Notes under the pieces: model-generated
The model's database searches: none
Told to the model about the DNA's origin: nothing
The model's input: the letters and a program-made list of their open reading frames with translations, nothing else
Program-made: the position numbers and the translations under genes
Shown here: positions 1 through 64,000 of the stretch, in pieces
Numbering within the stretch: position 1 is the first letter of the stretch
Layout: every line of letters begins with the position of its first letter
Origin: Akkermansiaceae bacterium
GTDB lineage: Bacteria; Verrucomicrobiota; Verrucomicrobiia; Verrucomicrobiales; Akkermansiaceae
Direction: 5' to 3'
Length of the DNA stretch: 64,000 bases
Assembly (NCBI GenBank): GCA_905181965.1
Contig: CAJIZY010000004.1
Coordinates: forward strand, 89,512-153,511

Positions 1-1
1 C

Positions 2-3000
2 AACGGAGCCCTCGCCTTTGATCCGCCGGCCCCGCGTCCTACCATCAATTCCTTTACCGCAAACCTAAGCGATTTTGACTCCGGCGACTCCGTCGTTCTT
101 AGATGGGACGTCTCTGGTGCCGACTCAGTTGAAATCACACCTAACATTGGAGCTGTCAGCGAAACTGGCTCAGTCAATTTTATCGCAACACTCACCGAAA
201 TCTACACACTCACTGCGACCAATGCAGAGGGGCCAACAAGCGCCACCGTGCAAATTACGGTCGATGGCCTGGCTCTCGCACCACAAATTAGTGAATTCGT
301 TGCAAGTAATTCTTCCTTCGATGATGGAGATGGCAACGCCAACGACTGGATAGAGATCAACAACCGAAATACCACACCATTTGACATCTCCGGCTATTAC
401 CTTACCGACGACGAGACCAATCTGACCAAATGGTCCTTTCCCAATAACACTATTTTAGATGGCAATGAATACTTCGTGGTCTTCGCTTCAGGCTCCGACA
501 CGCCGGATTCAGCCGGAAATCTCCATACTAACTTTAACCTGAGCGCCAAGGGCGAATACCTCGCCTTAATTTCACCTGATGGCGCTACAATTGTGCAGGA
601 ATTTTCGCCGACTTACCCTCCTCAAAAAACCGACGCCAGCTACACCTCACAAGGCTTTCTTCCCCTTCCGACTCCAGGATCTGAAAATACCGGGATCGCC
701 CGACAAGGATATGTCCGAGACACAACTTTCGACGTCGATCGTGGCCACTACCAGGCTCCTTTTGAGGTCACCATCAAAACCACCACTGCGAACTCACAAA
801 TTTACTACACCCTCAATGGGACTCGACCCACTCCCGACAACGGCGACCTTTACAGCGGTCCAGTCACCATTTCTACCACCACTATCCTTCGCGCAGCTGG
901 CTTTAAAAATAACTTTATTCCTACCAACGTCGACACCCAGAGTTATATCTTCCTGAAGGACGTTATCAACCAACCTAAAAACCCTCCTAACACGACGTCA
1001 ATGTGGGCTGGTCGAATTGCCGACTACGAGATGGATCCGCAAATCGTCGACGACCCGAAGTATGCCGCTAAAATTATTCCGGCACTCCAAAAATTCTCCT
1101 CTCTCTCGCTCACGATCGCTCCCGATGACTTTTACGGACCCAACGGAATCTACCAAAACCCTCAGAGTGAAGGTTCGCTTTGGGAGCGCCCTGTCTCAGC
1201 TGAACTCATTTCTCATGATGACTCGGAACCCGGTTTTAAAATAAACGCTGGGCTTCGCGTGCAAGGAGGAAGCAGCCGAAATCCCGATACTCCAAAGCAC
1301 AGTATGAGCCTCCGCTTTAGATCTCAATACGGTGCCGGAAAGCTGCGTTACCCTCTTTATCGCGATGCCCCGAGTGGTCGCAAAGCAGCAGAAAATTTTG
1401 ACACCCTCCAACTACGTTCAAACTACAACTACGGCTTCTCCCACCGTCACTTCTGGCAGTGTGATAAAGCCCAATATAATCGAGATCAATTCACCAACGA
1501 TGTTTTTATGGAGCTGGGAAATATCGGCGTTCATGGACGGTGGACCCATCTTTACATAAACGGAATTTACTGGGGATTATACCATCTCCACGAGCGTCCC
1601 GATCAAGACTTCATGGAAGCCTACTTCGGTGGTGAAGACGCCGATTACGATGCTATCAATAAAGGCCAAGCGCAATCTGGGACAGTCGCCCGATACAACA
1701 CTATGGCTTCCATTTCCCGCAACAATATAGCAAGCAACTCCGTTTACGAAATCCTGCAGAGCCATCTCGATATCGATTCCTTCATCGACTACATGATACT
1801 CAATTTCTTCATCGGCAATAACGACTGGGATGGCAATAATTGGCGGGCCGCGGGCATGGGTCCAACCGGCGTTCCCTTCCACTACTTCCCATGGGATTCT
1901 GAATTCGCCATCTCAACGGCCCGCAATAGTCCTGCTTACCTCAACATCGCCGGAGCCCTTAACATCAACGTCACCGGACGTAACAATCGTAACAACAGAG
2001 CCTCCGGCATTCATCAAGACCTTACAAAGAATGCAGAATACCGACTGCGCTTCGCCGACCGAGCACACGCAGCACTCTTTAATAACGGCCCTCTTTCTCC
2101 CACCGGAGCCACTGCAATTTGGCGCCGCCGCTCCGATGAAATGGACGATGCAATTGTTGCCGAGTCTGCTCGATGGGGCGACTATCGAAGAGATGTTCAG
2201 TCCGCGGGTGGATGGCAAAATTCAAACTATGAGCTCTACACAAAAGACGATCAGTATCTCGCCACGCAGAACTATATTATCGAAACTCACCTCAAACAGC
2301 GACCCAACATTCTTCTAAATCAGCTTCGAGCCCGGAATCTTTATCCTTCTGTTGCCGCTCCTGTCTACGCCCAAAACGGGAACTCACTCACGATCGAAAA
2401 CCCTAATGGCGCAGGCTCGATTTTCTATACCACTAATGGTTCAGACCCCCGTGACCTAGGCGCTTTGACATATTCAAACGCTCTTACTCTCACCGTAAGT
2501 GCCACCTACAAATCACGCGTCTTAGAGAACGGTGTTTGGTCTGCTCTGCAATCGGCTGACCTCGTAGCAGGGACTCCTGCCGACGCCACCAACCTCGTAA
2601 TTTCCGAACTTTACTACAACGAGCCCGGATCCGCCGAGGAAAACGAATTCATCGAACTCACCAACATTTCCAACAATGAGATCGACCTGAGCAACCTCAC
2701 CTTTACCGCTGGACTCACTTACACCTTCCCTCTCGACACTACCCTCTCACCTGGAGGTCGGCTTACGATCGGAACCAATGACTTCGCTGGCAGTCTAGAC
2801 AACGGAGGCGAAAAAATCACCCTAACTGACGCTTCCGGAACCGTTATCGAAAGTTTCGCTTTTGATGACACCCCCCCGTGGCCTCAAGCCAGTGACGGCG
2901 AAGGGTTCAGCCTCGTTCGAATTAGCCCCTCCTCGCAACTTGATCCCAACCTCCCTTCAAGCTGGCGGACATCAACCACCGCCGGAGGCAATCCTGGAGG

Positions 3001-3277
3001 ATCGGACGCAACCACTTTCCAAGACGGCGATCTTATCGCCTACGCTCTTCAGGGTAAAGAACTCACCCCAACCCTAACCGGTATACAGGTCCCCAAAAAC
3101 CTCGCGGCTGACGACCTCATCCAGAAAGTTCAAATCTCCAACGATCTCAAAAACTGGGACACCCTTTCCAATCCTATCCAAGAATCACTGCCTGAAAATG
3201 GCTTTATCGTCGAAACTTATGAAGTCGGACCAATCACCCGAGCAAGATTCTACCGTCTCAAGGTAACGGTCCGTTAA
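2..3277 (+). CDS. Secreted CotH-kinase / lamin-tail domain protein (5' end outside window)
   Basis: The frame is open from base 2, so the gene starts upstream; the GTG at 248 is not a convincing start. Domains in order: an Ig-like domain (about 50-240), a lamin-tail domain opening with ISEFVASNSS and NDWIEINN, a chitobiase-C-like domain (IYYTLNGTRPT), a CotH-kinase domain with GLRVQGGSSRNPDTPKHS, WGLYHLHERPD and the metal-site-like FPWDSEFA, a second chitobiase-like domain (IFYTTNGSDP) and a second lamin-tail domain (ISELYYNEPG). CotH proteins are atypical Fam20-like protein kinases; in this phylum they occur in large exported proteins. The C-terminus has the QISNDLKNW motif shared with other secreted proteins here. 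It is a paralogue of the broken gene at 24281-28187. Substrate unknown. Confidence 0.85.
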   Translation, partial: NGALAFDPPAPRPTINSFTANLSDFDSGDSVVLRWDVSGADSVEITPNIGAVSETGSVNFIATLTEIYTLTATNAEGPTSATVQITVDGLALAPQISEFVASNSSFDDGDGNANDWIEINNRNTTPFDISGYYLTDDETNLTKWSFPNNTILDGNEYFVVFASGSDTPDSAGNLHTNFNLSAKGEYLALISPDGATIVQEFSPTYPPQKTDASYTSQGFLPLPTPGSENTGIARQGYVRDTTFDVDRGHYQAPFEVTIKTTTANSQIYYTLNGTRPTPDNGDLYSGPVTISTTTILRAAGFKNNFIPTNVDTQSYIFLKDVINQPKNPPNTTSMWAGRIADYEMDPQIVDDPKYAAKIIPALQKFSSLSLTIAPDDFYGPNGIYQNPQSEGSLWERPVSAELISHDDSEPGFKINAGLRVQGGSSRNPDTPKHSMSLRFRSQYGAGKLRYPLYRDAPSGRKAAENFDTLQLRSNYNYGFSHRHFWQCDKAQYNRDQFTNDVFMELGNIGVHGRWTHLYINGIYWGLYHLHERPDQDFMEAYFGGEDADYDAINKGQAQSGTVARYNTMASISRNNIASNSVYEILQSHLDIDSFIDYMILNFFIGNNDWDGNNWRAAGMGPTGVPFHYFPWDSEFAISTARNSPAYLNIAGALNINVTGRNNRNNRASGIHQDLTKNAEYRLRFADRAHAALFNNGPLSPTGATAIWRRRSDEMDDAIVAESARWGDYRRDVQSAGGWQNSNYELYTKDDQYLATQNYIIETHLKQRPNILLNQLRARNLYPSVAAPVYAQNGNSLTIENPNGAGSIFYTTNGSDPRDLGALTYSNALTLTVSATYKSRVLENGVWSALQSADLVAGTPADATNLVISELYYNEPGSAEENEFIELTNISNNEIDLSNLTFTAGLTYTFPLDTTLSPGGRLTIGTNDFAGSLDNGGEKITLTDASGTVIESFAFDDTPPWPQASDGEGFSLVRISPSSQLDPNLPSSWRTSTTAGGNPGGSDATTFQDGDLIAYALQGKELTPTLTGIQVPKNLAADDLIQKVQISNDLKNWDTLSNPIQESLPENGFIVETYEVGPITRARFYRLKVTVR

Positions 3278-3363
3278 GAAACTCTTCATCACAATCACCG
3301 CGAAGAACAAGCCCTTGCATCTTCAGCGTTGGAAGTTGTGCATTCAGCGTCCATGATCCGCCT

Positions 3364-5580
3364 ATGCCACTCGCTGCAAGCGTACTCATCGACGGTCCTT
3401 CCGAGCTCGTCTTTGATTACGCTATTCCGGATCACCTTAAAATCCTCCCCGGCTGCCGCGTCCGCATCCCCCTTCGGAACCGCGACGCTACGGGGACTGT
3501 CCTCCGCGTCCAAGAAGCACCTCAATCCGAATTCGATCTCCGTTACCTCACCGGCCTCGTCGATCCAGAACCACTGATCACCCCTGCTCTTCTAAAACTT
3601 GCAGAATGGATCACCTCTTACTATGGCACCCCGCTTGAGCAAGTCATTCGTTCGATCATACCCGCCTCCATTCGTGGAGATAAAACTTCGGCCAAAATTC
3701 GCAAAGCTGCCATTCTTGCAAAAAAGCCAACCGAAATTGAACTCGCTAAGCTCGCCAAACGGGCCAAACGCCAACACCAAATCATCACTCTCCTATCGAT
3801 TGCAGACAAGCCAATCCCGATCACCGAACTCGGGGGGGCATCCACCTCTTCTTCAATTAAGACCCTTACAGAGAAAGGCTGGGTCAAGGTTATCAATCTC
3901 GAAGTCCGCCGTGACCCTGATGCCAACGAAACCTTTTTACCAACCGACCCACTTACCCTGAACGAAGAACAAGACGAGGCATACCAAACAATCTCAAAAA
4001 GCCTCCATTCAGAAACACCAAAGCCAATCCTCCTTCACGGAATCACAGGATCAGGAAAAACTGAGGTCTACCTCCAGGCCACCCGCACCGCCCTGAAACT
4101 CGGGAAAAATGTTATCATCTTAGTACCCGAAATCTCACTTGCTCCCCAGACCGTAGAACGCTTTAAAGCCCGCTTCCACGATCTCACCGATCAAATCGCA
4201 ATCCTTCACTCTAACCTCTCCCAAGGAGAGCGCTTTGACGAATGGCATCGAATCCGAGCGGGGAAAGCCCGCATCGTAATTGGGGCTCGCTCCGCCATCT
4301 TTGCACCCGTCAAAGACCCCGGGCTCATTATCGTCGATGAGGAACATGAACCTGCCTATAAACAGGAGAATCCACCTAAATACCACGCACGTGACCTTGC
4401 TGTAGTCCGCTGTAACCTCGAAAAATGCACCGTCGTCCTCGGCTCCGCCACTCCCTCACTTGAAACCTTCCAAAACACACAGCTCAAAAAATACCAAATC
4501 GTAAAAATGACAGAACGAGCTGACGGCGCCTCTCTCCCTCTCACTCGGGTTGTAGACATGCGTATTGAGGCTAAGAAACACAAAGGCCGCGATGCCATTA
4601 TCTCAGACGTCCTTCGCACTTCGGTTGAAAAACGCATCGAAGCAAATGAACAAGTCATCATTTTTCTTAACCGCCGCGGCTTCGCAAGATCCCTCCAGTG
4701 CCCGCCCTGCGGACATGTCATCGAGTGCAACCATTGCTCCATTCCGCTTACCTACCACCGCGGCGACGAACGCCTCGTTTGCCACGTCTGCGGTTTCCAA
4801 TCCATTGTCCCCCGCCTCTGCCCCAATTGCCAAGACCCAGCTATTCGCTTTCAGGGATACGGAACCGAAAAGGCCGAAACTATTCTCCGCAAAGTCTTCC
4901 CCTCCGCAAAAATCGCACGCCTCGACACTGATACCACGCGACGTAAAAACACGCTTCGCGACACCCTTCGAGACTTCCGCGCCAAAAAAATCAACATCCT
5001 CCTCGGCACCCAAATGATAGCCAAGGGACTCGACTTTCCGAACGTCACTCTAGTCGGAGTCCTCAACGCTGACCTTTCGCTTTACGCGCCTGACTTCCGA
5101 GCGGGTGAGCGTACTTTCCAACTTTTAACTCAAGTCGCGGGTCGAGCAGGTCGCGGGAAAATGGCCGGAGAAGTTATCATACAGACATCGACACCTCACA
5201 GCCCCTCGATCCAGTTCGCAAGACATCACGATTTTGATGGCTTCGTTGCCCAAGAACTCAACGTCCGCCAACAATTTCAATATCCGCCTTTTACCCACCT
5301 CGCACTTCTCCTAGCAAGATCAAGCCACGAACGCCGCGCTGAATTCACGCTCCAAACCCTCCACCGCAAACTCGCAGAAGATCTTCCCAACCAAGTCATC
5401 CTAGGTGACCCCATCCCTTCACCACTCACTAAATCCCACTCTCAATTCCGATTCCAGCTGCTCATGCGAGGTCCCAACGCGAGGACCCTCTCCCACCACC
5501 TCAATAAAATTCTCCGCGCCACTCCTACACCAGAGGACGTTATTGTCACCGCAGATTTAGATGCCTACGACCTTGGGTGA
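3364..5580 (+). CDS. priA: Primosomal protein N' (replication restart helicase PriA)
   Basis: 738 residues, the usual PriA length. PriA is a 3'-5' superfamily 2 DNA helicase that reloads the replisome at collapsed forks. The N-terminal DNA-binding domain is followed by the helicase core with Walker A GITGSGKTE (about residues 226-234) and the DEEH box (about 324). The paired zinc-binding cysteines lie at about 443-487 (CPPCGHVIECNHC, then CHVCGF and CPNC). The motif GTQMIAKGLDFPNVTLVG and the QVAGRAGR box complete the second RecA lobe. The ATG at 3364 is the first start that keeps the whole N-domain. The gene stands alone, 86 bp after the CotH gene and about 100 bp before the response regulator. 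Intact. Confidence 0.97.
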   Translation: MPLAASVLIDGPSELVFDYAIPDHLKILPGCRVRIPLRNRDATGTVLRVQEAPQSEFDLRYLTGLVDPEPLITPALLKLAEWITSYYGTPLEQVIRSIIPASIRGDKTSAKIRKAAILAKKPTEIELAKLAKRAKRQHQIITLLSIADKPIPITELGGASTSSSIKTLTEKGWVKVINLEVRRDPDANETFLPTDPLTLNEEQDEAYQTISKSLHSETPKPILLHGITGSGKTEVYLQATRTALKLGKNVIILVPEISLAPQTVERFKARFHDLTDQIAILHSNLSQGERFDEWHRIRAGKARIVIGARSAIFAPVKDPGLIIVDEEHEPAYKQENPPKYHARDLAVVRCNLEKCTVVLGSATPSLETFQNTQLKKYQIVKMTERADGASLPLTRVVDMRIEAKKHKGRDAIISDVLRTSVEKRIEANEQVIIFLNRRGFARSLQCPPCGHVIECNHCSIPLTYHRGDERLVCHVCGFQSIVPRLCPNCQDPAIRFQGYGTEKAETILRKVFPSAKIARLDTDTTRRKNTLRDTLRDFRAKKINILLGTQMIAKGLDFPNVTLVGVLNADLSLYAPDFRAGERTFQLLTQVAGRAGRGKMAGEVIIQTSTPHSPSIQFARHHDFDGFVAQELNVRQQFQYPPFTHLALLLARSSHERRAEFTLQTLHRKLAEDLPNQVILGDPIPSPLTKSHSQFRFQLLMRGPNARTLSHHLNKILRATPTPEDVIVTADLDAYDLG

Positions 5581-5682
5581 CCGTCATAATGATAAACTTT
5601 AAAACTCTGGGATCTCGTAAGAAACGTGGGCGGCAATTAAAATTACGATTGGCTCTTGAAGAACGATCTCTAAGCTAGATGA

Positions 5683-6351
5683 ATGCCCTCAGTCCTTCTC
5701 GTTGAAGATGAGCCCGCGATAGCGGATACTCTGATCTATGCACTCGAAACCGAGAATTTCTCTGTGACTCACGTTTCGACCGCACAAGCCGGGCTTGATC
5801 ACTTCAAAAATCACGCTCCCGACTTTGCAGTTCTCGATATTGGCCTACCCGACTTTACTGGCTTCGATCTCTGCCGAAAGATTCGGGATTTCTCGCAAAT
5901 CCCGATCCTCTTTCTGACAGCCCGCGATTCCGAGATCGATCACATACTCGGCCTTGAGCTTGGCGCCGATGACTACGTTACTAAGCCTTTTTCCCCGCGA
6001 ACCGTAGTTGCCCGCATCCGAGCTATCCTCCGCCGTGGCAAAGCAGCGCCTAAAGCAAACTCCTCTCTGCTTCACCACGATTCCGACACGATGAGCATCA
6101 CCTGCTGCAATCATCACCTCGACCTTACCGCCCACGAATACAAACTACTCGCCATTCTGCTTGGACAGCCTTGCCGAGTGTTCACTCGGGAACAACTTCT
6201 AGAACAAGCGTGGGAAGATCCTGGCTCAGCTATGGATCGCACTATCGATACTCACATCAAATCCCTCCGAGCTAAACTACGCCAACATTCCGAAGACGCC
6301 GCTGAAACTATTCAAACCAGACGCGGCCTCGGTTATACCCTGGTTCTTTGA
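5683..6351 (+). CDS. creB: OmpR-family response regulator (CreB-like)
   Basis: 222 residues. The receiver domain starts with VLLVEDEPAIAD (acidic pair), has the phospho-acceptor Asp in VLDIGLPDFTGFD and the conserved Lys in DDYVTKPFSPRT. A winged-helix OmpR/PhoB DNA-binding domain follows (LTAHEYKLLAILL, then SLRAKLRQ and the C-terminal RRGLGYTLVL). The next gene starts directly after the stop codon, so the two are almost certainly co-transcribed. The partner is recognisably CreC-like, which is why the pair is named CreB/CreC; in E. coli CreBC responds to growth on minimal or fermentative media. The target regulon here is not visible. Confidence 0.88.
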   Translation: MPSVLLVEDEPAIADTLIYALETENFSVTHVSTAQAGLDHFKNHAPDFAVLDIGLPDFTGFDLCRKIRDFSQIPILFLTARDSEIDHILGLELGADDYVTKPFSPRTVVARIRAILRRGKAAPKANSSLLHHDSDTMSITCCNHHLDLTAHEYKLLAILLGQPCRVFTREQLLEQAWEDPGSAMDRTIDTHIKSLRAKLRQHSEDAAETIQTRRGLGYTLVL

Positions 6352-7770
6352 ATGCGCCTGACTCGTATCACCCTCCTCTTGATCACTCTCATTATGGGAG
6401 CTGGGTTTTATCGTCTCTCCGATTACCTTCTCGAAGATCTCGAAACTCAGACTTTGCAAGCAACCGAGGAATCGATGATCGACGCAGCTCATATCCTCGC
6501 AAATCTAACCGAAAACGATTTAGATTTAGAGCAAGTATTTGAACGTATCGACGAACGAGAACTCAACGCCAAAATATTTGTTATCGCAAAAGAAAAGATC
6601 GGGTTAAACGCCTATCTTACCGATCAAAATGGGATAGTCCTTTTCGACAGCGGCCAGCCAGAAAATGCAGGTAAGAACTTCAGTGAATGGAGCGACGTTT
6701 ACAAAACACTTCGTGGAAAATACGGAGCGCGGTCAACACGAGAGGACGAATCTGAGTCTGACTCCTCAGTGATGTTCGTCGGCGCCCCCGTAAGAAAAGA
6801 CGGGAAAATAGTCGGCTGCCTTAGTGTTTACAAATCCCAAAAGGACGTCCTCCCTTTCGTACAAGCTCGCCGCCGAACCATTATCTGGTCCGTTGCACTT
6901 ATTGGCTTGGGGATCCTTGCTCTTATCATCGCTGTCTTCATTTGGCTTTTCCGACCGGTTGGAAAACTCACCGCCTATGCCCGAGCCATCACGAGGAGTG
7001 AACGTCGCCCTAGACCACAAGTCGGCCTTGGTCGCGAAGTCAATACTCTCGCGAATGCCCTCCATGATATGCGAGAATCACTAGAGGGTCGCCACTATGC
7101 AGAGCGTTACATCCAGACCCTGACCCACGAGCTCAAGTCACCCCTAGCCGCGATTCAAGGAGCCGCCGAACTTCTAAATGAAGAAATGCCCCAAATAGAC
7201 CGCGCTAGATTTGTAGACAACATTCGGAATCAAACGAAGAGATGTGAGGCGATGATCCACCAACTTCTTGAGCTTTCGGCCCTCGAAGCCCAGAGCCATT
7301 TAGAGAACTCGCATCAGTTCAATCTCGCCGCTTGCGGACGCAGACAAGTTTCAAAGATAACCGGCTTAGCCCAGTCGGCCGGAGTGACCCTAGAATCTGA
7401 CATTCCCGAGAATCTTCCATTTTTTGGTAACGAGCCCCTCCTAGGATCGGCTATTACCCACCTCCTTGAAAATGGTATTCAATTTTCCCCAAAAGAGGGA
7501 ATAGTCCTACTCTCTGCGGTGGTTCACGATGATCGCATCATCCTTTTAGTTCGTGATCAAGGCAATGGAATCCCAGACTTTGCAGCCAAAAAGGCCTTTG
7601 AACGGTTTTATTCATTCCGTAGTGAAGAACGAGGGAAGGGAAATGGACTTGGCCTTACCTTTGTCCAAGAAGTTGCCGAACTTCATCAAGGAAAGGCGCG
7701 GATTTCTCGCCTAGAAGAAGGGGGAACTGAAGCCGCCATCGAACTCCCGATCAGCCTCACCTTAACTTAA
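6352..7770 (+). CDS. creC: Sensor histidine kinase (CreC-like)
   Basis: 472 residues, close to E. coli CreC. A first membrane helix (about 6-26) is followed by an extracytoplasmic sensor domain with the CreC-typical stretches LTDQNGIVLFDSG and LRGKYGARSTRED and then SSVMFVGAPV. A second helix (about 177-200) leads into HAMP, the H-box THELKSPLAAIQGA with the autophosphorylated His, and the ATPase part with N-box HLLENGIQFSP, G1 DQGNGIPD and G2 GKGNGLGLTF. The ATG is the first base after the regulator's stop, suggesting translational coupling. The gene that follows is not a CreD homologue. All catalytic boxes are intact. Confidence 0.9.
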   Translation: MRLTRITLLLITLIMGAGFYRLSDYLLEDLETQTLQATEESMIDAAHILANLTENDLDLEQVFERIDERELNAKIFVIAKEKIGLNAYLTDQNGIVLFDSGQPENAGKNFSEWSDVYKTLRGKYGARSTREDESESDSSVMFVGAPVRKDGKIVGCLSVYKSQKDVLPFVQARRRTIIWSVALIGLGILALIIAVFIWLFRPVGKLTAYARAITRSERRPRPQVGLGREVNTLANALHDMRESLEGRHYAERYIQTLTHELKSPLAAIQGAAELLNEEMPQIDRARFVDNIRNQTKRCEAMIHQLLELSALEAQSHLENSHQFNLAACGRRQVSKITGLAQSAGVTLESDIPENLPFFGNEPLLGSAITHLLENGIQFSPKEGIVLLSAVVHDDRIILLVRDQGNGIPDFAAKKAFERFYSFRSEERGKGNGLGLTFVQEVAELHQGKARISRLEEGGTEAAIELPISLTLT

Positions 7771-7884
7771 GGACTTCCCGAAACCTTCACACTCCAAACA
7801 TCATGACTCCACAGTTCCAATCTAGTTTTTGGATTAATCGAAGCGGCTACAATTCGTTCCACCTCTCATCTTTACCATTTCTTA

Positions 7885-8673
7885 ATGCGTCACGAACTCG
7901 GCATTCTTCTTAGAGGAGCTCCAGAAGATCTCCGTAGGTGGATCAATGATCCTAGAATAAAGAGCCTGCGATTGTGCCTCGTTACCATTATTTTAGCCTT
8001 TGGAATTTATGGTATGACGCTGGGATTTTGGAGAGATCCCAAGATGGGGCTCTTCGTTGGAATTAAAATGCCAGCTCTTATTCTGCTCACACTGATCTGT
8101 AATGGCTTTCTCAATGGTATGCTGGGCCTCCTTTTGGGAAGCGGGCTTGGCTTTCGGCAATCAATCATGGCGCAACTCATGAGCTTCACTATAGCCGCTC
8201 TGGTGCTTGGAGGATTGGCGCCCGTTACCTTTTTCATGTCCCTGAATGCTCCCACACCGGATGCCGACAACGCTGCAAATGCTCATTCCTACTTCCTTGT
8301 CACTCACACCGTTCTCATCGCATTAGCAGGAATCATTGCAAACCTACACCTCGCCAAGCTCTTGGTCGCAGTCACTCCCGATGCCCGCACCGCCATAGCA
8401 ACATTAATAGCTTGGCTGGGCGGGAATGCTTTTGTGGGAGCTCAGCTTTCATGGATCATGAGGCCATTTTTTGGTACTCCGTCAATAAAAGTTGCCTTCC
8501 TGCGCTCGAATCCATTCGACGGTACCTTTTACGAAGTTTTTTGGGGGAGACTTCAATCCATTAGCGGAGGAGCTGGTTTCATCGTCCTTATCCTAATCGT
8601 AATCTTAGTGTTTTCACTTCATTTACCAGTAATCAAGCTTCTCTTAAAAGAGAACCCAAAAAACCTGAAATAG
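7885..8673 (+). CDS. Multi-pass inner-membrane protein of unknown function
   Basis: 262 residues with about six hydrophobic segments (roughly 28-48, 56-84, 91-120, 137-160, 168-190 and 226-255) and a short charged N-terminus with a conserved-looking LLRGAPEDLRRW motif. I recognise no catalytic motif. It lies 114 bp downstream of creC in the same orientation, so it may be read with the two-component pair, but it is much shorter than CreD (about 450 residues) and does not resemble it. The Yip1-like membrane-protein family is a possible distant match. The ATG at 7885 precedes a good hydrophilic N-terminus. Confidence 0.6.
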   Translation: MRHELGILLRGAPEDLRRWINDPRIKSLRLCLVTIILAFGIYGMTLGFWRDPKMGLFVGIKMPALILLTLICNGFLNGMLGLLLGSGLGFRQSIMAQLMSFTIAALVLGGLAPVTFFMSLNAPTPDADNAANAHSYFLVTHTVLIALAGIIANLHLAKLLVAVTPDARTAIATLIAWLGGNAFVGAQLSWIMRPFFGTPSIKVAFLRSNPFDGTFYEVFWGRLQSISGGAGFIVLILIVILVFSLHLPVIKLLLKENPKNLK

Positions 8674-8889
8674 CGGAGTCCCAATCAATCCTTCATGTGA
8701 AAGATCATTAAAGAATTCACACCTCAATCACTCCGACTATCCAAAAGATTAAGCTGTAGACGAGGAAAATACTGGATAGGAATCGCGACTATTGCCGAGG
8801 GACGGCGAGACAATATAGGCGAGAATCACTTCAAGGCCCTCACAACATTCGTCGATAAACATGCGGACCTCACCAAGTATCATGGATTG

Positions 8890-10314
8890 ATGAAATCATT
8901 TTTTCTTCTCCTTCTTTCATTTTTGGAACTTCAAGCAACCCAAGTCAAAGTCGCAATTCTCGGTGACTCAATCACGTTTGGCTCCGGTGCCACGCCCATC
9001 CAAGCCAATCGCTATTCCACAAAACTTGGCAAATTTTTAGGAGATGACTACCTCGTAAAAACTTTTGCGGCCGGCGGACTATGCCTCCTTCAGAAAGCCG
9101 ACCGCCCCTTTCTTAAAACAACTCACTTCACCAAAGTTCTTAATTTTAAGCCAGATATCGCTGTCATCACACTCGGAACCAACGACACCTGCCAAAATGA
9201 GAAACGTAAAAACTGGGGACATCAAGATGATCTTACCAGCGATGCTATTTCCCTGATTAATAGACTAAGAGAAGGGAACCCTAGCATGATCATACACCTT
9301 TGTTCCCCGACTCCCATGTTCCCAAACAAAAAGGGATTAAAACCAGGGCGAAAAATTGACCTCGAAATACGCGCAAAGCGGCTCCCCACAATCCAGCAAT
9401 CTTATAAAAAAGCTGCCGATAGCGATGACAAGATCTACTTCCACGATCTTACCCGGACCCTCTCTTCTGGCCATACCACCGATGGCGTCCATCCCAATAA
9501 CGAAGGGCACGAGCAACTCGCAAAGCACTATCTAGATCTCCTTTCCAGAGAGACTGGAAGACCCGCTAACTTTTCTGGAAGCTCTCGAAAAACTTCCAGT
9601 TGGAATGGCTTTGAGCTTCATGATTTAAAACTCCCTAAATCAGGAGCGAACGCACGATTGGTCGTTCCACACACCGCCGCCAAAGGACAACCATGGATTT
9701 GGCGGGCCCGCTTTTGGGGTCACCAACCTGCTTTAGATCTCGCCCTTCTTGACCGCGGCTACCATCTTGCCTTTGTCGATGTTGGAAATCTCTATGGTAA
9801 CGAAATCGCCATGGCTCGCGGCGAAGAACTCTACGAAGTCCTCACTACTCAATTTCAGCTAGGCCCTAAGCCCATTCTCGAAGGTATGTCACGCGGGGGT
9901 CTCTTTATCTTTAACTTCGCCGCAAAACACCCCGAAAAAGTTACCGCCATTTATGGAGATAACCCGGTTTGCAATTTTCAATCCTGGCCTGGTGGCATCA
10001 ATGGCAAATTATCCAAGGTTGACTACGCTCGCTGCCTTGAAGCTTATGGTATCACTGCAGCCGAAGCCAAAACCCATCCGCAAATCACTCATCCAGATTT
10101 TGCCGAAAAACTACAAGGCATCCCCGTTGCTCTAGTGATAGGAACAGCCGACACCGTGGTTCCACCAGCTGAAAACGCAAAACCACTTGCTTCGAACCTC
10201 AGCAAGATGAACTCTCCCGTAAAAATATGGCATAAACCCGGTCTCGGCCACCATCCTCATGGCCTATCACCTGTCGAACCACTTCTTCGCTTTCTTTTGG
10301 AAAGTCAAAAATAG
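8890..10314 (+). CDS. Secreted fusion of an SGNH/GDSL esterase and an alpha/beta hydrolase
   Basis: 474 residues from the ATG at 8890 (a TTG lies just before it). A signal peptide (MKSFFLLLLSFLELQA) leads to an SGNH hydrolase domain (about 20-220): block I GDSITFG with the nucleophile Ser, a GTNDT block and block V DGVHPNNEGH with Asp and His. The second half (about 235-474) is an alpha/beta hydrolase: nucleophile elbow GMSRGG, an Asp in GTADTVVPP and a His in LGHHPHG. Two complete catalytic sites in one exported chain suggest sequential de-esterification of a decorated polysaccharide; this is inference. The 216 bp upstream hold no convincing separate gene, although this frame is open back to 8701 without an ATG. 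Confidence 0.85.
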   Translation: MKSFFLLLLSFLELQATQVKVAILGDSITFGSGATPIQANRYSTKLGKFLGDDYLVKTFAAGGLCLLQKADRPFLKTTHFTKVLNFKPDIAVITLGTNDTCQNEKRKNWGHQDDLTSDAISLINRLREGNPSMIIHLCSPTPMFPNKKGLKPGRKIDLEIRAKRLPTIQQSYKKAADSDDKIYFHDLTRTLSSGHTTDGVHPNNEGHEQLAKHYLDLLSRETGRPANFSGSSRKTSSWNGFELHDLKLPKSGANARLVVPHTAAKGQPWIWRARFWGHQPALDLALLDRGYHLAFVDVGNLYGNEIAMARGEELYEVLTTQFQLGPKPILEGMSRGGLFIFNFAAKHPEKVTAIYGDNPVCNFQSWPGGINGKLSKVDYARCLEAYGITAAEAKTHPQITHPDFAEKLQGIPVALVIGTADTVVPPAENAKPLASNLSKMNSPVKIWHKPGLGHHPHGLSPVEPLLRFLLESQK

Positions 10315-10383
10315 AACCAGCTGCTAGCTGATTTGATTTAGAAATCTGCTGGCGAATTTTTCCTAGAACTCCATCCTTCAAGT

Positions 10384-11217
10384 ATGGAGCGAACATCGCG
10401 ATTTGGATCTCTACTCAAATTGTTGGACGATCAAAATAAAGACGTCCAACAAGGAGTTCAGCGGGCCCTATTGGAATTCGCAGGAGATGCCAGCCACGAC
10501 CTAGCGGCCCTCGGGATCAATCTCAAGTCTGACGAAAGCAAGATCCTCTCCGAATCCCTCCACGCTGGTCGACAAAAGCTTCTTAAAGAACAATGGGTCG
10601 TGCCCGCCAGTAATCTCAGCTACCCCGACGGTGACTACGAATCATTTGAAGCTCTTCTTCGCCTGATCTCGGACTTTCTCCACGATGGCATTACACTACG
10701 ACCTAGTCTTTCCGACGAACTCGACATCATAGCCCAGGACGCTCACCCTGAAGTTGGCACCGCCCGTGAACTCGCTGACTGGCTCTTTAAGTCGGGGCGT
10801 TTTACCGGTAATCACTCAGTTCCGTTTGATCCACGCAATTCGGATTTAACCTGGTCACTTGACGAGGGGAAAAGCAATCCACTTGGCCTATCCCTGATTT
10901 ATATCCTCGTCGCTCAACGACTTGGCCTCACCGTTTATGGAGTGAACTATCCCGGGCATTTTCTCTGCCTCATTGACTCTCTAGACGGCCCCACTTTGAT
11001 CGATGCTTTTCACAAGGGGCGTCCAATTATGGTAAAACAGCTCCTCAACGAACACCCCGAACTCTCCGCAGAGGCAAAAAAAGCAGTGCAACAGCCTTGT
11101 TCTCTGGCTGCCATGCTTCTGCGAATACTCGCGAATATGAATCTCGCCTTCAACAAAGCAGGCCGCTTTGACGATGCCACTCTAGTTCAAAATCTTATGA
11201 AAACCTTCCGTATATGA
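10384..11217 (+). CDS. SirB1-type transglutaminase-like protein
   Basis: 277 residues. The middle and C-terminal parts match the SirB1/transglutaminase-like family: ESFEALLRLISDF, a SNPLGLSLIYILVAQRLGL block where the family has its conserved Asn-Pro and helix, and GVNYPGHFLCLID, the family's characteristic Pro-Gly-His. The end (ANMNLAFNKAGRFDDAT) resembles the TPR-like tail common in these proteins. The N-terminal 80 residues look HEAT-like and are not specific. Function in this family is poorly defined. The stop overlaps the start of the next gene (ATGA at 11214), indicating a two-gene operon. Confidence 0.8.
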   Translation: MERTSRFGSLLKLLDDQNKDVQQGVQRALLEFAGDASHDLAALGINLKSDESKILSESLHAGRQKLLKEQWVVPASNLSYPDGDYESFEALLRLISDFLHDGITLRPSLSDELDIIAQDAHPEVGTARELADWLFKSGRFTGNHSVPFDPRNSDLTWSLDEGKSNPLGLSLIYILVAQRLGLTVYGVNYPGHFLCLIDSLDGPTLIDAFHKGRPIMVKQLLNEHPELSAEAKKAVQQPCSLAAMLLRILANMNLAFNKAGRFDDATLVQNLMKTFRI

Positions 11218-12038
11218 GGATAGAGGCATCCCAAGTCCACATTCAGAATCAGACCTTACACCGCCTCACCCTAAATCCCGACACCACGGTTCGAGGCGGA
11301 CTTATTTTCTTCCACGGACAAGGCGATTTCATCGATCGCTACCCATCTATACTCAAAGGCTTCGTAGATGCCGGTTATCGCTGCATCCTTACCGATATGC
11401 CAGGTCACGGTCGCTCACAGGGAAGACGTGGAGTTGTCCCGGGACTCAGCTTCGCAGATGAGCTCCTTCATGATTCTCTCTCATCACTGGAGGGTGAAAT
11501 TATAATTGCAGGCCACTCTATGGGTGGCCTCATGGCTTTGCGTTTCCTCTTTCGAAACCACAACCTGTTCAAAGCAGCCTGGATCAGCTCACCTCTTCTC
11601 AACCCGATGCTTCAAGCCAAACTATGGATGAAAATCGCCCTTCCCTTAGCCGCGCAGCTTTTCCCTTCGGCAACGATCAGCACCGGAGTCAGTAGTTCAG
11701 ACTGCAGCAGTAAGATTGACAGACGCGAAACCGAGAAAGACCTGGCTCTTTTCCATAGTCGCATTTCAATCGGCTGGGGTCGGGATCTTTGTAACGCCGC
11801 CGAAGAAGTCCGCGAACAATTCACCAACGTGGCCCTCGAAACTCCTATTCTATTTACACAAGGAGATTCCGATTCCATTTGCCCCATTAAAATTTTAGAG
11901 GAGAAATTAAAGATCCTCTCTTCGAGTCAAATCTCATTTAAGAAAATCGAAGAAGCTCTTCACGAGCCCTTTTGTGGCTCGACACGTGAGGATTTTCTGA
12001 TGCACCTCAATCGCTGGATCGATCATAAGCTAGGGTAG
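11214..12038 (+). CDS. Alpha/beta hydrolase (monoacylglycerol-lipase/lysophospholipase-like)
   Basis: 274 residues, of Hydrolase_4 (serine aminopeptidase S33-like) type. The oxyanion region reads FFHGQGDFIDRYP, the second conserved block DMPGHGRSQGRRG and the nucleophile elbow GHSMGG. A late Asp (QGDSDSICP) and a His (LHEPF) can complete the triad. No signal peptide, so it is probably cytoplasmic and acts on lysophospholipids or short esters. The 4-bp overlap with the upstream SirB1-like gene shows co-translation. It ends 2 bp before the end of the convergent GH31 gene. Confidence 0.83.
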   Translation: MRIEASQVHIQNQTLHRLTLNPDTTVRGGLIFFHGQGDFIDRYPSILKGFVDAGYRCILTDMPGHGRSQGRRGVVPGLSFADELLHDSLSSLEGEIIIAGHSMGGLMALRFLFRNHNLFKAAWISSPLLNPMLQAKLWMKIALPLAAQLFPSATISTGVSSSDCSSKIDRRETEKDLALFHSRISIGWGRDLCNAAEEVREQFTNVALETPILFTQGDSDSICPIKILEEKLKILSSSQISFKKIEEALHEPFCGSTREDFLMHLNRWIDHKLG

Positions 12039-12040
12039 CG

Positions 12041-14431
12041 TTACAGAAATTGAACGATCTCGAAACTCTCCGGTATTTCCAAAACACTCCCACACTCGAA
12101 GGAAGTTTCCTTGCCTCCATCAATAGAAACTCTCTGCCAAGCCGCACCGTGAATCATGAGGCGATAGACCGAATATTTCGCCTGAAATTCACCGCTTCGA
12201 GTTTGAATCAGTTTCTGTTCCTTAAGCTTAAAGGTCTTCTTTATAGAAGCTCCATACCCATCCCCAGCGTCCTCATAAAGGCTCCCCTGACCCTCTCCAT
12301 CCCCTAGGTAGACATGGAGCTCCATATAAGGAAGCTCAATTGATGAGTTCAAGCGCACCGGTGACAAGGGCAGAATCGTCCCGGCCTTTACAAAAAGAGG
12401 CGTCGAATCAAGCGGAACATCAACCCATCGTTCTTCAGCCCCAATAACCTTTTCATTCGTCCAGAAGTCATACCACAACCCCTTCGGAGGGTAAAACCAC
12501 CGCCCTTCAACGCCCGGCTTAGAAATCGGACAAGTCAACAAACTTGGTCCAACCCCAAATTCCTCGACACGATTATGACACTCTAGATCATCCGAATCTA
12601 AATAGATCAGCGAGCGTAAAATGGGATCACCAGTGTGGGTGTGCTCCTCAAAAACAGTATAGAGGTAAGGCAAAATTCGATAACGAAGCTCGATAAACTT
12701 TTTAGCGATGCCTGTGTAAGGTTCTCCAAACGACCACGGCTCCTGATCGTTCTCGTCACCCGAGCTATGCACCCGGCAGAAAGGATGGAAGATGCCCATT
12801 TGCAACCAACGAATAAAGAGCTCGCCCTCCGCAACCCCAGAAAAACCGCCGATATCAGTACCGACAAAAGAATAGCCCGAAAGCGCCAAACGCTGACATT
12901 GAATATTACCAATCTTAAGGTGCTCCCAAGTTGATTCGATATCTCCGGTCCAGGCTGAACTGTAGCGCTGCGTCCCTGCAAAGGCCGAGCGCGTGATTAC
13001 AAAGGGTCGATTTTCTGGGAAAGCCCTCCGAATACCTTCTCGCGTCGCACGAGACATCTGCATTCCATAGATATTATGGGCCTTACGATGAGAACATGGA
13101 TGTCCGTCAAAGTCATGACGAACATCACGCGGAAAAGTCTTTTCCTCGTTAAAGACCGCTGGCTCATTCATATCAGTCCAAATTCCTGCCAAGCCACTCT
13201 CCTGCATGAAAGGTGGAAAAAGATCAGCCCACCAATCGCGAGTTTTTGGGCTTGTGAAATCGGGAAAATGACATGGCCCCGGCCAGACATTACCGGTCAA
13301 TAGAGGACCATCCATCCGCTTGCAGAACATACCCCCTTCTTTACCGCTCTGATAAATCTCATAATTGCGATCAATCTTAATTCCAGGGTCAATGATCCCA
13401 ACCAATTTGATGCCTTCCTTTTCAAGACGCTTTGTCATTCGCCTAGGGTTTGGATATCCCTCATTACTACGATTCCAAGTAAAGCAACGGAATCCATCCA
13501 TATAATCAATATCGACATAAATAGCGTCACATGGAATTTCCCTTTTCTTAAAACCATCAGCAATCGCCATCACCTCGCCTTCACTTTTGTATGACCACTT
13601 ACACTGATGGAAACCGAGCGCCCAAAGTGGCGGCAACTCTGGCTTCCCGGTTAGATGACTATATTTACGAACAACTTCTGGAACCGAAGGACCGTGCATA
13701 AAGTAGAAATTCATCTCTCCGCCTTGAGCCCAAAAACTACTCACTGCCTCACGCTCACCACCGAAGTCGTAAAAGGAGCGAAAGGTATTATCAAAGAAGA
13801 TTCCGTATGCCTTTTCGTGATGCACCCCGACGAAGAATGGGATGTTTTTATAAAGCGGATTAGTTTCGGCATTATAACCATAAACATCACTCCCCCAAAG
13901 CTCACGACGTTGCCCTCGCAAATTCTTGTGACCAGGGATGTCTCCTAAGCCATAAAAGTGCTCTCGAGATTGAATCACCCGACTCATCATGACAACTTCT
14001 CCGCCATAAGCCTCATTTTGACGCCAATGAAATCCTTTCTCATCCTCCGAGAGTAAATTACCCTCATCATCCTCGATTCGAATTTTTAACCCATCACGTG
14101 AAATCAGCACGACCAATTCCCCGGTCTTGAGAGTGTAGTGATTCTTTATTTGTGAAACCTCGGGCGGGAATGCCTTTTCTAAGACTTTTGGCAGCACCGC
14201 ATATGAAAAATCCTCCGCAAAATCGCCGGTTGCGGAAAAACGAAACCGGATAACGCCAACCTCGACACATGTCACCGAAAGAGCGCAAAAATTATCACAC
14301 ACGAAGACCTGACGGCATCCCTCATCGCGATGCTCCACCACCTTCCCAGGAAAGACTTCACCAGCTTCAGCTGGCATACCGGTCTCAATATAGTTATCTT
14401 TCTCGAAGGTTTCTTCGTTAGCTGTTTGCAT
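12041..14431 (-). CDS. Glycoside hydrolase family 31 alpha-glucosidase
   Basis: 796 residues from the ATG at 14431. A further 20 residues would follow from a TTG at 14491, but they look non-coding. The GH31 catalytic core is clear: the nucleophile Asp in GIWTDMNEP, the general acid Asp in AWTGDIESTWEH, and the family block DIDYMDGFRCFTW. The N-terminal beta-sandwich with FYGLGDIPGHK and the C-terminal beta domains are present. GH31 enzymes release glucose (or sometimes xylose or galactose) from the non-reducing end of alpha-glucans. No signal peptide, so it is likely intracellular. The divergent neighbour 83 bp away is a glycogen-synthase-like glycosyltransferase, which suggests glycogen or maltodextrin turnover. 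Confidence 0.93.
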   Translation of the reverse strand: MQTANEETFEKDNYIETGMPAEAGEVFPGKVVEHRDEGCRQVFVCDNFCALSVTCVEVGVIRFRFSATGDFAEDFSYAVLPKVLEKAFPPEVSQIKNHYTLKTGELVVLISRDGLKIRIEDDEGNLLSEDEKGFHWRQNEAYGGEVVMMSRVIQSREHFYGLGDIPGHKNLRGQRRELWGSDVYGYNAETNPLYKNIPFFVGVHHEKAYGIFFDNTFRSFYDFGGEREAVSSFWAQGGEMNFYFMHGPSVPEVVRKYSHLTGKPELPPLWALGFHQCKWSYKSEGEVMAIADGFKKREIPCDAIYVDIDYMDGFRCFTWNRSNEGYPNPRRMTKRLEKEGIKLVGIIDPGIKIDRNYEIYQSGKEGGMFCKRMDGPLLTGNVWPGPCHFPDFTSPKTRDWWADLFPPFMQESGLAGIWTDMNEPAVFNEEKTFPRDVRHDFDGHPCSHRKAHNIYGMQMSRATREGIRRAFPENRPFVITRSAFAGTQRYSSAWTGDIESTWEHLKIGNIQCQRLALSGYSFVGTDIGGFSGVAEGELFIRWLQMGIFHPFCRVHSSGDENDQEPWSFGEPYTGIAKKFIELRYRILPYLYTVFEEHTHTGDPILRSLIYLDSDDLECHNRVEEFGVGPSLLTCPISKPGVEGRWFYPPKGLWYDFWTNEKVIGAEERWVDVPLDSTPLFVKAGTILPLSPVRLNSSIELPYMELHVYLGDGEGQGSLYEDAGDGYGASIKKTFKLKEQKLIQTRSGEFQAKYSVYRLMIHGAAWQRVSIDGGKETSFECGSVLEIPESFEIVQFL

Positions 14432-14514
14432 CCGGCGGGAGACTAAGCACACCCCATGCCTCCCACCACCGCAGATCACACTCAGACGCAAAAAAATGCC
14501 ACCTCTAAATAATC

Positions 14515-15648
14515 ATGGCTAGAATTCGCACACTCATGCTTGGCTGGGAATTCCCACCGCATATCAATGGCGGCCTAGGCGTTGCTTGCGAAGGGCTGGC
14601 AAATGCCCTTGCCACCCGATCTGAGCTAAGTTTATTTCTGCCAGAAATTAGAAATCCAACAAAAAAGGAGAAAATCCGAATCATTCAAACCAACCATCTT
14701 GCTCATTCAGCCGATTTTGAGCCCTATCTCGATGCCAACCCGAGTGAAGGGCTTTATAGTAGGGACTTAGATAAAAGAGTTGAGATATATTCCTATGAGG
14801 CCATCAAGGCATCAAGAGAAACTCATTTTGATGTCATTCATGCCCACGATTGGCTGACAGCAATCGCTGCTCTCAAAATTCGAAAACAGTCAGGAAAGCC
14901 CCTCATTTTCCACGTTCATTCCCTCAGTTACGACCGAGCCGGGCCTGACCAGCAGGGTCGGGTTTACAATCTCGAGAAGCAGGTGCTTCAAAAAGCTGAT
15001 CGCGTCATTGCGGTCAGTCATTACACCAAAAAAATCTGCATCGATCATTACAACGCCGATCCGGGAAAAATTTCCGTTGTCCACAATGGTATTTCGCCTA
15101 TCGAAGCCTACCGCCGGTCTAAACCATTCCTTGATCACCTCGTGGTTTTCCTCGGTAGAATGACGAGACAAAAAGGTCCAAGTCACTTTCTAGAAATTGC
15201 CCTCAAAGTTCTCTCCCAAAATCAAAATGTTCGTTTCGTGTTGGCCGGAACAGGAGATCAACTGCAAGCGTTGATGGCAAAAAGCATCCGGCTCGGGATC
15301 GCAGATCGATGTCACTTTACCGGTTTCCTTGGCCGTGAAAAAATCCACAATCTACTCTCGATGGCCGATGTTTACTGCATGCCTTCCGTGTCCGAACCAT
15401 TTGGCCTCTCAGCCCTTGAAGCTGCTCAATTTGGGGTTCCTGCCGTGATCTCAAAACAATCAGGAGCTGCTGAAATCCTAACCGAAGCCGAGACTGTAGA
15501 TGCCTTCGACACCGAACAGATGGCACGTGGGATTCTAAAGCAACTAGATGTGGATATTTTGGTTAAACCACTACCCATTCGGGACTGGGAAGATGTTGCA
15601 TCTGATGTCGTAGCCCTATACGAATCTCTTTTGCAACGCCCTACTTGA
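14515..15648 (+). CDS. GT4-family glycosyltransferase, glycogen-synthase-like
   Basis: 377 residues. It opens with MLGWEFPPHINGGLGVACEG, the glycine-rich acceptor loop typical of bacterial starch/glycogen synthase-like GT4/GT5 enzymes, and has HAHDWLTAIAALK. The C-terminal Rossmann lobe shows FLGRMTRQKGP and the donor-binding EPFGLSALEAAQFGVP (E-x7-E). It transfers a sugar from a nucleotide-sugar, likely to an alpha-glucan, given the divergent GH31 gene. At 377 residues it is shorter than GlgA (about 475) and closer to archaeal-type GT4 glycogen synthases. The last 8 bp overlap the convergent gpmI end. Confidence 0.87.
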   Translation: MARIRTLMLGWEFPPHINGGLGVACEGLANALATRSELSLFLPEIRNPTKKEKIRIIQTNHLAHSADFEPYLDANPSEGLYSRDLDKRVEIYSYEAIKASRETHFDVIHAHDWLTAIAALKIRKQSGKPLIFHVHSLSYDRAGPDQQGRVYNLEKQVLQKADRVIAVSHYTKKICIDHYNADPGKISVVHNGISPIEAYRRSKPFLDHLVVFLGRMTRQKGPSHFLEIALKVLSQNQNVRFVLAGTGDQLQALMAKSIRLGIADRCHFTGFLGREKIHNLLSMADVYCMPSVSEPFGLSALEAAQFGVPAVISKQSGAAEILTEAETVDAFDTEQMARGILKQLDVDILVKPLPIRDWEDVASDVVALYESLLQRPT

Positions 15649-17174
15649 TCAAACTCTTGCCGGTCATCTCTTCCGGTTGTCCAAGACCCATCATATCAAG
15701 CAAGGTCGGAGCAACGTCAGCCAGAATACCATCTTTAACCTTCTGACCTTCAGTATCCTTAGCAACATACCAAAGGTGCACCAGGTTCGTTGTATGGGCA
15801 GTGTGAGGCGAGCCATCAGCATTACGCATGAACTCGCAATTCCCATGATCGGCCGTGATGAGAAGTTTTCCTCCCAACTTTAACGTCTCTTCGGTAATCG
15901 CCCGAACCGCCGAATCGATTCGCGTCACCGCGATCTTGGCAGCCTCAACCACCCCAGTGTGACCAACCATGTCTGGATTGGCAAAGTTGATGATCACAAG
16001 ATCGTAATCTTGCAACTTGGTTGATGTATTTTTCAACCTCTTCCGAGCTCATTTCAGGCTTCAGATCATAAGTCGCGACATCCTTCGGAGAAGGGATGAC
16101 CTTACGATCTTCGTTTGGATAAGGGGTTTCTTCTCCTCCATTGAAAAAGTAGGACACGTGAGGGTATTTTTCAGTTTCGGCAATGCGCAGCTGCTTCTGA
16201 CCTGCCTTTGCAACCGCTTCGCCAAGCGTCATTTTTATTTTTTCTGGAGGAAAGATAGCAGGACAATCATAAGTTTCGTCATATTCCGTGAGCGTGAAAT
16301 ACTCAACTTTGGGAATCACACCTGTTTCGAAACCATCAAATTCGTCACCGCGGAGAAACACTTCTGAGAGTTGACGGGCACGGTCCGCACGGAAGTTAAA
16401 AAAGATTACTACATCACCATCATTAACCCGTTGGGCTTCGTGATCGAAGAAGATCATAGGAGAAATAAACTCATCAGTCTTGTCCTTGGCGTATTGCTCG
16501 GCGATTGCTTCGCTTGCGAGCACTTCAGTCTCAGCTCCCTGTCCGTGAACGATGGCGTCCCATGCGAGTTTCACTCGCTCCCAACGCTTATCACGATCCA
16601 TCGCGTAATAACGACCAATTATCGTGCCAATTCGCGCATCAAACTTAGCTAGCTCATCCTCAACGTAGTTAAGATATCCTTTTCCACCCGTCGGGGAAGT
16701 ATCACGCCCATCAGTAATCGCATGGACCATAATCTCTCCACAGCCAGACTCATGAGCAGCTTTAGCCAAAGCAATAAGCTGATTCTGATGACTATGGACT
16801 CCGCCATCGGAAACGAGACCAATGAAATGAAGACGTCGCCCCTTTGCTTTTTCAAAAGCTTGCTTGAGAATCGCATTGTCCTTTAACGTGTCTTCGGAAA
16901 TCGTCTTGTTTATCCTCGTAAGATCCTGATAGACAATGCGCCCAGCTCCAAGATTGAGGTGACCCACCTCAGAATTCCCCATCTGACCACCCGGCAGCCC
17001 TACGTCCATACCAGAAGCAGAAACGCAACCTTTGGGGTAAAGATTCTCCATTTCATCGTGAAAGGGAGTTTCTGCCAATTCGACAGCGTTACCATCTTGT
17101 TCAGCGGTTTCTTTTCCACCAGGGTTAAGCCCCCAGCCGTCACGGATAATAAGAACGACAGGTTTGTGAGTCAT
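15641..17174 (-). CDS. gpmI: 2,3-bisphosphoglycerate-independent phosphoglycerate mutase, one frameshift
   Basis: Interconverts 3- and 2-phosphoglycerate in glycolysis. The N-terminal part (17174 down to about 16030) has RDGWGLNPGG and the catalytic Ser in GQMGNSEVGHLN; the C-terminal part (about 16025 down to 15641) is in another frame and carries the metal-site motifs NFANPDMVGHTG and TADHGNCE. The break lies between SSEEVEKYINQ and DYDLVIINF at about 16010-16035, where a few residues also seem to be missing compared with the family. Both halves are highly conserved up to the break, so an assembly indel is more likely than decay of this central enzyme. ATG at 17174; the next gene upstream, a thioesterase, is 55 bp away on the same strand. 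Confidence 0.9.
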
Positions 17175-17229
17175 TACGCCCCCGTGTTAAGGTCTTACCA
17201 TCAATCCTTAAAGAGAAAACGGGGAAAAC

Positions 17230-17628
17230 TCAGGTCCAATCTAGAAGCAAGCGCTTTGGCCGGCCCTGCGGCATTTGCACCATAGCCAGACCTTGACGAC
17301 AAGTGATTAATGGCTGCTCCTCCCCTTTCCGAACCACGGTGAAATTACACCAAAATCTAACTTTACCGATCTCGCTCACATGACCATGAATTTTAAGAAT
17401 ATCGCCAAGCTTAGCGGGTTTCCTGTAATCGATTTCAGTCCGAAACACCACGGGAAATAGCTGAGTTTCGGCCATTCTTTGCAAATCCATACCCATGAGG
17501 CCCGCAAGTTTAGTCCGACAGATTTCGATCATACGGAGATACGCAATATTATGGACTACACCACCACAATCCGTGTCGAAGAACATGACTTCTTCCTCGG
17601 TCGTTAACTTTAAATCTTCAAGCTTCAT
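17230..17628 (-). CDS. Hot-dog fold acyl-CoA thioesterase (YbgC/FadM family)
   Basis: 132 residues, typical for 4-hydroxybenzoyl-CoA thioesterase-like proteins. The diagnostic stretch is FFDTDCGGVVHNIAYLRMIE, in which the Asp is the catalytic residue of the YbgC type (usually DTDxxGxVYHxxY). Later TEIDYRKPAKLGD matches the second strand region. It hydrolyses acyl-CoA or acyl-ACP thioesters in the cytoplasm; the substrate is unknown, though linkage to the Tol-Pal system or to menaquinone synthesis is common for relatives. It is followed by gpmI on the same strand. Confidence 0.85.
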   Translation of the reverse strand: MKLEDLKLTTEEEVMFFDTDCGGVVHNIAYLRMIEICRTKLAGLMGMDLQRMAETQLFPVVFRTEIDYRKPAKLGDILKIHGHVSEIGKVRFWCNFTVVRKGEEQPLITCRQGLAMVQMPQGRPKRLLLDWT

Positions 17629-18013
17629 CGTTCACTCAGCAGGTTATTTTCTTCATGTGGCAGGATTCGGCCCCCCTCGATGGTTTGATCTACGCTCTCT
17701 ATCCACTGGGCCAACTAATAGTCAATTTCATCCTTTCCAACAAACCTCTCAAAATACCTTGTGATAAATAGTTTAGCTTTTCGGCAGAACGGGCGGTGAC
17801 CCTGTCATTTTACAAAATGTGTGATGAATAATCAACGCCTTTGAATAGAATAAGGGACAAGATCGTCATCTAATTTCCTGGCTCAGATGTCGACCTCCTC
17901 TCCAAAATAAAACTAGTCCTAGCCTTACCAATTCCTCCACCGATTTATGAAATCTCATCTTTAGTCAATAATTTGGGAATTTCTAATTATGAATTTCTAA
18001 TTATTCTCTCTCC
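17629..18013. other. Intergenic region without a supported gene; contains a tRNA-like remnant
   Basis: About 385 bp between the thioesterase start and alr. On the minus strand, about 17712-17650, there is a stretch with a tRNA-like D-arm (CCAGTGGATAGAG) and the 3' half of a T-arm (CGAATCCTGCC), but the two acceptor halves do not pair, the anticodon stem has two mismatches and the 5' half of the T-arm is absent. It may be a tRNA damaged by assembly indels or a relic. The rest is AT-rich and should hold the divergent promoters; I see no clear -35/-10 pair. Confidence 0.3.
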
Positions 18014-19038
18014 GTGACCGAATCTCCTCCACGTGCTTGGGCCGAAATTGATTGCTCTGCGCTCCATCATAATCTTCAGCTTGCTCGCCGCCATTCTGGC
18101 AAGGCTATCATGGCTGTGATCAAAGGAGGAGCCTACGGCCACGGCCTTATCGAGATTGCTAAGGAACTAGATAAACAAAACCTTCCCTTTTTAGGTGTTG
18201 CTAATACCGGAGAAGCTCGATCCCTTTTCAAAGAGGGAATTAAGACCCGACCCTATATACTTGGAGCGACCCTTCAGTCCGAGCGCGAAGAGATCACAGC
18301 CTGCGGCTGGACTCCCTGCCTTTGCTCTTTCGAAGAAATAGAGCACTTCAACCAGCTCGGAAAAGACTCGCCGATCGAAGCTCACCTAGCACTCGACACT
18401 GGAATGGGTCGTGGAGGATTTTTGCCTAATCAACTTGGTGAGGCTTTACAAAAGCTGAGGCAAGCTTCGGGAATAAAGCTAACCGGAGTGGGCTCACACC
18501 TTCCTGTTGCGGATGAAGATGCGGTGTTTACTCAGAAGCAATTCGAACTCTTCGACTCAATGGTTGAGAGCATACCAGGACGTGATGAAAAATTCCATGT
18601 TCACCTCAGCAACTCGGCGGGCCTTCTCGATTACCATAGTCGCACTACCAATCTCGTTCGCCCCGGACTCCTTATTTACGGGATCTCTCCCCTTCCAGCT
18701 CATCAGGAATTCCTAACCTGCCAGGATTGTTCGGGGGTTATACCGATATTGTTGACTGGACTGCGCTTATTGCGATGCCTATTTTGTTTATTATCGGGGT
18801 CTTGACCGTAGAAAGGGCGCGTATGGAAACCGAAATCTGGCGACCTGTAGACCGTGTCGCTGTCTTTATCGGCCGGGTCACGATGGTTCTGATCAGTGCA
18901 CTGACCACAGTGATGATATATGAGGCCGAGCTCTTCGGCCCCAATCTCCTCGTTTCAGATCTAGCAAAAAAAGCAGGCACAATCCCCTGGGAAATTCTTA
19001 CTCAAATCACACCGAGAGTGAGCCGGATCTACCGTTGA
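18014..19038 (+). pseudogene. alr: Alanine racemase, interrupted by foreign DNA (chimeric)
   Basis: Alanine racemase makes D-alanine for peptidoglycan using PLP. The first 237 or so residues are a normal Alr barrel from a GTG start: PRAWAEIDCSALHHNL, the PLP lysine in VIKGGAYGHG, HLALDTGMGRGGF and RPGLLIYGISPL. At about 18716-18730 the similarity stops, a membrane-protein fragment of about 200 bp follows, and from about 18925 an Alr C-terminus resumes in a different frame (ELFGPNLLVSDLAKKAG, then PWEIL and PRVSRIY) up to the stop at 19038. About 90 residues of the C-terminal domain, including the second catalytic Tyr, are missing. As written it cannot work; a chimeric assembly join is the simplest cause. 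Confidence 0.85.
18716..18924 (+). other. Inserted fragment of a TRAP transporter small permease (DctQ-like) gene
   Basis: Within alr, the frame read from 18727 gives a two-helix membrane protein piece: GYTDIVDWTALIAMPILFII, then WRPVDRVAVFIGRVTMVLIS and a stop of similarity at MIYE. This matches the N-terminal part of alphaproteobacterial (Roseobacter-type) TRAP small permeases, where the block 'D.ia..iGrvtm.li......iYEv..RY' is usual. The reading continues directly into the Alr C-terminus, so the fragment has neither its own start context nor its own end. No other TRAP gene is in the window. Junctions are estimated to within about 10 bp. Confidence 0.65.
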
Positions 19039-21254
19039 AGCAGCAACCGTCTTTCGTCATCGAGATATGATTGAATCGAAACTTCATCTACTGAAAATTC
19101 CATGATGACGGCTCCAGTTTCTTGTTGATTAAAAAAATGATACCCCTCCTTGTTTAAATGCTCAATCCAACTTTCCCGAGGTATTTCATACCGAGGATAG
19201 CTGGCACCGCTTGAAATAATCACCTTAGCCCCAATCGCCTCAAAAAACTGATGTTGGCCAGAGAAACCCCATTCGTGGTGTCCCATCAAAACAATATCAG
19301 CACTCAAGTCGACCCCCTTAGCGATTAAATCAAGTTCAGCCACCATTCCCAGATCACCAGTCACGAGAATTTTCCAGCCCTTCCAATGAACTTTTATCAC
19401 CATATTTCTATTATCGGCAATATTACGAATCCCCTTCTCCCCCGCGTTTAGAATCTCGATCCAAACTTCTTCCGCTAATTCAATCCGCTCTCCGGATTTC
19501 CCCAAGCTCACCTCACAATCAGAGCCTTTCACTTGCGAAAAAAACTCGCGATACTTGGGACTAAGGGCGTTATCCACTGGAAAAACAACCTGTGTTAAAA
19601 AGCCCTCATCTAGCATTTGCGGGAGAGCTCCGACGTGATCACCATCAGGATGAGTTAGGAAAGCGACAGCTGGCTCTACTTCCCAATGGCCTAGAATAGA
19701 GCGCAATTCACGCGTGAAAAATTTCTCACTTCCCACATCAATCATCGCACCATCTTTAACATCAAGAAATGATGCTGCACCCCCGTCATGAGTATCAAAC
19801 ACCACCCAATCGCCTGGAGTCAGACGCCTTGATCGCCAGTGACCAAGCGGCACCTTTGAGAACCCCTTAGCGACATAGAACGCACTTGTGGCGACCCCCT
19901 CATTGATTCGATTGACACCGATCCCCAAGCGATCCTCTAGAGAGCCCACGATTGCTGAAAAAAAAGCGAGAGCTAAAATCACCATGGTTACAGGAATCAA
20001 TAGTAAGCTTGTTAAAACGGCAATCGGAGTGACAAATCCGAAGTGCCAAATCATGATAGGCATTGATCCCAACCAAGCCGCCAACGAACTAGCTCCAAGA
20101 TGGGCAAAATAGGTTCGGACTTTGAGAATTTTCCGCTGACCGTCGCTCAAAAGGCGCGAAGGAAAAAACGGGTCCAACTCTGCAATCCTTCCTGTCAACT
20201 TTAGTGCGACTCCTACCCCCACTCCAATCGCAAGCAACACCCCATACGAAAGCTGGAATCCCACATCAAAAACTTGGGAGGGCCTCCACAAAACAACTAA
20301 CAAAAAACTAAGAGCGAGCGCGTTAAAAACTGATGGCCTTCGCCGAAAGAAAAAGGCTCCTAAAAAACAGACTGCCATCAACGTAGCTCGAACTGCCGGA
20401 GGCCTTAGTCCCGTAACGAGCGCATAAATCAGCATGGTCAAAATCACAAAAAAGACACCCACTCTGCGAGGAATCGGCAGATGCATCAGAACCATCCAGA
20501 AGATCGCACCCACTAGGGTGACGTGAAGCCCACTCACCGCAAAAACATGCATGGCTCCACTCTGACGAAATGCCCTACTAATTTCGGAATCACGGGGAGG
20601 TTTTTCACCCAGGACCATTGCCATAATCACATCACGTCCAGAACTACCGACCGGTAATCCACGGGTGATTAAAATCGACAATTCTTCACGAAGCTTTTCG
20701 GCCCACCGATAAGGAGCCAAAGCCCAATTCACGGACTCTAATTCACTCTCCTTAACCCAGAGACCGCCGAAGACCCCCTGCCGTTCCCAAAGCTCAGTCT
20801 GTGAAAAAAGACCTGGATTACGCTCACGGGATGGAACGAAAAATCTCCCCTTGATTCTCCTGATTTCGCCCGGTTGGAAATCTTCCGCTTCAAAGATTAC
20901 AACTCGACGTTTCACTCCTCCTTCGTCTAATACACCAAACCGCTTCGTTTGAGTTGGACTGATTTTTCTTCCCACCGCAAGAACACCTTCAACGAATTCA
21001 CTGGAAGGTGATGCAAGACTTTCTTTGACAGGAGATTCTAACACCTCAGATCTCCACGCCACCGTCACCACCATCACAACAATCCCAAACCACCAAACGA
21101 AGGCCATTCGAGCCAGCGCCAAAGCAAACGCCATAAAAAACACTGCACAAGCAGGAGACTTACCAAAAGTCGCTCCTGCCAAACACGCTAAAGCTAGCGG
21201 AACAAGAGGTGCAACTGCCAGTAAATGTCTCCATTTTTTGCGCACCCATTCCAC
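19029..21254 (-). CDS. comEC: ComEC/Rec2 DNA-uptake channel with C-terminal metallo-beta-lactamase domain
   Basis: 741 residues. ComEC forms the inner-membrane channel that passes single-stranded DNA into the cytoplasm during natural transformation. Order: N-terminal helices (about 10-65), an OB-like soluble domain (about 85-165), the ComEC/Rec2 competence core with AVSGLHVTLVGAIFW and LRPPAVRATLMAV and several membrane segments, then a metallo-beta-lactamase domain with FLTHPDGDHVGALP, VTGDLG and ADIVLMGHHE. The start is GTG at 21254, four bases after the reconstructed stop (21258) of the TPR gene upstream, so the two are likely coupled. The 3' end overlaps the alr remnant by 10 bp. Confidence 0.92.
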   Translation of the reverse strand: MEWVRKKWRHLLAVAPLVPLALACLAGATFGKSPACAVFFMAFALALARMAFVWWFGIVVMVVTVAWRSEVLESPVKESLASPSSEFVEGVLAVGRKISPTQTKRFGVLDEGGVKRRVVIFEAEDFQPGEIRRIKGRFFVPSRERNPGLFSQTELWERQGVFGGLWVKESELESVNWALAPYRWAEKLREELSILITRGLPVGSSGRDVIMAMVLGEKPPRDSEISRAFRQSGAMHVFAVSGLHVTLVGAIFWMVLMHLPIPRRVGVFFVILTMLIYALVTGLRPPAVRATLMAVCFLGAFFFRRRPSVFNALALSFLLVVLWRPSQVFDVGFQLSYGVLLAIGVGVGVALKLTGRIAELDPFFPSRLLSDGQRKILKVRTYFAHLGASSLAAWLGSMPIMIWHFGFVTPIAVLTSLLLIPVTMVILALAFFSAIVGSLEDRLGIGVNRINEGVATSAFYVAKGFSKVPLGHWRSRRLTPGDWVVFDTHDGGAASFLDVKDGAMIDVGSEKFFTRELRSILGHWEVEPAVAFLTHPDGDHVGALPQMLDEGFLTQVVFPVDNALSPKYREFFSQVKGSDCEVSLGKSGERIELAEEVWIEILNAGEKGIRNIADNRNMVIKVHWKGWKILVTGDLGMVAELDLIAKGVDLSADIVLMGHHEWGFSGQHQFFEAIGAKVIISSGASYPRYEIPRESWIEHLNKEGYHFFNQQETGAVIMEFSVDEVSIQSYLDDERRLLLQR

Positions 21255-21257
21255 AAT

Positions 21258-21951
21258 TCAACCTTCTTCCAATTCGCGTAACTTGTGAGCTGCGTTACCC
21301 GCATGTCGAGTTCCTTGCAACTCCCTAATCACACGCTTCATCACCGCAATCACCTGATTTTCGATCAGCAAGATCTTCCTCAGAAATTTCAGCAATCCGG
21401 AACATCAAAAAAGCTGCGTCATCCTCCGACCACTCATACTCATCTAGACCCTGCTCAAGCGTGCTTATTGCCCCGGCGGGACTATTCAGGTGATCCCGCT
21501 GAATTTTTGCAATCTCTCCCAAAGAGTGTCGGCTCTCAGGATTTTCAAGCAAGTATCTACGATACACCGCAATAGCATCGGCATACTCTCCTTCCGCAAC
21601 CGCCGCGCGCGCTTCATCTAGGGGGTCATCATCCACCTCTGCCGTCGAACCCATCATTTCCTCGCTTACCTTATCAACTAAAACCGGTAAAACATACATG
21701 ATCGTCAGAACCCCCCCATAAATCACCGTCACCAAAAGTGGAATACCTACCTTCACCATTCCCTCAACGGCATCCTGTCGATTCTCACCAAAATTCACCT
21801 CGGACCAAGGATCAGATTGACCATTTTTAGAGGCCTTTTTTTCTGCCTCTCTTAGACTATTTTCATCACGCTTCACACCCGACCACGCGATGAAGGTGTA
21901 GATGATTAATACACCAAGAACTCCGCAATGAATTTTACCCAATTTCGACAT
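21258..21951 (-). CDS. Membrane-anchored TPR protein, probable frameshift near the C-terminus
   Basis: From the ATG at 21951 (MSKLGKIHCG) there is a membrane helix at about 5-23, a charged stretch, a second helix (about 65-92) and a cytoplasmic tetratricopeptide-like part (EGEYADAIAVYRRYLLENPES, about 125-160). The direct frame stops at 21325, but shifting frame at about 21370 extends the helix-rich protein with VIAVMKRVIRELQ and KLRELEEG to a TGA at 21258, just before the comEC GTG. The tight spacing makes the longer form more credible. No family-level function; TPR membrane proteins usually scaffold other proteins. Confidence 0.65.
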
Positions 21952-22081
21952 CCTATCGGGTACTTTACCCGATCTTGGTCTGTTATGCAAAGGAACTAAT
22001 CATTTCAAAAACCCATCAAAAAAAGCCCCGCTAGATCGCATCCACCAAGGCTTACAAAATTGAATCTTTCTCAATAGACGA

Positions 22082-24265
22082 TTAATCAACCGGTCTTAGA
22101 CGATAGAAAACCTTTCGATTTTCAGCGTTTGGCGCGATAAAGTCATCAACTGAAGTAGCCATACTCTCGCCTTGGAGGATTAACTCACTATCACTAATTT
22201 CCAACCAACTATCCGGAGTTAGATCGAAAGAATATTCAAAGAAGTAGTCACCTGGAGCTCCCTTCCAATCGACCTCAACATTTCCATTTTCGAGCTGACG
22301 AATTGCGATGATCTTTAGTTCCTGTCCATTTCCCGGAGTAATAAGAGACAAAATTTCATCTTCACTCAAAGCACGGTCATAGATTCTGATATCATCCATC
22401 TTCCCCGCAACAGCCCGGCCTGGAAAGGTCCGAGCACTTCCGATTCTTACTCCATTGCTGGCGTTGGTATTGACGGTTGTTCCGCCCGAAGCGGTCAAAG
22501 CTTCTAGGTTTCCATCAACATAGAATAGCGCATCTCCAATCGTAGTTCCCAGAACAGGGTCAAACACGACTGTGCAATGATGCCACTCTCCAGTGACAAT
22601 CGAAGTAGTGGCATTAGAGCCAGAACCAGCAACCTCTGTCCTCAGCTGATTTACACCTGCTGTATTGATCCGAGTATCAAACCTAGCACCAGTCGCGCCA
22701 GTACCCCAAGAAAGCAAAGTAGCATTCAGATTAGGCTGGTCCAAATCTCCTTTGAACCAAAAAGCAAGAGTGCGGGCTGAATCACCTCCGACACCATCGT
22801 AACCACTCACATCAATCCAACTCCCAGCACCATCAAACGCAATCGATGCCGTGGATCCTCCGGGCACCGGAGCAGGATCATCGGTATCAAAAGATGGAGT
22901 TCCAACAAAGAGACCGGCAAAAAGAGAGCCGCCTTCACCAATCAAAACTGAGCCATTTTTTTCTCCTGCGGCTTCTCCTACTCTCCAATGGGCCACTGGA
23001 AGTGAAGCATCCGCCAAGGCAATCGTGACCGACTCGGTAACGGGGCCCTGGGAATTGGTAGCTGTCAGAGTAAACCTCGTTTCCTCATTTACGGGAACAA
23101 TAAGACTCCCTGAAACAGGATTTACCGCGCCAATTCCATTATCGATCGTAACACTCGACCCATTGGTCACATCCCAGAAAAGGGTAACGTTTGATCCCGG
23201 ACTCGCTTCATCGACGCTCGAAACAAACGAATTAATAACAGCCGCCTCATCGACCGTTATTTTAACATCCAACGACTCACTCCCAAGAGCGCCGACACCG
23301 ATCAGGGTGTAAGTAGTCGTCGCAGTCGGCGAGACCATTATTGAACCTTCGCAATCAGTTGTCTGCGCCAGCACATCAATCGATCCGGTTCCGTCATCCA
23401 GCTTCAGCGAGCTTAGTTCAGGAGAAACCACCCAGTTAAGTTCCGCACTCTGCCCTGAATCGAGATAGTTTATACTAGAACTAAAGGATCCTACCGTGAT
23501 TGAATCGGAAAGAAACCCTTTATAGTGTTCCCCAATCTTTGAATCAGAAAAATCACCGTCACCATCTGGATCGTCAAGGCGACTCCCGTAGATTGCGACA
23601 TCATCGACGACTCCGTTGAAAAACTGTGTCGTCAGAACCTTATTGGCACCAATAACCCAACTCCCATTTGCGGCCTCGGGAATTGCAGTCCCAGTCCCGG
23701 CCTCCGCACCATTGATAAAGAAACGAAAAGTGGGGTCCACACCCTCTGCAACTGCACTTTGATCAAAGGTCAAAATAACATGATCAAAAGCTTCTCCCGT
23801 ATTTATGACACCTGAATTGGTCGTCGACCCTCCCGAAAAAGTCGTAACGAATCCTCCTCCGTTGACAACCAAATTGCTTCGCCCAGGCCCAAGGTCACCG
23901 TCTTGATTAGCAATCACCACGCCTTCTGAAGCGCCAGCTGTTCTTTTAATAATCGCCTCAATCGTAAAGTCCCCCACTGATGTGTCCAAATTCAACGGTG
24001 AAATCAAATATCCATCACCATTAAAAGTCACTGCCGAACCAACCGCTCCATCCGAACCAATTACCGTAGTCCCAGCCGGAAAACTATTGTCAATATCCAA
24101 ACCGTTACCGCTGGAATCGACCAGGGTCGTCGCTCCCGGCGCCTCCTCGAAGCGATAATAAGCCAACGGATTTGAAGCAAGAACAGTGGCTGGATAATCA
24201 GCTAGAGCCGTGGGACCGATTAATAGAGTAGCCAGAGTTGCAAGTTTTATGGGTGTGTTTTGCAT
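22082..24265 (-). CDS. Secreted LamG (concanavalin A-like) and Ig-domain protein
   Basis: 727 residues with a signal peptide (LATLATLLIGPTALA). Two laminin-G/concanavalin-A-like lectin domains flank a central pair of Ig-like domains: the first LamG starts with YRFEEAPGATTLVDSSGNG (about 35-235), the Ig part includes ELNWVVSPE and LFWDVTNGSSVTIDNG (about 255-415), and the second LamG has LAFWFKGDLD and GEWHHCTVVFD and ends with MDDIRIYDRALSEDEI (about 420-640). The C-terminal 70 residues carry a SFDLTPDSW motif and end in VFYRLRPVD, like other secreted proteins here. It lies 15 bp downstream of the CotH gene and is probably co-transcribed with it. It may bind sugars or matrix at the cell surface; no catalytic site seen. 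Confidence 0.8.
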   Translation of the reverse strand: MQNTPIKLATLATLLIGPTALADYPATVLASNPLAYYRFEEAPGATTLVDSSGNGLDIDNSFPAGTTVIGSDGAVGSAVTFNGDGYLISPLNLDTSVGDFTIEAIIKRTAGASEGVVIANQDGDLGPGRSNLVVNGGGFVTTFSGGSTTNSGVINTGEAFDHVILTFDQSAVAEGVDPTFRFFINGAEAGTGTAIPEAANGSWVIGANKVLTTQFFNGVVDDVAIYGSRLDDPDGDGDFSDSKIGEHYKGFLSDSITVGSFSSSINYLDSGQSAELNWVVSPELSSLKLDDGTGSIDVLAQTTDCEGSIMVSPTATTTYTLIGVGALGSESLDVKITVDEAAVINSFVSSVDEASPGSNVTLFWDVTNGSSVTIDNGIGAVNPVSGSLIVPVNEETRFTLTATNSQGPVTESVTIALADASLPVAHWRVGEAAGEKNGSVLIGEGGSLFAGLFVGTPSFDTDDPAPVPGGSTASIAFDGAGSWIDVSGYDGVGGDSARTLAFWFKGDLDQPNLNATLLSWGTGATGARFDTRINTAGVNQLRTEVAGSGSNATTSIVTGEWHHCTVVFDPVLGTTIGDALFYVDGNLEALTASGGTTVNTNASNGVRIGSARTFPGRAVAGKMDDIRIYDRALSEDEILSLITPGNGQELKIIAIRQLENGNVEVDWKGAPGDYFFEYSFDLTPDSWLEISDSELILQGESMATSVDDFIAPNAENRKVFYRLRPVD

Positions 24266-24280
24266 TTTTCTTTTTGTGTT

Positions 24281-27200
24281 TTAAGGATTACGGGCAACCC
24301 GAATTCGGAGATACTGCTGGGATCCCAGCGAAAGAGAAATTGGGCTACTATAAGTGACTGTCTCACGACCATTCACGTGTGTTTCAGAATCCGTGAGAGT
24401 CGCCAAAGACGACCAATCCTCTAGATCAGTGGAGATCTGCACAGTCAGATTTAGATCGGGAGTTTTCATCAGCCTGTCAAATTGAAGTGAAATAACTTCA
24501 CCTTTTATCACGACGTTGGCGAATGATCCAGACAAGAGAATCTCTGGATCGATCCCAAAAGCATAGTGCATGAGATTACTAAACCCATCCCCATTGGCAT
24601 CCGCCATGGGACCGCTGACGAACGGATCTTCAAGCTCACTCTCTGTAAAAAACGACTGAATCCAAGATTCATAATCATTGCTGTATAGAACAGGATTATC
24701 AACCCCTGGCGACCCTCCCACTTCGCTGCTAGTTGCCCAGCTTAAGCGATCGTCCCAAGTAGACCAATCGGCCGCTTTATCTCGAAGAGCCAAACTATAC
24801 CCGAAATTCCCCACCGCTGTGAACCATTCCTCTGCATAGTCAAATGAGAGAACATTTTCTCCAGCGGCATCACGCAAGGTGAGCTGCTCACCTCCATTGT
24901 TCAGAGCCCCCGAAAAAATTCCCACAATCTTAAGTCCAGGAAAATGAGAGGGGTTAGAAACCACCAATCCAAATTCCCCCGGAGCAAGTGAACCCGTGAG
25001 CTCCGCTTCCACTCCGTCGGTAAAACGAATCCCGGACAAGTCCAGTGGATCGGGACCAATATTGGTCAACTCAATGAATTCAAACTCCTTTCCTTCCAGA
25101 GGAGCAAAATGGATTTCAGTGATCCTGAGATACTTTTGAGAATCGCTTTCTTCCGAGGGCGTGAGTCGTTGATCAACAACAATCCCTTTAGAATTGGTCA
25201 GCTTAATGATTTCTCCACGCGCCGAAACCTGACCCGAGTAGTTTCCCTCCACATTCAGTCCCTCCCCTCCGGTTGGGCTAGCCGCACGATTTCGAAACCT
25301 CGAAACATCCGGACTTAAATAGACACTGCCTCTAGCCTCAAGAATAGTCCCAGGTAGAAACTCAAAAGCCCCGCTCGCAGGCCATCGGCCGCTTCGAGGA
25401 GATCGATCGCCTCATCGACGGCGGGACACTGCTCAATATATTCTTCATCCTGATTAAGGGAACTAGGATTCGCTTCGATTACGCCAAACGACACCGAGGT
25501 CACGACGCCTGCCGCCCCCGGCAATAATGCCGAACTCGTCTGAGCCGTTGGATAGCTGGCCGAATTGGTCACCAAGTGAGTTACCGAGAGATGAGTTCTT
25601 CGGGGTATCAAGTAATCGTCCTCGAGAACGGCGATAGCTTGAGTCAGTGATTGCGATCGACCAAACTGCCCCCATTTCGCCCGGTCGAGCACAGCATCAT
25701 CCTTAAGCATAAGCTCCATTGCATCGAGCCGATCATCCACCACTCTACTCATCAGGATTTCATCCACGAGAGTCTGTAAACGCCGCCGAAACATATTTTT
25801 CACCCGATCATTCTCAAGTAGCTTATCGATCAAGCGATTCCAGCTACGATTGCCCTGCAGCTCACGGACTCCCACAAACGGATGACTCGGAGAGATTGGG
25901 CTGTTTGCATTTCTACCGCCCAACACATAATCCGCTGTGGCCCAAATCCCATCGTGAGAGATATTATCATTCGTCATATAGTGGCTCCCCCACGTCAGGT
26001 CAGTATCCCAAGGCAACTGCGTCCATTCGCCACTGCCTTCGGTATCTCGATAAAGATAATAGTTCTTCGACATATTATCGTTATTTTGACTCAGGACCGT
26101 AGCAGCGAGATAGTTGAGCTGACGAGGGAGATCGACATTGTCGAAAATAAAATTCTCAAGCGTAGCACCGCTCGTACTCATACCGCTCACGAAGGTCGAA
26201 AGATCGGCATTCCTTCTGATTTACGGTTCTTCTTCTCCACTCCCGACGTTCCACTCGTGCCTGCGTTAAACATTTTGTAGAGTGCTCCGTCATCATCGAG
26301 ACGGCTTTCACGGCGAAGCAGGCGTTTGTCCACTTGCTCGGTGTAAGCAGCCACGCTGAAGAACTGGCCATTTTGTTCAACACGCATAAGAACGCATTCG
26401 GAACCCGGAGAGCCAGCCATGTCGTAAATTTCATAGCTGAGTGGCTGCCTGATATAAGCCTTATCCGTCCAGGTTGTATTGAGATTGAACTCCTCAGCCC
26501 GAACTCCGCCAAGTTGCTCGACGGTTCGAAAATGATGCCCAGTATTAAAGTCAAATTTGTAGCTCTTCTTCGAGAGACCTGCTGATGAACCACCCCGGAT
26601 CCGACAGTAAACATTGTCGTAGAACTCACCCAAGTGCATTACGGAGACTCTCGTCCCAGTTCGATTATTGGCCGCGTTAGGGTTTTGCAAAAACCACTCG
26701 AACACCGGGAGATCTGATTCAAGAGCGGGATCAAGGGCAACTGTCCCGTAATACTCGGGAGAATTAAGTTCATCAAAAAAGAGAGGATTCGCAGAAGTGA
26801 TTCCATTGACGTCTCGAGACTCCACACGCCAACGAATCATCTCGCCAGTCTGCAATCCCGCCAATGAGAGGTCAGCCGAATACACTCCGTCCCCCGCGAA
26901 TTCATCAATAATAGTTCCGTTATCAAACATTTCATCGCGCTTTCAGCGAGGAACCCCCGACGATAAATCAAATTCACCTGCGCGACCGCCTCTCCGCTTG
27001 CCGAAACCTCGGCCGTAATGGTCAGGGAATCCTGGATCGCAAGATTCGGTCGCTCCGGGTTCTTTGTCACCTTTCGAATCACTGGGCCGAGATCGGCCAC
27101 TCCTCCCCCATTTTTAATTCCAGGAGATGGAGTTGGCATATAAATCACCTTACTCGAACCATCACCCCTAACCTGTGCCGTGAGTTCGCAGTCGAAGAGG

Positions 27201-28187
27201 AAATCGGAACTCGTGAGAGAGCTATTTAAACCGTGCACCGCTAAAATATTTTCCCCAGCCACCAAATTCACCATACTCAAATCAATCGTGAAAGACTCCA
27301 AAGCGGTAGCCTCGGTGTCGTTATGATTGCCGCTCGCCCGTGCTTCAAAATCCCAAATCCCATCATTGGGCTCAAAGGTCGATGCCAGAATCGGGCTCCC
27401 ATTAATGTAAATCGCAAAGCCGTCATCATAGCGGGCTCCGAATTGGAGGGAAGTGACCGCTATCGGATCCTCAATCGTAAATGGAACCCTAAGATAAATC
27501 GTTGTATTTTGCCGATAAAGGTCATCTTGAATGTCACCACCATTGCCAATGAAATCATCGTAAGGGTCGGCGTTTGTCGTTGTTGCATAACCCACGCCCA
27601 TCTCGGCAGAGCTCCACCCACTGTCATCAAATACCAACTCATGAAATGGTTACTTCTTCAACATCAGAATCTCCATTATCCGGAACCAGATAAATCAACG
27701 GGGCATCAGGCCCGACCAGAGTCACTGAATTGGCATCGACCAACCCGATTCCAAATGAAATATCAGGATATTGAGATGGGAATAATGGCGCATACTCCGA
27801 CTCCACCGAAATGCCATCGGGCCTGATCAAGGCCAAGTATTCTCCCGATGAACTGAGTTTAAAATCAGTATGCAACTCCTGATCAAAAATTGCCCGGTCT
27901 TTTCCCGAAGCAAAGACCACCAACTTTTCTCCGGGTGCGAGGATTACCTTCGGGATTACCCATCGTTGTAAATCGTCAGTATTATCAGTAAGCGACCAAC
28001 CGTCCAAGTCGATCATCCCACCCGATAGGTTTGAAAGCTCAATCCAATCAGAATTCTCACCATTCTCATCGGTCAAACCGGAAACATTTGAAGCAAGAAA
28101 CTCGCTAATGACAACTTCCTGCGCACCCAATAGATTAAAACACAAGCTGAAGACCAAAAATCCGGGGGAAAAAAATGGGGGTATCAT
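24281..28187 (-). CDS. Large secreted CotH-kinase / lamin-tail protein broken by at least four frameshifts
   Basis: Five consecutive reading-frame pieces join into one protein of about 1,300 residues. Breaks lie near 27640, 26935, 26195 and 25390. Order: signal peptide (FLVFSLCFNLLGAQ), lamin-tail domain (VVISEFLASN, NSDWIELSN), a beta-sandwich domain with YDDGFAIYINGSPI, the CotH kinase domain (YCRIRGGSSAGLSKKSYKF, EFNLNTTWTDKAY, LPWDTDLTWG), a second lamin-tail domain (ITEIHFAPLEGKEFEFIEL) and a C-terminal VQISTDLEDW module. It is a paralogue of the plus-strand gene at the window's left end. Each piece has well-kept domain motifs right up to the breaks, so sequence errors are likely. The LamG gene follows 15 bp later. 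Confidence 0.8.
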
Positions 28188-28264
28188 AACTTAAAGAAAA
28201 AAGCAGCCCCCAAAAAAGAGAGACTGCCTGTGAAAAATAAACGACCTAAGAAAGCTTCACCAAA

Positions 28265-28951
28265 CTACTTTCGGCGACGCCCAAGTAAAGCCAGAACCCC
28301 TAGCGTCGCAAAAAGTGACGAACTTAATTCTGGGACAACCGAATTTGCAGTCGCAGTCGACCCACTGAAGCTCAAGATAGAAGGATCTTCAGCAAAGGTT
28401 ACCCCATTCACAACAATATCAGCACCTTGCTCGGTGAATTCCGCGAGGGAAGGCAAGGTAAGCTGAGCGCCTGGAGATAAATTAATCGTTGTCTTTTCGG
28501 TCTGGCTGTTGATCGGATCTCCTCCTCCACGGAATCTGAGACTACTTGTCGAATCGACATTGATTTGAATTCCAATCGCAGCAAACTGGGCATTCATACT
28601 TGAGCCTCCGACAATATTTAAAGTCGAAACGACATCGCTGGCATCATTGACCCCCGTAAAACCATTGTTGTTAGTAAAAGTGAACGACGTATTACTCATT
28701 GTGACAGAGAATCCATCTCCAATCTCAAGATTTGAGAATGAGCCGCTAGGATCATTAATCGTAGCGCCTGTAATCGTAACTATATCATTAGTCGGAGAGG
28801 CCATTGCCCCAGAATCAGATTCAGAAAAATCCCAATTAGCAGCATTGTAAAAATCATCGGTGTCACCACCCCCGCTCCAGACGATCGCAGCTTGCGAAGA
28901 AAGACAGGTTGCAAGGACCGCAGCACCCTTAACAATAATTGGAGTTTTCAT
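28265..28951 (-). CDS. PEP-CTERM-like secreted surface protein
   Basis: About 228 residues from the ATG at 28951, which starts a clean signal peptide (MKTPIIVKGAAVLATCLSSQA); an upstream start would add 20 residues. The body is rich in Ser, Thr, Asn and Gly and probably beta-helical (repeated short strands such as NLEIGDGFSVTMSNTSFTF). The C-terminus has the tripartite exosortase signal in variant form: VPELSS, a hydrophobic helix (LFATLGVLALLG) and RRRK. PEP-CTERM proteins are processed by exosortase/EpsH systems and shown on the outer surface; the exosortase gene is not in this window. The motif has Leu where Pro is usual (PEL for PEP). Confidence 0.75.
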   Translation of the reverse strand: MKTPIIVKGAAVLATCLSSQAAIVWSGGGDTDDFYNAANWDFSESDSGAMASPTNDIVTITGATINDPSGSFSNLEIGDGFSVTMSNTSFTFTNNNGFTGVNDASDVVSTLNIVGGSSMNAQFAAIGIQINVDSTSSLRFRGGGDPINSQTEKTTINLSPGAQLTLPSLAEFTEQGADIVVNGVTFAEDPSILSFSGSTATANSVVPELSSSLFATLGVLALLGRRRK

Positions 28952-29030
28952 CCGCCATGTCTTACTAGAATTTCTGGAAATGGCAAACCCAAAAGGTGGT
29001 TCTTGAATCATTAGCTCCGCTTAAAATAAA

Positions 29031-29060
29031 AAAAGCCGGACGGTATCCCGTCCGGCTTTT
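29031..29060 (-). terminator. Intrinsic terminator after groEL
   Basis: A perfect 13-bp inverted repeat with a 4-base loop: arms AAAAGCCGGACGG and CCGTCCGGCTTTT around TATC. It lies 33 bp past the groEL stop codon. A run of T follows the stem on the minus strand (the A-rich stretch at 29024-29034 on the plus strand), as expected for Rho-independent termination of the dnaK-groES-groEL unit. Confidence 0.9.
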
Positions 29061-29092
29061 GAATGACTTGCGAGAGGCAAACCGGCAGTGAC

Positions 29093-30739
<1,647 letters not shown>

Positions 30740-30761
30740 TTAGAGTTTAAGAGTGGGTTGA

Positions 30762-31055
30762 TTAGTCTTCTAGGACACCAAGGATGTCAGACTGGGATAG
30801 GATGAGTTGATCTTCCCCGTTTACTTTGACATCGGTGCCTCCGTATTTAGAGATAAGAACTTTGTCTCCAACACTGACGTCGAATACGATATCCTTTCCA
30901 TTTTCATCAGTACCTCCGGTACCGAGAGCGGTTACTTCAGCCTCTTGGGGCTTTTCCTGAGCTGAGTCAGGAAGAACGATGCCTCCAGCTGAGACTGCTT
31001 CTGCTTCAAGCCGCTTCACGAGGACGCGGTTTCCGAGTGGTTTAATACTAGCCAT
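30762..31055 (-). CDS. groS: Co-chaperonin GroES (Hsp10)
   Basis: 97 residues. It begins with IKPLGNRVLVKRLE, has the mobile-loop region with GGIVLPDSAQEKPQEAEV, and ends with YGGTDVKVNGEDQLILSQSDILGVLE, all typical of GroES. It forms the heptameric lid of GroEL. It lies 78 bp after dnaK and 37 bp before groL on the same strand, giving a dnaK-groES-groEL order. Intact. Confidence 0.97.
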   Translation of the reverse strand: MASIKPLGNRVLVKRLEAEAVSAGGIVLPDSAQEKPQEAEVTALGTGGTDENGKDIVFDVSVGDKVLISKYGGTDVKVNGEDQLILSQSDILGVLED

Positions 31056-31133
31056 GTTTTTCTTTATGTTGGTTGTTTGGTTGTTTCACACACCCCCTTG
31101 AAACAAGGAGATGAGTAAGATTCTTTCAGGGGT

Positions 31134-33130
<1,997 letters not shown>

Positions 33131-33133
33131 CTA

Positions 33134-33152
33134 TTGGCAAGAGATGTGCCAA
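33134..33152. promoter_or_regulatory. Inverted repeat TTGGCA-N7-TGCCAA upstream of dnaK (candidate operator)
   Basis: A perfect 6-bp inverted repeat with a 7-base spacer, 70 bp before the dnaK start codon. It is the only clear dyad in the dnaK leader and differs from CIRCE and HAIR sequences. It could be a repressor site or part of a promoter; there is no independent support. Confidence 0.3.
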
Positions 33153-33213
33153 CCACTGAAACGCCCAAATTAAAGGGAAAATATGCGCGAAAACCATCTC
33201 GCTCGCGTCATAA

Positions 33214-33256
33214 TGTCGCACTTCGCCTGCACCTAGAACGACAACCTGTCGCACTT
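33214..33256. promoter_or_regulatory. Direct repeat TGTCGCACTT x2 with an internal dyad, upstream of the DUF1844-lpt operon
   Basis: TGTCGCACTT occurs at 33214-33223 and 33247-33256, exactly 33 bp apart start to start (about three helical turns). The second copy overlaps a perfect dyad CGACA-ACC-TGTCG (33239-33251). It sits between the divergent dnaK gene and the DUF1844-kdsA-lpt operon, so it could bind a regulator of either. No known consensus is matched with confidence. Confidence 0.3.
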
Positions 33257-33338
33257 GGAACAACCCCGGCATTTCTTGAAGATTTTTAGAAAGAGGCAGT
33301 TCTTGAGAATTCAGATCAGCTCAGATAGCCTTCAATCC

Positions 33339-33635
33339 ATGAGTGATTCACCTTCCGAGGAAGAAACCCCGGACGAACGGTTTGCTGCATTTGTCTATTT
33401 CCAAGCCCAAAACGGAGGGCTTTTCCTAGGGCGAATCCCAAATCCCGCTACAGGCGAAACCAGTGTAAACATCCGGGCAGCCAAGAGCGTTGTAGATTCT
33501 TTAGAAATGCTCACCGAGAAAACTAAAGGTAATTTGAATCAAACGGAAGATAACATGCTCAAGGTTGCCACTGAAAACCTCCGTAAACTTTTAGACGATG
33601 TCTCGACAGACCCGCTCAACACCACAGATTCATGA
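33339..33635 (+). CDS. DUF1844 family protein
   Basis: 98 residues from the ATG at 33339 (MSDSPSEEETPDERF); the upstream in-frame extension from 33255 looks non-coding. The DUF1844 signature is visible: FAAFVYFQAQNGGLFLGRIP, PATGETSVNI, VDSLEMLTEKTKGNL and a helical C-terminus. The function of DUF1844 is not established. The stop overlaps the kdsA start (ATGA at 33632), so it is the first gene of a five-gene LPS operon. Confidence 0.85.
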   Translation: MSDSPSEEETPDERFAAFVYFQAQNGGLFLGRIPNPATGETSVNIRAAKSVVDSLEMLTEKTKGNLNQTEDNMLKVATENLRKLLDDVSTDPLNTTDS

Positions 33636-34448
33636 ACACCTTCGAGCTTGGAAACTTCACCGTCGGTTCTGGTGACCCGTTTTTTATTCTTGGTCCGTGT
33701 GGACTCGAAGAAGAAGACTTCGCTTGGCGCATGGCTCGGGCTTTGAAAGAAATCGCTGACCGACTCGAGATCAAATTCATCTTCAAAGCCTCTTACGATA
33801 AAGCCAATCGAACTTCGGTGGATTCCTACCGTGGCCCTGGAGTTCAAGAAGGGTGCCGCATCCTTGGTGAAATTGGCAAAGATCTTGGCGTGCCTGTCAC
33901 TACCGACGTTCACACCCCGGAAGAAATTGAAGTCGCAGCCAAGAGTATCGACCTTCTACAAATTCCAGCTTTCCTCTGCCGACAAACCGATCTCCTCGCG
34001 GCGGCGGCTCGATTGCGCGATCAACGTCAAAAAAGGCCAATTCCTTGCTCCCTGGGACATCGACCCTATCTTAGGAAAGCTTCGGCACTTCGACTGTAAT
34101 CAATTCGCAATTACAGAGAGAGGCACCACCTTCGGATACAACAACCTCGTCGCTGATATGCGATCCCTGCCATGGATGCGAGAGAAAGGAGTTCCAGTCA
34201 TTTTCGATGCTACCCACTCCGTCCAACGTCCCGGAGGACTCGGAGGAACAACCGGGGGCGACGGCGAGCTTGCTCCCGTTTTGGCTCGAAGCGCTATCGC
34301 AGCCGGAGTCGATGGCGTTTTCATGGAAGTTCACGAAAACCCTGCCGAAGCTCTCTCCGACGGCCCAAACCAAATTCCCCTCGATCAAATCGAAAACGTA
34401 CTGACGCGCCTTCTCGCGATTCATCACGCCGCTCATCCTGAATCATGA
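33632..34448 (+). CDS. kdsA: 3-deoxy-8-phosphooctulonate (KDO-8-P) synthase, one frameshift
   Basis: Condenses phosphoenolpyruvate with arabinose-5-phosphate to make KDO-8-P for the LPS inner core. The first part (33632 to about 34010) has [42 protein letters not shown] and [12 protein letters not shown]. The rest, in another frame from about 34010, has [25 protein letters not shown] and [20 protein letters not shown]. The break falls in the loop between the CRQTDLL and NVKKGQ blocks, where a few residues are also missing. Overlaps DUF1844 and the next gene by 4 bp each. Probably intact in the organism. Confidence 0.93.
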
Positions 34449-34969
34449 AGCCACTCCTTCTTATTTTGATTTTCATCCTGCCCTCGTGCCAGGAGGAAAA
34501 GAGACGCGTAAGACCCACCATTCAAAAAGAAGCGAACACCGAAGATCCTAACGAGAAAAAAAAGGAATCACTTCTTAATGTGCCTGCAGGAGCTGTAATT
34601 GAAGATCTCATTCTCCCCTATTATAACGATGACCAAAAAAAGGTTTCACTCTTGACCATAGCAGAAGTCACGGTTGCTGACGACATTCGGACCAATAAGA
34701 CCATCCTTAAAGGTGAACATCTAAAGGTTTGGCTTTTCGATGAAGAGGGAGCTATTCGCAGCACTACAGTTATCTCATCCGCTGACTACCTCGTAAACAA
34801 GGAACAACTGGTTGCCAAAAGCGAGGTGCTAATGATTGGATCCAATGGAAAATTTGCTGCCAAATCAAAAGGCGGGATTTTCTCACTCACCACCGGCCAA
34901 GCCATCTTACTCGGGCCGGCCACCGCGCAATTTAAAATTCCGCAAAAAAAAGATATTAAAGCCCCATGA
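34445..34969 (+). CDS. LptC-like LPS export lipoprotein (putative)
   Basis: 174 residues. N-terminal lipoprotein-type signal ([16 protein letters not shown], with Cys in a lipobox-like setting). The body is predicted beta-rich: [15 protein letters not shown] and [21 protein letters not shown] lead to a strand-turn pattern ([20 protein letters not shown]) like the LptC/OstA jelly roll. It would bridge LptBFG to LptA at the inner membrane. Assignment rests mainly on position, since it lies between kdsA and the LptA-like and LptB genes with 4-bp overlaps on both sides. Sequence similarity to classical LptC is weak. Confidence 0.6.
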
Positions 34970-35829
34970 AATTACAGCCACTCATCCTACTAGCTGTCAT
35001 CCCTATTTTATTTGCAGCCCCCCCTCCCCGCGTAACAGATAAGGATCTTGCGCGTTTTGAACGTCTCGTAACCCCAAAGGAACGACCTGATCTTGGAGCG
35101 ATTGAAAGTTACGAAAAAGCCGAAGCACGTAACCTAGCAACCGCTAAACGTATGGTGGACTTCTTAGATTCGGCCGGCCAATCCACCCTGATTTCCGAAC
35201 CCGACTCTCTGGCGCCTTCCCAAGATGAAATCGAAGACCCCCTCAAGGGACTTTTTGAACCAGAACCAGACACTCTGCTCATTTCCTGTAGCAAAGGAAT
35301 CTACCTTGATGGAGAATCCTACGAAATTGATTACCTAGGGAAAGTGAAAATCCAAGGTAAAGGACTGACCATGACCTGCGACAAACAGCTCAAAGCTCTG
35401 TTCTACCCTCCTGAGAAGAAAGAAGCTGAAAAAAAACTTCCACCCGAGGAATCAAAGAAAGACCCACTCGCTAAATTTGGTGGATTTGGAGAGCTTAAAC
35501 AATTTACTGCGGGTGGAAATGTCAGGGTTAACGGCAAGACTGAAGACGGACAAAAAGTCTATATGGGAGGAGACAACGCTCTCTATGAAATGAGTAAAGG
35601 AGGTGAGTTAGAAAACTCCACGATCACTCTTCGTGGGAAAAAAATCGGCTTCATGATGGGCGATGTCACCGACAAAAGTGATAAAGCCACCTCCTACGCC
35701 ATGACTTCAATTTCAGATGACGCATGGATCAAAGCAGTAGTTAGAGGCCGAATGCTTTTTGTCGAATGGAGTCCTACTGGCTGGCTCACAAAGGTCGGAT
35801 TCCCTCCACAAGCCCCAGAAAAAAAATAA
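34966..35829 (+). CDS. LptA/OstA-like periplasmic LPS transport protein (putative)
   Basis: 287 residues with a signal peptide (LILLAVIPILFAAPPP). After a charged linker, the C-terminal two-thirds show OstA-like features: ISCSKGIYLDGESYEIDYLG, VKIQGKGLTMTCDKQLKALF, FTAGGNVRVNGK and GGDNALYEMSKGGELENSTI, alternating strands where LptA forms its beta-jelly-roll bridge across the periplasm. It starts 4 bp inside the upstream gene and ends 7 bp before lptB, so the order lptC-lptA-lptB is conserved. Longer than E. coli LptA (185 residues) owing to the N-terminal linker. Confidence 0.7.
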   Translation: MKLQPLILLAVIPILFAAPPPRVTDKDLARFERLVTPKERPDLGAIESYEKAEARNLATAKRMVDFLDSAGQSTLISEPDSLAPSQDEIEDPLKGLFEPEPDTLLISCSKGIYLDGESYEIDYLGKVKIQGKGLTMTCDKQLKALFYPPEKKEAEKKLPPEESKKDPLAKFGGFGELKQFTAGGNVRVNGKTEDGQKVYMGGDNALYEMSKGGELENSTITLRGKKIGFMMGDVTDKSDKATSYAMTSISDDAWIKAVVRGRMLFVEWSPTGWLTKVGFPPQAPEKK

Positions 35830-35836
35830 GGAACAC

Positions 35837-36577
35837 ATGAGCACCCAATCCCCACTCCTTGAAGTCCAAGGACTCCAAAAATCATACGGCGGCAGAAAAG
35901 TAGTCGATGAAGTAGGACTCCGTGTAAATCAAGGAGAAATCGTAGGATTACTCGGACCTAATGGAGCGGGAAAAACCACCACCTTTTATATGGTCGCTGG
36001 CTTGGTTCGCCCCGACCAAGGTCGAGTTTCCTTTCTCTCAGAGGAAATTACCCGCCAACCCATGCACAAGCGGGCACGACACGGGATGGGTTACCTTCCT
36101 CAGGAAGAATCAATTTTTCGAAAACTCAGCGTAAAGGACAACCTCCTTGCTGTCCTTGAGACCCGCAAAGGGATGTCAAAAACACAACGTCACGAACGGG
36201 CCGATTTCCTACTTGAGCGCTTCGGGATCACACATGTACATAAATCAATGGCACTGGCCCTTTCGGGCGGTGAAAAAAGACGCCTCTCTCTCGCCCGCTG
36301 TCTTTGCACCGAACCAAAACTCCTACTGCTCGACGAACCTTTCGTCGGGATTGACCCCATTGCAGTACAGGAAATTCACAAAATTATTCGTGAACTCAGA
36401 GATACCGACGGCCTTTCCATTCTAATCACCGACCACCAAGTACGTGAAACACTAGACATTGTTGATCACGCATCTCTTCTAGTCGAAGGGAAAGTAATGA
36501 TTGAAGGGTCTTCAGAAGAATTGGTTAACAACGAAACCGCACGAAAACTCTATTTTGGATCTGATTTTCGATTTTAG
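35837..36577 (+). CDS. lptB: LPS export ABC transporter ATP-binding protein LptB
   Basis: 246 residues from the ATG at 35837; an upstream extension from 35759 overlaps the previous gene and is unlikely. Walker A GPNGAGKTTTFYMVAGL, Q-loop GYLPQEESIFRKL, which is close to the LptB consensus, signature LSGGEKRRLSLARCL, Walker B LLLLDEPFVGIDPIA and switch His in ITDHQVRETL. It powers extraction of LPS from the inner membrane with LptF and LptG, which are not in this window. Last gene of the DUF1844-kdsA-lptC-lptA-lptB operon. Confidence 0.96.
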   Translation: MSTQSPLLEVQGLQKSYGGRKVVDEVGLRVNQGEIVGLLGPNGAGKTTTFYMVAGLVRPDQGRVSFLSEEITRQPMHKRARHGMGYLPQEESIFRKLSVKDNLLAVLETRKGMSKTQRHERADFLLERFGITHVHKSMALALSGGEKRRLSLARCLCTEPKLLLLDEPFVGIDPIAVQEIHKIIRELRDTDGLSILITDHQVRETLDIVDHASLLVEGKVMIEGSSEELVNNETARKLYFGSDFRF

Positions 36578-36627
36578 AAAAGAGTCTTAAACAAGTGACC
36601 GGAGAAGATCCCTTGTGACCAGAAACT

Positions 36628-37278
36628 CTAAAGTGAGAATCCCTCAAGATTAGGAACAGTCCGATCCGCCCCGCAGGCAACAAGCTCCTCTTCGTTAAAA
36701 TTACCGGTTGCAACCGCGACACATTTTACTCCAAAAGCATGAGCACAGGCGACATCCTTAGGAGTATCGCCAATTACAAGAATTTCATCCTGCGAGAATC
36801 GCATCCCTGTCGATTTTTCGGCCCGCTCCAGAGCGATTGGACCTAGCTTATTCCGGTTCCAGTGATCATCCCCATAGGCACCAAATTGGAAATAATCGGC
36901 GATCCCATAATGAGCAACTTTGAGCATGGCTCCTCTTTCGATATTCCCAGTCAGAAGCCCTAAAAAATGACCTTCTTCTCTCAAGGAAGCTAACAGCGTT
37001 TTCACGCCCCCCAGAAGGCGACCTCCATGGTTGGGGTTTTGCAAATTTTCACTTATTCGAGAGAGATAGGATTGATAAAATCCACCTTCAACTGCCGGGT
37101 CGTATTGACGCCCGAAGTATTCAAAAAATCCACGAAGAATTGCACCGTCAGTACTACCGGCGAGATCGAGAGGCGGACCTGCTCCGCCAAAAACTTCAAC
37201 CGCAGCGCCCTGAAGAGCGGCCAATCCCGCGCCTCCGGCATCCACTAGAGTACCATCGATATCAAACAGAATAAGCAT
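36628..37278 (-). CDS. HAD-superfamily phosphatase (phosphoglycolate-phosphatase-like)
   Basis: 216 residues. Motif I FDIDGTLVDAGG with the nucleophile and acid Asp, a C1 helical cap, motif II in LLTGNIERG and motif IV in EILVIGDTPKDVACAHA. The layout fits the Gph/PGP subfamily, which dephosphorylates small phosphomonoesters such as 2-phosphoglycolate. It lies 20 bp downstream of infC on the same strand and may be in the thrS-infC transcript. It converges on lptB, leaving 50 bp between the ends. Intact. Confidence 0.87.
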   Translation of the reverse strand: MLILFDIDGTLVDAGGAGLAALQGAAVEVFGGAGPPLDLAGSTDGAILRGFFEYFGRQYDPAVEGGFYQSYLSRISENLQNPNHGGRLLGGVKTLLASLREEGHFLGLLTGNIERGAMLKVAHYGIADYFQFGAYGDDHWNRNKLGPIALERAEKSTGMRFSQDEILVIGDTPKDVACAHAFGVKCVAVATGNFNEEELVACGADRTVPNLEGFSL

Positions 37279-37298
37279 CGAAGGATTTAGGGAAGACT

Positions 37299-37946
37299 TT
37301 ACTCATCTCCGTCCTCGTGACTCTCTTCGCTTTCGTGACCTTCTTCTTTCTCAATGTCATCCGAGTCGTCAAATTCATGATCCTTAGCCTCGTCCTCATG
37401 GATAAGCTCCCCGTGCGACAGCATGAATCGGCGCTCACGTTTTTCAGCTGCAATCGGTGAGAGAACCATTCCGATCGCACGACCAGCTAACTTGGGCTCC
37501 ATATCAACGTGGGACATTCCAGCAAGATCGTCTTTGACCCGCTCCATGACCTCAAACCCAATATCGCGGTGGGCATTCTCGCGACCACGAAATTGAAGCT
37601 GCACACGAACCTTATTGCCCTCATCGAGAAACTTCTCAGCACGAGCACACTTAATATTATAATCATGCTCCTCGGTGCGGACGCGAAATTTCACTTCCTT
37701 CATCTTTACCGGACCTTTGCTTTTTGAAGTCTTTTTCAGCTTAGACTGCTCATACTTATATTTTCCATAATCCACGATTCGGCAAACCGGAGGATCAGCT
37801 TTGGGGGCAATCTCAACGAGATCAAGTCCCACTGATTTGGCCTTATCGATCGCTTCACGAGTCGTCATGACACCGAGCTGTTGACTATCTTCACCGTAAA
37901 CAACACGGATCTTAGGAGCACGAATTCGATCGTTCACTCGGGTCAT
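37299..37946 (-). CDS. infC: Translation initiation factor IF-3 with acidic C-terminal tail
   Basis: 215 residues from the ATG at 37946. The N-domain (TRVNDRIRAPKIRVV), the linker (ADPPVCRIVDYGKYKYEQ) and the C-domain (KEVKFRVRTEEHDYN, VQLQFRGRENAHRDIGFEVM) are canonical. It binds the 30S subunit and checks initiator tRNA. The ATG leaves only two residues before the conserved RVNDRIR; upstream in frame, an ATA at 37988 would add 14 residues rich in lysine. infC commonly uses AUU, AUC or AUA for autoregulation, so that start is plausible. After the core (about residue 180) there is an unusual tail of about 35 mostly acidic residues. Follows thrS as in other bacteria; rpmI and rplT are absent here. 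Confidence 0.95.
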   Translation of the reverse strand: MTRVNDRIRAPKIRVVYGEDSQQLGVMTTREAIDKAKSVGLDLVEIAPKADPPVCRIVDYGKYKYEQSKLKKTSKSKGPVKMKEVKFRVRTEEHDYNIKCARAEKFLDEGNKVRVQLQFRGRENAHRDIGFEVMERVKDDLAGMSHVDMEPKLAGRAIGMVLSPIAAEKRERRFMLSHGELIHEDEAKDHEFDDSDDIEKEEGHESEESHEDGDE

Positions 37947-38135
37947 ATCCCGGCGTGCTCTTTTGAACTTTTTTTTCTTCTTAGCTATGGTCTTGGCAGG
38001 TTGTGGTTATGAGGGGGAGAACTCAGGCAGGCACGAAGCCACCTTGAATCCGAGAGGATTAAAATCAGCCGAGAAACGGCACATGCTAGCACCATCTCTC
38101 ATACGTGGGACACGCAAATGGATGACAGCCGATCA

Positions 38136-40019
38136 TTAAAGCGAGCGACTGGAGATGTCTTGGGAAATCTTACTGACGAAATCATTCGTTGAAATACTGC
38201 CGAGATCGCCTTGATCCCGATGGCGCACACTCACGGAGTTTTCTTCCACTTCACGTGCACCAAGGACGGCAAGATAAGGAATTCGATCCATGCGCGCAAG
38301 GCGAATCTTGGCGCCAATTTTGTCACCCGCATGGTCGACCGAAACACGAGCCCCGGCCTCGGAAAGTTCCATTGCTAGCTTATCGGCTTCTTTGGAATAT
38401 TTTTCCGAAATTGGAAGAATTCTCACCTGCTCGGGAGCGAGCCAAGTCGGAAATTTACCCTCAAAGTGCTCGAATAAAATTGCAACAAATCTCTCTAAAC
38501 TTCCAAAAGGTGCGCGATGAATCATTACGGGTCTGTGAAGCTGATTATCTGCTCCTTTATAGGTTAAATCGAAACGTTTTGGTAGATTATAATCAACTTG
38601 TATTGTTCCAAGTTGCCAATTTCGGCCTAAAGCATCTTTTACCATGAAGTCTAATTTAGGGCCATAAAATGCTGCTTCACCTTCTACAATCTTATAATTT
38701 AACCCTTTGTCTGATGCAGCACTTATAATTGCATTTTCTGCTATTTCCCATGTTTTTAAATCTCCGATGTACTTATCTGGGTTGTCTTTGTCTCTTATAG
38801 AAACCTGTGCAGTAAAATCTTCAAAACCTAAAGAACCAAATACGTATAATACAAGGTCTATTACATTTTTAAACTCTTGATCTAATTGTTCAGGAGTACA
38901 AAATATATGTGCATCATCCTGAGTGAAGCTACGAACACGAGTCAATCCGCCAAGCTCACCAGATTGCTCCCACCGATAAACCGTTCCAAACTCCGCTAGT
39001 CGCACCGGAAGATCACGGTAGGAACGATGCTCACTGTCGAAAATCTTGATGTGATGAGGACAATTCATCGGCTTGAGAAGAAAGCCCTCGATTTCACCGG
39101 TCGAGATGAAATTAACTAAATCACTACACTTCGCCCCTTCTTCCCCAAGCTTTTTCATGGCATCTCGCTCCACGATAGGCGGGAACTGGCTATCCTCGTA
39201 ATACGGGAAATGTCCCGATGTTCGATACAGACCTAATTTGCCGATGTGCGGCGTGAACACTTGAAAATATCCCTGCTTGTCGAGTTCCTCGGTAATAAAG
39301 TCCTGAAGTTCACGACGAATAATTCCGCCTTTTGGTTTCCAAAGTGGAAGGCCCTGCCCCACTGATTCATCAAAAGCAAAAAGGTTCATCTCTTTGCCTA
39401 AGCGACGATGATCACGCTTTTTTGCCTCTTCAAGTCGCTCGAGATGCTCGTCGAGAAGCGTGCGATTCTTGAAACAAGTCCCATAAATTCTCTGGAGGGA
39501 TTGCTGATCTTTATCTCCTTTATAAAACGCACTGGCGACTGACATTACCTTAAAGGCCTTACAGTTACCGGTCCGGCCCACGTGAGGACCGGCGCAAAGA
39601 TCCCAAAAATCGCCATTCTTAAAGATCGATATTTCTTCGTCTTCCGGAATGTCATTAAGGAGGTCCACTTTAAAAACCGATTCGACCTCACGCTCACTAA
39701 CCGCAGCCAAACGACCTGCCTTTGCCAAGGACATTGCTTCGTCACGGCTCACCACCATTCGCTCGAAAGAAGAATTCTCCTTCACAACTTTCTTCATCTC
39801 AGCCTCGATCTGCGAAAAATCATCGGGCGAAATCCGATGCTTTAAATCAACATCATAATAGAAACCACCTTCAACCGGGGGTCCGGCGGCAAACTGAGCA
39901 TCCGGCCAAATCCGTGAAACCGCGGTCGCCAGCACGTGAGCGCAGGAGTGGCGCAGGCGCTCCAGATCCGACATCTGGTGGCGCTCTTCGAGGGTTTTGC
40001 GGTCTTTTTCGTCTGCCAT
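38136..40019 (-). CDS. thrS: Threonyl-tRNA synthetase lacking the TGS domain
   Basis: 627 residues. Attaches threonine to tRNA-Thr. The editing (N2) domain begins almost at once (HSCAHVLATA at residue 24 and GFYYDVDL), so the N-terminal TGS domain of about 60 residues found in E. coli ThrRS is absent. The class II core has KPMNCPHH (zinc Cys), RVRSFTQDDAHIF (motif 2), GEAAFYGPKLDFMV and HRAPFGSLERFVA (motif 3), followed by the anticodon-binding domain. Between about 38525 and 38925 the DNA becomes AT-rich and the protein looks Bacteroidota-like, with the frame kept. Divergent from the DUF2071 gene, 80 bp apart. It precedes infC. Confidence 0.95.
   Translation of the reverse strand: MADEKDRKTLEERHQMSDLERLRHSCAHVLATAVSRIWPDAQFAAGPPVEGGFYYDVDLKHRISPDDFSQIEAEMKKVVKENSSFERMVVSRDEAMSLAKAGRLAAVSEREVESVFKVDLLNDIPEDEEISIFKNGDFWDLCAGPHVGRTGNCKAFKVMSVASAFYKGDKDQQSLQRIYGTCFKNRTLLDEHLERLEEAKKRDHRRLGKEMNLFAFDESVGQGLPLWKPKGGIIRRELQDFITEELDKQGYFQVFTPHIGKLGLYRTSGHFPYYEDSQFPPIVERDAMKKLGEEGAKCSDLVNFISTGEIEGFLLKPMNCPHHIKIFDSEHRSYRDLPVRLAEFGTVYRWEQSGELGGLTRVRSFTQDDAHIFCTPEQLDQEFKNVIDLVLYVFGSLGFEDFTAQVSIRDKDNPDKYIGDLKTWEIAENAIISAASDKGLNYKIVEGEAAFYGPKLDFMVKDALGRNWQLGTIQVDYNLPKRFDLTYKGADNQLHRPVMIHRAPFGSLERFVAILFEHFEGKFPTWLAPEQVRILPISEKYSKEADKLAMELSEAGARVSVDHAGDKIGAKIRLARMDRIPYLAVLGAREVEENSVSVRHRDQGDLGSISTNDFVSKISQDISSRSL
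38525..38925. other. AT-rich island inside thrS (possible chimeric or recombined segment)
   Basis: Hand counts for five successive 60-base rows (38581-38880) give roughly 27-38% G+C, against about 50% in the row at 39001-39060. Codon choice switches to A/T-ending codons as in Flavobacteriia. The frame is open throughout and the segment encodes the conserved catalytic core. Both edges fall in highly conserved blocks (near GSLERF and RVRSFTQDDAH). Confidence 0.6.
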
Positions 40020-40099
40020 GGAGGGCGCAGATAAAGCAGGTCAGTGGAGGAAATGCAAGCGTTGCTCACAGCGGAAATGCGAGTATCTATGAACTCCCA

Positions 40100-40828
40100 A
40101 TGAGAATTCCGACCCTAGAGGACCGTCTCGCCGTCCGCGAAAAGCCTGCAAGCTCTCCTGTGATGTTTCAAACTTGGAGCAATCTCCTTTTCCTCCATTG
40201 GGAAATCGATGCACAGGAAATCGCGAAACGAATTCCCGATCGCCTCTCCGTCGATTTACATAAAGGGAAAACCTACCTCGGTCTGGTCCCTTTTTTCATG
40301 AGAAAGGTTCGGCCACGCTTTCTACCAACGATGCCCGGACTTTCCAATTTTCTCGAATTAAACGTCCGCGCGTATGTGCACGACGAGCGAGGGCAGCCCG
40401 GAGTCTGGTTTTTTTCACTCGATTGCGACCAGCCAATTGCGGTGGAGGTCGCTCGTAAATTTTTCCACCTTCCCTATCAGCATGCTCAAATGTCGACCGA
40501 AGGCTCGATCTATCGCTGTCAGCGTAAAGATTGCGAGGAGAAAGCCGTATTTGATTACGAAGGCTCCGGCCACCTCCAAACGGCAAAGCCGGGGTCACTA
40601 GAATTTTTCCTTCTCGAGCGCTACCTCCTCTTTTCAGAATCACGGGGCGGAAAAATCCACTGTGGTCAAGTTCACCACTCACCCTATCAATTCACTAAGG
40701 CTCGAGTCGGGAAGAAAAGTAAGGCCCCCTTAGAATGGGAAAACTTCTCAGTCGGAGACGAACCCACCTCACAACTCTACAGCCCGGGTGTTCCAGTTAG
40801 CATCCACCCGCTCCGCCCTGTGAATTGA
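40100..40828 (+). CDS. DUF2071 (YqjF-like) family protein
   Basis: 242 residues from the ATG at 40100; the open frame continues far upstream but overlaps thrS and is not credible there. Family features: FQTWSNLLFLHWEIDAQEIA, IPDRLSVDLHKGKTYLGLVP, FLELNVRAYV, GVWFFSLDCDQPIAVEVAR and a late FLLERYLLF stretch. DUF2071 proteins have an acetoacetate-decarboxylase-like fold; their function is unknown. Single gene, divergent from thrS, ending 32 bp before a hairpin terminator. Confidence 0.85.
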   Translation: MRIPTLEDRLAVREKPASSPVMFQTWSNLLFLHWEIDAQEIAKRIPDRLSVDLHKGKTYLGLVPFFMRKVRPRFLPTMPGLSNFLELNVRAYVHDERGQPGVWFFSLDCDQPIAVEVARKFFHLPYQHAQMSTEGSIYRCQRKDCEEKAVFDYEGSGHLQTAKPGSLEFFLLERYLLFSESRGGKIHCGQVHHSPYQFTKARVGKKSKAPLEWENFSVGDEPTSQLYSPGVPVSIHPLRPVN

Positions 40829-40860
40829 CAATTAAGAGGGCTCCCTCATTTTTGTAGAAA

Positions 40861-40890
40861 AAGAGCGACAGGGTCACCCCTGCCGCTCTT
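40861..40890. terminator. Hairpin terminator between DUF2071 and the sigma factor gene
   Basis: AAGAGCG and CGCTCTT arms, one A/C mismatch, then CAGGG and CCCTG arms closing a TCAC loop. It lies between the two convergent genes. The T-rich side is on the minus strand (complement of TTTTTGTAGAAA), so it mainly serves the sigma factor gene but could act for both. Confidence 0.75.
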
Positions 40891-40932
40891 CACACCTACG
40901 ATCCCAATCGCAATGGATTGTGTTATCTAACC

Positions 40933-41823
40933 TCAAGAAGCCTTTCTCGCGAGAAAAACCTCCTTTGGCTCCTCTCTTATACGCAGGCTTTTCCGCATTT
41001 TATCAAGGGCAATATTTTGCAATTGGCGGATCCTCTCCCTGGTGACCTTAAATTCGCACCCAACTTCTTCTAATGTCTTTGCGGTTTTACCACAAAGACC
41101 ATACCGGGCCTCAATAATCTTTGATTCGCGCTCATCGAGAACCTCGAGCAGAGAATCGATCTGATTGAGCATATTTTTTTCAGAAAGCACCTCAAAAGGA
41201 TTTTCGGCATGTTCATCGCCAATGATTTCCGCGAAACTTGAGCGTTCCTCGTCCCCCACAGGCGAGTCCAAAGAAGTTGGCCGCTGTGCTGCCCGTTTCA
41301 GGAGCGAGAGCTTTCTTGGAGCCATTCCAGTTTCCCCGCATAATTCCTCGTCGGTGGGCTCGCGACCATAAGATTCGGCAAGCAGAGTCATGACACGGCG
41401 TAATTTCGCAATTTTATCCACCATGTGAACTGGAAGACGGATCGTCTTGCTTTGGTTGGCAAGGGCTCGCTTAATCGACTGCTTGATCCACCAAGATCCA
41501 TAAGTTGAGAGTTTTCCACCTTTTGCCGGATCAAAGCGCTCGACAGCCTTCATTAGCCCGATATTGCCCTCCGAAATTAAATCCATGAGAGGAAGCCCAT
41601 AGTTTGAATAATCCTGCGCAATTTTCACGACGAGACGCAAGTTGGCTTTAATCATTCGCGTCCTGGCATCCTGATCACCCTTTTTGATTAGGCCTGCTAA
41701 TTCGACTTCTTCCTTTGAAGTTAGCAAGGGAGTCTCACTGATCTCGCGCATGTAGAGCCTTAAGCTGCTGTCCGCATCATAGCGTGAAGAGCTGACTTTT
41801 GATTTTTGGGGGGGTGTTTTCAT
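40933..41823 (-). CDS. Sigma-70 family RNA polymerase sigma factor (RpoD/RpoS-like)
   Basis: 296 residues. Region 1.2 (SSLRLYMREISETPLLTSKE), region 2 with KANLRLVVKIAQDYSNYG, LMDLISEGNIGLMKAVERFD and the -10-binding STYGSWWIKQSIKRALANQS, region 3, and region 4 with RYGLCGKTAKTLEEVG and VTRERIRQLQNIALDKMRKS. It lacks a region 1.1 and the long non-conserved region, so it is a compact group 1 or 2 sigma factor. Whether it is the housekeeping factor of this organism or a stationary-phase type cannot be told from the window. Flanked by terminators on both sides; no anti-sigma gene nearby. Confidence 0.9.
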   Translation of the reverse strand: MKTPPQKSKVSSSRYDADSSLRLYMREISETPLLTSKEEVELAGLIKKGDQDARTRMIKANLRLVVKIAQDYSNYGLPLMDLISEGNIGLMKAVERFDPAKGGKLSTYGSWWIKQSIKRALANQSKTIRLPVHMVDKIAKLRRVMTLLAESYGREPTDEELCGETGMAPRKLSLLKRAAQRPTSLDSPVGDEERSSFAEIIGDEHAENPFEVLSEKNMLNQIDSLLEVLDERESKIIEARYGLCGKTAKTLEEVGCEFKVTRERIRQLQNIALDKMRKSLRIREEPKEVFLARKAS

Positions 41824-42168
41824 AGTTTTATCTTTCGTAAAGCGACTGGAACTTTGCTTTTCGCTGAAACATCGTCATCACAATGTAAACTCAAGCCTCT
41901 ACAAAGTGTGACGCGCCTATTCTCACTTGCGTTACTTCATTTGTATGAAAAATACATTTTGCCAAAATACCTTTCGTTTTTGGGCCTTCTCATCTGACCT
42001 CTCGCCCAACCCTTATATTATGAAATCGCTCGTTTATTTATTTTTCAAACCATCACCAATTCGTTTGAAGTCTAAGATCCTAAACAGGCCTAATATCCAC
42101 AAAAAAAAGCGAGACCAGTTAGGCCCCGCTTTTTGTCTCTAATCTTAGCCTACTCCCCAAACTTAGAA
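41824..42168. other. Intergenic region between the sigma factor and amt genes
   Basis: About 345 bp. It should hold the promoter of the minus-strand sigma factor gene near its right-hand part. Short open frames here have no coding character. The only clear element is the terminator at 42103-42135. Confidence 0.5.
42103..42135 (-). terminator. Terminator after the first amt gene
   Basis: AAAAAGCG and CGCTTTTT arms with an inner CC/GG pair around AGTTA, flanked by A-rich sequence on the left that gives a T run on the minus strand. It is about 34 bp past the amt stop codon. Confidence 0.7.
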
Positions 42169-43503
42169 TTAAGCATCAAAGTTATAGGCCGTTTCGCCGT
42201 GCTCGGCAGAATCAAGACCCTCCGCCTCAACCTCTTCCGAAACCCTTAAGCCCACAGTCTTCTTAATAATTAGAACAATGATGATTGTCGCGACTGCGGA
42301 CCACACGATGGTAATCCCCAATGACTTTAGCTGAACAATGAGCTGCTCGATACTAGAATAAGTTTCACCAGTTTCAGGATTCTCACTGAGTCCCAAGCCT
42401 CCGAGGACACCCTCAGCACCGAGAAATGCGACCATAATCGTCCCTAAAATGCCGCCCACCCCGTGCACCGCAAAGACATCGAGTGAGTCATCAATATTCA
42501 ATTTGTGACGGACAACTCCGCACATGAAGTAACAAATGACTCCGGCCAAAAGCCCAATCAAAAGAGCCCCCATTGGCCCAACGTTGCCTGAAGCCGGCGT
42601 TATCGTAGCTAATCCAGCCACCATTCCAGTCGCGATTCCAACGACACCGGTTTTACCTGTTTGGATTCGCTCCACGAGGCACCAAACCAGCGCGGCTGTG
42701 GCAGCCGAGATATTAGTCACTAGCATTGTCATCCCTGCCGCTCCGCTGGCGCCGCCCTGCGAACCGGCATTGAAACCAAACCAACCCACCCAGAGAAGAG
42801 AGGCTCCTATCATCACAAGTCCCGGACTATGGGGTGGCTGAAGCTGCTTCGGAAATCCTCGGCGGGGACCGATCATTTTTGCTAGGACTAGCGCAGATAC
42901 GCCAGCAGTTGCGTGAACCACAATTCCTCCAGCAAGGTCAATCACACCCCAACTGGCCATAATCCCGCCACCCCAAACCCAGAAGACGGCTGGAGCATAG
43001 ACAAGGACCAACCAAAGGGCTGTGAAAACCATCACCGCAACGAACTTCATGCGTTCGACAAACGCTCCGACAATCAACCCTGGAGTAATGATAGCGAAAG
43101 TCATTTGAAACATTACAAAAACAGTCTCGGGAATCCCACCGGTAACACTATCCAATCCTACGCCCTCAAGAAAAGACTTGCTGAGTCCTCCGACCCATTT
43201 TCCACCTTGGTTGTCAAAGGACATCGAGTAAAGAAAGACCACCCACATGATCGACGCTAATGCCGCGATCGCGTAACAATGCATCAATACCGAGAGGACG
43301 TTTTTAGATCTCACCAACCCGCCGTAAAAAAGGGCCAAGCCAGGAAGAGTCATCATCAGCACAAGAACCGTAGCGGTGATCATCCAGGCTGTATTTCCGG
43401 TGTCGATTGGGTTCTCACCCTGAGCCCAAAGAGAGCCTGAACTAAGGAACAGCATTGCTAAGAATGCTCCGAAGGATTTCATGGAATGGCGGTATTTCGT
43501 CAT
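42169..43503 (-). CDS. amt: Ammonium transporter Amt (first copy)
   Basis: 444 residues. A signal peptide (about 8-27, SFGAFLAMLFLSSGSLWA) precedes eleven predicted membrane helices. Amt/Mep/Rh hallmarks: GGLVRSKNVLSV, the conserved Asp and first pore His in IDLAGGIVVHATAG, the second pore His in VFAVHGVGGILGT, and a C-terminal cytoplasmic tail with SAEHGETAYNFDA that would contact a PII protein. It conducts ammonium across the inner membrane. No glnB/glnK gene is adjacent. Divergent from the second amt copy, with about 140 bp between the starts. An alternative start is the ATG at 43482. Intact. Confidence 0.93.
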   Translation of the reverse strand: MTKYRHSMKSFGAFLAMLFLSSGSLWAQGENPIDTGNTAWMITATVLVLMMTLPGLALFYGGLVRSKNVLSVLMHCYAIAALASIMWVVFLYSMSFDNQGGKWVGGLSKSFLEGVGLDSVTGGIPETVFVMFQMTFAIITPGLIVGAFVERMKFVAVMVFTALWLVLVYAPAVFWVWGGGIMASWGVIDLAGGIVVHATAGVSALVLAKMIGPRRGFPKQLQPPHSPGLVMIGASLLWVGWFGFNAGSQGGASGAAGMTMLVTNISAATAALVWCLVERIQTGKTGVVGIATGMVAGLATITPASGNVGPMGALLIGLLAGVICYFMCGVVRHKLNIDDSLDVFAVHGVGGILGTIMVAFLGAEGVLGGLGLSENPETGETYSSIEQLIVQLKSLGITIVWSAVATIIIVLIIKKTVGLRVSEEVEAEGLDSAEHGETAYNFDA

Positions 43504-43644
43504 AATTTGTCGAGTTGTATTCCGAACTATTTAGGTCGGGAATTACGGTGAAGCATTTTTCATGCCAGACATGAATTCTGCTCATCATAGCGTGGCACAC
43601 CCGTTGCTCACTTCCTGTTGTTCAACTCGAACCCAAAAAAAAAG

Positions 43645-45181
43645 ATGCGAAAGCTAACACAAAAAATGACAAAGGCATGGCTGCTAACCTTAGCAGTCAG
43701 TATCCTCGCCGGATTCGGCGAATCAAACGCCGCAATGGACTTTGATACTATCATCTCCAAGACGGAAGAGTTCGTCAAAGCGGCCAGCGAGGCTGGTGAT
43801 GACGAAGACAAAGCACCTGCTTGGGAAAGCTATGTTACCGACGATGCCAATACTGTCTGGTCAACCATCTCTGACGCTGTTGGCGATGAAGAAACCGGTG
43901 ATGCCGCGAAGGAAAAACTGACCGGAGTTGGCGAAGAAGGTAATGCGGCCCTTTACGATAACGTTTGGAAGTCGACCAACCTATTCTAACAAATATGGAT
44001 TGATAACATTTGGGTTCTTATCGCAGCCTTTCTGGTCTTCCTGATGCACCTCGGATTCTGCACCCTTGAGTCGGGTCTTTGTCAAAAGAAGAACGTTGTG
44101 AATATTCTGTTCAAGAACTGCTGGATTATTTCCATAGGTCTCCTCACCTACTATTTTTGGGGATTCAATGCTCACTATCCTGGCTGGGACGGTGAAGGTT
44201 TTTTCGCGATGGGATCGATGGTTGGTCACGGTGCCGACCAAAAGCTCTTGTTTGAAACAAACCTCTACTACGAGGCCTACACCGTCTGGACCGACTTCCT
44301 CTTCCAGGGAATGTTTGCCGCCACGGCAGCTACCATCGTCTCGGGTGCTGTTGCTGAGCGCGTCAAGCTAACGAGTTTCATGATTTTTTCGGTCATCTTG
44401 GTCGGAATTGCGTATCCTTGGGCCGGATCGTGGCACTGGGGTGGTGGCTTCCTCAATGGAATGGGATTTGCTGACTTCGCTGGATCGACTGTTGTTCACG
44501 CATTCGGTGGATTCGCAGCTCTTGCTTGTGCCATTGTCCTCGGACCCCGTGCCGGAAAATACACCGCGAACGGTGTGAGGCCTATTCTTGGACACAGTAT
44601 GCCAATGGCAGCTATCGGCGTTTTTCTCCTTTTCTTTGGATGGTTTGGTTTCAACGGAGGTTCTGTCCTTTCGGTCGAGTCAGCATCAGTCTCATACGTT
44701 GTGACAACTACAGCACTCGCTGCCGTTGGTGGTGCCGTTGGTTCAATAATCGTGGGTTGGGGACTTCTTAAGAAACCCGACCTCTCAATGGCACTGAACG
44801 GATTCTTGGCCGGACTTGTTGGTATCACAGCTGGCCCGGACGTCATCGGAACTACTTCATCAATCTTAGTTGGCCTGATCGCCGGAGGATTAGTCGTTGT
44901 TTCTATCCTTTTCTTTGACAAACTGAAGATTGACGATCCTGTTGGGGCTATTTCGGTTCATGGGGTTTGCGGGATATGGGGAACATTAGCAGTTGCAATC
45001 TTCGGTGGTGGTGACCTCATCGTTCAGCTCACTGGAATTGTTTCTGTCTGCGCCTTCGCCTTCGTCTTCTCATTCGTAGTCTTCTACATTCTGAAAATAG
45101 TTATGGAGGTGTAGATGATGACGAGGAAGAAGCTGAAGGGATGTTGCCGCCGAGCACGGTGCTCCAGCTTACACTGACTGA
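43645..45181 (+). CDS. Ammonium transporter Amt (second copy) with periplasmic N-terminal domain; in-frame stop and two C-terminal frameshifts
   Basis: From the ATG at 43645 there is a signal peptide (AWLLTLAVSILAGFGESNA) and an acidic helical domain of about 85 residues. A TAA at 43987 interrupts the frame, but the same frame goes on at once with the first Amt helix (IDNIWVLIAAFLVFLMHLGF), which itself has no usable start. The transporter core is complete: ESGLCQKKNVVNILF, the Asp and pore His in FADFAGSTVVHAFGG and the second His in ISVHGVCGIWGT. Near the end, frames change at about 45110 and 45150 to give VDDDEEEAEGMLPP and EHGAPAYTD before a TGA at 45181, a tail like that of the first Amt. 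Followed by a strong terminator. Confidence 0.8.
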
Positions 45182-45206
45182 GCCACTTCCTACTGACCAA
45201 CCTTTC

Positions 45207-45235
45207 AAAGACCGCGGGTTCGCCTGCGGTCTTTT
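45207..45235 (+). terminator. Intrinsic terminator after the second amt gene
   Basis: AAAGACCGC and GCGGTCTTT arms with inner GGG/CCT pairing closing a stable TTCG tetraloop, followed by a T run (45231-45235). It lies 25 bp after the reconstructed stop. The A residues on the left allow it to act also for the convergent deoA gene. Confidence 0.9.
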
Positions 45236-45242
45236 TCGATCT

Positions 45243-46547
45243 TCATCCCTCGATAACCTCGTAAACTACGGGTTGTCCACTAGACACCGTATTCCTCAAC
45301 GTCACTGCGGACTGAACTTTTGCGACAGCCAGTTCGGCCTTCTCTACCGAACTGGCGTGAACCAAAGCCAAGCAATCCCCCTCACTCACCTGCTGCCCCA
45401 ACTGGGGCAGCTCTGACAATCCGACAGCATGGTCGATTTCATCTTCCGCCCGCCGCCTTCCACCGCCCAGTTCGACCACCGCTAAGCCAAGCTCACGGGT
45501 CTCAATTTGCGCCACCCAGCCACTTCCGGGCGATTTCACCTCAACAATCGCCTCCGCCTTGGGAAGGTACTTCTCGGGTTCGTCTACGAAATCGCCGGGT
45601 CCACCCAGTCCCTCGACCATTTGACCAAAGATCTGTGCTGCCTTCCCAGAATTCAAAGCTCGCCCCAGATCACGGCGCGCTTGATCCCGATCCTTCGCCA
45701 AACCTCCCAGAACTAACAACTCGGAGGAGAGGCTCATCACCACAGTTTCGAGCCGCGAGCGGTCGCTCTCCCCTCTCAAAAATTTTACGGCATCCAAAAC
45801 CTCGAGTGCATTGCCCGCCGTTCCCGCCAAGGATTCATTCATATCGGTCACAAGAGCACTCGTTTTGAGTCCCGCCCCATTGGAAACCCCTACAATACTT
45901 TCAGCGAGCGCCACCGAATCAGGATAGTCTTTCATAAAGGCTCCGCTCCCTGTTTTAACATCCAGTCTGAGTCAAACCCGCCGCCAGCTTTTTGGCCGTG
46001 CTGCTTTGGTTAAGTCAAGCGACTCTACCGTCGCCGTAATATCGCGGGTGGCATAAAATCGTTTGTCTGCGGGGGCCAGCGAAGCAGTTTGACCAATAAT
46101 GGCAACCCCGCAATCCTTCACGACTCTGCGAAACACCTGATTAGATGGCATCGTTTGGTATCCCGGAATGCTATCAAGCTTATCGAGCGTCCCACCGGTA
46201 TGTCCCAACCCGCGACCCGAAATCATAGGGACATAGCCACCACAGGCTGCGACCAACGGCCCTAGCATCAAAGAAACATTATCACCCACCCCGCCAGTCG
46301 AGTGCTTGTCGATCGCCGGTCCATCCAGATCGTCCCACGCAAGAATCTCTCCCGAGTCCCGCATTCCTTCGGTCAAGGCTACCCGTTCATCAAGCGACAT
46401 CCCCCGGAAAAAGACAGCCATCGCAAAAGCGGCGATTTGCCCCTCCGAAATCGATTGATTGCCGATTCCTCGGGTAAAATACCTAATCTCATCACGGCTC
46501 AGAGCCTGACCGTCCCGCTTCTTTCTAATAATTTCCTGAATTAACAT
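45243..46547 (-). CDS. deoA: Thymidine/pyrimidine-nucleoside phosphorylase, frameshifted
   Basis: Cleaves thymidine or uridine with phosphate to the base and (deoxy)ribose-1-phosphate. The start is the ATG at 46547 ([13 protein letters not shown]). The N-terminal part has [15 protein letters not shown] and [20 protein letters not shown], the phosphate and substrate loops. It breaks after [14 protein letters not shown]; the next 80 bp (about 45935-46020) contain pieces of the expected KKLAAGL and [12 protein letters not shown] in different frames, so two or more indels lie here. The C-terminal part from 45935 ([17 protein letters not shown]) is intact. It follows the XapX gene by 5 bp. Confidence 0.88.
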
Positions 46548-46552
46548 CGTGT

Positions 46553-46723
46553 TTAGCGGTTTAAGGCTTGCTCGAGCAAGAGCCATAATTTGCTCCCTCC
46601 CCAAATGCCCACAATCCCCATGACTCCAGCAAAAAACGGCGGGGCTGGAAGTGGTAATTTGCAAGCAGTGAAAATCAAGCCGACTATTAACCCTGTCCCC
46701 AGTGATGCGAATGCGACTGCCAT
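46553..46723 (-). CDS. XapX domain (DUF1427) small membrane protein
   Basis: 56 residues, ATG at 46723 with GAGG about 9 bp upstream, stop at 46553. Two short hydrophobic helices separated by the XapX signature: [20 protein letters not shown] then [16 protein letters not shown]. XapX proteins are small inner-membrane proteins named from a link to xanthosine/nucleoside uptake; their function is not known in detail. Its position 5 bp before deoA, a nucleoside phosphorylase, fits a role with nucleoside salvage. Other frames across it, including an upstream extension of deoA, are shadows. Confidence 0.8.
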
Positions 46724-46840
46724 GCGTGAGATTCCCTCAACAAATGGAAAGTCTCAACACCAAATCATCAAACAAGTTCTCGTGAAATTCTTTCCTCTTT
46801 AACTCACGAAAAGAAAAACTACCTTACTTCTATTAACAAC

Positions 46841-49789
46841 ATGATCAAGACCCTCCTGCTCTTCCCAGCTCTTGCCCTCCCACTTAGTGCCCAATTGAGA
46901 ATCACCGAGGTCATGTCGAATAGCAATCACTCAGATACCGCTGCCAATGGCGATTGGTTCGAGATCACCAACACGGGATCAACGGCCATAAACGTAGCAG
47001 GATACAGCTTCGACGACGACGACCGCCTTGCTGGGGCATCCGGGGGGTTTCCTGCTTACGTGCTGCAGTCTGGAGCCTCGATGATTGTGCTGAACGAAGC
47101 TTCCAACACCACTTTCCGCTCTCTATGGAATCTTGATCTCCCTATCCGTGTCATTGCCAACGCCGAAATCAGCAACTTCCCAGGCCTTGGCTCTGCGGGG
47201 GACGAGGTCAACCTTTTCAACAACAGTGGAGGATTAATCGACCGGTTTACCTTTGGAGCGGCCACCGAAGGATTCAGCTTCGCGAAATACAATGATGGTC
47301 AATCCGTTCCTGGGGGGCTTAGCAGTAATAGTGTTCTTGGGGCATACGAAAGCGACGATCCGAGCGACGATGTTGCTTCTCCAGGAATTTCCTCGGATGT
47401 TCCAGCGCCCCTTCCTCCATTTTTTGTGATGCCCTTCCAGACAAGCGTCATCGCGGGCTCTTCGCTTTCGGTATCGGAATACCGAGTTCGATCGATTGAC
47501 CCAAACCCCGGAGACACCATCTCACTCTCTCTTTCAAATGCTCCAGCCTGGCTGAGCTTGATTTCAGTGAGCAACGGTGTTGGTAGGTTTACTGGCACTC
47601 CAACCAACAACGATATCGGGTCACATACTTTTCAAGTTATCGCTGTCGACAACACAAATCGCGAAGAATCTCAAACATACCAAATCGATGTTCTCCCAGC
47701 TCTGACTCCCATCATCCTGAACGAATACAATGCCGTGAGCACCGAGGAATATCTTGGTGGCGGTGACGAACTCGAGGCCGGCGCGCCTTTCGATTCTTTC
47801 TTCTCCCGGATCGAAGGTAATGGAGGGGCTTGGGTTGAATTTGTAGTCACCCAAAACTCGGATATCCGAAAATGGACTCTTGAAATAACGAATAAGAATA
47901 GCACCCAGATCCTCAAACTCGCAGATCATGTCGCGCTCGAAAGTATTCCTGCCGGTACTATTCTCACTTTCTCTGAAGGCAACCGTTACCTTGGCACGAG
48001 CTTCAATCAAACCTCTAGGCTTAATATCGATGGCTATGCTTGGACCAATATCTGGATGCACGATTCTATTGTCATTGATCAGGTCAACAGCACCCACCCT
48101 CTCAGTTCTCCCATCGGCAGTGATGATACCCGATTCACGTGGAAAAATGCCGCCGATAAGATCATTTACGGTCCGTCAGGGGAAAACATCGCCCTCTCCG
48201 ATTCAAATAACAATGGAATTGGCGACGAACCGATCGCGGTCGGCGACAGCGAGGTCTTCCGCTTGGAAGCCAACCCCTCCGCTTCAACTAATCCTCTCAA
48301 TATAAACTACGACGACGGGAGCTCCTCCAGCTATGGTCGACCCAATCGCTGGAGTAATGATTTAACAGTCCAGCTTTTTAATGGCTTCCTTGCCGTAAGC
48401 AGCCCCCCTCAAATCACTCCGATCTCCACCACCAAGGCAGTCAGAGGAAGTTACAGCGCTGAAGCCAGCTTTTTCGACTCAGCCCACAGCGTGACGAGCC
48501 TCGCGATGCCCGACTTCATAGAAATGACAATCGACGGAGCCACTCTGACTCTTGCAAGTAATCGCCTGCTGACCACCGCCGACATAGGCACCTACGAAGT
48601 AGCCATCCAAATCGATAGTGGTTCCGCCGCAAACAATCTTAGCTATCTCGTCTTTCTACTCGAAGTCCTACACCCCTCGCCCACCGTCGTCCTTAATGAA
48701 TATAATGCGGTCGAGCCCGATCGTTATTTAAATGGTGGCACCGCCGCCGCAGATGGAGACGGAGCTCCGGCTTCCTCCGACTCTCACTTCGGCCGAATCG
48801 TCGGAAACGGTGGGAATTGGTTTGAACTCGCGGTCGTGGGTGACGACACACCTGGAACAATCAACTTAACCGACTGGACTATCGAAGTTGGAAAAATTGC
48901 TCCTTCGGGAAAGTTTGCAGCTTCCACTACGGTTGTTCTGAGCGATGCCGCTACCTGGTCTTCAATTCCCCACGGCACCTTACTGACATTCATCGAACGG
49001 AACAGCATAGCCGGTGGACTTGATACCGAAATCAATCGCGTCAATAAAATCACCACTGCCGGTTATGCGTGGACAAACATCCATCTTGGAACACCAGGTT
49101 TCATCACAGGGACCAACCTCGATGACATTCGGATCAATTCCAGTAACACTGCCTTCATCCTCAAGGACTCCACCGGCACCATTATTTTCGGACCTGCCGG
49201 TGAAGGAATTGCACCACTTGATGGTGTCGGTAACTCTGAAATCCTCGAACTCGAAAACGATGCCTCTTCTGAAGTTTCTTCAATCGATGATGCCTCTGAA
49301 ACACTTCTGGGATACGATGATGGTTCATCGGGCTCTACCTTTGGTTCTCCAAACCTTTTCGCGCCACTCGGATCAGAAGTCGATCAAGCTCAGGATTTCA
49401 CCCCTTACGTTCAAACCCAAACCGCATTCAGTATCTTCCTTACCAATCTGGGACTAGCGGGAGCGGCGGCTGGAGATGATAGCGATGGCGACACTTTTTC
49501 TAACTTGGACGAATACCTCTTTGGCGGGAATCCTGCTGATTCGGCAATCACTCCGATCACTTTGCACGACACAACGACCGGCACCATATCAGTCAATGTA
49601 AGAATTAATGATCCTACCTACAGCTTTGTGGTGCAACGCAGTACAGACCTTCAAAATTGGGTGAACACCCAGCTGGAAATAGTTGATAGTGATTCGAACC
49701 TTGGTCCCAACTTCAAGCTCCGCCACATCATTTACGAGGGTGATGATCCAAGAAGTTTTATCCGTGTTGCCAGCCAGACGAGCAACTGA
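46841..49789 (+). CDS. Large secreted lamin-tail / Ig-like repeat protein
   Basis: 982 residues with a signal peptide (TLLLFPALALPLSAQ). An N-terminal lamin-tail domain (LRITEVMSNSN, NGDWFEITNTG, about 20-165) is followed by a dystroglycan/cadherin-like Ig domain (GDTISLSLSNAPAWL, about 195-285). Two long homologous modules come next, about 290-505 and 615-850, each starting LNEYNAV with a YLxGG, RIxGNGG and GYAWTNI pattern and ending with a GxPN motif; a second Ig-like domain separates them. A Ca-binding-like DDSDGDTFSNLDEYLFGG segment precedes the C-terminal RSTDLQNW module. No enzyme motif. Probably a surface adhesin or matrix protein. The gene stands alone and is intact. Confidence 0.78.
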   Translation: MIKTLLLFPALALPLSAQLRITEVMSNSNHSDTAANGDWFEITNTGSTAINVAGYSFDDDDRLAGASGGFPAYVLQSGASMIVLNEASNTTFRSLWNLDLPIRVIANAEISNFPGLGSAGDEVNLFNNSGGLIDRFTFGAATEGFSFAKYNDGQSVPGGLSSNSVLGAYESDDPSDDVASPGISSDVPAPLPPFFVMPFQTSVIAGSSLSVSEYRVRSIDPNPGDTISLSLSNAPAWLSLISVSNGVGRFTGTPTNNDIGSHTFQVIAVDNTNREESQTYQIDVLPALTPIILNEYNAVSTEEYLGGGDELEAGAPFDSFFSRIEGNGGAWVEFVVTQNSDIRKWTLEITNKNSTQILKLADHVALESIPAGTILTFSEGNRYLGTSFNQTSRLNIDGYAWTNIWMHDSIVIDQVNSTHPLSSPIGSDDTRFTWKNAADKIIYGPSGENIALSDSNNNGIGDEPIAVGDSEVFRLEANPSASTNPLNINYDDGSSSSYGRPNRWSNDLTVQLFNGFLAVSSPPQITPISTTKAVRGSYSAEASFFDSAHSVTSLAMPDFIEMTIDGATLTLASNRLLTTADIGTYEVAIQIDSGSAANNLSYLVFLLEVLHPSPTVVLNEYNAVEPDRYLNGGTAAADGDGAPASSDSHFGRIVGNGGNWFELAVVGDDTPGTINLTDWTIEVGKIAPSGKFAASTTVVLSDAATWSSIPHGTLLTFIERNSIAGGLDTEINRVNKITTAGYAWTNIHLGTPGFITGTNLDDIRINSSNTAFILKDSTGTIIFGPAGEGIAPLDGVGNSEILELENDASSEVSSIDDASETLLGYDDGSSGSTFGSPNLFAPLGSEVDQAQDFTPYVQTQTAFSIFLTNLGLAGAAAGDDSDGDTFSNLDEYLFGGNPADSAITPITLHDTTTGTISVNVRINDPTYSFVVQRSTDLQNWVNTQLEIVDSDSNLGPNFKLRHIIYEGDDPRSFIRVASQTSN

Positions 49790-49854
49790 AAAAAGATTGG
49801 GCAGACCTCTATACGGTTCTTTTTTTGTGACCGTCCATCCCCCCCAACAAAAAC

Positions 49855-50847
49855 TCAAAGCCCTCTCTTCTCCTTTTCCGCGATGATCCATCCCCGATCA
49901 TTTTTGGAGAGATATTTTTGGGATGTTTTAACGACATTCCCATCAGGCTCGGTGAGCCAGAGATTACCGTTGTAGTAACGGGTCAATTTAGCGAAGACCA
50001 CTTCATCATTCATTCCCAGCCACTTCCGATATCCTCTTTTTGCCATCTTTCGCTCCCATACCCCATGATTGTGATCAATTGTGAGAGCTGCATTTTTTAA
50101 TTTCCCCCATAGTTCGGATTTTCCGCCCCGACTAAAGCCGCGCTCGCGAGTGTAAACCGCGCCATCAGGTTGAAGCACAACCAAGGTTGGATAGCCCAAG
50201 ACATCGAACTGCTTCTTTAATCGTTCGGCATACTTGCGCCGAGCGGTAACTGACCCAGTCAACTGGCCAAATTCATCCACCTCCCGTTTGCCGCCGGTCG
50301 CATCAATTTTTAACCGCACCAATTTTTCCTTAGCCCATTTTTCAAAGTCAGCCTTTGCAAAAACCTCACGCTGCAAGCGGGCGCACATCGGACTACCCGG
50401 ACTCCCTGTTTTGGTAAACCATATTAATAAGGGCTTTCCCTCGCGCATTGATTCACGCCGAGCCTCTCGATAACTGGCAACCCAAGAATCTTTCTTTTTG
50501 GGACGATTCTTAAACCTGTCGCCAAGCTTAAACTCAGTATCCAGACTCATCGGGGCCCATTCAAAGTCATCGTCTGATGGGAGCTTCATATCTCCTACTA
50601 CCACGTTATCTCCCACCTTCTCAGGCAAGTATCCAGCCACTTCCGGAGTCATTCCAACAGCGATGTCTTCACTCTCCTTCTTGATCTTCGCATTTGCATA
50701 CCCGCCCATTCCCGACCCCCCATTTTCACCTTCGCTGAATTTTGATGATCTTTGAGCCTTCGGCCTGATTGTCCTCACCTCAAGCAAGTCTCCACAGGAA
50801 GCCAACGCCAAAGTGGCCACCAAAAAGAACCCAGCCGACTTATTCAT
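49855..50847 (-). CDS. Thioredoxin-fold lipoprotein with C-terminal SHD1-like domain
   Basis: 330 residues. The lipobox is LALASC (Cys at about 18). A linker leads to a thioredoxin-like domain (about 125-250): KPLLIWFTKTGSPGSPMCARL, then LVRLKIDATG and the cis-Pro segment LGYPTLVVLQPDG. The active site has Cys only at the second position (S-P-M-C in place of C-x-x-C), so it cannot form the usual redox disulfide. The last 60 residues (KWLGMNDEVVFAKLTRYYNG, VVKTSQKYLSKND) resemble SLA1-homology-1-like domains often found in Planctomycetes-Verrucomicrobia periplasmic proteins. It lies about 110 bp downstream of the oxidase subunit II gene; a copper-delivery role would be a guess. Confidence 0.7.
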   Translation of the reverse strand: MNKSAGFFLVATLALASCGDLLEVRTIRPKAQRSSKFSEGENGGSGMGGYANAKIKKESEDIAVGMTPEVAGYLPEKVGDNVVVGDMKLPSDDDFEWAPMSLDTEFKLGDRFKNRPKKKDSWVASYREARRESMREGKPLLIWFTKTGSPGSPMCARLQREVFAKADFEKWAKEKLVRLKIDATGGKREVDEFGQLTGSVTARRKYAERLKKQFDVLGYPTLVVLQPDGAVYTRERGFSRGGKSELWGKLKNAALTIDHNHGVWERKMAKRGYRKWLGMNDEVVFAKLTRYYNGNLWLTEPDGNVVKTSQKYLSKNDRGWIIAEKEKRGL

Positions 50848-50955
50848 GGGAGGAAAGGTAGCACCGCGGTCAAGTGCTGTAAAATAAGCACCTTTTTAGC
50901 CCGACAAACAGCCGGCGTTGCCACTCCGGCTATCATTAATACGAGTGAGGAAGAT

Positions 50956-51768
50956 CTAATTTTGTGCAAGCCCCGCCTTGTCAGCTTCGAGAGCCTCCTG
51001 GGACTTCTCGAGAGATGCCTTGCTTTGTTCAGCAGCCCAACTTGAGTAGGATTTTTGGCTTACAACCTCCATAACCCCGCGCATATTCGCGTGGTTCTCA
51101 CCGCAGAGCTGACCGCACACTACATAGGTTTCAAGCTCCTTAGTTGGCATGAACCACATTGGAATGTCACGTCCCGGAATTGCATCCTGTTGGATCCTCA
51201 TCGGCACGATTGAGTAGTTGTGAATCACATCTGTTGAAGTGACTTGGAGGATGGCATTGCGCTTAACCGGTAATTTCAAAATGCCTGAAACGAAATCGTC
51301 GTAGCCATTTGGATCATCTGGGTCGATACAGGGATCTCCCGGCCGGCTCACAAGGGTCCGGTCAATGCGGCCGAACTTTCCATCCTCACCGGGATAGTGG
51401 TAACCAAATCCAAACTGGTATGCCACGACACGAACCCGAGCGGGATCGGTCTGCGTGACCTCCTCAAAATTATCGGTCCTCTCCCACCAGAGAGGGAAAG
51501 CAAATCCGAGCAGAAGAACAGCTTCGATAATCACTACCCCAATCTCCAGATGACTAGAGACGTGATTTGTGACACCGTGGTAGCTAGCCTTAGCATTCTT
51601 CGAGGCCCTAAACTTCCAAAGGCAGAATAGGAAGAAAAGAGTCCACCCAATAAAGAGCGCGAACATAAACCAGTGAACAATATCGATGAGGTGGTCGACA
51701 TTGCCGCCGTGATCGGAGTAATTCTCGGGAATCCCGAGCCATTTTGACCAATTGAGTAAGGTAAACAT
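50956..51768 (-). CDS. ctaC: Cytochrome c oxidase subunit II (CuA subunit)
   Basis: 270 residues. Two membrane helices (about 28-50 and 73-94) anchor a periplasmic cupredoxin. The CuA site reads CGQLCGENHANM with both Cys, His and Met, and the first His ligand is in TSTDVIHNYSI. The electron-entry Trp region, normally QW, is here VVAYQFGFGYHYPG. It accepts electrons from cytochrome c and passes them to subunit I. No heme c is fused at the C-terminus, which instead has a helical Ala/Glu/Lys tail. It is the last gene of the respiratory cluster, an unusual place, since subunit II usually comes first. A weak AGCCGG/CCGGCT hairpin follows at about 50910-50951. Confidence 0.93.
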   Translation of the reverse strand: MFTLLNWSKWLGIPENYSDHGGNVDHLIDIVHWFMFALFIGWTLFFLFCLWKFRASKNAKASYHGVTNHVSSHLEIGVVIIEAVLLLGFAFPLWWERTDNFEEVTQTDPARVRVVAYQFGFGYHYPGEDGKFGRIDRTLVSRPGDPCIDPDDPNGYDDFVSGILKLPVKRNAILQVTSTDVIHNYSIVPMRIQQDAIPGRDIPMWFMPTKELETYVVCGQLCGENHANMRGVMEVVSQKSYSSWAAEQSKASLEKSQEALEADKAGLAQN

Positions 51769-51779
51769 GGGTATAAAAA

Positions 51780-52001
51780 TTAGGAGTTATTAGGGGGGGC
51801 GACATAATCATCGCAATACTGAGAATCCAAACCGACGCGCTCACGTTTTGCAATTTTCACCATGAACCAAACAACCATGGTAATGAGAGGAACAATCACA
51901 AGAAGCATCAAGGCAATCGCCCAGCCTGCGGCATCTTGGCCGCCATGCTTGAAAGAGTTCGCACAAGTGGCACACGCAAGAATTGAGGATGATGTAATCA
52001 T
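51780..52001 (-). CDS. Small membrane protein of the oxidase cluster
   Basis: 73 residues. The N-terminus has ACATCANSF with two cysteines, then a single strong helix (WAIALMLLVIVPLITMVVWFMV, about 27-48) and a basic/polar tail. Not recognised as a named family. It lies 12 bp before subunit II and 14 bp after another small membrane gene on the same strand, so it is very likely co-transcribed with the aa3 oxidase and may be an accessory subunit or assembly factor. Confidence 0.65.
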   Translation of the reverse strand: MITSSSILACATCANSFKHGGQDAAGWAIALMLLVIVPLITMVVWFMVKIAKRERVGLDSQYCDDYVAPPNNS

Positions 52002-52014
52002 AATTTTCTGAGAT

Positions 52015-52218
52015 CTAGACGATGATGTTCTTCGATTTTCTTCTGAAGTAAAAACCGTAGACGATTAAGCCTGCAGAAGCAGCTAGAGTGAATATGCCAA
52101 AAACTTTAACACCAGATCCGGAGGATTGCTCATCAAGGAACAACGCCCATACTCCAAAACCAGCACAGAACAGCGAAGCTATCGCGATAAAAATAAGATG
52201 GAACCCTTTGATCGACAT
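52015..52218 (-). CDS. Small two-helix membrane protein of the oxidase cluster
   Basis: 67 residues with two predicted helices (GFHLIFIAIASLFCAGFGVW and FGIFTLAASAGLIVYGFYF) and a basic end (RRKSKN). Family not identified. It lies 25 bp downstream of the subunit IV gene and 14 bp before the next small gene in the same direction. Size and place suggest an oxidase accessory subunit. Confidence 0.65.
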   Translation of the reverse strand: MSIKGFHLIFIAIASLFCAGFGVWALFLDEQSSGSGVKVFGIFTLAASAGLIVYGFYFRRKSKNIIV

Positions 52219-52242
52219 GTCTTGTTATAATTAGTTTTCAGC

Positions 52243-52629
52243 TCATCGACCATGAACGTCCGTCGCCGGTTTAGATGGATCGTAGAAGCCATCGCTGTAG
52301 GACTCATTCCCAAATTCGATAGGATCGCTTATCGACCAACCAATCAACCACATACAGAAAAATGCCATCACTAATCCGAGAGTATAGAAAAAATAAACCA
52401 TCGGACGCTCGTGGTTAAGGTGCATGAATATCAGCATCACAAGCGTCGCTTTAAATGCAGCGATACAAAGGCCGATTGTTGCGTCCATTGCATCAAATCC
52501 ATGGCCACCAAAGTCTAGCCATTCAACCGACGCTACCATCACCGTAACAACAGTGAAGACAAACAACAGAGTACCGATAAATAGATAGAGCTTCTTCGCC
52601 TTTTTTACTTCTTCGATGGAATCAGCCAT
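52243..52629 (-). CDS. ctaF: Cytochrome c oxidase subunit IV (caa3-type)
   Basis: 128 residues, three hydrophobic segments (about 13-35, 50-72 and 80-103). The middle helix with DATIGLCIAAFKATLVMLIF and the following MHLNHERPMVYFFY are the marks of the prokaryotic subunit IV (COX4_pro) family; the F-M-H-L pattern after the second helix is typical. It is a small structural subunit of aa3/caa3 oxidases. It lies 35 bp after subunit III. Confidence 0.88.
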   Translation of the reverse strand: MADSIEEVKKAKKLYLFIGTLLFVFTVVTVMVASVEWLDFGGHGFDAMDATIGLCIAAFKATLVMLIFMHLNHERPMVYFFYTLGLVMAFFCMWLIGWSISDPIEFGNESYSDGFYDPSKPATDVHGR

Positions 52630-52663
52630 GAGTTTTTAAGTTTAGAGATCAGAAAAATAAGGG

Positions 52664-54488
52664 TTACATTAGATAGAGAATCGGGAAGAGAAAGATCCAA
52701 ACAAGATCAACAAAGTGCCAAAAAAGCCCGCCCACTTCGACCCGATTTGCTAACCATTCCGGGTTAGAGTCATACATCTTACGCCCAAAGAACAAATAGT
52801 AGCCAAGAACAAGAGCACCGCCTATCACGTGAAGACCATGCAAACCGGTGATTGTAAAGTAGATCGCATAGTAAGTATTCCACTTAGGGGTAAAGGTGGA
52901 CTCAAACCCAACATTAGCGCGCGGAATCTCAAGATGGGGAAACTTCTTCCCATGGATTTTGTGATTAGCGCCTGCAAACCCGTCAAGATCGAAAAGACCA
53001 CTCCGCTTAAGCGTCCGGGCCTTGCTTTCCTCGTAAACCTTTTCGCTATCATACCCCAATCCCTCGTAGGCAAGAATCTGATCCCAATTCACGCGATACT
53101 TATCATTAAGAGTCGGAACACGGTCCTTCTTTTCGAGCCGCTCTGTCTCAGCCTTTAGCCACGCCATGTGGCAGTCCCAAATCTTCTTGAACTCGTTTCG
53201 GTGGTCAGTATCTCCACCTTCACTGTGTCCGTCATGGCTCCCATGATCAACCTCGTGAGTCAGGAGCCAAGTGCCCTCGATAACAGGAAGCGGGTCAAGC
53301 CCTTCAACCTCAGCACGCTGTGCCGTCGTCCGAAAATCCAGAGCATCAACCCCCATAATCACGGGACTAGCAAGAACCTCGTCCATCACGTTGAGCAATA
53401 GCGTGGAGATAACCTTCGTCATCACCAACATTAACTTTCTTAATTTCTAAATCCTCCTCCATCTCGACTGGCTCGACTGGCTCGACTGGCTCGACTGGCT
53501 CGACTGGCTCGACTGGCTCGACTGGCTCGACTTTAAAAGTGACCTCAGAAGGTGCCCGAAGACTCAAAATCTTAATCTTTTCGGCATCCTCAGCACGACG
53601 ATCTTTCCAAATCTCTTTTTCGATGACATAGGTGGAAGCTTCTTCCACACCTTTTTCATTACGAATCCAATCCCAAGAGGCCGCGAGAAACTGGGTCCGG
53701 ATCTTCCGATCGTGTGAGCGAGCTTCAAGATAGGCATCTTCGAGTTTGTCTAGTAAGTCGATGCTAAGCTCTTCTCCCTTCTCTGCAATCTCCGCCTTTT
53801 CGGTATTCGAAAGCTGATCACGATTCATTTTACCAGCATTGAGCTCATCCTTGTCGATTACTCGGTAAGACTCAGCTAGAGTGATTTTATGATTGCTGCC
53901 AGCTTGCCTGAGAATCTCCTTCACGTAAGCCTCGTGAGTCGGACGTGTCAGGACGAAAGTCAATTCCGACGCTTTCACCAACACGCGGTTTGCCTTGAAG
54001 ACTCCCTCCTCCTTTTTTCGGTCTTCACCAACCTCGACCATGAACCCATCGTCATTCAACTCAGCATAGTGCAAGTGCCCCTCTACGATAGCGTTATCTT
54101 GGACTGGCCCACCTCCTTGAAGACGAACCGCCTGGTGACCGAACTTGGCGTTGTATTCAATCCCCTTGAGCACCATAAAAAGGCCGGCACACACAAGTGT
54201 GATTGCCATGTAGATCTGAAACTTCCGCCATTCCCGCATCTTCAATGCAGCCCATGCAAATACAACAGTAACCGAGGACCCAATCAGCACGAAAGTGTTG
54301 ATTAAACCGGGGAGAACAGGAAGCGCTCGCTCCGGCCATGGATAGTCGGCATAGAGCCGTAAGAACAAATAACCCGAAAACAGGCCACCGAACAAAGTGA
54401 CTTCAGAAGCTAAAAATAGCCAGATACCTACCTTCGAGTTGAAGAGACCGGTGTCCTTACGGGCGTTGACAATAAATGGAATTTCCAT
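52664..54488 (-). CDS. ctaE: Cytochrome c oxidase subunit III with ~415-residue hydrophilic insertion; one frameshift
   Basis: The N-terminal part has three helices of a five-helix subunit III: LASEVTLFGGLFSGYLFLRL with the conserved Glu, LINTFVLIGSSVTVVFAWA, and QIYMAITLVCAGLFMVLKGIEY. The last two helices are at the far end (NTYYAIYFTITGLHGLHV and WHFVDLVWIFLFPILYL). Between about 54140 and 52890 lies a charged, mostly helical insert of about 415 residues that ordinary subunits III (about 200 residues) lack. It includes a (Val-Glu-Pro)n tract. A frameshift falls near 53400 inside the insert. From the family's topology the insert should face the periplasm. Start ATG at 54488, about 40 bp after subunit I. 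Confidence 0.85.
53463..53532 (-). repeat. 9-bp tandem repeat coding for (Val-Glu-Pro)n in subunit III
   Basis: Seven perfect copies of CTCGACTGG (plus-strand reading) from 53463 to 53525, then a partial copy to 53532. Read on the minus strand in frame it gives repeated Val-Glu-Pro. Perfect identity of the copies points to recent slippage. Confidence 0.95.
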
Positions 54489-54527
54489 GGATCAAGAAGA
54501 AGTTATTCAGTGGAACTTTGCTCGGCA

Positions 54528-56418
54528 CTAGACCCCGGTCGTCTCCTTTTCAGGTTTCGCCTCGGCCTCCTCAGCTGGCGCATCGCGCTTTGGCTCTTCC
54601 CACTGCGGGAAGAAGTCAGCATCGTGATCCGGACGGCTATATTCGTAGGGTCCGCGATAGATCGAAGGTTCGAAGGTGAAATTTCCGTGTCCCGGAGGCG
54701 TTGGAGTAGCCCACTCAAGAGTCGTTGCATCCCAAGGGTTGTCGCTCTTGATTTTCTTACCCCAGAAGTAGCTGATGACCATATTGACAGAGGAATGGTA
54801 GCTGAAAAACAGCGAGAGCAATTGCAGAACCAGTCATAATTTCGTTAAGCGAAATTTTCTCAGCAACAGTGAGGCCAAAGACGTTGACCCCCTCGGCACC
54901 TTTTTCAATATACCCTTCTCCTCCGTTATACCAACGACGGTGAAACCCGGCCATTCCTTGGGTCAGCATCGGGAAAAAGAGGAGATTCATGCAGACTAAT
55001 GAAGGCCAGAAGTGGAGGTGTCCGAGGAAATTATCCAAGAAGCGACCCGTCATCTTAGGATACCAGTGATAGATACCCGCAAACAGACCGAAGAGGATTC
55101 CAGGAGCCACCACGTAATGAAAGTGGCCAATCACATAATACGTATCGTGCAGATGGAGGTCAGCGAGATTAAAGGCTAATGGAAGGCCAGTAAGCCCACC
55201 AATACCAAACATCGGGAGAAATGCCGCAGCCCAAATCATGGGCATCGTAAAGCGAATTGAACCACCCCAGAGCGAAATTATCATTGAAGTGAGCAAGATA
55301 ACCGAAGGCACCGAAATCAAAAATGTCGTAGTTTGGAAGAAAGTTGAAATCACAGGACCCATTCCACTAACATACATGTGGTGAGCCCAAACGATAAAGG
55401 AAAGGAAACCAAGGACAATGAGCGCCCACACCATTGGCTTGTATCCCCAAAGCGGCTTCCGCGTGTTGCACGGAATGATTTCGGCTACGCAAGCAATCGC
55501 AGGGAGTAGGAGGACGTAAACCTCGGGATGCCCCAGGAACCAGAAGAGGTGTTGGAAAAGAAGGGGGCTGCCCGATCCCGAGAGATCCATGGCTGCTCCA
55601 CTCGAAGCAGAATAAAGACCCGAAGGCATAAAGAAGCTTGAACCGACAACACGATCCATCAGCTGCATAATACCAGCGGCCTCAAGTGGCGGGAAGGCAA
55701 GCAAGAGAAGAAAACCAGTCACAAGCATAGCCCAGACAAAAAATGGGAGCCGCATCCAAGTTAGGCCCTTTGCCCTTAATTGAATGATCGTTGTGACGAA
55801 GTTCACCGAGCCTAGGAGCGATGATGTGATCAGTAAAACCAGACCGATGAGCCATTGCGTTTGACCTGCTAGGAACTGGTTAACGATCTGTTTGTCGGCA
55901 TAACCAGCGAGAGGTGAGTAGTTTGTCCAACCAGACTTAGCAGCACCAGATTCCATAAAGAAACTCATGCACATTACGAGTCCACCAGCAAGATACGCCC
56001 AAAAACTAGCCATGTTAAGCTTTGGAAACGCCATATCTGGAGCACCGATTTGTAGAGGTGTAACGTAATTTCCAAAGGCCGCGAATCCCAGAGGCACCAC
56101 CCCAAGGAACACCATAATTGTCCCGTGCATGGCGCCGAACATATTATAAGTCTCGCCGGTAACTTTTCCGTCGTCCAACCAGCGAGCTTTCCATCCATCG
56201 GTAAACATCCAACTCAGGTAACCGGGAAGAGGCTCATGAGGATAAGCAATGCTCCACCGCATCACAATCATCAGGAAAAAACCAAAGAGCAAAAAGGCTC
56301 CAGCCGATAGGCCATACTGAATCCCAATTGTCTTGTGGTCTGTTGAAAAGAAATACTTCTTCCACCAGGGAAGAACATGATGGTGATCGTCGTGATGTTC
56401 GTGGGCGTCCGCACTCAT
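54528..56418 (-). CDS. ctaD: Cytochrome c oxidase subunit I (aa3-type), one frameshift near the C-terminus
   Basis: Starts at the ATG at 56418 (MSADAHEHHDDHHH); an upstream TTG overlaps the cytochrome gene. All heme-copper ligands are present: AMHGTIMVF (heme a), GHPEVYVLLLP (CuB His and cross-linked Tyr), WAHHMYVSGM (two CuB His) and DTYYVIGHFHYVV (heme a and a3). The D-channel entrance resembles FGNYVTPLQIGAPDMAFP. The frame changes near 54800, within the last membrane helix; the second piece continues SYHSSVNMVISYFWG, TTLEWATPTPPGHGNF and a Pro/Glu/Lys-rich tail to the stop at 54528. It reduces O2 to water while pumping protons. Confidence 0.94.
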
Positions 56419-56444
56419 AGTGATTTCGATGGTCGGTGTTAAGA

Positions 56445-57215
56445 TTATTTCTCGGTTAAAATTGGTTCCCAAGTTTCGGGGTCCAACATGGTGTCTGGTG
56501 ACAAGATGTCACCGGGAAGCATCTTGTCATGTGATTTTTTAAGGAGCTCAGCACTTGTTTGACCGCCGCCACGCTCTTTCGAAATTTCTAAAGCATTAGC
56601 GGCCATAGATGGAGAAACAAGACTCGCATCGTTACCCCAAGAAGTACGGATATAAGTCATTAAAGCAGCGAGCTCCTTGGCGTTCAGATTCGCACCGAAG
56701 GCACTCATATTCCCGTTATACTGAGTTCCTGCAACCTCGATCTTACCGGCAACCCCATTATGAATAATCATGGAAAGGGCCTGAGTGCTTCCCAGAACCC
56801 ACTCGGAGCCGGCGAGGGGCGGGAACTGGCCGGTCTGGCCAAGCCCGCTATCTTGGTGACAAGCCACACAGGTACCATAAACCTTCTTGCCTTCCTTCTG
56901 AAACAAGGCCAAAGCTGCAATTGGCACCTTAGGCGCGTCCTGCGGAACCGGAGATGGCGTCCTCATATAACCTTCCTTAACCAACTCGCTATATCCAAAA
57001 AACGAACCACCCTGGCCCATCACTGCTCCAGCAGCTAAAACCACAATTGCAGAGATTAAGACAAGCCAAAGAGAAACAGCCTCCATGCCATTCTCACGTA
57101 CCGCCTTTTCCCGGCCGGCAGCCGGATCGCCCTTGAGAGCGCTGTGAGCATCCTGAACGTTGATCGATTCGTCCAAATCTGGACGGAGGTCACTTGATGA
57201 TGATGAATCAGACAT
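56445..57215 (-). CDS. Membrane-anchored monoheme cytochrome c
   Basis: 256 residues. A cytoplasmic N-terminus, one membrane helix (about 47-67), then a periplasmic class I cytochrome c domain: heme motif CVACH (about 116-120), PLAGSEWVLG, and the axial Met in NGNMSAFG. It resembles the single-heme forms of CcoP-type cytochromes. It lies between the CcoO-like gene (2 bp away) and subunit I of the aa3 oxidase, so it is well placed to carry electrons from the Act complex to CuA. The C-terminus after the heme domain is a helical extension of about 55 residues. Confidence 0.88.
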   Translation of the reverse strand: MSDSSSSSDLRPDLDESINVQDAHSALKGDPAAGREKAVRENGMEAVSLWLVLISAIVVLAAGAVMGQGGSFFGYSELVKEGYMRTPSPVPQDAPKVPIAALALFQKEGKKVYGTCVACHQDSGLGQTGQFPPLAGSEWVLGSTQALSMIIHNGVAGKIEVAGTQYNGNMSAFGANLNAKELAALMTYIRTSWGNDASLVSPSMAANALEISKERGGGQTSAELLKKSHDKMLPGDILSPDTMLDPETWEPILTEK

Positions 57216-57217
57216 GA

Positions 57218-57976
57218 CTATTCTTCGGATTTAGGGGCCTTTGGATTAAAATTAAGAGCATCAGGAAGCGGGTTCCCAAGAGTGTCCTTTTTGAGAGAAA
57301 GCAAATAACTGACAAGAGCCCGGGCACGATCGGAGGGCTTGATGCCCATCCCCGCCTCGATATCGACTGGCAAGGTACCATATCCTGCACCATTTACTTG
57401 GACCTTATCAAACAAACCCGACTTTGGTGGGCAGGCTGATTTCCAAGCGGTGATGATCTGCGCCCCAGTCTCGGGAACCTCGTAGCGAGGGACCGCTTTC
57501 GGATTGTAGAGGTGCATCAAGGACCATTGTTCCGGAGTCCGACTACTCTTGTTAAGCTTGAGGTAGTGTTCAAGACGACGTCCAAAGTTAGAAAGATCGG
57601 GCCCAACTCTTGTTTGACCGATGTGAGCAACATCCTCCTGCTGGAAATCTTGAGCGATGGTCTCGCGGCGAGTGTCCTCGTCTACACTACTGCTCTTCCG
57701 AAGCCCGGCCCACTCACCTCGGTGGACATCATTCCCAGCGTAGGTTGGGCGGATGACTTGAGTGTGACAGAGAGCGCAACCCTCCTGACCAAAAATTCGA
57801 GAACCCTCTTTAATACGCCCATCGCGCTTAGGCACGAAAGCCCCCGTAAACTCAGAATCCTTACCATATTCGACAGGGTCAAGACTTCGCATCGTTGAAT
57901 ATGGAACGACCACCAAGAGCAGCCAAGGAATCCCAAAGGTTGCTAAGAGACCTATAATGAATGCTTTAAAAGTCAT
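57218..57976 (-). CDS. CcoO/FixO-like membrane-anchored cytochrome c
   Basis: 252 residues. An N-terminal membrane anchor (FIIGLLATFGIPWLLLVVVPY) and a FixO-type monoheme domain: GSRIFGQEGCALCHTQVIRP (heme motif at 67-71), TRVGPDLSNFGRR and HLYNPKAVPRYEVP. In ordinary CcoO the last block continues with the axial Met of MPxY; here the matching positions read PRYEVPETG, so the sixth heme ligand is unclear. It pairs with the CcoN-like protein 21 bp upstream, which has lost its active-site ligands. Probably an electron-transfer subunit rather than part of a working cbb3 oxidase. Confidence 0.85.
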   Translation of the reverse strand: MTFKAFIIGLLATFGIPWLLLVVVPYSTMRSLDPVEYGKDSEFTGAFVPKRDGRIKEGSRIFGQEGCALCHTQVIRPTYAGNDVHRGEWAGLRKSSSVDEDTRRETIAQDFQQEDVAHIGQTRVGPDLSNFGRRLEHYLKLNKSSRTPEQWSLMHLYNPKAVPRYEVPETGAQIITAWKSACPPKSGLFDKVQVNGAGYGTLPVDIEAGMGIKPSDRARALVSYLLSLKKDTLGNPLPDALNFNPKAPKSEE

Positions 57977-57997
57977 AATTGATGGGAAACTTGGTAT

Positions 57998-59485
57998 TTA
58001 GGCAGAAGCGGAACTATAATTATCAACCTCACCCTCTGGTCCATGCGGACTCGTCGGATGATGCGCATCAAGGAGCGTTGGATGTGACGATCGACGACCA
58101 AGGCGGGCCCACATCAGGAACAAGTGCAGGCAGAAGAATAAATTGGCAAAAAGGATAAAAGCCCAAGCAAGCGTGACTCCCCAACTGAACTGAGTCGCAC
58201 GTTCTGCCATTGTTCCAAAGGGTTGGCTAAGATCCTCGATCCCTTGTCCCTGAGACAGACCCCCAGCAATCGCACAAATAACAACAGAAGAGATACCGTA
58301 AATAGAACAGAAGAAGTGCCATTTAATGAAACGGCGGGAAAGCCATTCACGACGGGTAATTCGAGGAACAATGAAATAAATCGCTCCAAAAGCGCAAAGT
58401 GAGAATACCCCGTAAAGTCCCAAAACATCGAATCCGTAACCTGTGTAGGTGAACTGGGTCAACTTCAAGGCTGGAACGGTGTGGAGAAGGACCGAAAGGC
58501 CGCCAAAAACAACGAAAAGAACAATGCCAGCTGCCGTAAACCGAAGGGACGGACTTTCCGCAATAACTTCGCTATTACCGATTACAGTTTTGATTATATT
58601 GTAACCAACCGCGATAGCGGGAATCAGAATCAAGATCATCGAGGCCGCCCCTGCGTATGGAAGAAATTGGGGAACCGGAGCGCCAAAGAGCTTCTCCATC
58701 CCTGCCCATGGCCCGAATACTGCGAGGGACCAGAAGCCAAAGAGAGCGATATTGTAACTGTAGACTGGACGACCCGTTACCTTCGGAGCCAGATAGTAAG
58801 CGCTGCCGAGAGCAACCGGCAGGAAGAAGAGGGAGAAAAGGGTTCCCTTAAACCACCCCGCTACCCCTGCAACCATTAGGGGATGGCCATCCATGAGAAA
58901 AACAAAAACCCAAGCGGTCACCGCAATCCAGGGAAACCAAAGTAGGCCCGCGAGGAGATACCACTGACTCACGTAGACATGACCGGCATCGCGAACCTGA
59001 AACTGAACCAAGGACCAAATTGTAATGGTGGTGTAACAAACTAACAGCAGAGGCCAAACTTCACTTGGAAATTCCATGTAAGTGACACCCGAACCTTCAC
59101 CCATCATAATCCGAATAATTCCATATGAGACTACGGCATTCCAGACATGAGCTGCCCAGAGAATAATCCCTGAAGCAGTGCACTCTTTACGGGATAGCCG
59201 AGCCATGAGCCAGATGATGATTCCAAAAGCAGCCTGCAAGCCCCATCCATAAATCATTGCGCTCATATGAGCCGCGTCCACCTTTCCTGCGTCCAACCAT
59301 GAAAAGCAGGTTAGGAACTCGGGGTTGTGCTTCTTGGCGGAAGCCACCAGCCCAAGAACGATGGAGAGCACAAGCCAAAGAGCGCCACTCGCGAATAAAA
59401 ACATCACGGGATGACGAAGAGAGCGATCAATCGACGAGCGTAAAACGACGTCCTTGGAATCTGCGGTAGAATTGTTCTCAGCCAT
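57998..59485 (-). CDS. CcoN-like (cbb3 subunit I) protein lacking the CuB and heme b3 ligands
   Basis: 495 residues with about twelve membrane helices. CcoN homology is clear from GHVYVSQWYLLAG, YYLAPKVTGRPVYSYNIALF and AIYFIVPRITRREW. The catalytic histidines are gone: the CcoN block WYGHN reads WFKGT (211-215), GPHHLHY reads GMEKLFG (262-268), and the heme b/b3 pair in TIGHVH reads YTGYGF (347-352). Only His73 (AAHMSAMIYGWG), the first low-spin heme ligand, remains. It therefore should not bind CuB or heme b3 and cannot reduce O2. The frame is intact and the membrane core conserved, so it looks like a maintained, repurposed subunit. It lies in the middle of the ACIII-aa3 cluster. Confidence 0.85.
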   Translation of the reverse strand: MAENNSTADSKDVVLRSSIDRSLRHPVMFLFASGALWLVLSIVLGLVASAKKHNPEFLTCFSWLDAGKVDAAHMSAMIYGWGLQAAFGIIIWLMARLSRKECTASGIILWAAHVWNAVVSYGIIRIMMGEGSGVTYMEFPSEVWPLLLVCYTTITIWSLVQFQVRDAGHVYVSQWYLLAGLLWFPWIAVTAWVFVFLMDGHPLMVAGVAGWFKGTLFSLFFLPVALGSAYYLAPKVTGRPVYSYNIALFGFWSLAVFGPWAGMEKLFGAPVPQFLPYAGAASMILILIPAIAVGYNIIKTVIGNSEVIAESPSLRFTAAGIVLFVVFGGLSVLLHTVPALKLTQFTYTGYGFDVLGLYGVFSLCAFGAIYFIVPRITRREWLSRRFIKWHFFCSIYGISSVVICAIAGGLSQGQGIEDLSQPFGTMAERATQFSWGVTLAWAFILFANLFFCLHLFLMWARLGRRSSHPTLLDAHHPTSPHGPEGEVDNYSSASA

Positions 59486-59517
59486 GAAAGTGTGCGGGTT
59501 AGAGCCTTAGAAAAGTA

Positions 59518-59843
59518 TTATTCAGCGGGTTTTTCGGAAGGAGTAGGTGCAGCACCCGGAACTGGCATGCTACCCTTGCTTTCCGTATTCTTGAAAGACT
59601 TTACCATCACGATGGAGACAAAGCTTCAGCAAGAGCAGCTTCGTTGAGGGCATCATCCTGAGCACGATCAATCCCATCTTTAATCTCGAGCCGGCCTTCA
59701 CTCACCATTTCATAGGCCTTATCGGTCTTGTCCGGTGCAAAGGGCTGGGTGATAATGAGAGCAATACCGAAAGAGGTCGCCAACAAAATGGCGATCCAGA
59801 AGGCACTGAAGCGTTTGAGAGGATTGTCGCGGGTATGATCCAT
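59518..59843 (-). CDS. Small single-helix membrane protein before ccoN-like, likely frameshifted
   Basis: The direct frame gives 78 residues: one helix (FWIAILLATSFGIALIITQPF) and a helical periplasmic part (LEIKDGIDRAQDDALNEAAL), ending at 59607. A frame change at about 59607 continues with VMVKSFKNTESKGSMPVPGA and a Pro-rich tail to a TAA at 59518, which fills the otherwise empty gap before the ccoN-like start. It is co-oriented with actF (5 bp) and the ccoN-like gene. Family not identified. It may be a small subunit of the ACIII or pseudo-cbb3 assembly. Confidence 0.55.
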
Positions 59844-59848
59844 AACCT

Positions 59849-61169
59849 TTAGTTGTGAAGATTTGCGGACTCGAGAATACGAGGGTCGCGATGAGGGTAG
59901 AGAGCTGCAGACGTAAGATTCCGAAGGTAAATAAACAGAAAAGCACTAACGACGAAAACCAAAGCAAGTATGTCGCCCAACCATGAACCAGAAATCCAGA
60001 GATGAGGATGATGATCGATCACAAGACCTACGGAAGGACCACGCTCAGGAATGACCATGTGATAAACATCCAAGACATGCATAAAAAGGATGTAGAAACA
60101 GAAAATCGTCATGAACTTCGAGCTCTTTTTTACGTCTGAACGTAGAAGCGCCAAGAAAGGAAGTCCGAAGTGCATGAACACAAGAGCCAAACTCAGCAGG
60201 TTCCAATTTTCAGTATTTCGCAGAAGGAAGTAGCGGGTCTCCTCTGTGATATTGGCATACCAAATCAAGAAAAATTGAGAGAAGGAGACATAAGCCCAGA
60301 AAACGGTAAAGGCGAAGCAGAGCTTGCCCATGATGTGGTAGTGCTCCTGCGTAACTACGTTCTTGAGGTAGCCCATTTTCTGTAGAAAAATTCCCGTAAG
60401 GATCAGGACGGCCATCGAGTTTAGGGCTGATCCCGCAAAGACATAGACCCCAAACATTGTCGAGAACCATGAGTAATCTAGAGCCATCACAAAATCGAGT
60501 GCTAGAAAAGTTAAGGTCACCCCGAAGATGATCATACTCCAAGAAGAATGCTTTCGGGCTGCGAAGAGATTTTTAGTCCCGGGGTTATCATCAGTGTCCT
60601 GTGCTATGGAAAACTTCCGAACAAGAAAGATGAAGAAGCCAAGACCAATAAAGTAGAAAGCGACCCGTGCATAAAAGAAACCTGGATTTAGGTAGAAGGT
60701 CTTGGCGGCAAGCAGATGATTGTGAGGGTCGGAATCGTGGAGGAGTTTCTCCTTGGCGTTCGCACTGTCCCCAACAACCTCGCGATAAGCTGTCATCCAT
60801 TCGTAGAGATACTGCTGAACATTGGGGAAAAGAAATGGAATGAAAAAGACCGCCATAAACGGAAAAACAAACCCCAGATTCTCCATCAATCGACGGACAG
60901 ATGTCCCCCACCCCGAATTCGAGAGGTTATGAAGGAAAGTCCAAAAACAACCACCTAGAACGATTGTCGTGACGAAGAAAACTGCGAAAAGCCAGGAGAA
61001 TGCATAGCTCCCGTGGATCTCACCACTTCCGCTGACCAAATAAATGATACTTGCGAGCAGACCCAATTCCACCGATGCCGCCGCAAATCATCTGAAGGGT
61101 CGCAATTTTTCCCTTCTCTAGGTGCTCCCCGTTGATCGGAATGTCTTTTGATGTCACTTGATGTGCCAT
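59849..61169 (-). CDS. actF: Alternative complex III subunit ActF, one frameshift near the N-terminus
   Basis: The ATG at 61169 begins MAHQVTSKDIPINGEHLEKG; the frame changes at about 61075, and the main part then runs through about ten membrane helices to 59849. Typical ActF features include WLFAVFFVTTIVLGGCFWTFL, VRRLMENLGFVFPFMAV, DYSWFSTMFGVYVFAGS and LDVYHMVIPERGP. ActF is one of the two large membrane subunits of the quinol:cytochrome c/HiPIP oxidoreductase that replaces the bc1 complex in many Bacteroidota and Verrucomicrobiota. It lies 25 bp after actE. Confidence 0.9.
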
Positions 61170-61193
61170 GGCGTTTTAAGTCAGATGAAAATG

Positions 61194-61816
61194 TTATTTT
61201 GCAGAAGCCTGAAGTGCGCGGAGATAGGAAACGATTGCCCATCGGTCGCGAACGGGTAGGTTGTGTTTGTAGCCTCCCATAAGGCCCTTGCCATTTGAGA
61301 TGACCTCGTAAATATAGCCGTCAGGTGAGGTTTCCTGAGGATAGTTATGGAGACTAGGAACTCCGACACCAACCTTTCCTAGGTGGTGGGAGACAACGCC
61401 CCTTCCCGTTACCCCGACTTACCGTGACAGATGGCGCAGTGGACATTAAACATATCCTCTCCCGTCCCAAGAGACCCTACCATATCGGCCTCACTTTCGA
61501 TGCCAAGATCATCAGGCAGACCATTACCGAAGGTAGCCTCTTTCTTTCCATCGAAATAGTATCCAGCACGTCCGGCCCCGAACTCAACGGGCATCACTCC
61601 TACTTCAGCATTGCGAGGAATGGTTCCAGTAACCGGTTTCCGTGACCCCATGCCATCGGCAAAAAAGGAATCAGCGGTCTGAGCCTTGACCTTATCCTGA
61701 TCATCCATGTCAGGAAAAACCTGAATAGGTGCTTGTGAGAATTTGTCGCCACGGAATCCAAACACCCCGACCACAAGGATCGACAGGGCGATGAGAGAGA
61801 GAAAAAAGTATTTCAT
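61194..61816 (-). CDS. actE: Alternative complex III monoheme cytochrome ActE, one frameshift
   Basis: A signal or anchor helix (FFLSLIALSILVVGVFGF) precedes ActE-type blocks: PIQVFPDMDDQDKVKAQ, GTIPRNAEV, and heme motif CAICHGKSG (127-135). The direct frame stops right after the heme motif at about 61409. In another frame the expected remainder follows: GVVSHHLGKVGVGVPSL, PDGYIYEVISNGKGLMGGY with the axial Met, and VRDRWAIVSYLRALQ to a TAA at 61194. ActE passes electrons from the complex to the oxidase. It is 3 bp after actD. Confidence 0.9.
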
Positions 61817-61819
61817 GGT

Positions 61820-62377
61820 TTACTCGGAATCGTCTTCCACGAGCTCGATGTTATCCCCGCCAATTTCCGTGAGAAGAGATTTGGTGCTCTCGGCGGAGAA
61901 CTTTGCGTCACGGGCTTCGATCGCGATAAAGAACTTATCATCGGTCACACGTTTAAATTGCTTGCTTGCAAAGATCGGGTGGTTCCAACGTGGCAGCCCG
62001 ATCAAAGCGAGCAGCCCAAAGAGAACCGTAAAACCCGAGAAAAGAATAGTGAGCTCAAACATCACGGGAAAGAAGGCCGCTGTAGTGAAGATGTTGGCTG
62101 GCTTACCCTGGACTACTGTTGGGTAAAGACCAACTTGAGTCGTGTAAGCCAAAGCGATCGCGGTGAGGAAACCGGTCAAACCTCCAAAGAATACGAAGTA
62201 AGGAAGAACAGAGCGCTTCACGCCCATTGCGTCATCCAATCCATGAACCGGATACGGCGTGTAACAATCCCACTTTTTGAAGCCGGCATCCCGAACCTTT
62301 TCGGCAGCTTTGTAAAGCTGCGAAGCATTTTTGAACTCGGCGAGGTAGCCGTAAACTCTGCGGACTTTCGTGCTCAT
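61820..62377 (-). CDS. actD: Alternative complex III subunit ActD (DUF3341)
   Basis: 185 residues. DUF3341 signature: VYGYLAEFKNASQLYKAAEK, KKWDCYTPYPVHGLDDAMG and PYFVFFGGLTGFLTA, with two membrane helices (about 58-80 and 103-130), then PRWNHPIFASKQFKRVTDDKF. A small structural subunit on the cytoplasmic/membrane side of the complex. It lies 14 bp after actC and 3 bp before actE. Intact. Confidence 0.93.
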   Translation of the reverse strand: MSTKVRRVYGYLAEFKNASQLYKAAEKVRDAGFKKWDCYTPYPVHGLDDAMGVKRSVLPYFVFFGGLTGFLTAIALAYTTQVGLYPTVVQGKPANIFTTAAFFPVMFELTILFSGFTVLFGLLALIGLPRWNHPIFASKQFKRVTDDKFFIAIEARDAKFSAESTKSLLTEIGGDNIELVEDDSE

Positions 62378-62391
62378 TTAGCTTTCGGCAG

Positions 62392-63908
62392 TTAAGGTTT
62401 CAGATTCAATCCCGGCTCCTTAGCGGCTCCTTCGGGATTCTCGTGTAATTCGTATTGGTAGGCTTCGATTACTTTGATGCCATCATCAGGATGAGCTTTC
62501 TTATCCTCATCGTGAACATCACTCTCTTTGAGAGTCCATTTGACCTCAGCGATATTGATACAAGGAAGAAAACGGAGGAAGAGAAGAAAGAGAGCAAGGA
62601 ACATCCCGATGGTGCCCACGAAAAGCATCTGGTCTTGGCCGGACGGGGAAAAGGTTTTCCATGATGATGGAAGGTAATCTCTGTGTAATGAGGTCACAAT
62701 AATAACAAACCGCTCAAACCACATTCCAATGTTAATAGCAATAGAAATGAATAAACGTAATTATGAAACTTCTTCTAAATTTTTTAATCCAAAGTAATTG
62801 TGGAATCACAATGTTGAAGGTAATCAATGACCAAAATGCCCACCAATAAGGTCCGGAAAGACGGTAGAGGAAGGCAGCGCTCTCGTATTTCGCACCCGAG
62901 TAGAAGGCGATAAAGAGTTCCATTAAATAGGCATAACCCACAATCGTTCCTGTCAACAAGATGATCTTGGCCATGTTATCGATGTGCTTCATCGTGATCA
63001 TGTCTTGCAAGCCGTAGATAAAACGAGCAGGGAATCATGATAGTGAGCACCATCGCAAATCCACCGAAGATCGCACCTGCCACAAAGTAAGGGGGGAAGA
63101 TCGTGGTGTGCCATCCAGGAACAACCGAAGTCGCAAAATCGAACGAAACAACCGAGTGCACCGAGAGAACAAGTGGAGTTGAAAGCGCCGCTAAAAGTAA
63201 GTAGGCCATCTCATAGTGGCTCCATTGGCGGTTACCGCCACGCCATCCTAATGAGAAGATCCCATACATAAACTTTCGGATGCCTGGCTTGCACCGATCA
63301 CGAATCGTCGCAAGGTCTGGAACCATACCGAGAAACCAAAAAATCAAGGAAACCGTGAAGTAGGTAGAGACCGCGAAAACGTCCCACAGGAGCGGCGACT
63401 TGAAGTTTTGCCAAATCGCGTTCGAGTTAGGGATTGGCGCAAGAAACCACGCCATCCAAACACGCCCAACGTGAAAGGCTGGGAAAATACCCGCGCACAT
63501 CACTGCAAAAATAGTCATGGCCTCGGCGGCCCGGTTGATCGAGGTCCGCCAATTTTGACGAGTCAGGAAAAGAATTGCAGAAATCAAAGTTCCCGCGTGC
63601 CCGATGCCGATCCAGAAAACAAAATTCACAATAGGCCATCCCCACATGACGCGGTTCGTGTTCCCCCAAACTCCAACTCCTGTCGAAACCAAATAAGTGA
63701 GACCGCCCACAACCCCTACCAGGGCAATCATGGCCGATGGAATAAAAAGAATCCACCAGAGAAACGGCTGCCGATTTTCGACAACACCGCAAATCCGCTC
63801 GGTAATCCAATTGTAGGAACGTTTTTTAAGAATCAACTCCTCACGCTCGAGGACGGGAATTTTTATCCCGTTCGTGTTGTTCTCAGACTGTGTGGTCGCT
63901 TCGGACAT
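62392..63908 (-). CDS. actC: Alternative complex III quinol-binding subunit ActC (NrfD-like), two frameshifts
   Basis: Start ATG at 63908. Piece 1 (to about 63030) has helices with [37 protein letters not shown] and [20 protein letters not shown]. Piece 2 (about 63030-62745) has [20 protein letters not shown] and [20 protein letters not shown]. Piece 3 (62745-62392) has [20 protein letters not shown] and a soluble C-terminus. ActC is the NrfD/PsrC-type subunit that oxidises quinol. The region around the second break (62670-62830) is AT-rich and Bacteroidota-like. Lies just after actB. Confidence 0.92.
62670..62830. other. AT-rich island inside actC
   Basis: The rows 62701-62760 and 62761-62820 have by hand count about 30% and 27% G+C, well below the neighbouring rows. 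The segment encodes the highly conserved end of the NrfD-like core and contains a frameshift at about 62745. It looks like the thrS island: A/T-ending codons in a block that is very conserved across phyla. Confidence 0.55.
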
Positions 63909-63938
63909 AGGTTTCAGTCGCTGGAAAAAATTCGCAGA

Positions 63939-64000
63939 TTAGTGGATGTTGATCGTTGCCTGCCCAAGGAATTTTGCATCAGGCATTGCGGGATTTGGGT
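63939..64000 (-). CDS. actB: Alternative complex III subunit ActB, C-terminal fragment
   Basis: The last 20 codons before a TAA at 63939-63941 read NPAMPDAKFLGQATINIH at the end. Position directly upstream of actC and the short conserved tail fit ActB, the large molybdopterin-oxidoreductase-like/iron-sulfur subunit. The rest lies beyond the window. Identification depends on gene order. Confidence 0.65.
   Translation of the reverse strand, partial: PNPAMPDAKFLGQATINIH

Follow-up and report, generated by a model that had tools for sequence, protein, structure and literature searches.

Heme-copper oxidase subunit I is the textbook case of residues that cannot change. In Flavobacterium johnsoniae (ACIII-aa3) and Rhodothermus marinus (ACIII-caa3), the genes for ACIII are followed by those for an A-type oxidase and a c-heme bridges the two; in the accessible parts of the reports, the step to the oxidase is thought to use the sixth ActA heme in F. 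johnsoniae and the heme c of subunit II in R. marinus (PMC8552683, PMC5928083). C-type oxidase genes are described beside ACIII in Opitutaceae and verrucomicrobial methanotrophs in the accessible text of PMC8498564 (citing Refojo et al. 2010). Additionally, ACIII itself offers a case of a catalytic-type subunit reused without its cofactor, in that the B1 domain of ActB resembles molybdoenzymes and, according to the available sections of that report, holds no prosthetic group (PMC5928083). The locus described here differs from those of F. johnsoniae and R. marinus in carrying the genes of a CcoN/O/P-like trio between those of ACIII and the oxidase. We found no report of missing ligands in ACIII-linked CcoN-like proteins in the open-licence literature, as far as its accessible text goes.

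The CcoN-like protein (P0001) is encoded at 57998..59485 on the minus strand of the window, which is the whole 64,000-nucleotide stretch of Akkermansiaceae DNA that was analysed, in a frame of 495 aa running from ATG to stop. It matches the COX1/CcoN family of Pfam (PF00115, 4.8e-37) and the NCBIfam ccoN model (TIGR00780, 1.1e-26) at 93.8 bits, below a curated cut-off of 583.15 that two ligand-complete relatives also miss (249 and 225 bits). The solved chains that it matches best are CcoN (9g6b_A at 1e-22 and 3mk7_A at 2.4e-19), and its AlphaFold2 model (pLDDT 86.4, pTM 0.88; 12 long helices counted) finds CcoN in all of its top seven PDB chains (TM 0.82-0.85). Identity as a nitric oxide reductase was rejected, as NorB ranks behind those seven chains (TM 0.77) and the metal-site His are lost. 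Compared with six relatives (L004-L009), the gene gives dN/dS of 0.034-0.043 (Nei-Gojobori; dS is high for L007 and L008), within the range of 0.000-0.075 given by the five neighbour genes tested; the nearest relative, L009, has dN 0.017, dS 0.415 and a ratio of 0.041. P0001 is an intact homologue of CcoN (cbb3 subunit I) under purifying selection. The window's genome, 61.6% complete, holds two COX1 proteins, namely P0001 and the adjoining aa3 subunit I, and no CcoN match above the curated cut-off.

P0001 resembles CcoN of the C-family in being homologous over nearly its whole length and in having as neighbours a cytochrome c and a mono-heme protein that is CcoO-like by sub-cut-off matches and position. 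It is unlike CcoN in standing within an ACIII cluster, in its score (94 versus 583 bits) and in the absence of six of the seven residues of the site. We located the seven site columns through fused CcoNO proteins of related genomes (L091, L092), and took the roles (CuB, b3, b, Tyr) and the P. stutzeri numbers H60, H207, Y251, H257, H258, H347 and H349 to be those of the cbb3 literature. The seven positions read HHYHHHH in the fused proteins and HGGEKFV in P0001, which keeps one of six site His and has lost the other five along with the Tyr. All on the minus strand and placed by alignment, Gly214 (58844..58846) stands in place of the first CuB His, Gly258 (58712..58714) in place of the active-site Tyr, Glu264-Lys265 (58691..58696) in place of the CuB His pair, and Phe352 and Val354 (58424..58432) in place of the heme b3 His and the second heme b His. 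The sole site residue kept, His73 (59267..59269, minus strand), is the equivalent of the first heme b His.

Near relatives share these replacements. Among 119 sequences longer than 450 aa (of 121; query included; identity 56% and up), His73 is present in all 119; Gln or Glu stands at position 264 in 117 of them and Lys or Arg at position 265 in 118, with Ile or Val at the second heme b position (354) in 108; further conserved His lie at 25, 113, 390, 454, 468 and 481. Across lineages the replacements differ, and no new common set of metal ligands was seen at the replaced positions. A preliminary description of this DNA had reported the CuB, b3 and b His as replaced with only His73 left, and had pointed to close relatives that keep their His as the sign of a sequence artefact. 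The replacements are as it described, the active-site Tyr is lost as well, and the close relatives examined share the loss. Relatives elsewhere in the class keep all seven residues, so the loss in P0001 is an evolved one.

The gene sits within an ACIII-oxidase cluster, entirely on the minus strand, with ACIII genes upstream and aa3 genes downstream. Upstream lie what we take to be ActF (59849..61072; no Pfam match, recognized by position and homology across loci), the ACIII cytochrome c ActE (61409..61816; broken, with two ORFs here versus one of 207 aa in L004-L009), ActD (61820..62377) and the NrfD-like ActC (62392..63908; PF03916 at 1.1e-18, broken into three ORFs). The contig stops at the window end, inside the ACIII genes, and further ACIII genes lie outside view. 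Starting 21 bases past the CcoN-like stop is the gene for the CcoO-like protein (57218..57976; 252 aa, one CxxCH), which scores 26.1 bits with FixO (Pfam cut-off 29.6) and 25.9 bits with ccoO (cut-off 200.65) and owes its label also to its position. Beginning 2 bases beyond that gene, a mono-heme, CcoP-like cytochrome c of 256 aa (56445..57215; PF00034 at 4.7e-12) has one CxxCH. The aa3-type oxidase follows, with subunit I (CtaD, 54757..56472; PF00115 at 3.6e-129, its frame broken near the 3' end relative to relatives), subunit III (CtaE, PF00510) in a first piece (53367..54488) and a second (52664..53431), a small subunit IV-like protein named here from position and conservation (52243..52629), and subunit II (CtaC, 50956..51768; PF00116), which has a CuA-type motif and no CxxCH.

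ActC, ActE, CtaD and CtaE are broken in the window yet whole in relatives, CtaE being a single ORF of 592-602 aa in L004, L005, L007 and L009, and the CcoN-like gene between them is intact. The breaks are perhaps assembly errors; three of the five stretches inspected for a homopolymer cause held no run of at least five. The CtaE frames carry a long charged insertion between transmembrane parts (592-602 aa versus 273 in the Kam1 locus), and in the window (52664-54488, minus strand) this insertion has a VEP repeat and the gene is broken in two. An Rfam scan of the window gave nothing at gathering score. The preliminary description had taken P0001 for a homologue of cbb3 subunit I, whole in frame amid broken genes and with its CcoO-like and cytochrome c partners retained; the Pfam, NCBIfam, chain and model matches bear out the first point, and both partners are present in the window, with c-heme motifs kept across loci that have lost the site.

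The gene order ActC-ActD-ActE-ActF-CcoN-like-CcoO-like-cytochrome c recurs in many Verrucomicrobiae, in stretches of up to 21 kb. We compared 112 loci (window included), hand-picked for many families of the class rather than sampled at random; L090 (a fragment) and L102 and L104 (no such gene) are absent from all tabulations. All seven site residues are kept in 33 loci and six in one, at most three remain in 78, and no locus keeps four or five. Among the 78 loss loci, three residues are kept in 2, two in 8, one in 50 and none in 18; 75 lack the b3 His and 58 lack all three CuB His, and the equivalent of His73 is kept in 32 and gone in 46. Four loci of one family (f6; L161, L164, L166, L169) keep both heme b His and have lost the b3 and CuB His, which looks like a halfway state. 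Of the 78 loss loci, 77 have ActF upstream, as do 30 of the 34 complete loci. Conservation of the loss and of the gene order, which the preliminary description proposed to examine, is found in the replacements shared by the near family and in the ACIII-trio order of the class.

Genome searches for the family covered the window's phylum. Within the window's family, matches to P0001 at E <= 0.001 come from 85 of 97 genomes, some few of them being fragments, and in the class 259 of 385 match the ligand-complete L103 at E <= 1e-60. The fused ordinary CcoN listed for class genomes fall short of that level with this query (1.2e-56 at best), but the weakest of the 259 may still be ordinary CcoN. Source databases label such proteins cbb3 oxidase subunits. 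Ordinary CcoN above the cut-off occurs in 150 of 385 class genomes, for example alongside the ligandless L099 (genome G258); thus, loss of the site does not equal absence of any cbb3 oxidase. Completeness is most likely the ancestral state, because two loci outside the class (L267 and L268, family f24) keep all seven residues, as do fused CcoN.

Several loci depart from the common arrangement. L268 (3434-7258) and L267 (3271-5295) each hold a ligand-complete CcoN-like and CcoO-like pair, to which L268 adds a seven-CxxCH protein, and ActC, ActD and ActF gave no match near the pair within the stretch read. In the window's family, genome G090 has a second, ligand-complete trio (L088) besides the ligandless L093; no ACIII gene was found beside L088, and this trio was perhaps transferred. 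An extra cytochrome c gene lies between ActF and the CcoN-like gene in L093, L094, L208, L209, L214 and L215, from several genera of the same family. In another of its genera (g3), the 20 genomes listed show no COX1 match.

The trees of the CcoN-like protein itself need 2-4 losses of the site, versus 9-15 changes of state on the trees of its neighbours. States change at least 15 times on the ActB+ActC tree (94 rows), 11 of them forced by well supported branches; the corresponding figures are 15 and 11 for ActF (100 rows), 9 and 5 for the CcoO-like protein (91 rows) and 11 and 5 for the cytochrome c (102 rows), with near-copies and rows without the gene left out of all four trees. Three groups in which complete and loss loci are intermixed on the ActB+ActC tree were each constrained to stay together in the CcoN-like data: group A (L139, L149, L152, L184, L101, L197, L186, L189), group B (L158, L162, L190, L193, L182, L192, L203, L201, L191) and group C (L153, L159, L181, L106, L154, L195, L180, L196, L097, L157). 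Quick trees of the CcoN-like protein give 2-3 losses, and a longer search gives 3. Constraining groups A and C to stay together raises the number to 4, at a non-significant cost of 10 likelihood units (AU p 0.40); these trees omit 17 rows (quick tree) or 19 (longer search and AU/SH tests), including L087, L089 and all of the Methylacidiphilum family.

In the AU and SH tests (LG+F+G4, site columns removed), a single loss, with all 60 loss rows in one clade, was rejected (AU p 0.005, CcoN-like data). One clade of all loss rows but L099 was rejected by AU (p 0.041) and not by SH (p 0.195). The site would thus have been lost at least twice, three times by the AU test, and perhaps ten times or more if the neighbours' trees are right. 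Groups A and C are not rejected by the CcoN-like data (p 0.937 and 0.972, versus the quick tree), and we dismissed the idea that transfer of the trio between lineages explains the scattered pattern on its own. Group B is rejected (p 0.0007), and the longer free search brought group A nearly together and did not recover group C; transfer or a long-branch effect is therefore possible, above all in group B. Within one genus (g41), the complete L149 and the ligandless L101 agree at 94% in ActC, 90% in ActF, 70% in the CcoO-like protein and 47% in the CcoN-like protein, versus 89%, 78%, 68% and 75% for the complete pair L149 and L152. From this comparison, the CcoN-like protein seems to have sped up after the site was lost, and its CcoO-like partner not.

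The reading that we favour, at a probability of roughly 0.6, is that the gutted CcoN serves as a membrane scaffold that docks the CcoO-like and CcoP-like c-heme proteins and so bridges ACIII to a separate oxidase, here probably the aa3 type. The ancestor would probably have been an ACIII-linked C-type oxidase with its site complete; other oxidases would then have assumed its catalytic work, leaving the CcoN-like subunit with the docking job. The trio would be part of the ACIII assembly, with the two c-heme proteins docked onto ACIII by a CcoN-like protein that presumably holds no heme, and electrons would run from ActE through the CcoO-like protein or the cytochrome c to CuA. The CcoN fold, purifying selection, the recurrent gene order, the kept CxxCH motifs and the lack of another bridging heme support this scaffold reading; gene order alone is no proof of a new job, because complete members have the same neighbours. 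The proposed reuse would parallel the B1 domain of ActB, which is unrelated in fold and whose loss, in the accessible description, is general to ACIII (PMC5928083), whereas the CcoN-like loss is repeated within part of one family.

The c-hemes of the cluster carry the argument for a bridge. Wherever the gene was found, the CcoO-like protein has its CxxCH (68 of 68 loss loci and 31 of 31 complete loci, from totals of 78 and 34), as does the cytochrome c in 77 of 77 loss loci and 32 of 33 complete loci. The cytochrome c of the 77 loss loci has one CxxCH in 69 and two in 8; that of the window has one and is hence not a di-heme CcoP, which sets the third partner of P0001 apart from its counterpart in cbb3. 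An ActA-type ORF, sought upstream as an ORF with at least four CxxCH, has five in all 94 cases found (27 complete and 67 loss, of 112 loci), and the sixth ActA heme motif is absent from all 94. Similarly, none of the 61 CtaC found has the CxxCH of a subunit II heme c. Since the search turned up neither of the known bridging hemes, the c-hemes that the cluster has left for the step to the oxidase are those of the cytochrome c and the CcoO-like protein, and we infer, with the absence of the known bridging hemes as the main argument, that these two proteins form the bridge.

A link to a neighbouring aa3 oxidase is where the most serious alternative enters, namely that the subunit has a structural role alone within ACIII, serving stability or assembly, with the c-heme proteins as ordinary carriers to any oxidase and no bridge to aa3. 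Among loci with more than 7.5 kb of downstream room, 48 of 69 that have lost the site carry CtaD no more than 9 kb downstream, versus 5 of 31 complete loci; in raw counts this is a striking difference, and it speaks for the bridge. The other 21 roomy loss loci have no CtaD within that distance and still keep the trio beside ACIII, which favours a structural part, as does the outcome after correction for relatedness, in which the link between loss and aa3 did not reach significance (sign test over 9 independent pairs, with a median p of 0.5; on starred branches, an average of 2.4 independent pairs pointed the same way and 0.1 the opposite way). Nor is the trio universal, because one Verrucomicrobiota isolate, in the accessible account, has a caa3 oxidase directly after ActABCDEF, no trio between them and CcoN elsewhere (PMC13274419). 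Against this alternative, aa3 genes follow directly in the window and its near relatives, and the cluster yielded no other bridging heme; we consider it rather unlikely.

Less probable still is that His73 holds a single five-coordinate heme b and that the subunit is a gas-binding or sensing heme protein. His73 in 119 of 119 close sequences leaves room for such a heme and counts against a cofactor-free scaffold, its equivalent persists in 32 of 78 loss loci, and the four f6 loci with both heme b His but neither b3 nor CuB fit the idea, but this His is missing from 46 of 78 loss loci, and 108 of the 119 close sequences have Ile or Val at the second heme b position. The helical bundle kept in the predicted model could suit a quinone or ion channel left over from the oxidase, which would be a long shot, as the site positions vary between lineages. 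Of the two readings offered in the preliminary description, the better supported is thus the first, a scaffold or electron-transfer module linking ACIII with aa3, and the channel gained no support. That the subunit might still reduce O2 or NO with other residues as ligands is more improbable again: the near family has its other conserved His (25, 113, 390, 454, 468, 481), which lend the idea no positive support, and the replaced positions vary between lineages with no common new ligand set. A decaying pseudogene or assembly artefact, suggested by the broken neighbouring genes of this assembly, is refuted by the same replacements in more than 100 sequences and by dN/dS of 0.034-0.043.

The scaffold reading would extend to Methylacidiphilum. 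In eleven genomes of this family (f4) the CcoN-like protein shares 26-29% of its residues with L103 (31% in the case of one fragment). Four of these genomes were tested for pmoA/amoA-family genes and all four gave a match, and none of the 11 has a CcoN above the curated cut-off, the best scoring 44.6 bits compared with 225 and 249 for ligand-complete relatives. Each of the 10 f4 loci read retains a single site residue out of seven; in each, ActE and ActF precede the CcoN-like gene, and the genes for the CcoO-like protein, cytochrome c and aa3 CtaD come after it. The protein of one of them (L232; G237, contig of 2,202,032 bases) matches the entry 'cytochrome oxidase [Methylacidiphilum kamchatkense Kam1]' with 100% identity and an M. 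infernorum entry with 72%, and the model of the Kam1 protein (pLDDT 86.6) best matches CcoN (TM 0.81-0.84).

PMC6688271, in its accessible text, places the Kam1 genes for ACIII together with those of a cbb3 oxidase and links this arrangement with high oxygen affinity, and a cbb3-type oxidase is listed for such methanotrophs in the parts available of PMC8498564, PMC10205796, PMC8170126 and PMC11102522. By strain name and place beside ACIII, the gutted Kam1 protein is likely the published Kam1 'cbb3 oxidase', and we assume identity of the genes with the 'cbb3' of the methanotrophs in the other four reports. The ACIII-linked C-type oxidase genes of PMC8498564, as far as its text is accessible, have the same arrangement as the P0001 trio, and very likely belong to the same family; that report describes an oxidase, whereas the site is missing in Methylacidiphilum and in 78 of the 112 loci here. 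The Kam1 cbb3 oxidase linked in print with high oxygen affinity appears doubtful, because its ACIII-linked protein, like all 10 f4 loci read, is gutted.

On balance, it seems that Verrucomicrobiae several times made an oxygen reductase's catalytic subunit into a scaffold free of cofactors, with the gutted oxidase half of ACIII bridging to a second oxidase, and hence that Methylacidiphilum may have no high-affinity 'cbb3 oxidase' of this kind. Annotation is affected, both in the cbb3 subunit labels of source databases and in the ACIII-linked Kam1 genes tied to high oxygen affinity in the accessible text of PMC6688271. Electron hand-over from ACIII to the oxidase is an open question, testable in a group in which neither known bridging heme was found. 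With the site nearly wholly gone, more than once, and the gene under strong selection in the P0001 lineage, the oxidase part seems to have a job separable from catalysis.
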